A stretch of 29,859 nucleotides of DNA from a virus (IMGVR_UViG_3300010883_000277:1-29859), one strand, 5' to 3'. Shown: positions 1-29,859, counted from the stretch's first letter. The notes: a model not told the origin generated them from the sequence alone. Made by a program: numbers and translations.

Positions 1-513
1 AACGTAAGTATAATTGTAAGAATACTCAACAGGAGAAAAATATCGATGCATATAATTGCACCAAGGGATAGAAATCCTCTTTCTCGTTAAGAGTCGGGGA
101 TTTACGCATGCATCAGAAATTACTGCATTTGGCCAGCGGCACTCTTCTTCGGCGGTCATTTTGAGATCACCATCATGAATAATAATTGGAACACCGGCGG
201 CATGATAAAAATCTAAAACTTCACATTGTCTAGTATAATCTGACTCGCTTGAATTAACATCTGCATTTTTCCATGTTGGCCACCGCCACTCGCAATATAC
301 GATGTCGCCATCAGGAAACCCAACAGGACTATATTCCACACCGGGAAACTGTTCTTCATCTCTCATTTTTTGTAATTGAATTACGGTATGGTTTCTACTC
401 TGCAACTCTCGCACAAAATCAACTCGATTACCTCTCTCGCCGTCTGGTGTATTGACCATAGAATTTTTTTCTAAAGGCGTAATAAACCCCCAAAAACTAT
501 AAAGGACTCTCAT
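1..513 (-). CDS. Putative glycosyltransferase, N-terminal 171 residues (3' end outside window)
   Basis: An open frame runs from ATG at 513 to the window edge without a stop (171 codons, translated by hand), so the C-terminal part is missing. GGAGA lies 6 nt upstream of the ATG, inside the end of glf, and only one base separates the two genes, so they are almost certainly co-translated. The N-terminus (MRVLYSFWGF, then TPDGERGNRVDFVRELQSRN) has the pattern of a Rossmann-type first strand followed by a helix, as in GT-B glycosyltransferases. A later hydrophobic strand ending in HDGD (VPIIIHDGD) also fits such a fold. I see no diagnostic catalytic motif in the visible half. The glycosyltransferase call rests mainly on this fold impression and on the neighbouring UDP-galactopyranose mutase, which makes a sugar donor that needs a transferase. 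It could be an unrelated phage protein. Confidence 0.45.
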   Translation of the reverse strand, partial: MRVLYSFWGFITPLEKNSMVNTPDGERGNRVDFVRELQSRNHTVIQLQKMRDEEQFPGVEYSPVGFPDGDIVYCEWRWPTWKNADVNSSESDYTRQCEVLDFYHAAGVPIIIHDGDLKMTAEEECRWPNAVISDACVNPRLLTRKRISIPWCNYMHRYFSPVEYSYNYTYV

Positions 514-514
514 A

Positions 515-1624
515 CTATTCTCCAATCTTCGCTAATTCTTTTTTTGCCTTTTGTAAGGCTGAGCCGACCACTTGGTGCATATCGTAGTACCGATATTCAG
601 CCAGCCGTCCTCCAAATATTATATTACTATTTCTTGCAAGAACAGAGTATTTCCTAAAAATGTCGCTATTCTTTTTATCGTTAACAGGATAATAGGGTAC
701 CTTACTAGGTGTCCAGTCTTGCGGGTACTCTTTTGTCACTACGGTCTTCTTAAGATTAGCTGCATCTTGCGGTTGAAAATGCTTGTGTTCTACTATCCTA
801 GTATAGGGTACTTCATAATCGGTATAATTAACCACCGCGTTTCCCTGAAAGTCGCCATCATGAACTTCGTGCTCAAAACGAAGAGATCTATATTCCAAAT
901 AGCCGTATTCATAATTAAAAAATTCATCTATCTTACCAGTAAAGACGACGCTATTAGCCATACTGTCCCAACTTCCCACGTCTTCTAAATAATCGACCCC
1001 TAGACGGATATCAGCTCCTTTAAGCATATTTTTAACCATCTCTGTATAGCCGTCCTTTGGAATCCCTTGATATTTATCAAAGAAGTAGTTTTCCTCAAAT
1101 ATTAAGCGAATTGGTAGGCGTTTAATAATAGAAGCCGGTAATTCGCTGGGGTGGCGCTTCCATTGTTTCATTGTGTACCCCTTAATAAAGATCTCGTATA
1201 CTTCTCGACCAACTTGCGATAAGATCCATTCTTCTAAATTTTGAGGATCTTCACATGGTATGCGCACCTCTTGTAGCTTCGCTTCGGCTTCGGCGGGTGT
1301 TGTTACACCCCAGAGCTGGTGTAAAGTCATTAGATTAATAGGGAACGAATATATGTTTCCACGAAAATTAACTTTTGGCTTATTGATATATTGGTTAAAT
1401 TCTGTAAATCTATTTACAAACTCCCAGATTTTTTCATCATTTGTATGAAAAATATGAGGACCGTAAACGTGAACATCAACACCCTCTCTCTTTTCAGAGT
1501 AACAATTTCCACCAATGTGTTCTCGTTTATCTAAAACGAGAACAGATTTACCAGCGTCTAGCATTTCCCTTGTGAAAGTTGCACCAAACATGCCCGCGCC
1601 AACAACTAAATAATCATACTTCAT
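515..1624 (-). CDS. glf: UDP-galactopyranose mutase
   Basis: This flavoenzyme interconverts UDP-galactopyranose and UDP-galactofuranose, the donor for galactofuranosyl transfer. The 369 aa length is typical. The N-terminal FAD-binding glycine motif is VVGAGMFG (residues 7-14), followed by the GGNCYS segment near residue 38 and the family signature YGPHIFHT. The C-terminal signature IFGGRLAEYRYYDM, which carries a conserved flavin and substrate-site Arg, is also present, so the enzyme looks intact. Its ATG overlaps the TGA of the upstream thymidylate-synthase-like gene (ATGA), with AGGAGAG upstream, and it ends one base before the putative glycosyltransferase. The three genes therefore form one translationally coupled unit. 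In bacteria this enzyme serves surface glycans. Its position in a phage nucleotide cassette raises the possibility that the sugar goes onto DNA, but tail or lipopolysaccharide modification cannot be excluded. Confidence 0.93.
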   Translation of the reverse strand: MKYDYLVVGAGMFGATFTREMLDAGKSVLVLDKREHIGGNCYSEKREGVDVHVYGPHIFHTNDEKIWEFVNRFTEFNQYINKPKVNFRGNIYSFPINLMTLHQLWGVTTPAEAEAKLQEVRIPCEDPQNLEEWILSQVGREVYEIFIKGYTMKQWKRHPSELPASIIKRLPIRLIFEENYFFDKYQGIPKDGYTEMVKNMLKGADIRLGVDYLEDVGSWDSMANSVVFTGKIDEFFNYEYGYLEYRSLRFEHEVHDGDFQGNAVVNYTDYEVPYTRIVEHKHFQPQDAANLKKTVVTKEYPQDWTPSKVPYYPVNDKKNSDIFRKYSVLARNSNIIFGGRLAEYRYYDMHQVVGSALQKAKKELAKIGE

Positions 1625-2646
1625 CTTCTATTTTCTCTCCTTAAATCGAAGCTATATCCAGAATAATCAAAATCTATTATTTTAAAAATCGACTTATCCC
1701 ATCCTATTTTTTTAAGTCTATGACATGCCAAGAGCCCAGCAATGTCTGTCCAGACATTTCTATCAGTTGTATTATAAAAACCCGCTATTACATCGGTTAT
1801 TACAGCATGTGTCTTTGCACTTCTTAGATCTTTCTCAAAAAATGATAATCTTTCCAACCACTTGTCTTTTTCGCCATTTAAAAAGTCATGATTTTGAAAT
1901 CTAGGCATGCTCCCAGACTTATTAGCAGCCGTTAAAGATTTTTCTGTATTCTCGTCTGCTAAGATTGATCTCACCATCGGAAAATGTCTCTCATAAATGT
2001 GCAAAGAATTGCTTAGATGAGTATAAGAGCCTACATCAACCCCCAACTCTAGAGCCAGCATTTCTTGAAAGAAAGTGAATGCAGGGATGTCATAAGCAAT
2101 ACCGAAAATAAGATCAGAGCTTCTCATATTGACAATCATGTGTAGAAGATTATTTCTAATAAAAAATTGCAATGCTAGAGTGCAGGGCACGTCCAACTTA
2201 GCATCAACGCCGTCATCTGGCGTTCTCAAGTGTATTACAGCACGTCTAGAATCCGGATCATTCTTCAACTCATTTTTTACAAACTCCCATTGGTTTAAGC
2301 GACCATTTGCGATAATGTCGTTTTTTTGAAAAATCCTTGCGCCATAGGCGGAGTTAGCAGTTTCTCCATCATCACTAATATTTTTCCAAAACTTAGAATA
2401 GTTTGATATCCACTTTGTCGAATTATTTCCAGAAACGTACCATAGCATCTCAGCGGCAAAATACATCGGGCTAAATTTTCTGCCCTCTATAAATGGGTAT
2501 CTATTTCTAGGGTTGTTTATCCTAAATGAAACCCCCAACTTTTCTTTAATCCTTTGTCCTCTAGGAGAAGACTCATATTCATATTCATTATATACTTCTC
2601 TGACCAAAGAAAGATAACAGTCGGTAAAATTCTTAAATTCTCTCAT
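1621..2646 (-). CDS. Thymidylate-synthase-fold enzyme, probable dCMP hydroxymethylase
   Basis: The 341 aa protein belongs to the thymidylate synthase / pyrimidine hydroxymethylase family, which adds a one-carbon unit from methylene-tetrahydrofolate to C5 of a dNMP. Visible active-site residues are E66 (AAEMLWY), Y101 (SAYGAR), nucleophile C155 (DVPCT), R175 and D178 (NMRSSDL), H216 and Y218 (LHIYERH). The spacing matches E. coli ThyA exactly: C+20 = R, C+23 = D, C+61 = H, C+63 = Y. The residue matching ThyA Asn177, which reads the uracil ring, is Asp186 (AYDIPAF). T4 dCMP hydroxymethylase has the same Asn-to-Asp change, so dCMP is the more likely substrate. ThyA His147 is Thr156. The start ATG follows TATAATACACT, with only a weak AAGG at about 10 nt. 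A true thymidylate synthase remains possible. Confidence 0.85.
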   Translation of the reverse strand: MREFKNFTDCYLSLVREVYNEYEYESSPRGQRIKEKLGVSFRINNPRNRYPFIEGRKFSPMYFAAEMLWYVSGNNSTKWISNYSKFWKNISDDGETANSAYGARIFQKNDIIANGRLNQWEFVKNELKNDPDSRRAVIHLRTPDDGVDAKLDVPCTLALQFFIRNNLLHMIVNMRSSDLIFGIAYDIPAFTFFQEMLALELGVDVGSYTHLSNSLHIYERHFPMVRSILADENTEKSLTAANKSGSMPRFQNHDFLNGEKDKWLERLSFFEKDLRSAKTHAVITDVIAGFYNTTDRNVWTDIAGLLACHRLKKIGWDKSIFKIIDFDYSGYSFDLRRENRR

Positions 2647-2652
2647 AGTGTA

Positions 2653-5600
2653 TTATACCTTAAGCACCTTAATTTTTCTCATAGACGTTTGAAAACCATA
2701 GTCATTTTTATTCAACTCACCAACACAAAGACTATATTTCGGCATCTCTGTTTTGCCATCCCAACTCCAGCAGAATATCCTGAACTGCTGTCCTGAGGTG
2801 CCGGCCACGGTTAGTAACAGATATGGCTTATTATTCTTAGTCAGCTTTTCTTTTACATCCATTATTAAAAACCAATGTAAATCGATGTCGCTATATTCGT
2901 CGATAACGTTTATATTTTTATCGTCTAATCTTTGAATCACTTCTGGTGCAATTAAGGTTGATACGTCAAATGATCCTAGTTGTGCCACACTATTCTGTAC
3001 TTGTTCATGCCGTGACCACTCACCGATATTGTGCGTTTCAAGTAATAAGCGCTTGAAAGCGTCTCGACCTCGGTGAACATCTTTCTTCGTCCACTTTTTA
3101 ATTTCTGTGTTATTGTTAATCACGACTTCGTTCATCTGCTTATAGCTCTCAAAGACCGACTCATCACCTATAATATCCATTGATCCAAAAGCCTTAATTG
3201 CGATTAGGGCTTGTAAGGCTCTTTTATTAAACTTTGAGTGCCGCCACCTTCCGTCGTCACTCCACAATAACTCCTGAATATTTGAATAGGGTCGATTCTC
3301 CAAAATTTCCTTTATTGCAGCAGTACCGACACCCTTGCAGGAAAGAAATGATGGCATAAACTTTTTGCCATCCAATATAGTCCAAGATGTGTCGGCGTAA
3401 TTTATGTCAATGGGGACGATAGTGTAGCCTAGGGTTTTCACTTCAGAGAAAGCCTTTGACCTTTTTTTATCATTACCTGACATTGCCTCAAGATATGCGC
3501 AGAGCCACTCTTCCTCGAAATAAGTCAACAACCAAGCGCAGTAATACGAATCGATCGCATAACATACAGCATGAGACTTATTGAATCCATATCCTGCAAA
3601 GAATAGAATCTTTTCATACAGATCATCAGCTAGCTGAGCGTCAACACCGTTCTTTACAGAGCCGGCAACGAACTGCTCTTTGATCGCTCTAGCCTTAGCA
3701 AGTGACTCAGCTGCTTCGGAAGCTTTACGCTTCATAATACTACGTCTAACTGTATCTGTTTCTTCCTCAGGGAAGCCAGCAACCACAGAACATAGCTTCA
3801 TGATCTGCTCCTGAAATACAATCAAGCCATATGTTTCTTCTAAAACCTCTTTAATCAGCGGGTGGCCGTAGTCAATATCATCAGGATTATTCTTCGCATT
3901 GATATAGAGCTTATCAACCTTCGCAGTAAGTGGACCTGGTCGATAAATCGACGTTAGTGTTGCGATGTCAATGATACTCTTTGGCTTGGCTTTCTTAAAT
4001 AAGTTTTGTGCACCTCTACCAGCAAGCTGAAATATTCCAGCCCAGCGACCCTTAGCGTAAACATGTTCATACACATGCTGATCATCCATGTTAAGCACCT
4101 TTGGATCCATGTTATTATTGAACCAATCATAGACTTGCTCAAACGATGGATTCTCAATACCCTCTTTTCTTTGTAGGATTAACTCAATAGTACGCTGAAT
4201 TACTCTTAGTGTCTCCAAACCAAGGAGATCAAACTTAATCCACCCGAATGTCTCAAGATGCTTATAATTCATACCCTCTGCCCAAGGCGTTTGCAATTCG
4301 CCTCGAGCCTTGATCAGCGGCATTCTCTCTGCGATATTTTCAGCAACAATACAACCGCCCGCATGTCGGCCGAGAGCCTTATTCTGCTTAAACAGAACCT
4401 GGATTGGTGCTGCTACTTCTGGATGAGACTCGATAAATCCCCTAAACGTCTTTGAGTGTGCCATGGCATCCTCATATAGCAGTACGAACAAGTTCTTATC
4501 TGTCCCCTGCTTAAAGACGGCGCGCTTTACATCATCCTCAACAGGTGCTAATGCCTTATTCACTTCGGCATATGGAATACCGTAGAAGCGAGAAATATCT
4601 TTAACAAGTGATTTAAGCTTAAATGTATTGTAGTTAGAGATCGGAACGATATTCTCATCGCCCCATTTATCTTTCATCATATTAATGAGCATGTCTCGAT
4701 CACCTACGTCAGTGTCGATATCTGGTGCGCCTTCTCGAGACGGATTTAGAAAGCGACCAAACATAAGATCATACTCAAACGGATCAACGTCGGTAAGACG
4801 GAGGACATATGCAACGAGGCTACCGGCAGCCGAACCTCGGCCTGGACCAACAAGCATGGCTTGTTTGGCAATTTTAATGATCGCTTCCATTGTCAGGAAG
4901 TATCTAGAGAAATTCTTATCCTTGATGATCTTTAACTCGTGCTTTATTCTTTCAACGTACTTCGGATCGCCGGCAAGACCACGATAGACTAGTCCCTTCT
5001 TGCACGCTTCAAGTAGAGCCTTGTCATCTGTCATTCCTTCAGGAACAACATACGAAGGTAGCTTCATTGTACGGTCAGGAACAATTGCAGAAATCTTTTC
5101 ATGGACAATCTGATGAGGTAACTCTATAGCTGCCTTTACAACCTCATCATTATAGAATGACATGTCCTTAGTGGTCTCAAGATACGTATCCCAAAGTTGG
5201 TGAGCGTTCTTTGGATATAACTCACACTTAAGGTCTTCCCTTGATTGTGGTAACTTAGAGGGATCAAATTCTTTATAATTCAACCAACCTAACTTCTTGT
5301 ATAGCTCACGCTCACGCCAGTGTTCTGGACGAGCATAATGTGAATCAGTAGTTACAACTAGCTTGTCATTTAGGCCGCTACTCTTTGCAAACTCAATAAT
5401 TGCACGGTTCACAAGATGCTGAGCGGGTAACTTGTTGAATTGTATCTCTAGATGTACATCGTCGATTCCAACAGCATCTACAAGGCCCTGATATGCATTA
5501 CCAACTCCAGTCATAACCTTGGATCGAAATGAATCATCATCCATTAAGTTGTGCTTTAATTCATCGAATTCTACCTGTTGAGCGTGCTTAAATACCTCGT

Positions 5601-6255
5601 ACGCGATGGGACCGCCGATACAAGCTGTTGATACCATCAGGTGACCGCCTTCAGCGGCTTCCCTTAGCATCTTATAGTCAATACGAGGAAAGCGATAGAA
5701 GCCCTCTCTATAGCCTCTGCTAACGAGATGGAATAGTCTTTGAAGACCTATAGACGTCTTTGGGAGGACAACTAAATGGTGCCGGCGCTTGATTGGATCA
5801 TAAAACTTTCCAGACTTAGTCTCTTCCTCGTTCTCCACAGTGAGTCCGACTTCGGATTTTCCGATATCTACAATTTCATCATCACCATCTACAACAGCTG
5901 TTAGGGGGGTTGCGATTGCTTCGCGCTGAGCGCGAAGGATTCTGAGAGATTCTTTATCACCCTTTTTTGCTGCTTGCCTGATTTCCATATCAAGCTTCCA
6001 AGCCTCAAGATCAGGGTGGACGTACATCTCACAGCCTGGAACGAACTTAAACAATCCGCCGCGCTTTTGAATCTTTTCAGCATGTAGAAATGCATGACCA
6101 AATGAGTTCATATGGCCGTGGTTTGTAAGGCACCAGCCATCCATACCGTTTTCAATAACATAATCGATATGCTCTTGAGGATACCCAAGACCATCGAAAG
6201 TACTGAACCCATCGTGTGCATGTAAAGAAATAAACTTACTTGGGGGCTTGATCAT
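2653..6255 (-). CDS. dnaE: DNA polymerase III alpha subunit (family C replicative polymerase)
   Basis: This 1200 aa protein is a full-length family C polymerase (E. coli DnaE is 1160 aa). The N-terminal PHP domain keeps all nine metal ligands expected of an active PHP: H12, H14, D21, H46, E76, H160, C212, D304 and H306. The palm has GPGRGSAAGS (470-479) and catalytic D512 and D514 in APDIDTDVGD, with the third Asp, D676, in WIKFDLLGLETL. LGRHAGG (629-634), the fingers segment GIFQLAGRG, VFQEQIMKL and YGFNKSHAVCYA are all present, and an OB-like region precedes the C-terminus. The start has AGGGA 7 nt upstream. The 83-base gap before it contains a TATAAT at 6305-6310 without a convincing -35 element. 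Phages more often use family A or B polymerases, so this is probably the main replicase and is accompanied here by a small family A polymerase. Confidence 0.96.
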   Translation of the reverse strand: MIKPPSKFISLHAHDGFSTFDGLGYPQEHIDYVIENGMDGWCLTNHGHMNSFGHAFLHAEKIQKRGGLFKFVPGCEMYVHPDLEAWKLDMEIRQAAKKGDKESLRILRAQREAIATPLTAVVDGDDEIVDIGKSEVGLTVENEEETKSGKFYDPIKRRHHLVVLPKTSIGLQRLFHLVSRGYREGFYRFPRIDYKMLREAAEGGHLMVSTACIGGPIAYEVFKHAQQVEFDELKHNLMDDDSFRSKVMTGVGNAYQGLVDAVGIDDVHLEIQFNKLPAQHLVNRAIIEFAKSSGLNDKLVVTTDSHYARPEHWRERELYKKLGWLNYKEFDPSKLPQSREDLKCELYPKNAHQLWDTYLETTKDMSFYNDEVVKAAIELPHQIVHEKISAIVPDRTMKLPSYVVPEGMTDDKALLEACKKGLVYRGLAGDPKYVERIKHELKIIKDKNFSRYFLTMEAIIKIAKQAMLVGPGRGSAAGSLVAYVLRLTDVDPFEYDLMFGRFLNPSREGAPDIDTDVGDRDMLINMMKDKWGDENIVPISNYNTFKLKSLVKDISRFYGIPYAEVNKALAPVEDDVKRAVFKQGTDKNLFVLLYEDAMAHSKTFRGFIESHPEVAAPIQVLFKQNKALGRHAGGCIVAENIAERMPLIKARGELQTPWAEGMNYKHLETFGWIKFDLLGLETLRVIQRTIELILQRKEGIENPSFEQVYDWFNNNMDPKVLNMDDQHVYEHVYAKGRWAGIFQLAGRGAQNLFKKAKPKSIIDIATLTSIYRPGPLTAKVDKLYINAKNNPDDIDYGHPLIKEVLEETYGLIVFQEQIMKLCSVVAGFPEEETDTVRRSIMKRKASEAAESLAKARAIKEQFVAGSVKNGVDAQLADDLYEKILFFAGYGFNKSHAVCYAIDSYYCAWLLTYFEEEWLCAYLEAMSGNDKKRSKAFSEVKTLGYTIVPIDINYADTSWTILDGKKFMPSFLSCKGVGTAAIKEILENRPYSNIQELLWSDDGRWRHSKFNKRALQALIAIKAFGSMDIIGDESVFESYKQMNEVVINNNTEIKKWTKKDVHRGRDAFKRLLLETHNIGEWSRHEQVQNSVAQLGSFDVSTLIAPEVIQRLDDKNINVIDEYSDIDLHWFLIMDVKEKLTKNNKPYLLLTVAGTSGQQFRIFCWSWDGKTEMPKYSLCVGELNKNDYGFQTSMRKIKVLKV

Positions 6256-6338
6256 TTGTTTCCCTATTTATTTTGACATTTTATAATTGAATTGCTAATA
6301 GATTATTATAACAAGAAAGAGAAAGTTATTCAGCGCTT

Positions 6339-6713
6339 TTAGGATTTAATTTCAGACAACCTGTCTACTATTATTTTGTGTTTTCTATTATAGGCAGCAA
6401 AAAATTCAGCAGTATCGACACCAGTCATTATTAATATCGCTAAAAAATAATTAAAAGCGTCAATCATTTCTTCAAGATATTCTTCTCGATTGAACCCACC
6501 CTTCGCAGCTCTATGATCTTTCCAGTTTTTAAGATGTAGTAGCGCTTCAAAGAGCTCTTCCACACTTCGGAATGTTATTTCCCTTAAAACCTTTTGAGAA
6601 TTTTTGTTTTGTAAATCTACTGGCCAGGATGGATAAGCTCCTTCGACCTTTTCGGAAATTAGTCTCATAAAAGATTCTCGTAAATTGAATATATCTTCTA
6701 ATCTGTCTTTCAT
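6339..6713 (-). CDS. MazG/dUTPase-like all-alpha nucleotide pyrophosphatase
   Basis: The 124 aa protein looks like an all-alpha NTP pyrophosphatase (MazG / dimeric dUTPase / dCTPase superfamily), which hydrolyses a dNTP to the dNMP and pyrophosphate. The metal-binding pattern is two acidic clusters on paired helices: E52, E53 and E56 (SVEELFEAL), then E82 and D85 (LEEMIDAFNYFL). A later basic segment, YNRKHKIIVDR, resembles the conserved substrate end of the family. The substrate cannot be read from sequence. dUTP or dCTP would fit a phage that feeds dUMP or dCMP to the thymidylate-synthase-fold enzyme downstream, as the T4 dCTPase does. AGGAG precedes the ATG, but start codon and site lie in a perfect hairpin listed separately. 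Confidence 0.7.
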   Translation of the reverse strand: MKDRLEDIFNLRESFMRLISEKVEGAYPSWPVDLQNKNSQKVLREITFRSVEELFEALLHLKNWKDHRAAKGGFNREEYLEEMIDAFNYFLAILIMTGVDTAEFFAAYNRKHKIIVDRLSEIKS

Positions 6714-6744
6714 ATAAAACTCCTAAACCAAATTTTATATGAAA
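6708..6744 (-). promoter_or_regulatory. Hairpin enclosing the start of the MazG-like gene
   Basis: On the minus strand the arms TTTCATATAAAA (6733-6744) and TTTTATATGAAA (6708-6719) are perfect 12-bp inverted repeats around a 13-nt loop that ends in AGGAG. The start ATG (6713-6711) is inside the 3' arm, and the Shine-Dalgarno is in the loop next to the stem. If it folds in the mRNA, the start codon is paired and initiation should be limited, for example by temperature, ribosome coupling or a binding protein. The upstream arm also contains TATAAA, so a promoter -10 role on DNA is an alternative. Confidence 0.55.
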
Positions 6745-6761
6745 AATAGAATATTTACATC

Positions 6762-7457
6762 TTATCTTTCTAAGAGTTTTTCTAAGACACCAGAGATAAT
6801 ATCTTCCGATCTAGTATCAATTCCATAATGTGGTAATACAGAGAATAGTATTTTCTTTCTAAGGGCTGTATCTTCATATGCTTCACACCAGATCCATGGA
6901 ATGGATTCTGTAATTTTCTTTAAATCTTCTTTCACACCGTCTTTTCTTTTTGTGTTATACTCTAGCTCCACTTTAGGATCTAGATTATTTTCTATTGATA
7001 ATAAATTACAAATCTCTAAAAGCACATCATAATTTTCATCAGAAATCGCTGCATTGGCCTGGGCATATAACGCTTCTAGCTCTTTTGCGTCTTTATGATC
7101 TCTTACTTTATCTGGATGCGTTTTTAGGGCAATTTTTCTAAAAGCTTTTTTTACCCACTTCGGAGCGCTTGACTTTATTTCACTTTCTTCACTATGATCA
7201 TGAGGGGTTTCCGCCGTCTTGTAAGGCGCAGACTTGTCTGTTAGCGAGCTGGATGGGTACTCTGTATCTTGGACGTTATTTTTTTCGCTTGATAAACTTT
7301 CAAGCACAAACTTTATATCAGAGTTCCATTCAGCAGAATAGTCTTTTAATGCATCTTCACACTCGCCCAAATATGAAAGCAGCATCGACAACTCAGCCTT
7401 TGCTTTTCTAAGCTCTCGTAACGTCTTTCTTTGTCTTATTTTTTCTTTGTATCCCAC
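6762..7457 (-). CDS. J-domain (DnaJ-like) protein
   Basis: The 231 aa protein has a J-domain at about residues 98-157, recognisable from KKAFRKIALKTHPDK with the invariant HPD tripeptide at 114-116. The HPD loop stimulates DnaK-type ATPases, so this protein probably recruits the host Hsp70. The first 60 residues are charged and helical (coiled-coil-like), followed by a polar linker (about 61-98). The C-terminal 70 residues are unassigned. There is no Gly/Phe region, zinc centre or client-binding domain of full-length DnaJ, so the N- and C-terminal parts presumably choose the partner. The start is GTG (7457) with no Shine-Dalgarno; TATACT lies 7 nt upstream. No better in-frame start is visible. 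Confidence 0.8.
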   Translation of the reverse strand: MGYKEKIRQRKTLRELRKAKAELSMLLSYLGECEDALKDYSAEWNSDIKFVLESLSSEKNNVQDTEYPSSSLTDKSAPYKTAETPHDHSEESEIKSSAPKWVKKAFRKIALKTHPDKVRDHKDAKELEALYAQANAAISDENYDVLLEICNLLSIENNLDPKVELEYNTKRKDGVKEDLKKITESIPWIWCEAYEDTALRKKILFSVLPHYGIDTRSEDIISGVLEKLLER

Positions 7458-7476
7458 AAAGATAAGTATAAAAATA

Positions 7477-7710
7477 TTATGGTTGAATATCTTTTAAATT
7501 GTCTTGAACATTAATCTCACTTAGCATTTTTTCTATATTACTCTCTATTTGCGATTTAAAATCTTTATGAATTTCTAAAAAGCCCGACTTACCTTCGGCT
7601 AATTTTATCATTTTTAGATTATCGACAATATCAGTCCCTGTAAGCATTGCAAGCTGTAGTACTTTAGCTATATTAGCGATTACTTCGTTACTAAATCTTA
7701 ATTCTTTCAT
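7477..7710 (-). CDS. Hypothetical protein, 77 aa
   Basis: This is a small soluble protein of unknown function. The ATG at 7710 is preceded by AAGGA with 7 nt spacing and lies three bases after the stop of the glycosylase gene. The protein is predicted by eye to be mostly helical: an N-terminal amphipathic segment (NEVIANIAKVLQLAMLTG) then a charged C-terminal half. No catalytic or metal-binding motif is visible and there is no cysteine. The tight packing between two recognisable genes and the good ribosome site support it as a real gene. Confidence 0.7.
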   Translation of the reverse strand: MKELRFSNEVIANIAKVLQLAMLTGTDIVDNLKMIKLAEGKSGFLEIHKDFKSQIESNIEKMLSEINVQDNLKDIQP

Positions 7711-7713
7711 AAT

Positions 7714-8520
7714 TTATCCTTGAATTTCTGGTACCCAATGTGTTGTTCGGCCATCTGGTGTTTTTTCCTTTATAACAGAATTACCGTCTGGATCTTTTTT
7801 TTGATTATAAACTAAAAAACGAGAATTGTAACTTCCAATTTCTCCGTAAAAGTCCTTATAAGAATTTATAGTTGCGCCACCCGTCAGAAAGGATTCTCTC
7901 ATGACAGACTTTATGGACTTATTAAGCATTTTTAAGTTCGAATCAGATAAATCCTCCACTTTTTTAAAAGGACTAATTCTAGCCAGATAAAGAGACTCAG
8001 CTTTAATATAGTTTCCAATCCCGGCGACTACCGATTGATCTAACAAGACCTTTGTGATATTAACATCATTTTTTTTTCTTAATGAAGATAAGAAAACCTC
8101 ATTGCTTATATCTTCCGCCAACATGTCTGGGCCGAAGGAGGCTAGCTTCATAGCTAATTGCTTTGGATTTGTCACAAATCTCATCGTTCCAAAATTCCTC
8201 ATATCATTAAAATAAGCCACTTTACCACTAGAGAACTTTAATAAAATGCGCGCATGATTAGAAGGTTCGTTTTGCCAAGCGCCTGTCATACCCAAGGTTG
8301 ACCATAGACTGCTCTTATTTTGGAAAATAATATAGATAAATTTGCCATGAACGCCGGCGCCTTGTATTTTTAGAGGCAGCTTTTCCTGGAAAGACAATAG
8401 CCCGGATAACTCTTTTTTCAAATATCTTCCAGATAATATCTCTACTTTTTCTAGCGAGTCGCCACCGATATGATCACCTAAAAAAAGCGCATATTTTCTA
8501 CACTCTGGTCCTTCAGGCAT
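7714..8520 (-). CDS. Fpg/Nei-family DNA glycosylase without zinc finger
   Basis: The 268 aa protein is a formamidopyrimidine/endonuclease VIII-type base-excision glycosylase with AP-lyase activity. It has the catalytic N-terminus MPEGPE (Pro2 nucleophile after Met removal, Glu3), the conserved beta-strand Lys60 (GVHGKF) and the helix-two-turn-helix segment around DQSVVAGIGNYIKAESLY. The C-terminal DNA-binding hairpin is present (DGRTTHWVPEIQ, with the conserved Arg), but the four cysteines of the usual zinc finger are all absent, so it is a zincless-finger type as in NEIL1 or plant Fpg. The start has AGGAG with 7 nt spacing. Oxidised-base repair is the expected role; whether it acts on modified phage or host bases cannot be told. 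Confidence 0.92.
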   Translation of the reverse strand: MPEGPECRKYALFLGDHIGGDSLEKVEILSGRYLKKELSGLLSFQEKLPLKIQGAGVHGKFIYIIFQNKSSLWSTLGMTGAWQNEPSNHARILLKFSSGKVAYFNDMRNFGTMRFVTNPKQLAMKLASFGPDMLAEDISNEVFLSSLRKKNDVNITKVLLDQSVVAGIGNYIKAESLYLARISPFKKVEDLSDSNLKMLNKSIKSVMRESFLTGGATINSYKDFYGEIGSYNSRFLVYNQKKDPDGNSVIKEKTPDGRTTHWVPEIQG

Positions 8521-8532
8521 AGCTAGCTCCTA

Positions 8533-8562
8533 ATTTAAAATCCAATTATATGAATTTTAAAT
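8533..8562 (-). promoter_or_regulatory. AT-rich inverted repeat with TATAAT in its loop, upstream of the glycosylase gene
   Basis: Eleven-base arms (8533-8543 and 8552-8562) are complementary except for one position, which would be G-U in RNA. The 8-base loop carries TATAAT on the minus strand (8545-8550). It sits just before the AGGAG and ATG of the glycosylase gene. It could be an operator around a -10 box or an RNA hairpin. No -35 element is evident at the usual spacing. Confidence 0.35.
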
Positions 8563-8591
8563 CTAATAAGCGAAATTTACATATATTTTTT

Positions 8592-8912
8592 TTATTTAAC
8601 GAAGTTTATGGCCCAGGCGAAAATCACCATAGCGGTTTGCACTACGGCAAAAACAGTTATTGCCTTTGTCTTAAATAGCTTCAAGGTATCGACTTCTTTT
8701 ACAAGCACTGAAAGTTGTGTTGGTGAAATAACGTCATCAACCTTTTCTTTCCATTGTCTTAATTCGGTCACTCTATCCTCACGATCACGAAGAAGAGCAA
8801 TTTCTTGTTTAAGATCTTGCATTTCAACTCTCAATAAGTCAATCCCGCTGGCGAGAGTCTCTAATTCTTTTAATACTAACTTCGAATACTCGGTCCATCC
8901 ATTCTCAGACAT
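8592..8912 (-). CDS. Hypothetical coiled-coil protein with C-terminal membrane anchor, 106 aa
   Basis: Residues about 10-60 are charged with heptad-like hydrophobics (LVLKELETLASGIDLLRVEM), suggesting a coiled coil. Residues 83-104 (ITVFAVVQTAMVIFAWAINF) form one transmembrane segment just before the end, so this looks like a tail-anchored inner-membrane protein. The start ATG has GAGG upstream and overlaps the end of the preceding gene by 8 bases. The architecture is compatible with a lysis-related or membrane-tethering protein, but nothing identifies a function. Confidence 0.7.
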   Translation of the reverse strand: MSENGWTEYSKLVLKELETLASGIDLLRVEMQDLKQEIALLRDREDRVTELRQWKEKVDDVISPTQLSVLVKEVDTLKLFKTKAITVFAVVQTAMVIFAWAINFVK

Positions 8913-9129
8913 TGACTTCAGCCTCGGTGTCTATAGTTTTCTTTATCCTAGACTGAATTTGCCTTAATCTTTTGATTACGTTGTCATTTTCTTTACAACT
9001 AGGTCTTAATTCGTCTAAACATTCATCAAACTGCAACCAGAGAGAAACTAGCGTGGAACTTGCTTTTTTACTGCCAGCTCGAGAAGCTAGTTTTTGTCTA
9101 AGCTCTTCTAAGTGATCATATTTTCCCAT
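8905..9129 (-). CDS. Hypothetical protein, 74 aa
   Basis: This is a small basic, helical protein with two cysteines and no recognisable domain. It overlaps the next gene (the membrane-anchored coiled-coil protein) by 8 bases, so the two are probably translated together. There is no Shine-Dalgarno before the ATG; TATAAT is placed 7 nt upstream (9137-9142), which suggests a leaderless transcript starting at or near the ATG. The preceding 113-base gap holds no other gene. Confidence 0.65.
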   Translation of the reverse strand: MGKYDHLEELRQKLASRAGSKKASSTLVSLWLQFDECLDELRPSCKENDNVIKRLRQIQSRIKKTIDTEAEVNV

Positions 9130-9242
9130 ACTTTTAATTATAGAGAAAGTTGGGTTAAAATATTTAAAATCATGATTTTTATAGACTGATTTAAGCTATT
9201 AAAACTAGCCTTCCTCTAGAGACTAATTGAGGGCAGTTTATA

Positions 9243-9845
9243 CTATTCTAGCTCTATCTGAACTGATATATCTATATTCAACTTTGGAACCCTTAGCTGA
9301 TTTACTAAGCCATGCTTCTTTGCTTCATTTGCATCTAGAAACCAGTCGGCGTGCTTTTTCTTATCAACGATCTTCATAAAATAATCATCTTTTTTGCCAC
9401 AGTTACGAGCCATTGTCGTATAGACGACTGTGTTAAGTCGATCCGCCTCCTTGGCTCCCGCCTTTAGTTCTTCCACTTTTCCAAAATCCATACTAGAGAC
9501 ATCGTGAATCATAATTGTAGCATTTGGATCCATAAATCTAAGTCCTTCTTCACCACAGGAAAAAAGAACGGCGCCACAAGACATCGCTTTTCCCTCTACG
9601 ATTGTAGCAACTGGAAGATCTGAATGCTTGATTGCAGACAACATTGCCATTAGACTATATACTTGTCCACCATACGAATCGATTACAACAGGAATTACCT
9701 TTTGTCCGGTGTTATGTGCTCTAGCAATTTCTTGATCAAATTTCTTCGCTGACTCTTCATCAAATTTATTAACACGGACGATTACAGGGTTGTGTCGCAT
9801 CTCTACTTCTTTTATCAGCGGTGATATCTCTGTTTTCCACTTCAA
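9243..9845 (-). CDS. ClpP-like serine protease
   Basis: The 200 aa protein has the ClpP/crotonase fold with a complete catalytic triad: Ser89 in EGKAMSCGAV, His114 in TIMIHDVS (25 residues later, the same spacing as in E. coli ClpP) and Asp167 in HADWFLDANEA. The DSYGG stretch near residue 57 matches the NSPGG oxyanion region of ClpP. In phages this family usually matures the prohead, but here it lies between RNR and small early-type genes, far from any capsid gene in view. It might instead work with the host Clp ATPase or process replication proteins. The start is TTG at 9845, supported by AGGAG (9854-9858) with 8 nt spacing. Confidence 0.85.
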   Translation of the reverse strand: MKWKTEISPLIKEVEMRHNPVIVRVNKFDEESAKKFDQEIARAHNTGQKVIPVVIDSYGGQVYSLMAMLSAIKHSDLPVATIVEGKAMSCGAVLFSCGEEGLRFMDPNATIMIHDVSSMDFGKVEELKAGAKEADRLNTVVYTTMARNCGKKDDYFMKIVDKKKHADWFLDANEAKKHGLVNQLRVPKLNIDISVQIELE

Positions 9846-9857
9846 CTTTTATTCTCC

Positions 9858-12350
9858 TTAAGAACATTTAGAATATCCACAAGAAGTGCATGCCACGCAT
9901 CCTTCTTGATACTTCATAGAATTTTCAGCTCCACACTCAGAGCACACTTTGCTTCCTCCAGGGATGGTACCGTCATTGATATATTTCTTTAACACCCTAG
10001 ACACGACTCTAGCAAATGAAAATAAGTGGGCGTCTCGATCTTTCTGTAACTGCTCTACTATATAATGAATAGGAGCTCCGTGACGCAAGGCCAGAGATAT
10101 GATCCGAGTAAACCCTGCGTGATCTGGATTATCAAATACCTTTACAATATCTTTAACAACCACTTCGCTTCCATTTTCCCCAAAATGGAGATCATATTTT
10201 GAAAGCATGGTTTTTCGTACACGCTTTGTAATTTTTCCAGAACTATATGTAGATGGGATTTCTATAAATTCTGATTTTCCGCCTAATACCTCGTATGGTC
10301 TTCCGTCCATTAGTCCGATCAGAATAGTCCACGCTTCACCCTTAACTTGCGATCTGTGTATTTCGCAAGACAGTGTTTCAGGTCGGCGAGGTGCGTTACT
10401 ACTTCCTATTTTTTGAGCTTTATTTAAGTCATCATTACTAACCAACACTCCTGATCTACAACCATCACGATAAATAGTTATTCCTTTACACCCACTTTCC
10501 CAACCGGCCATATACACTTTTTTAACGGTCTCAATGCTGGTTTCAGCAGGTAGATTTGTCGTATTTGAAATAGCATGACAAACCCACTTTTGGGCAGCTG
10601 CTTGCATTTTTACTTTTTCCACCCAGTCAATTTCGTTGGCTGTTGCATTTGCCCATGGACTGATCTTTAGTAATTCATCGTTATTCAGACCGGCTATCGT
10701 AGATTTATCTAAGATAGACATCCACTCTTTAAACTTATGGTGATAAACAGTATATTCTTGCCAGCGATCTCCTAAATCATCAACAAAATCAATACGACCA
10801 TCCAGATCATTTTCAGTTAACTTTTTTCTTCTTTTATAAAAAAGCATAAACGCCGGCTCAATCCCACTTGTGGTTTGAGTTAATACAGAAACAGAGCCAG
10901 CTGGGGCAGTTGTCGTAATAGAGATATTTCTTCTACCGAACTTTTCACTCAACTTTAAGATGTTAGGATCTTTTTCCCAAATACGATTTAAGAAAGGGTG
11001 ATCTTTTTCTAAATTATGATCATGAATCGGAAATGCTCCTCTTTCCTTTGCAAGATTGCACGAAGATCTATAGGCGCTGACCGCTAAATTAGAATATACT
11101 TCTTCAGTTATTTCCACTGATTTTTTCGATCCATACGTTATATCTAGAGAGGCAAGCATATCACCTAGCCCAGTGATACCTAGCCCAGTACGGCGGCCTT
11201 GTGTAGCTTGCTTTCTTACATTATTCCACATATCAAGCTCAATAGCTTTTATATGATCAGGCTCAGGATCTGATTTAATTTTGTCTATAATCTTACTAAT
11301 TTGCTCAAGCTCAATATCAATCATGTCGTCCATCAATCTTTGAGCCTTCATTACGACATCTGAAAATTTTTCCCAATCAAACTTTGCACTTTTAGTAAAA
11401 GCGTCTGCTACAAATGAAGTCAAATTTACCAACATTAAGCGACAACTATCGTAAGGAGATAAAATAATCTCCCCGCATGGATTTGTTGAAGTTGAACCAA
11501 ACCCTTTAGAAGTATAAATGTCAGCAGGGGTCATGTTTTTTGCTGTGTCCCAAAATAAGATCCCGGGTTCAGCACAAGCGTGAGCTGATTCTATTATCTG
11601 ATCCCAAATCTTATTGGCCGGAATCATTTTAGATACCTCTGGATCATGACTATCCACAGGCCACCGAAGTTCAAAATCTTTCTTTTCTTTTACAGCGGTC
11701 ATAAATTCATCGGATAATCTTATGCTTATGTTTGCTCCAGTGACCCTTTTTAGATTTCTTTTTATTCTTATAAAGTCTAGTATCTGCGGGTGATGCACGG
11801 AAATTGTTAACATCAAAGCCCCTCGGCGACCGTTCTGAGCTACTTCTCGACAGGAATTAGAAAACCTATCCATGAATACCTCAATCCCATCAGTCGTCCT
11901 TGCGCAGTTACCAGTCGCTTGACCCTTTGGTCTAATAGTCGAGACATCAAAACCCACGCCACCTCGGCGTTTAGCGATTTGTACTAACTCTTGATCTACT
12001 TTAAGGATGCCACCATAAGAGTCAAAAGGGCTTTCAATAACAAAACAATTAGAGATTGATTGAATTTGAAATTTATTACCGATACCAGACATCGGAGATC
12101 CTTGGGGAACGACATATCTAAACTTATCAAATAATTCGAATATTTCTTCTTGAGTTAAGGGGTTTTTGTACTTAGATTCTATTCTAAAAAACTCTTGAGC
12201 TAATCTTCGATGCATTTGCTCTGGATTCATTTCCAGAATATTACCATCACGATCTGTTAAAGCGTACTTTGTTACAAAAACGTTAGCTGCTAACTCATCG
12301 CCGGCGAAATATTCTAGACTTTCTGACCGTGCTTTTTCAAAATTTTGCAT
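9858..12350 (-). CDS. nrdJ: Class II (adenosylcobalamin-dependent) ribonucleotide reductase
   Basis: This 830 aa single-chain reductase makes dNTP precursors from ribonucleotides using a cobalamin-generated radical. The active-site triad is visible: C102 (SNCFV), thiyl C292 with N290 and E294 (TNPCGEI) and C303 (SCRLML). C292 to C303 is 11 residues, as in Thermotoga NrdJ. The phosphate-binding region TTTAPAGSVSVLTQ is present, and no N-terminal ATP-cone is seen. The C-terminus ends with paired cysteines (CSECG, CTSCGYSKC), the zinc/redox tail that re-reduces the active site. No radical-site Tyr subunit (NrdB) is nearby, which fits class II. The start has TAGGAGG with close spacing and follows the helicase gene by 8 bases. 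Confidence 0.95.
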   Translation of the reverse strand: MQNFEKARSESLEYFAGDELAANVFVTKYALTDRDGNILEMNPEQMHRRLAQEFFRIESKYKNPLTQEEIFELFDKFRYVVPQGSPMSGIGNKFQIQSISNCFVIESPFDSYGGILKVDQELVQIAKRRGGVGFDVSTIRPKGQATGNCARTTDGIEVFMDRFSNSCREVAQNGRRGALMLTISVHHPQILDFIRIKRNLKRVTGANISIRLSDEFMTAVKEKKDFELRWPVDSHDPEVSKMIPANKIWDQIIESAHACAEPGILFWDTAKNMTPADIYTSKGFGSTSTNPCGEIILSPYDSCRLMLVNLTSFVADAFTKSAKFDWEKFSDVVMKAQRLMDDMIDIELEQISKIIDKIKSDPEPDHIKAIELDMWNNVRKQATQGRRTGLGITGLGDMLASLDITYGSKKSVEITEEVYSNLAVSAYRSSCNLAKERGAFPIHDHNLEKDHPFLNRIWEKDPNILKLSEKFGRRNISITTTAPAGSVSVLTQTTSGIEPAFMLFYKRRKKLTENDLDGRIDFVDDLGDRWQEYTVYHHKFKEWMSILDKSTIAGLNNDELLKISPWANATANEIDWVEKVKMQAAAQKWVCHAISNTTNLPAETSIETVKKVYMAGWESGCKGITIYRDGCRSGVLVSNDDLNKAQKIGSSNAPRRPETLSCEIHRSQVKGEAWTILIGLMDGRPYEVLGGKSEFIEIPSTYSSGKITKRVRKTMLSKYDLHFGENGSEVVVKDIVKVFDNPDHAGFTRIISLALRHGAPIHYIVEQLQKDRDAHLFSFARVVSRVLKKYINDGTIPGGSKVCSECGAENSMKYQEGCVACTSCGYSKCS

Positions 12351-12358
12351 TTTTCCTC

Positions 12359-13771
12359 CTACCCCTTTAACTCATCCCACTTCTTTTTCAAGCTTTCTTT
12401 CATTACCTTTTCATCGCTCTGAACCGCTTCAGACAAAGTTTGAAATTCTACATCCAATACTTCAATTTTAGACATGCTGGTGTCAATGTGAATAGGAAAA
12501 ACTATACCATCTTTTCCGGCTCGATTTTTAGCAACGAATAACCGGCCGTGACCTGTGGCTTTTTCCATTGGTTTTCTAGATATAGACACAACCAAATCTG
12601 CAACCATCGCCTTACCATACGCTTCTGACATGTTCTCAAGTCCAACAATATCAGCGTTCGCTGAATCCCGATTGGCTTGGGAAGCTGTCCAGACAGGGAT
12701 ACTCATTTCCATCGCAAGGTTTCTAAGCTCCTCATAGATTAATTTCAATTCATGCCTTAAGGAATCGTAAGCCCTTGTCGACCGCATAATGTCGGCGTAG
12801 TCTATTATTATTACACTGGGCTTAAATCCTCGTAGCATTAGCTTGTCTACGTGATTTCTTATTGTAACAACAGACGCAGAGCTTGTTGGATATTCCTTTA
12901 TTATTAGTCTTCCTAAATCTTCATTACTTTCATAAAAATCAATAACTTCTTTCTTGTGATTAATTACGTCCGACGAATTTATTCCACAAAGATTGGAATC
13001 ATATCTTAATCCAACAGCTTGCTCCGTTAACTCAAAAGTATAATGTAATACGCTTTTTCCAACCCTCATTGCGTTGGCACCCATTGCGACTAACCAGTGA
13101 GACTTACCCACACCAGTGTTTGCGGTGACAACACCAATTTCCCCTCGACCTAAGCCACCATTTAAGATCTCTTGCGCATCGAGTTGCTCGATACCAGTAG
13201 GACAAACTTGACGATTAATCTTTACAAATCGAGCTTCAATATCTTCGAAGAAATCATGGCCTGCCGAATTTGGAAGACCTATCGAAATAGCATTTTTCAT
13301 TAACGTTAAAACATGATCAAACTTATCCTCAGAAATCAATTCTACAGATTTCTCTAAAGCTTCTTTAAAAGCCTGCCTTTTACAAAAATCAAGCATCTTT
13401 TCTTTTACATAAGCAACGTCACCCGGATGTGGGTTTCTTTTCATTCTATGCAAAAAATCAATAACTTGATTCTTTAAAAGATCATCTTTTTCCTCCTGAA
13501 ATGATTCTTTAATAATCGACACCAAGAGCTGTGTTGTCGGAAAACACTTATATCTAAAGTAGTAATTAAAATATTTTTCACATAAAAATCTAAGATAAAC
13601 TAGTTCAAAAAAATCAAACCTCATTACCTCGACCATTTGAGCAGCCCAGTTATGATCAGTCAATAGACCTTGCAATATTTTTTCTTGAAATTGCTTATTA
13701 TATTTTGAAAACTGTCCAGCGGGAACATATTCTAAAACATTAGCTTCGTACGTATTATCTTCATTTTCCAT
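12359..13771 (-). CDS. DnaB/gp41-like replicative helicase
   Basis: The 470 aa protein is a RecA-fold hexameric helicase of the DnaB/T4 gp41 type. The N-terminal 170 residues are helical (primase-interacting type). The ATPase core has Walker A ANTGVGKS (217-224), a helicase H1a-like region YTFELTEQ and Walker B VIIIDYADIM, followed by TASQANRDS, which resembles the H3 Gln motif. It would unwind the fork ahead of the polymerase. No primase is present in the window. Its ATG overlaps the TAA of the upstream nuclease gene by one base (TAATG), with no strong Shine-Dalgarno, so it probably depends on coupled translation. Confidence 0.9.
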   Translation of the reverse strand: MENEDNTYEANVLEYVPAGQFSKYNKQFQEKILQGLLTDHNWAAQMVEVMRFDFFELVYLRFLCEKYFNYYFRYKCFPTTQLLVSIIKESFQEEKDDLLKNQVIDFLHRMKRNPHPGDVAYVKEKMLDFCKRQAFKEALEKSVELISEDKFDHVLTLMKNAISIGLPNSAGHDFFEDIEARFVKINRQVCPTGIEQLDAQEILNGGLGRGEIGVVTANTGVGKSHWLVAMGANAMRVGKSVLHYTFELTEQAVGLRYDSNLCGINSSDVINHKKEVIDFYESNEDLGRLIIKEYPTSSASVVTIRNHVDKLMLRGFKPSVIIIDYADIMRSTRAYDSLRHELKLIYEELRNLAMEMSIPVWTASQANRDSANADIVGLENMSEAYGKAMVADLVVSISRKPMEKATGHGRLFVAKNRAGKDGIVFPIHIDTSMSKIEVLDVEFQTLSEAVQSDEKVMKESLKKKWDELKG

Positions 13772-14733
13772 TATCGGTCTAAATTCCTAGTTGCTAAAAA
13801 AAATCTTTCTACATCAAAATTCTTAATACCAATTACGTTTTGTTCACGAATAAATCCAAGTTTATCTCTTTTTCTCTCATCAGAACTTTTTAAATGACCT
13901 TCTATCTTTTGAATTTGAAATGCTGAGAGATTTCTAATGCCTAAATTCATTAGCTTCCAGTTACTCATTGGTACACTTGCATTATTGGTAATCTCTGAAT
14001 ATAGTTTCAGTTTGCTGCTTTGACTTTTTTGCTCGGCCAGCTTAATTAGATCACTAATCAATAAGCTTCTTTCATTAATTTCTGGAAATCTCTTTACCAT
14101 ACTCTTAAACCCAGCCCCCTTTACACCTCTTAGATTATCAGAGGGATCTCCCACAAAGCTTCTTACTAAGCAAAAGTTTTCAGGATATACTTCAAATCTT
14201 TCTTTTACACTATCACGATCTATTATTTTCTTCTGGCCCGGTGACCACTGGAGTGTCTTGTCTCCGATCAATTGGTATAAATCTTTGTCGGAAGAAATTA
14301 TTATTTTTTTTCTTTTTGAAAATACGTCATTGCACATATAGGCGATAACGTCATCAGCTTCGCAATCAGAGACGTAAAGCTGCTTAACTGCAGCTTTATT
14401 TAAAAGCTTTATTGTGATTGCAATCTGCCAATTTCTATTTTCAACGGTGTCTGGTATTTCATCTTCAGAATAAAACCTATTAAGCTTTTGGGGTCTTCTC
14501 ATATTTTTATATGAAGACTGTATTGCTCTTCTGCGAGGTGATCCGCCTCCTTCCCATATAACATATACGTTACTAGGACAAAACCTCTCAGACAAAAGCT
14601 GTATTGCTTTTAAGAATCCCACTACACCACCTATATGATCACCATTTTGTGATATAGTGGGATTAGCAATAAAGTGTCTTGTGAAAAGGTTTAACGAATC
14701 TATTATAAGCAGCGGTTTTTCAGATTGGTTCAC
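13771..14733 (-). CDS. 5'-3' exonuclease / flap endonuclease (PIN/FEN family)
   Basis: The 320 aa protein matches the T4 RNase H / PolI 5'-nuclease family, which removes RNA primers and flaps. Acidic metal-binding motifs are visible: D12 (LLIIDSLNLF), SDCEADDVIAYM and SSDKDLYQL, then GDPSDNLRGVKGAG, the helix-hairpin signature. The basic segment RRRAIQSSYK corresponds to the arch region. The start is GTG at 14733, overlapping the TGA of recA (GTGA), with no clear Shine-Dalgarno. As the family A polymerase in this window lacks its own 5' nuclease domain, this protein supplies the activity separately. Confidence 0.92.
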   Translation of the reverse strand: MNQSEKPLLIIDSLNLFTRHFIANPTISQNGDHIGGVVGFLKAIQLLSERFCPSNVYVIWEGGGSPRRRAIQSSYKNMRRPQKLNRFYSEDEIPDTVENRNWQIAITIKLLNKAAVKQLYVSDCEADDVIAYMCNDVFSKRKKIIISSDKDLYQLIGDKTLQWSPGQKKIIDRDSVKERFEVYPENFCLVRSFVGDPSDNLRGVKGAGFKSMVKRFPEINERSLLISDLIKLAEQKSQSSKLKLYSEITNNASVPMSNWKLMNLGIRNLSAFQIQKIEGHLKSSDERKRDKLGFIREQNVIGIKNFDVERFFLATRNLDR

Positions 14734-15923
14734 GTATCCAGTTCCATAAAATCTTGTTCTGCATCTAACGATATTGATCTTATTTCCTCATAAGACTCAG
14801 GATCTATATCTACAAATTCCGAACTGCTCATTTTTCTAACCATCGTGGCTTCTAATAGATCATTAACATAATTGCTACATACTGGATCATTCCACACCTC
14901 GTTAAAGTCGGCTTTATAAAACTTCTTTTCAATTAATACTTCACCTGTTTTTTGATTATGAACCAATAATGACTTCCAGGCACCGGTACCAACTAACTCA
15001 ATCTTATTGTCTCCGACTATAGATGGACCAGCTTTTCTGAGTTCATCAAAAACTTGTTCATGTTCTAAAATCCCTTTCCCAAAATGGATTTCAAAATTGA
15101 CGGTCCTAAAAGGGGGAGCAACTTTATTTTTTATAGTTTTTGCAGAAACGTTAATACCAATTACTTCTTTTTTCTTATTCTCTATTTTTTGACCTGCACC
15201 GAGTTTAATCCTTACAGAAGAATGAAATGGAATTGCTTTTCCACCAGGAGTTGTTGTTGGATCACCGTACATAACTCCAATGTTGGTACGGATCTGGTTC
15301 AAACAGATAAAAAGAGTGTTTGTTTGACCAATTACACCTGTGATTTTTCTCATACCTTTTGAGATTGCCCGAGCTTGTAGTCCTATTGAGTTTTGATCAT
15401 AGTCACCGACTAGCTCTGCCTTCGGAGACGATGCCGCAACAGAGTCCCAAATAATGGTAATTGGAACATCTTTGTCCATAGCTGAGGCCTTTATAATGGT
15501 GGCCTCAGCTATTGATAAAACTTCCTCTGTGCAATGTGTATCAACATATACAAAGCGTTTAGTTATATCGACTCCTAAAAGATCTAAATTCTCAACGCTG
15601 GTTGCATTTTCAGTATCTATATAAACAACAATCCCGCCCATTTGCTGCGTTGATCGGGCAATTTGAATCGCGATATGTGACTTACCAATAGAGGGTGGAC
15701 CAAAAATTTCTATGATCCTACCCTCAGGTAAACCGCCATCACGCTTATTTGAGATAATATAGTCAAGCTGCCTGGAGCCGGTACTCACCCACCTCTTCAC
15801 ATGAGTTGGAGATGAATCAGTATGCAAGTTATAAGCAACCCTAGATCCATGCTCTTTATTTAATGAAGAAATTAAACTAGAGGTAAAATCATCGGTTTGA
15901 TTTTTCGATTTTCTTTTTGCCAC
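14730..15923 (-). CDS. recA: RecA recombinase
   Basis: This strand-exchange ATPase is closer to bacterial RecA than to T4 UvsX: it keeps NQIRTNIGVMYGDPTTTPGG, containing the L1/L2-type loop region. Walker A is GPPSIGKS, a variant of the usual GPESSGKT, and TIIWDSVAA is Walker B. I place the start at GTG 15923 (397 aa) rather than at ATG 15947. The GTG has AGGGG 5 nt upstream, whereas the ATG lies within the end of ssb without a good ribosome site. The ATG would add eight residues (MIFKKGVK). The gene is co-directional with ssb and the 5' nuclease, forming a recombination-dependent replication group. Confidence 0.94.
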   Translation of the reverse strand: MAKRKSKNQTDDFTSSLISSLNKEHGSRVAYNLHTDSSPTHVKRWVSTGSRQLDYIISNKRDGGLPEGRIIEIFGPPSIGKSHIAIQIARSTQQMGGIVVYIDTENATSVENLDLLGVDITKRFVYVDTHCTEEVLSIAEATIIKASAMDKDVPITIIWDSVAASSPKAELVGDYDQNSIGLQARAISKGMRKITGVIGQTNTLFICLNQIRTNIGVMYGDPTTTPGGKAIPFHSSVRIKLGAGQKIENKKKEVIGINVSAKTIKNKVAPPFRTVNFEIHFGKGILEHEQVFDELRKAGPSIVGDNKIELVGTGAWKSLLVHNQKTGEVLIEKKFYKADFNEVWNDPVCSNYVNDLLEATMVRKMSSSEFVDIDPESYEEIRSISLDAEQDFMELDT

Positions 15924-15928
15924 TTTTA

Positions 15929-15933
15929 CCCCT
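15929..15933 (-). promoter_or_regulatory. Ribosome binding site fixing the recA start
   Basis: AGGGG on the minus strand ends 5 nt before GTG 15923 and lies after the ssb stop codon. This favours the GTG over the overlapping upstream ATG at 15947. Confidence 0.6.
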
Positions 15934-15936
15934 TTT

Positions 15937-16752
15937 TTAAAAATCATTCTCTAGATCAGCAAAAGCGTCATCTAAACTATTAAATTTTTTCTGAGTCTCT
16001 GTTGCTGAATCAGTTTTTGAATTATCGCTACTTTGAAGATCGGCGTTTCGTGTAGTCCCAGTAGACCCACCACCGCTATATTCAGATTCTTCTAAATCGC
16101 CATTTAGCCAATCATTAATAATCTTTTCAAGCTCGTCGCTTGATTTAAGAACGTACATATCATCTAAGTTTGGAATACTCGAAAGCCAGCTTTTGACTTG
16201 CTCATTATTTTCCGCTAGCTTACTTTGCTTTCCCCGGGGTCTTACCTCAGTTGTAGCCCACATTCGACCAGGCGCCTTTGTGCAAATTACCTTTACATCA
16301 CGCCCTTCTGCCAGATCAGTAATATCCCCATAGTCTTCATCAAGCATAACGTTCAATAACGATTGATATACCATCTTACCAAAAGACCAAACCCTAATTC
16401 CCTTATCTTCTTCACCTCGAACGATCACCGGTGCATAATAGCGTGGCTTAGGATAGAGCTTCTTAGCTAACTCATAAGACTCCTTAGTGCCTTCATCTCG
16501 TAACTTATTAATAAGATCCTGGATTGGATCTGGTTTCTTAAACTGATAGGGTGCTAACAGTCCCGGATTGTTTCCAATGTTATAATAAAACCAGCGCTCA
16601 ACGAAAGGTAGCCCATCTTCACTATCAGGAAATGACAAAATTCTTACGGTGACTTCTTCTCCCTCCTGTGGGCGCCACATTGCATTCCTTTTACTACCTT
16701 GACCACTTAGCTGGTTCAGCTTTCTTCTAATCGCTTCAAAATCTACTGCCAT
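15937..16752 (-). CDS. Single-stranded DNA-binding protein (gp32-like)
   Basis: The 271 aa protein has the layout of T4 gp32. There is a short basic N-terminus for cooperativity (FEAIRRKLNQLSGQGSKRN), an aromatic-rich OB core (FVERWFYYNIG, PKPRYYAPVIVRG), a Ser/Gly-rich linker (about 220-250) and an acidic C-terminal tail (DDAFADLENDF) that would contact replication partners. The Cys/His zinc ligands of T4 gp32 are not seen. TAGGAGG sits 7 nt before the ATG, one of the strongest ribosome sites in the window, and a consensus-like promoter lies 43 bases upstream, both consistent with high expression. recA follows directly. Confidence 0.85.
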   Translation of the reverse strand: MAVDFEAIRRKLNQLSGQGSKRNAMWRPQEGEEVTVRILSFPDSEDGLPFVERWFYYNIGNNPGLLAPYQFKKPDPIQDLINKLRDEGTKESYELAKKLYPKPRYYAPVIVRGEEDKGIRVWSFGKMVYQSLLNVMLDEDYGDITDLAEGRDVKVICTKAPGRMWATTEVRPRGKQSKLAENNEQVKSWLSSIPNLDDMYVLKSSDELEKIINDWLNGDLEESEYSGGGSTGTTRNADLQSSDNSKTDSATETQKKFNSLDDAFADLENDF

Positions 16753-16794
16753 GATTCGGCCTCCTAAATTGGTAAATTATCAACTTGTATCTTG

Positions 16795-16823
16795 ATTATA
16801 AGTTTAGAAAGCTAAATTTTCAA
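16795..16823 (-). promoter_or_regulatory. Sigma70-like promoter of ssb
   Basis: On the minus strand TTGAAA (16818-16823) is followed by 17 nt and then TATAAT (16795-16800). This is five of six and six of six matches to the vegetative consensus with ideal spacing. Transcription would start near 16788, giving a leader of about 35 nt containing the strong ribosome site. It would drive ssb, recA and the genes beyond. Confidence 0.55.
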
Positions 16824-16831
16824 CAGGTATG

Positions 16832-17074
16832 TTATTTTGTTTCGCTTTTTTTCTTGGTGCGCTTTAGAACCTTGGCGGGGTAAGTTGGTCCTGTTCCTAG
16901 AGGCTTAGAAACGCCGCCGACGCCGCCGGCAGACATTTCGTCAGACTTGGTATCGTCGGTGTCTTTATTTTTCTCTTGCTCTCTATCATCTTGATTAGTA
17001 AGATCAGGCTCACCGATTATCTCACCCTTCTCTAGGATAAGATGTATGAATTTTCTAAGAAGTTGTATGCTCAT
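16832..17074 (-). CDS. Hypothetical protein, 80 aa
   Basis: This is a small, highly charged protein. It has a hydrophobic helical N-terminus (LLRKFIHLILEKGEIIGEPD), an acidic middle, the turn-rich DEMSAGGVGGVSKPLGTGP and a very basic C-terminus (KVLKRTKKKSETK). It looks largely disordered. I do not recognise a function, though its place between the polymerase group and ssb suggests an accessory replication role. No Shine-Dalgarno precedes the ATG; a GATAAT lies 7 nt upstream. Confidence 0.65.
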   Translation of the reverse strand: MSIQLLRKFIHLILEKGEIIGEPDLTNQDDREQEKNKDTDDTKSDEMSAGGVGGVSKPLGTGPTYPAKVLKRTKKKSETK

Positions 17075-17081
17075 AGTATTA

Positions 17082-17111
17082 ATTATCTTGAAAATCTGAA
17101 TTTTGGGTCAA
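17082..17111 (-). promoter_or_regulatory. Possible promoter for the 80 aa gene
   Basis: TTGACC (17106-17111), an 18-nt spacer and GATAAT (17082-17087) lie on the minus strand within the 3' end of the exonuclease-fold gene. The start codon is 7 nt beyond the -10 box, so the transcript would be leaderless. Each hexamer has one mismatch to consensus; a chance match in AT-rich DNA is possible. Confidence 0.3.
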
Positions 17112-17904
17112 TTTCGAAAATTTGTGGCTCTACACCGGGTAAATTATCGACTAACCACTCAGATTCAACCTTTCCTTGCTCTGTATCTTTTAGCGCCAAC
17201 CACCAGCATCCAACATCAGGGTTCCAGCGATATCTTCTTTCTTTTAGCAAATGATTTGAATCTCTAGGTGAGTTTGCAGCAAATATTTGTAAATCTGGAG
17301 TTTTAGCATGTAATAATAGTTTCTTTGTCACATTATTTAAATCTAAAACGTATACCAACGCATCGAGAACAACTGCAGAGTTTTTGAAATCATAAAAGAA
17401 ACCAGAAAATACTGATAATACGCTAAGTCCCCTAGCAGGAAAATCTAGATCAGTCCATGAAACTTGTTCCATACTGCACCCCCACAAAGTGTCGATCGTA
17501 CCAATATGCTTTTCTATCCATGGCTTTACAAAGCTCGCATTGTGGGAAATGACTAGATCAGCACTTTTAAGAAGATTAGAAACCAAGCTCCAGTCAATAC
17601 TTGATCCTACTTCGTCCTTAATCGAAAAATCTAAATACTTTGATTCCTCGGCAGTTAACTCTCTTTTAGGATCTTCAAAAAAAGACACTGTTTTTCTAGA
17701 CTTTGAAAACTTCCCATCTTTATTAACATAGCAAAGCTTTAAGTTAATCCTTAATAAGTCACCGACATTATGATTTAATGAAGTTGTTGCAACGCTACAA
17801 AAGATGACAGCAACATCATCAGAAGATGAATTAACAATTTCTAGATTAGACAAATTTTCAATATTTCTTAATTCTATATTTTTTTCTTTATTTTTGATGA
17901 TCAT
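17083..17904 (-). CDS. DnaQ/ExoX-fold protein with degenerate active site (pseudo-exonuclease)
   Basis: The 273 aa protein has the outline of a DEDD 3'-5' exonuclease with an ExoX-type C-terminal module. Landmarks are ATTSLN (39-44), SHNASF (120-125), GCSMEQVSW (142-150), GFFYD (168-172) and the C-terminal LKERRYRWNPDVGCWW (220-235). The catalytic residues are replaced: the DxE of motif I is S37-V-A39, the Asp after HNxxF is V126, and the motif III His and Asp align with K174 and V179 (D181 is near). The frame is intact, so a binding or scaffolding role under selection is likelier than decay. The gene lies downstream of the family A polymerase gene in the same run. It has only a weak ribosome site; TATAAA is 5 nt before the ATG. 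Confidence 0.75.
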   Translation of the reverse strand: MIIKNKEKNIELRNIENLSNLEIVNSSSDDVAVIFCSVATTSLNHNVGDLLRINLKLCYVNKDGKFSKSRKTVSFFEDPKRELTAEESKYLDFSIKDEVGSSIDWSLVSNLLKSADLVISHNASFVKPWIEKHIGTIDTLWGCSMEQVSWTDLDFPARGLSVLSVFSGFFYDFKNSAVVLDALVYVLDLNNVTKKLLLHAKTPDLQIFAANSPRDSNHLLKERRYRWNPDVGCWWLALKDTEQGKVESEWLVDNLPGVEPQIFEIDPKFRFSR

Positions 17905-17910
17905 ATATCT

Positions 17911-18435
17911 TTATATTTCCCAAGTCTTTCTTTCGCCTGAATATATTATTACGGTATTCGAGGCATTTTCAATTTGAATTAAGGATGTTAGTTTTAAGAT
18001 CCCGGCGTTTTGGGCGCCTATAAGAGTATGGTACAGATATTTTATCCCATCTCTAACTTTGATTTCAGCGACTTTTATTTTTAATCCAGTCTTAGATCCA
18101 CTAGATACTTGTGATAATCCAGAATATACATTCTTCATTACATCAGTACCAATAAATGCTTGAACCAAAAGCGTTTTTATTTTCTCAATATCAGTCTGTC
18201 CTACCGCTGATTTTACTTTTAGATTTTGCATTAACTTTTTAGGATCTTCTTTTGCCAAAGCGCCGGCTTCTTTCACACCGGCAGAAAATCGACCGGACCC
18301 AGTTGACGCCTCTATCCCAATTCTTTTTTTCCTTGGTTTTGATTTTGGCTCCGGGGTTGAGGTAGACGACTTTGATTTATCTTCTTTTTCTTCTAAAAGA
18401 ATATCAAATACTATATCTTTAATAGAAACTTTCAT
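17911..18435 (-). CDS. Hypothetical protein, 174 aa
   Basis: I do not recognise this protein. The N-terminus (MKVSIKDIVFDILLEEKED) is an amphipathic helix followed by a long Lys/Ser/Pro linker (about 20-45) rich in positive charge. The C-terminal 100 residues look globular, with alternating beta strands (KIKVAEIKVRDGIKYLYHTL). The ATG overlaps the stop of the polymerase gene (ATGA), with GGAG 11 nt upstream, so its translation is coupled to that of the polymerase. Its place between polymerase and pseudo-exonuclease suggests a polymerase accessory or DNA-binding factor. Confidence 0.75.
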   Translation of the reverse strand: MKVSIKDIVFDILLEEKEDKSKSSTSTPEPKSKPRKKRIGIEASTGSGRFSAGVKEAGALAKEDPKKLMQNLKVKSAVGQTDIEKIKTLLVQAFIGTDVMKNVYSGLSQVSSGSKTGLKIKVAEIKVRDGIKYLYHTLIGAQNAGILKLTSLIQIENASNTVIIYSGERKTWEI

Positions 18436-19598
18436 GTTATATTATACTCCAGGAAAAAATGACCGACATCTTTTATATCTATTCCTTCATTAATTATTTT
18501 GTAAACAACTTCTAGCTCACTATTCTTGACATCTATTACAAGCGCATCGTGTATTACGCAAAGAGGCTTTACAGATTTAGGCATTCTAGGGTCTTTAATT
18601 AGCTTAGAAAAGCCAACTAATGAAATATCGACACTAGAGCTTTGCACAAAGTTGTTTATCACCACGTTGGAAGTCATCTTCTTGAGCGAAATTGGACGTC
18701 CAAATAAATTCTTAATCTTTCCGCTATTATAGTCTCCCGCTTTTTTTAAGATACACTTAAGATCAAAATATTCATCTATAGCTTTCTTAATAATAAATGC
18801 TTCTTTACCTACAATCTCTGTTAATTTTGATAGGCCGGCGCCGAACAGGGTAGACAAGACAGCGGCTTTCACTTTTTCCCTGCCACATGTTAATTCATAT
18901 CTCTGCATTATATCTGTATAGATATCTCTTTTAGTTGATTTCGCTGATAATAGCTTTGCGAAGCGCGGCTCAAGCGATACAAAGTCGATCCATAGAATCG
19001 TGCCGTCCTCATATCTACTCTTAAAAATATTTTTCATATTCCTAGGAAGTAGTAATACTTGAGGACCGCTCTTTACAACTAGGCGACCTGTTACAGTTTT
19101 AAATCTATCGTATACCAGCTTTTTAGTTAGTCCGGAATCATTAGGTAGAAAAGACTGTATTGTTTTTTTGACAGTTGGGTTCTCTATCTTAGATCTTAAA
19201 ATGTCTTCGTTGAGGTAGAACCCCTCTAGCTGCTTTAATATAAAATTGCCTGCAGCAAATGTCTCAGAATAAGCGTCATTATTAATAGTACTCTTTATAT
19301 TATTAAAAAAAGAATTGAGCGCATCTATTTTTTTAGAAAAAATAGATGTTGGCAATATATGCTTCCAGTTAGGAGCTTGGGCGCCCACCAAAGATAACAT
19401 TTTTTGATATTTCTCGTCTATAAAAATCATTGGATCAATTCCATATAGGCGAAGATATTCATTTAAAGTATTAGCTTCGTTTATATCTAAAAAAAGATCA
19501 TGATCTATATTACGATCATTAATCCATGAATATCCATCACCATCCATGATAAGATATTGTTCACGACCAAATAAAAACTTATCTACTAACAATCTCAT
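18432..19598 (-). CDS. Minimal family A DNA polymerase (palm/fingers only)
   Basis: The 388 aa protein carries the family A polymerase core without an exonuclease or 5' nuclease domain. Visible motifs are TGRLVV (170-175), motif A IDFVSLEPR (catalytic D205, E210, R212), motif B R240...K244...LFGAG (aligning without gaps to T7 RDNAK...YGAG), NNFVQSS (315-321) and motif C VIHDAL (H350, catalytic D351). Both catalytic Asp residues are present. Two normally conserved positions differ: the T7 Tyr526 / E. coli Phe762 position is Leu248, and the Glu following the motif C Asp is Ala352. The first 160 residues are unassigned. No Shine-Dalgarno is seen; promoter-like boxes lie directly before the ATG. 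It may be a repair or primer-processing polymerase, or a non-catalytic factor. Confidence 0.8.
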   Translation of the reverse strand: MRLLVDKFLFGREQYLIMDGDGYSWINDRNIDHDLFLDINEANTLNEYLRLYGIDPMIFIDEKYQKMLSLVGAQAPNWKHILPTSIFSKKIDALNSFFNNIKSTINNDAYSETFAAGNFILKQLEGFYLNEDILRSKIENPTVKKTIQSFLPNDSGLTKKLVYDRFKTVTGRLVVKSGPQVLLLPRNMKNIFKSRYEDGTILWIDFVSLEPRFAKLLSAKSTKRDIYTDIMQRYELTCGREKVKAAVLSTLFGAGLSKLTEIVGKEAFIIKKAIDEYFDLKCILKKAGDYNSGKIKNLFGRPISLKKMTSNVVINNFVQSSSVDISLVGFSKLIKDPRMPKSVKPLCVIHDALVIDVKNSELEVVYKIINEGIDIKDVGHFFLEYNIT

Positions 19599-19603
19599 AA
19601 ATA

Positions 19604-19632
19604 ATTTTATAAGTTTAGTAGAGGTTTTTCAA
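19604..19632 (-). promoter_or_regulatory. Possible promoter of the family A polymerase gene
   Basis: On the minus strand TTGAAA (19627-19632) lies 17 nt before TAAAAT (19604-19609), or 15 nt before TATAAA (19606-19611). The box CTAAACTTATAA (19607-19618) is identical to that in the ssb promoter. The ATG follows within 5-7 nt of the -10 box and has no ribosome site, suggesting a leaderless or near-leaderless transcript. Confidence 0.4.
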
Positions 19633-19633
19633 A

Positions 19634-22561
19634 TTAATCAGACTCAATTTCTGCTATTGCCTGATTTATAGCGTTTCCTACGTTCGTATAAGCGCCGTAA
19701 GCGTTTAGGGGTTGAAATTCCCAGCTAGTTGTAAACGTACCGGCAGAGACTTGGTGTGAAACCTTAGACGCGCAATATATGTTGTCTGCGCTCGTTCCTG
19801 TTCCAAAATCGATAAAAAATGTTTGTCCAATAGACGCAAGTGGAAACCCCATTGTTGTCATAGAAAGTCTTGTAGGGGCGATCTGTAATGGTACACCGGT
19901 CTCTCGTAAACCCAGAGCTGTTGTTCCCGCTCCAAGACCTGATCTCTTCAAATTTATATTCGTAAGAGCCGGGTTGTTCATTGATGCAAGATTGGCCTGT
20001 ATTACGTTGGTCGCGCTGGTACCGTATACGATGGTAGGCATAACCGATTTCAGAAACTGTTTTACTTTTTCAAAGTCTGTTTTTACCCTAAACCTCACTG
20101 AGCCAGACTCTATGTCTGCATCTGAGATCTTAGTAGTTGTAGGGATTGCTTCAAGAATACCCTCTTTTAAGGCTCTATTAATTTGCGTTACGAATTCCTC
20201 TTTTCTTCCGCTCTTATCTTTACCCTTGTCCATAGCGGCTTTAGCTATTCCGCTGGTAAAAGGAGTTAGCCCTTCTTGTTGAGACGATTGCCAAATCTGT
20301 GACATTGTTGTATGAGAAGTTGAATTTTGATCAAAAATATGAATCCTATAGATCGATTTTCCGTCGGTGTCTCCCGTTAAGCACTCTGCTTGCATTTGGA
20401 TTCTTGGTACTTTAAACCTTATGTCACCGTCGTCTTTAATACCGTAGGCATCTTTTAATCTCAGATCCTTAACACCTTGTAGTATCGTCTTATCCTCATA
20501 TTTCTTAGATAATTTTATCTTTCCAGGATTCTCTTTATCTGATTCGTACAAGTCGGTTAGCCCATAGGCTTCCGCTGTCTGGCTTGAAATAAATTCTTTA
20601 CTTAAAAACCTAATGAACGCTCCGATGGGCATATTTGTAGATGTCTTGCATTTCTCCCTAAACTTTTGGGTAAAAGACTGGAACCCTATTGGGAAAGATC
20701 CTATAGGCGAATTCGCCATATAGGAAGCATGACTATTAAAGCCATAAAAAACAAATTGTACTTCATCGAATTGTCCGGTGCCACATAGAGGATACCCAAC
20801 GAACGCCAATAAAAGACTTCCAAATGTAGTATAGGACGTATCGTCATCACGAATATCTACAAACTTTTGAAATTTACCCTGAAAGGTCAGTGCAAATGGA
20901 TCTTTTATTTTGTTGCTGCCGCCGGGCTTCTCGCTGTTCTGTCTTTTAACTTTATGATTTTTGACTTTTGCATTAACTATTCTAGCCATGCTTTGTTGTG
21001 CTTTTGGTATCTTCGTTTTTAATTCTTTTAATAGAGGTAAGATCTTCTTTAGATTTCCCGGGGCGCCCGCTTTTCTTGCGCTGGCAATAAATTTGTCTAT
21101 TTCCTCAGACGTCTTTTTATCAAACCCCATTGCAGATCCAGTATCAGATAACTTTGAAACTATATGACCACCGTCGATTTTCTTAGAGCCCTTTTTACCA
21201 CCAGATCTTTCTTTACGATGAGCGCTAATCGCTTCAGTAAGTCTTTTTACATCTTTTAAGGCTTCTTTTACCGCTACACCTTCAGATATTTTTGAAAGCT
21301 GGATCTGTGCTGAGCCTTTTAGAGAGAGCTTAAGTGCTATATTAACTTGGCCTACCTGATCAAAAGTAAAGCTTGAATTAACTATGCCATACTTCTCAGT
21401 GCACTTTAGACTGTCTAGAAATCGACCGTATACATTACCAGGTAAATTACCGTCAGGGTGAGACCACCCATAAGTAATTATCATATGTGTCTTTCCGTAT
21501 AGATCTGGTTTCACAAACTCAGCAATTTCTGATAGTCTAGATCTGTCATGCAAAACTAAGCTCATTTCTGCTGTTTTATAAGTTAGCAATCCAGCGGATG
21601 GCGCTAGACTTACTTTAAAATCCTTTAAACTCATAAATGGCCTGAACTTATCAATAACCGATGCACCTCTGTGGGTCGGAGTTTGGCCAGTAAGATATGA
21701 CTCATCTCCGTTTACTAGTGTTTGAGGAGACGTAAATATCTCCATACCTGCAGAGGTGGTTGATGGATCTTTTCTATTTTTTTCTTCATCACTGACTTTT
21801 GGTGGTGGAGTATTTAAAATATTCTTTCTGACTTTTAAGTCAACCCCCTTCGACATTGCTTCATTTGCTCCGCCAGGAGTGGGCTTGAAATTGCCTTTTA
21901 GAAATTGTAATAATGAGATTGTTTGAACCACACCGTCGCTTGACAGCGCTGGTGTTGAGGGTACCAGCGTTACATCTAGAAAGGGTATGCATCTAGACAT
22001 TTCTAAAGTTGGAATAGTATTTAAAAAAACCTCAGCAGCAGGGGTTCCTCTCTTGGCTGGATTTAGTGTATTTGGTAAAACCATAAAAGCTGACAGCGCT
22101 GGTTTTTCTTTACTTGGGTTCTGGGGATCTAGGTTGGGCATTATCGGTAGGCGATCGCCTATGTGGAAGTAATTTGGTGTTACAAGCTCCTGAATGGACG
22201 TCGGGCAGCCAGATTTACTAGCAGATAACGCTGCCTCAGAGTCCTCATATACCACCCGTACCACAGACTCTACACTTTTTATTGCCGCAGCACCACCCCC
22301 AGCAGTGAATTCGTTTATCTTTGCTATAATTTCATGTGCGAAGTATGCAGTGTCTTGTGATTGTAAGAGCCCAATAATAGACGCAATACCTGCGTCTGGA
22401 GAGGACTTACCTTGAATCATATCAAAGTTGGCCTGCTGCAAATTATCAATCGACGCCGAGCCCATCAAAACGTTAAAAAGATCATCTTGAGATAATATAC
22501 CAAAATAAGCCTGGAGATCCATTACGGCTTGATCTAATCTTGACTTTGTACCTCTAGACAT
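19634..22561 (-). CDS. Large virion protein, probable baseplate hub or tail-lysin-like component
   Basis: The 975 aa protein has no enzyme motif. Two stretches suggest a tail or baseplate role. Around residues 325-390 is a beta-rich segment (SLKDFKVSLAPSAGLLTY, then MIITYGWSHPDGN) like the first domain of hub/gpD-type proteins. The C-terminal region has TTMGFPLASIGQTFFIDFG, TADNIY-type strands and WEFQPLNAYGAY, the pattern of hub proteins that contact the tail tube. The middle has a Lys-rich helical insert (about 435-530). AGGA precedes the ATG with 9 nt spacing. The gp53-like gene is next to it, supporting a baseplate assignment; the exact T4 equivalent is uncertain. Confidence 0.65.
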   Translation of the reverse strand: MSRGTKSRLDQAVMDLQAYFGILSQDDLFNVLMGSASIDNLQQANFDMIQGKSSPDAGIASIIGLLQSQDTAYFAHEIIAKINEFTAGGGAAAIKSVESVVRVVYEDSEAALSASKSGCPTSIQELVTPNYFHIGDRLPIMPNLDPQNPSKEKPALSAFMVLPNTLNPAKRGTPAAEVFLNTIPTLEMSRCIPFLDVTLVPSTPALSSDGVVQTISLLQFLKGNFKPTPGGANEAMSKGVDLKVRKNILNTPPPKVSDEEKNRKDPSTTSAGMEIFTSPQTLVNGDESYLTGQTPTHRGASVIDKFRPFMSLKDFKVSLAPSAGLLTYKTAEMSLVLHDRSRLSEIAEFVKPDLYGKTHMIITYGWSHPDGNLPGNVYGRFLDSLKCTEKYGIVNSSFTFDQVGQVNIALKLSLKGSAQIQLSKISEGVAVKEALKDVKRLTEAISAHRKERSGGKKGSKKIDGGHIVSKLSDTGSAMGFDKKTSEEIDKFIASARKAGAPGNLKKILPLLKELKTKIPKAQQSMARIVNAKVKNHKVKRQNSEKPGGSNKIKDPFALTFQGKFQKFVDIRDDDTSYTTFGSLLLAFVGYPLCGTGQFDEVQFVFYGFNSHASYMANSPIGSFPIGFQSFTQKFREKCKTSTNMPIGAFIRFLSKEFISSQTAEAYGLTDLYESDKENPGKIKLSKKYEDKTILQGVKDLRLKDAYGIKDDGDIRFKVPRIQMQAECLTGDTDGKSIYRIHIFDQNSTSHTTMSQIWQSSQQEGLTPFTSGIAKAAMDKGKDKSGRKEEFVTQINRALKEGILEAIPTTTKISDADIESGSVRFRVKTDFEKVKQFLKSVMPTIVYGTSATNVIQANLASMNNPALTNINLKRSGLGAGTTALGLRETGVPLQIAPTRLSMTTMGFPLASIGQTFFIDFGTGTSADNIYCASKVSHQVSAGTFTTSWEFQPLNAYGAYTNVGNAINQAIAEIESD

Positions 22562-22571
22562 TACTTGAATC

Positions 22572-22859
22572 CTAAACCAGCGCCGCGACTTGCGTTAAGT
22601 TAGTCGGAATTAAAAGATAAGTACCTGGAGGTACTTGTAAATTCCATCCAATACCACTTGAGCCAGCAATTATCCACCATAATCTAGAGTCGCCATATTC
22701 TATTCCAGCTATGATATCTAGTCTTTCTCCCTCTCTAAGATAATCTTTCCTTATGGAAATGTTTCCATTTATTGCGGCGGCTCTTAGTATCTTACCTGGT
22801 ACATAAGTGCCGTAGAAGTTGCCTCCACCCATTATAGGGGCTGATGTGTATCTTCTCAA
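22572..22859 (-). CDS. LysM/gp53-like baseplate wedge protein
   Basis: The 95 aa protein resembles the LysM-type domain of T4 gp53 and phage tail protein X. It has GERLDIIAGIEYGDSRLWW, the LysM 'get repeatedly, then run' core, followed by a helix and PPGTYLLIP, the last strand. Such proteins join tail tube or wedge parts of the baseplate. The start is TTG (22859) with AGGAG (22868-22872) at 8 nt, the same arrangement as the ClpP-like gene. No in-frame ATG near the N-terminus would keep the length. Confidence 0.75.
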   Translation of the reverse strand: MRRYTSAPIMGGGNFYGTYVPGKILRAAAINGNISIRKDYLREGERLDIIAGIEYGDSRLWWIIAGSSGIGWNLQVPPGTYLLIPTNLTQVAALV

Positions 22860-22871
22860 GTTATTGTCTCC

Positions 22872-25800
22872 TTAATCATCTTGTCGACGACCTAGGGAAG
22901 ACTGTACTTCTTTGAAGGTCTCTTGCTCTTTGGAGGATTTAACACCATACTCTTCTACATTAGCCAATTCATCGCCAGCTAAATGCGCAGAGATATCACC
23001 AACAGGATAAAGCGGGGCCCGTATCCCGCCTTGACTATCCATACCTGGTGCGATATCATGTATTGGTACAAAGCTAAGAGACACTTTCACTACCTTTGGT
23101 GCACGTCTTGTTATCGACCCAACTTCATAAGTCGAATCGTTATAATCAAAGTCTAAACTTGAAATAAACCCAGCGAGACCTCGACCTCGGGTCGAGTCGT
23201 AGGCTTGCATTATGGCATTCTTTTTTGGATCAAAGAATTCTCCGGATTCAGCGGCCTTGGTCAAATCGTTTAACGTATTCTCAATAGGCTCTGCTTCTGT
23301 GGTTATTACTTTTAGATCAGAAGCTAATACAATCATTTCAAACCCAGCTTCGTTATGAGGGTTTGCAGGATCTTTTGGGTTTTGAAATTCCACGCGATAC
23401 TGGTATGGCTTCTTTATTACAAACTCTTCCCCCAAGCTATCATCGACCTTAGGAGCCCCAGGCCTGTCTTCCGCCTTGGTAATCTTTACAAGGGCGTCAC
23501 TTCTAGTCCACGTATGAAAAGGATTCTTGGGCGGCTTACTCTTTAGGGATACGTAAGCATGCGAGGTTGATCTTCTTAAGATAGCAAAAGCGCCGGCAGC
23601 GAATGTTTGTTGCTCGCTTAAAATGTCGACCTGCCCGGCGAGTATATCCCTAACTTTATCAGCGTCTTTATTCGCTTTAGCTTTATCGATACCAGGATGA
23701 CTACCAAAGCTAAACTTTGGTTCTTCGCCGGCGCCTTCTTGTAGCCCAAAAAGCTTCATTAAATTAAACTTGCTTCCATTTGATCTAACAAAGTCACCGA
23801 TTCTTAATCTGATCATTGGACTGGCGGTAGGCGTTTGTGAGAATGGCATAATGAAACTCTTCCCACCGGATGCCAGTTGGCGGCCAGAAGACCATTGGGG
23901 ATATACCATATTCGTTAATTTATTAATACTTAACCACATAGAGTCAAAATCTTCTTGAGAAGTAGCTATTAGCCAAAACCCCACGCTCAAAGAGCGAGCA
24001 GTCTTGTTATAGATTTTAACTGGATCAATTCTACCGTATGCATCGGTGTCCGTATAAGAAACCGAGAATGAGTCCTTCATGTCTGAAATGAATGCATGAA
24101 AACTTATAATTTCATTTGTCCTAAGATCATGAAAATAAAATGGCATATACTCAGACTCTAATTCATTCTCAAACTTTAACGCGTCAGCTGGTGTTATTCT
24201 TCCATTATCCACAAAATCTATTCTTCTTCTATTATTTTCTGTTCCTTCATAATCTCCAGCCTTTGCCGCTACTGCAGCCATTATGTCCGGACCATTATTA
24301 ACCATCCCTTTTGCGTTTAAGAGCTCAGTTGGTAAAATCATTTTGGCCGGCGCGCTTCGGTGACGCCATACTAGAGCATTTGATGTCTTATGAACCCGAC
24401 TTTTCGTCACTCTAGTAGCGCCATTATCTTCTATCGCCTCTATTAGCTGCCCACCAAGACCAGCAAAATCCATAATTTCGCCCATCTTGCATCTTTCCCC
24501 GACAACAGCACATGCCATGAAAAACCTAAAAGATGAAAGACCAGAGAATAGTGATAGTAGTTTCACCAATACAGCCTTGACAGAGCCACCTAGAAGGGCT
24601 GCTTCACCGATTGCGCCTAGAACCATAAGCGGATCCGTAAAGGTGTCTATAATCTCAGTATTGTCCCTCATGATATTACGTATTAGATTTACATAAAAGC
24701 CCTTTGACTCATTAATTCGATCAATAAACTCAAATATATTAATCGCTTCCCCAGCAAACCAAAGCCCTAAAGATAAGAAATCTCCTAAATCATCCTCTGG
24801 CTTCGCTTTTGGCCACTTCATTCTAAAAAACGCTGCTAAGCCATATGCAATGCACGTGAACACTGGAAACCTTAAATGGGGTACGCCAATATTAATCAGT
24901 GTAGCTGCTGGAGCGTCAGTCGATTGACCCATCGGTAGTGAACCCGGATCTTTTCCCTGTGCTCTTTCATCGCTAAATTCCTTAAATAGCATCTCTAAAA
25001 AGATGCCAATTACAAAACTTAATCCAAAAAGAGTAATTAAACCCTGTAATATGAAAGTAACTGCTGCTAAGGGGTTTCCCGTAAACGGTTCTAAATGAGA
25101 ATTGGTAGCACCATAAGATTTCCCGTCATTAATCTTTATATAATGATCTTCGTCTTTCTCACTCTCGACGATGGCGTCAAGTAATGGACGCCCTCGCCGG
25201 TTTGATCCCTTATGGGCATGTGAAGCTAAAGTATGTGATATTGGAATCCGAGTATCAACGAATGAACCAGGCGCAACAGTAAAAAAGTTTTCGTCATCTG
25301 GATCACCGTCTGTTCCAGAATGACCTGTTTGTTTGAGCATCAAGGAGGTCGCGACCTTCCTTAAGTCGTCTATAGCCAGATCACCTAAAGGGGAGTTTCG
25401 TGTATAAACTCCAAGCTCTGGCTGGATTGATCCATAGGCTGCCGCTGGGTTGGTAAATTGTGTATCTCGGATGTATGGAGATTCATCAGACGGTGAAAAT
25501 CTGTTATTAGTCAATATAGAGGAAATTCGTCGTTGAACTGTGGGAGCGTCATCAGGGATTTCAAATATTTCTTTTTTATCACGTCCAGTTGGTTCAGTAA
25601 GCGCATGATTATCATAATCTCTAGAGTGCTTAATATCCCTAAGCAAATTATGACCTTGGCCCCTTTGATTTTTATCAAAAAATGTTTTTAGAGTTGCAGA
25701 TCTAACTTCGAGATCAGTGAACAAACCAGAATCAGAATATGATCTCAAATTATTGGCCTCACTAGAATCCTCTGCTAGCGATATAAATTGGTTTTCATTT

Positions 25801-26084
25801 GTGTCTACTCTGATTTCAGCAACTTTGTCTTCGGAGTTTGCATGAATATCAATTTCGCTATCTAAACTTTGTTTCTCATTTGTTTTAGGATCTACCAAAG
25901 AAGCATGAGAAATAGGAAATGCGTTTTTTCTGCTATGTGTCAAATTGCTTAAGTAGTCTTTAAGCGTAGCCTTTGTCGCCTTAGACAGATCATCGTTATC
26001 AAACTCTACCCTCCCAGAGCGAGCGGTGTCTGGGGGACCGAATTGTCCAGATCCCTGGGGGTATATTTTCTTTTCGTCTGACAC
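22872..26084 (-). CDS. Large virion protein, probable baseplate/tail component
   Basis: The 1070 aa protein has a long polar, probably disordered N-terminus (1-330), a hydrophobic region with likely membrane-spanning segments at about 338-366 and 480-530, and a beta-rich C-terminal part. The C-terminal half contains SVSYTDTDAYGRIDPVKIYN, MVYPQWSSGRQL and RRAPKVVKVSLSFVPIHDI, of the type seen in tail-tube-initiator or baseplate proteins of large myoviruses. The start is GTG at 26084 overlapping the upstream stop (TAGTG) with no clear Shine-Dalgarno, so translation is probably coupled. Function is inferred from neighbours and composition only. Confidence 0.6.
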   Translation of the reverse strand: MSDEKKIYPQGSGQFGPPDTARSGRVEFDNDDLSKATKATLKDYLSNLTHSRKNAFPISHASLVDPKTNEKQSLDSEIDIHANSEDKVAEIRVDTNENQFISLAEDSSEANNLRSYSDSGLFTDLEVRSATLKTFFDKNQRGQGHNLLRDIKHSRDYDNHALTEPTGRDKKEIFEIPDDAPTVQRRISSILTNNRFSPSDESPYIRDTQFTNPAAAYGSIQPELGVYTRNSPLGDLAIDDLRKVATSLMLKQTGHSGTDGDPDDENFFTVAPGSFVDTRIPISHTLASHAHKGSNRRGRPLLDAIVESEKDEDHYIKINDGKSYGATNSHLEPFTGNPLAAVTFILQGLITLFGLSFVIGIFLEMLFKEFSDERAQGKDPGSLPMGQSTDAPAATLINIGVPHLRFPVFTCIAYGLAAFFRMKWPKAKPEDDLGDFLSLGLWFAGEAINIFEFIDRINESKGFYVNLIRNIMRDNTEIIDTFTDPLMVLGAIGEAALLGGSVKAVLVKLLSLFSGLSSFRFFMACAVVGERCKMGEIMDFAGLGGQLIEAIEDNGATRVTKSRVHKTSNALVWRHRSAPAKMILPTELLNAKGMVNNGPDIMAAVAAKAGDYEGTENNRRRIDFVDNGRITPADALKFENELESEYMPFYFHDLRTNEIISFHAFISDMKDSFSVSYTDTDAYGRIDPVKIYNKTARSLSVGFWLIATSQEDFDSMWLSINKLTNMVYPQWSSGRQLASGGKSFIMPFSQTPTASPMIRLRIGDFVRSNGSKFNLMKLFGLQEGAGEEPKFSFGSHPGIDKAKANKDADKVRDILAGQVDILSEQQTFAAGAFAILRRSTSHAYVSLKSKPPKNPFHTWTRSDALVKITKAEDRPGAPKVDDSLGEEFVIKKPYQYRVEFQNPKDPANPHNEAGFEMIVLASDLKVITTEAEPIENTLNDLTKAAESGEFFDPKKNAIMQAYDSTRGRGLAGFISSLDFDYNDSTYEVGSITRRAPKVVKVSLSFVPIHDIAPGMDSQGGIRAPLYPVGDISAHLAGDELANVEEYGVKSSKEQETFKEVQSSLGRRQDD

Positions 26085-26257
26085 TATTTCTTATCCACTA
26101 GTTCTTCTTTTATGTGCTTAAGCAGTCCACTTTTTACAGACGGATGTTCAAATAGTTTCCTTATATTATTTATGATCTTATCATACTTCTCAAAAGGAAA
26201 ATCTTTTAAAATGTTTTTATAAGTTTTTTCTATTTTTTCTTTTTCTTCTTTATTCAT
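26084..26257 (-). CDS. Hypothetical protein, 57 aa
   Basis: This is a small, Lys/Glu-rich helical protein of unknown function between the tape measure and the 1070 aa virion protein. Two starts are possible: ATG 26257, one base after the tape-measure stop with GGTGG (26263-26267) at 5 nt, or GTG 26266, which adds three residues and overlaps that stop. I prefer the ATG. In other phages small proteins in this place can be tape-measure chaperones, but no motif proves it here. Confidence 0.6.
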   Translation of the reverse strand: MNKEEKEKIEKTYKNILKDFPFEKYDKIINNIRKLFEHPSVKSGLLKHIKEELVDKK

Positions 26258-26258
26258 A

Positions 26259-29200
26259 TTATCCACCCGCCACTCTCATGACAGTCTTCTTACCCATAGT
26301 TGGTTTATCAGATAATGCATCGCTAAGTTTTTCAGCATCAAGCTCAACCTTAACATTAATAGTGAAATTTAATTTTTCATTTTGTACAGTGAATGTATCG
26401 CTCTTAAGACCCATCTTGTCGGCGAAATCGCTCATTCTTAAGTCTAAATCGACAGGAGCGCCAGCAACGGTTTGAAGCGCAGCATACGTTAAGTTGTACG
26501 ATTCGACCATAGAAGTAACAGCGGCGACAACCCTACCGTCTTCGCCAAAGAGTTTGGGTTGGAATTTATGAAACGTGCCCTGAATCGTTGTCATAGCAGT
26601 CTCGAGGGATTTAATGGGACCTAAATTAACGTCTAGTTTAAGTCCATCAAGCCTCTTTAGCTCATTGATGGCCGTGAACACTGCTCTAACCACGCCACTA
26701 ATACCAGCGTGGAGGCCAGCTGCGTTACCACCGCTAGCGGAAATCATGGTACTAACGGAACCGGCGAACCCAGCCATCGAGTCGACTGCTTTGATGGCAG
26801 TGTCGAAATGTTTTAGTTTCGCCGGGTCGGCATGGGCGCTGAACTCTACTAGTTTCTCAAACATGTCTGTTAGATCCCATTCGCCCTTTGTGGGACCTAT
26901 AGCTTTGCGGAAATCTTCGACTATAACACCAACGAGCTTAGAAAACCCTACCGCCGCGGGCATGGCTCCTATTTTCTCAATTACACTGGCGAAGCTTCCC
27001 AGGGCACCCAAGGCGGCGGCAATAACTTTTATTTTTGCAGAAATCTCTTCGGGCTTGCCCCCAATGTCGATTGTAGTAAGTGATCTTACTAGACCGCCCA
27101 CATGAGTCTTAACAGCATCGACGACAGCTTGTATTATCGTTCCCATCTCCCTTAAGCGGGCAGCGAGCGTTTTGTCTTTTTTATACCAGGCAGTTGACCC
27201 AGAGGGTATAAGCTTTGCAACTTCGCCGATTGCGCTGGCGAAGTCGGCGACAGCACCGAGCGCTATCGATATTACTTCCATTTTTGGCTTTAGGTCTTTT
27301 GGATTCGCCAGCGCCGGAGATGTAGCGATGTCAATGAGCGCGTTTATCATTTTAGGTAAGTACTCTATTATAGATCCCATTAAGGTCCCGAGACCTGCGA
27401 CGACTGCGGTCATGACCGTCGTGACTTTCTCACCGAACATGCCCTTTTGCATTTCCGAGACTGCTTTTAAGGGTGAGAATAAGGCATTTGCCAAAGCGGC
27501 TACAGCCTTTAGCACCACGGCAATTACCTTTACACCCTCCAATTGGTCGGCTTTAAGTCCGGAGGCGAGTTTGACAATTAATGATATTAGGGTCCCTAGT
27601 GTAGTACCGATCTTCATAATGAAATCGCCCATTGCCTTCATCATCTCTATTGGTTCAGCGCCGGCGAAGATTTTGGCGACTATTGCCATTTTAGCAGCTT
27701 TAAACCCTAGCTCAGCCATAGACTCCATCGCTTTTACAAGTTTTCCAACTATGAAAAGTCTAGACTCAAGATCCTTGGGATTTTTCATCGGGATCGTTAG
27801 TATCGACTTTATCATCTTTGCGATGTCTTTCGTTGTATGCATAAAGAATTTCGCATTCATGGCGAAGCCCGCTTCTAATGATTTGATGGACGGACTAAAA
27901 ATGCCAAATCCGTAGGAAAGCTCCTTCATTTGGAATATAGTATCCATCACCTTTGTTAACGAGGCTAAACCGTAGTCGATTGCATCACGATTGGCGGTAA
28001 TCAATTTGAAATGAGGCATTACCTTACCGATGGCTTTCGCGAATATACTTACGCCCTTCTCAAATAGAGCACCCGCGGCGATTAAGCCGATAACCATTAT
28101 AGGACCGAAAATAGCTATCGCAGCTGCGCCGGTGCCGAAGACACCCAGAGCGATGGTGGCAGCGATGGCTGTCCCTACCATGGTAAGGTTTGCGGCAAAA
28201 TCCTTTAGCTTTACTTTCTTTAATATCTTATCAATTACCAAAATACCGAGAGCGTAAGCTGCAACACCAACGGTAAATAGCAGAGCGGCGGCGACCAAGC
28301 CCGCCGCCGCGGTGGGCATGAGCGGAGCTAATGCAAACATAGGCTCGCCCGCAGCGATCATCACACCAGTCGCCGCAATCGCGAGGCCGACAGTTACGAA
28401 AACTTTTGCCATATCCCCCCAAGAAACCTTCGAGAGAGCCATGGCCCCGAGTGCGACGGCGGCAGAGAAAGCCACTATTGCGACAGCGAAGACTCCAACT
28501 AACGCAAGAAGTATTACGGTGGCTTTCCCAATTGCCGCCCAAGGAATGGCGCCAATTGACTTCAGGAATCCGGTAATTCCTACGGTGGAGGGAATTGCGG
28601 CGGCGCTAGCAGCGCCTGCTTTAGCTGCCATTGCACTGCCCATTATTATTTTCATAAATCCAGCTGCGGCCATTTTCATGATACCACCACCGGCAGCGAA
28701 AATAAGTCCTTTAGCCATGGCATATAACATCATCGGCGCAAAGACGTATTTAGCGATGAATATCGCTATCGGTTTCCAGTTTTTCGACATGTATTTACCG
28801 ATTTTGTCAAATATGCTGGTGAATACCGGCGCTAGTTTTGTAAATAACCAACCAGCCAAGGCGCCCAGTAGCTTAAGCATCATTTCACCCATTCGCGCGA
28901 ATGCACCGCCGATCTTGGAGACCGCACCTTTTTTTGACGAAAAGAACGCGGCGATTTTGTCGGAGAATTTACCAAAGATCACATTAGGATCACCCTCACC
29001 TGTTATCAACCAATTCGCTAATTCTTTAATTGGTTCCATTATTCCTTTAGTAAACTGCTTGAATTTCGCTGGATCAAATAGATCTTTCAGACCTTTAAGC
29101 AAGCCTGTGGATTTTATGACTTTCATAAAAACCCGTCCGATTGCTTGTCCAAAATCAAATACAGCTCTGAGAAAGCTTCGGATTGTCTTCATTAACGCCC

Positions 29201-29859
29201 TCATGTCTTTGTCTTTAGACATAGCGCGCATGAACCCCTTACCAAAAGCATCACCAATGCCGCTAAAGCTTTGGCCGGCTTCTGCTATTTTCTCAATAGC
29301 GTTGGCGAGCTTAAGCATAACTTCTTCTTGAGAAAGCTGGTTTTCTTCAGCGTCACCAGCTGCATCAGCGAAGTCCCCATATGCGATACCTTGATTTTCA
29401 GCAGCAAATGCATTCTTTAATGCTGATTCTGAAAGGTTTGTTTGAGCCATTAGAAGTTTCTTTTCTTGCCTAGTCATCGTCTCTATCGACTTGCCAGCAG
29501 CGTGAAAAGCGTTACGCATCATATCAATTCGTTCGGCAGGGTTTTCGGCATTCATCATTTTCATGGTGTCAAGCTGCATGCCAAAAGCTTGGTTTAACTG
29601 AGATACGCTTTCTGCTGCGCCCTCAAAATCATCGAACTTATCAACAACGCCCTTAAGATCCTTCATATCCATGCCGAGTTTTCTGGCATAAGCAGAAGAA
29701 GCGGCCATTTGTGCGGTACTCATATTACCAAAGCTAACAAAATCACCCTTCATGTCAGCTATGTCTTTACCGATATCCTTAGAGCTTAGCCCAAACTTCT
29801 TAGCCATTTGCAGCGACATGCTACCTACTTCGGTCATCATGGCAGTCTGGGACTGGCCG
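26259..29859 (-). CDS. Tail tape measure protein (5' end outside window)
   Basis: The frame is open to the window edge, six residues beyond the first internal Met at 29840, so the N-terminus is missing and at least 1199 residues are present. The N-terminal part is helical and Met/Ala/Lys rich (MADMKGDFVSFGNMSTAQMA-like segments, ANAIEKIAEAGQSFSGIGDA). Several long hydrophobic stretches lie in the middle (around 350-600, for example VILLALVGVFAVAIVAFSAA), as in tape measures that insert into the host membrane at injection. The rest is repetitive amphipathic helix with recurrent KAMESMAELG-type units. Its length scales with the tail, implying a long tail. Codons here are visibly richer in G+C than in the replication genes. 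Confidence 0.85.
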   Translation of the reverse strand, partial: GQSQTAMMTEVGSMSLQMAKKFGLSSKDIGKDIADMKGDFVSFGNMSTAQMAASSAYARKLGMDMKDLKGVVDKFDDFEGAAESVSQLNQAFGMQLDTMKMMNAENPAERIDMMRNAFHAAGKSIETMTRQEKKLLMAQTNLSESALKNAFAAENQGIAYGDFADAAGDAEENQLSQEEVMLKLANAIEKIAEAGQSFSGIGDAFGKGFMRAMSKDKDMRALMKTIRSFLRAVFDFGQAIGRVFMKVIKSTGLLKGLKDLFDPAKFKQFTKGIMEPIKELANWLITGEGDPNVIFGKFSDKIAAFFSSKKGAVSKIGGAFARMGEMMLKLLGALAGWLFTKLAPVFTSIFDKIGKYMSKNWKPIAIFIAKYVFAPMMLYAMAKGLIFAAGGGIMKMAAAGFMKIIMGSAMAAKAGAASAAAIPSTVGITGFLKSIGAIPWAAIGKATVILLALVGVFAVAIVAFSAAVALGAMALSKVSWGDMAKVFVTVGLAIAATGVMIAAGEPMFALAPLMPTAAAGLVAAALLFTVGVAAYALGILVIDKILKKVKLKDFAANLTMVGTAIAATIALGVFGTGAAAIAIFGPIMVIGLIAAGALFEKGVSIFAKAIGKVMPHFKLITANRDAIDYGLASLTKVMDTIFQMKELSYGFGIFSPSIKSLEAGFAMNAKFFMHTTKDIAKMIKSILTIPMKNPKDLESRLFIVGKLVKAMESMAELGFKAAKMAIVAKIFAGAEPIEMMKAMGDFIMKIGTTLGTLISLIVKLASGLKADQLEGVKVIAVVLKAVAALANALFSPLKAVSEMQKGMFGEKVTTVMTAVVAGLGTLMGSIIEYLPKMINALIDIATSPALANPKDLKPKMEVISIALGAVADFASAIGEVAKLIPSGSTAWYKKDKTLAARLREMGTIIQAVVDAVKTHVGGLVRSLTTIDIGGKPEEISAKIKVIAAALGALGSFASVIEKIGAMPAAVGFSKLVGVIVEDFRKAIGPTKGEWDLTDMFEKLVEFSAHADPAKLKHFDTAIKAVDSMAGFAGSVSTMISASGGNAAGLHAGISGVVRAVFTAINELKRLDGLKLDVNLGPIKSLETAMTTIQGTFHKFQPKLFGEDGRVVAAVTSMVESYNLTYAALQTVAGAPVDLDLRMSDFADKMGLKSDTFTVQNEKLNFTINVKVELDAEKLSDALSDKPTMGKKTVMRVAGG

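Follow-up and report, generated by a model that had tools for sequence, protein, structure and literature searches.

To our knowledge, only a handful of sugars occur on phage DNA, chiefly glucose and arabinose. In phage T4, the glucosylation of DNA is post-replicative. In the Enterococcus phages VPE25 and VFW, cytosines are modified and bisulfite-resistant, consistent with glycosylation, and the DNA is resistant to MspI and cut by PvuRts1I; based on a galactofuranosyltransferase-like gene, the authors suggested the presence of galactofuranose (Galf) on this DNA (PMC4999554). A point of reference for the enzymes with a thymidylate synthase (TS) fold is MilA, the CMP 5-hydroxymethylase of mildiomycin synthesis, whose structure relates Lys133 and Ala176 to the preference for CMP, Arg and Ser to that for dCMP, and Asp186 to the selection of cytosine (PMC5175136). 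In the open-access literature searched, Galf and hydroxymethylcytosine (hmC) appear together in one paper, and no paper joins a UDP-galactopyranose mutase (UGM) with hmC; subscription papers were mostly outside the scope of the search, and novelty is unproven. A first-pass annotation of the locus described here had proposed galactofuranosylated hmC as a base modification not known to be described. This holds within the literature searched, except that Galf on DNA as such had been speculated upon for VPE25 and VFW (PMC4999554).

Gene content and layout of the locus

The window, i.e. the whole stretch of viral DNA that was analysed, comprises 29,859 bp and is the entire IMG/VR record, so that the truncation of the glycosyltransferase (GT) gene at its start is due to the contig end. 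Three co-directional genes at 1-2646 on the (-) strand are read directly after a DnaE gene:

1-513, (-) strand (start codon ATG at 513, cut by the contig end at 1): predicted GT-B glycosyltransferase, N-terminal 171 of ~347 residues, assigned through complete relatives
515-1624, (-) strand: UDP-galactopyranose mutase (UGM/Glf), assigned by TIGR00031, PF03275 and PDB 1i8t
1621-2646, (-) strand: TS-fold pyrimidine hydroxymethylase, predicted dCMP hydroxymethylase, assigned by PF00303, with MilA as best PDB match and residues as in T4 gp42
2653-6255, (-) strand: DnaE-type DNA polymerase III alpha (phrog_405, E=6e-223; TIGR00594 over cut-off)
6339-6713, (-) strand: MazG-like nucleotide pyrophosphohydrolase, candidate dCTPase with inferred role (phrog_12184, 8e-12; phrog_173, 6e-9; PF01503, 6e-4, slightly under cut-off)

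The ORF coordinates confirm the gene junctions claimed by the first-pass annotation: the TS-fold and UGM ORFs share an ATGA overlap (1621-1624) and a single base (514) lies between the UGM and GT ORFs. Six bases separate the end of DnaE from the TS-fold gene. Order and strand of TS, UGM and GT are identical in all clade-1 relatives of the window (about a dozen distinct sequences), and thus the arrangement is not due to chance. The DnaE gene stays adjacent to the cassette in relatives. Upstream of the cassette, at a distance of a few genes, lies a homologue of the formamidopyrimidine-DNA glycosylase Fpg (7714-8520), which is kept in several relatives.

Longer virus contigs reveal what the window cuts off. 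In relatives, the GT gene is followed by genes for a P-loop kinase and a GalE-like SDR 4-epimerase, often also for a thymidine kinase, a cupin, a DHH protein and a dCMP deaminase. The search for a dNMP kinase that had been recommended for the rest of the genome was therefore answered in relatives only: the kinase-like gene lies outside the window, encodes 172-187 amino acids of the P-loop, phage thymidylate-kinase type (phrog_761, 3e-7), its substrate is not established, and a use of hm-dCMP is inferred. Judged by sequence, these downstream genes provide a candidate hm-dCMP kinase and a candidate source of UDP-galactose. Within this gene run, PF02777 marks a superoxide-dismutase-like gene, accompanied by a cupin resembling cysteine dioxygenase (L006:14694-15383 and relatives).

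The mutase and the identity of the sugar

The second gene encodes a full UDP-galactopyranose mutase as had been claimed, scoring above the curated equivalog cut-off (TIGR00031, 381 bits vs 304; PF03275, E=1.5e-76). Its best PDB match is the E. coli UGM 1i8t (E=1e-131), aligned over the full length. In the UGM of C. jejuni (4mo2) the position of His59 is occupied by an Arg that goes with the use of UDP-GalNAc. The window UGM shares His59 with the E. coli type, and UDP-galactose is therefore the likelier substrate by sequence; the conversion to UDP-Galf is inferred. Clade-1 UGMs form one supported group in the UGM tree, which is a quick tree only and in which the branches of L168 and L193 are very long. 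The nearest UGM relatives (L023:582-11188, L119) belong to phage sugar islands that also encode UDP-sugar dehydrogenase and SDR enzymes; the L023 island also has GDP-mannose-dehydratase-like, carbamoyltransferase-like, radical-SAM-like and glycosyltransferase genes, as read from the sequence.

Galactofuranose is probably the attached sugar, a well-supported assignment that nevertheless remains an inference. The main alternative is a hypermodification cassette of the same kind with another sugar, either arabinofuranose, formed by the UGM from UDP-arabinopyranose, or galactopyranose or glucose, with the UGM serving something else. Bacterial UGMs are able to accept UDP-arabinose in vitro, and the epimerase of the relatives matches generic SDR 4-epimerases without pointing to a single substrate. 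Further support comes from clade 2 (L111-L114, L146-L148, L150, L152), in which an orthologous GT (42-62% identity), the kinase and the TS are located behind DnaE without a UGM in the operon, while the epimerase is present where the locus reaches far enough. One clade-2 record carries a UGM of 65% identity far off in a sugar island; in three other clade-2 records, which are fragments, no UGM was found. Hence, the GT does not depend on a UGM and the sugar is not necessarily the same: going by gene content, the scaffold of the GT may be used with different sugars, or phages may be able to do without the mutase. These sister phages lend themselves to a comparison on this question. Against another sugar in the window itself speaks the position of the UGM in clade 1, where it lies between TS and GT, overlapping the TS gene in the window and abutting it in the clade-1 loci. 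Moreover, GLF-family genes have joined the window's GT family in separate lineages, adjoining it at four separate places of the GT tree (clade 1, L158, L168, L193); the L158 branch is very long (5.0), so that its separate origin is unsure. Outside the family, a UGM stands in a row with TS and a T4 BGT homologue in Lactobacillus brevis phage ATCCB. The E. coli-type His59 additionally argues against UDP-GalNAc. We consider a different sugar possible but unlikely. The estimates given here and below for the alternatives are not mutually exclusive.

A further UGM-like match, at L172, was dropped as a flavin amine-oxidase-type protein without a PF03275 match. In a GT sub-clade consisting of L195, L196, L200, L208, L209 and L213, two different SDR epimerases and no UGM are found around GT and TS, which suggests yet another sugar.

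The glycosyltransferase

The truncated GT of 171 amino acids has no family match in Pfam, PHROGs or NCBIfam, and its identity thus rests on complete relatives. These are 347-351 amino acids long and 94% and 80% identical over the window fragment; the 94%-identical ones, in L005 and at L006:8001-9041, have 347 amino acids. The Glyco_trans_1_2 domain (PF13524) was detected weakly, up to 5e-6, in 12 of 15 GT members. An AlphaFold2 model of a complete relative based on 33 aligned relatives reached a pLDDT of 90.5 and a pTM of 0.88, compared with a pLDDT of 57 for an earlier model from 15 close sequences only, before distant relatives were added. Compared with the PDB using Foldseek, the model matched GT-B enzymes throughout, and of its top 50 matches the T4 beta-glucosyltransferase BGT (1qkj, 0.66) and the T4 alpha-glucosyltransferase AGT (1y8z, 0.64) ranked first by TM-score, with many non-DNA GT-B enzymes scoring closely behind. 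Model and alignment satisfy the GT-B criteria of two Rossmann domains and a conserved Glu; this nucleotide-ribose-binding residue, E266, is invariant in the 33 sequences. Sequence similarity to T4 AGT or BGT was not detected by phmmer/hmmsearch in PDB searches, and hhalign against the BGT of Lactobacillus brevis phage ATCCB gave a probability of only 56%. The third gene product, previously annotated as a putative glycosyltransferase, thus models as a GT-B glycosyltransferase in its complete relatives, and the comparison with DNA glucosyltransferases and GT-B folds that had been recommended for the rest of the gene places the two T4 enzymes at the top by TM-score. Its activity and DNA as the acceptor are inferred.

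Queried by tblastn with the window fragment, with a complete member and with a distant one, the isolate phages yielded no member of the family. Distant GT relatives (25-28% identity) occur in actinobacterial genomes (L120-L124: Sphaerimonospora, Planotetraspora, two Actinomadura, Nonomuraea), and a TS-family enzyme adjoins the GT relative in all five. In L122-L124 the TS is of the dCMP type and accompanied by an O-carbamoyltransferase and an epimerase, with kinase-like P-loop and methyltransferase genes shared too; in L120 and L121 it is of the CMP type. Whether these clusters serve DNA modification or nucleoside biosynthesis is undecided.

Since GT relatives sit with a CMP-type TS in L120 and L121, some family members may, on sequence grounds, act on free nucleotides. 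It is therefore conceivable that the GT of the window works on hm-dCMP or hm-dCTP as free mononucleotides, prior to their incorporation, and not on DNA. Apart from these nucleoside-biosynthesis-like bacterial clusters, the location of the kinase gene after the GT gene fits such a route. However, the closest folds by TM-score are those of DNA-acting enzymes and the T4 precedent is post-replicative, so that we regard glycosylation of the free nucleotide as distinctly improbable.

The predicted hydroxymethylase

The TS-fold protein matches PF00303 with E=1e-34. Its closest PDB sequence is MilA (3e-46), whereas T4 gp42 matches with 2e-15 only. At the active site the relation is different. The window enzyme is identical to T4 gp42 at 13 of 13 positions compared, and the residues in common include E66, R134, C155, S176, D178, D186, H216 and Y218. 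Among them are the catalytic Cys and Glu of the TS fold (C155, E66), the cytosine-selecting Asp at the Asn177 position (D186) and the deoxyribose-related Arg and Ser (R134, S176). MilA has Lys133 and Ala176 where the window enzyme has the dCMP-type Arg134 and Ser176. An identity as thymidylate synthase is ruled out by Asp186 and Thr156, and that of a MilA-like CMP hydroxymethylase by Arg134/Ser176. Thus, the hydroxymethylase-type Asp noted by the first-pass annotation corresponds to D186, and the protein resembles dCMP hydroxymethylases at every position tested.

A further possibility is that the TS-fold enzyme is an RB69-type 5-hydroxy-dCMP synthase, which would lead to a 5-O-glycosyl-cytosine lacking the methylene group. 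RB69 048c, which we take to be the enzyme making 5-hydroxy-dCMP (the gene assignment is our own), deviates from both T4 gp42 and the window enzyme by three differences among the compared positions, W87V, D178N and Y218F. The 5-hydroxy-dCMP synthases do belong to the same superfamily as the hydroxymethylases (PMC13390438), but W87, D178 and Y218 of the window enzyme disfavour an RB69-type hydroxylase, and we find this identity very improbable. In view of R134, S176 and D186, the identity with T4 gp42 at the positions compared and the differences from RB69 048c, 5-hydroxymethyl-dCMP is the best prediction for the product, with the enzyme activity being inferred.

Linkage of the glycosyltransferase family with TS genes

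We sampled 72 distinct loci of the window's GT family with 8-10 kb on each side. A TS-family gene was located within 8 kb of the GT in 63 of them, and several of the GT loci without TS stop before the flank is complete. Other frequent neighbours are DnaE (58 of the 72 loci), the kinase (55), dCMP deaminase (49), MazG-like proteins (38) and the epimerase (32). In the control, viral UGM-centred loci without the window's GT family, TS was found in 0 of 64 distinct loci (Fisher p=3e-29). This value was not corrected for phylogeny; the loci are related and the figure is indicative only. All 65 TS proteins of the GT loci that are readable at the cytosine-specifying position have the Asp there, and 62 of the 65 have the full dCMP signature; the other three are of the CMP type, two of them actinobacterial. 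The company of Asp177 TS, PF01503 and dCMP deaminase was also found by MetaGPA, in an enrichment of DNA with modified cytosines (PMC8670742).

Synthesis of a surface or virion glycan, in which UGM and GT would build a galactofuranose glycan with TS as a mere neighbour, had already been raised as a rival by the first-pass annotation and can draw on most viral UGMs of the sample lying away from TS and on the nearest UGM relatives lying in sugar islands (UDP-sugar dehydrogenase, GDP-mannose dehydratase, several GTs), but it is the weakest alternative and very improbable, because TS is present in none of the 64 such UGM loci vs 63 of 72 loci of the GT family, the operon has no flippase, polymerase or lipid-linked step, and the cassette neighbours are DNA polymerase, dNMP-kinase-like protein, thymidine kinase and dCMP deaminase.

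Proposed pathway

Taken together, the TS residues, the GT fold, the linkage and the parallel in phage ATCCB favour DNA hypermodification via hmC and a sugar over a surface glycan, and we are highly confident of this preference. For the full statement, that DNA of this phage contains hmC carrying galactofuranose put on by a GT-B enzyme, we estimate a probability of roughly 0.6. The original proposal of galactofuranose on hmC is therefore upheld as far as a hypermodification cassette is concerned, which is supported by enzyme families, specificity residues, fold and gene linkage as seen in sequences and models. The sugar stays an inference, as do the activities, DNA as the acceptor and a protective role, since no biochemistry is available.

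We propose that hmC would replace cytosine in the phage DNA. The MazG-like enzyme probably clears dCTP, and the downstream dNMP-kinase-like protein would phosphorylate hm-dCMP, leading to the incorporation of hmC by the phage polymerase. The downstream UDP-hexose 4-epimerase-like protein could supply UDP-galactopyranose, which the UGM would ring-contract to UDP-galactofuranose. The GT-B enzyme would then move galactofuranose onto the hydroxymethyl group of hmC in DNA, and the sugar might shield the genome from host nucleases.

Going one step further, we lean slightly towards regarding 5-(galactofuranosyl-oxymethyl)cytosine as a DNA base that exists but has not been described, and that phages assembled on several occasions when a UDP-sugar ring-contracting mutase was joined to a core of hydroxymethylase and DNA glycosyltransferase. 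The GT of this core would represent a large family of glycosyltransferases acting on nucleobases, as yet without a name, which is absent from the isolate phages searched and is also found in actinobacterial chromosomes, where its genes adjoin those of a hydroxymethylase of the dCMP type and of a carbamoyltransferase. If this is true, galactose in its furanose form would bring a novel chemistry to DNA bases, with every step of the pathway represented by a gene, and would give phages a new means of protection from restriction and CRISPR. A further outcome is the unnamed GT family itself, tied to cytosine hydroxymethylation in 63 of 72 loci, together with its linkage table.

Comparison with known systems

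RB69 and the arabinosylating Mosigviruses likewise encode sugar-nucleotide enzymes beside a TS-family enzyme and a thymidylate-kinase-like gene (PMC6024577, PMC13390438), but RB69 has isomerase and NTP-transferase genes, 5-hydroxy-dC and a TS active site unlike that of the window; a mutase is not mentioned in these two papers. VPE25 and VFW resemble the locus in having a TS with the Arg/Ser/Asp residues, a beta-GT and the galactofuranosyltransferase-like gene. Their GTs differ from that of the window, and a UGM is absent from the region inspected in VPE25.

The T4 system, with gp42, alpha- and beta-glucosyltransferase, gp56 and gp1, shares with the window the gene order (polymerase, 42 and b-gt in T4; DNA polymerase, hydroxymethylase and GT here), the active-site residues of the hydroxymethylase, a GT-B fold resembling that of BGT and AGT and, with roles that are inferred here, a MazG-like nucleotide pyrophosphatase gene nearby and a dNMP-kinase-like gene next to the cassette in relatives. 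In contrast to T4, the additional UGM and epimerase-like genes imply another sugar, no relation in sequence between the GT and those of T4 is detectable, and DnaE belongs to a different polymerase family.

In L. brevis phage ATCCB (MK504445 34336-37391; L002:6031-9086), a TS with the Arg/Ser/Asp residues, a DNA glycosyltransferase and a UGM are encoded in a row; the GT is genuinely homologous to T4 BGT (E=4e-43) and not a member of the window's GT family. The isolation paper mentions no modification, glucosyltransferase or mutase (PMC6563214). ATCCB is thus a cultivated phage that offers a test of the central claim. The locus described here follows the logic of T4, while its inferred sugar pathway and its GT family are new.
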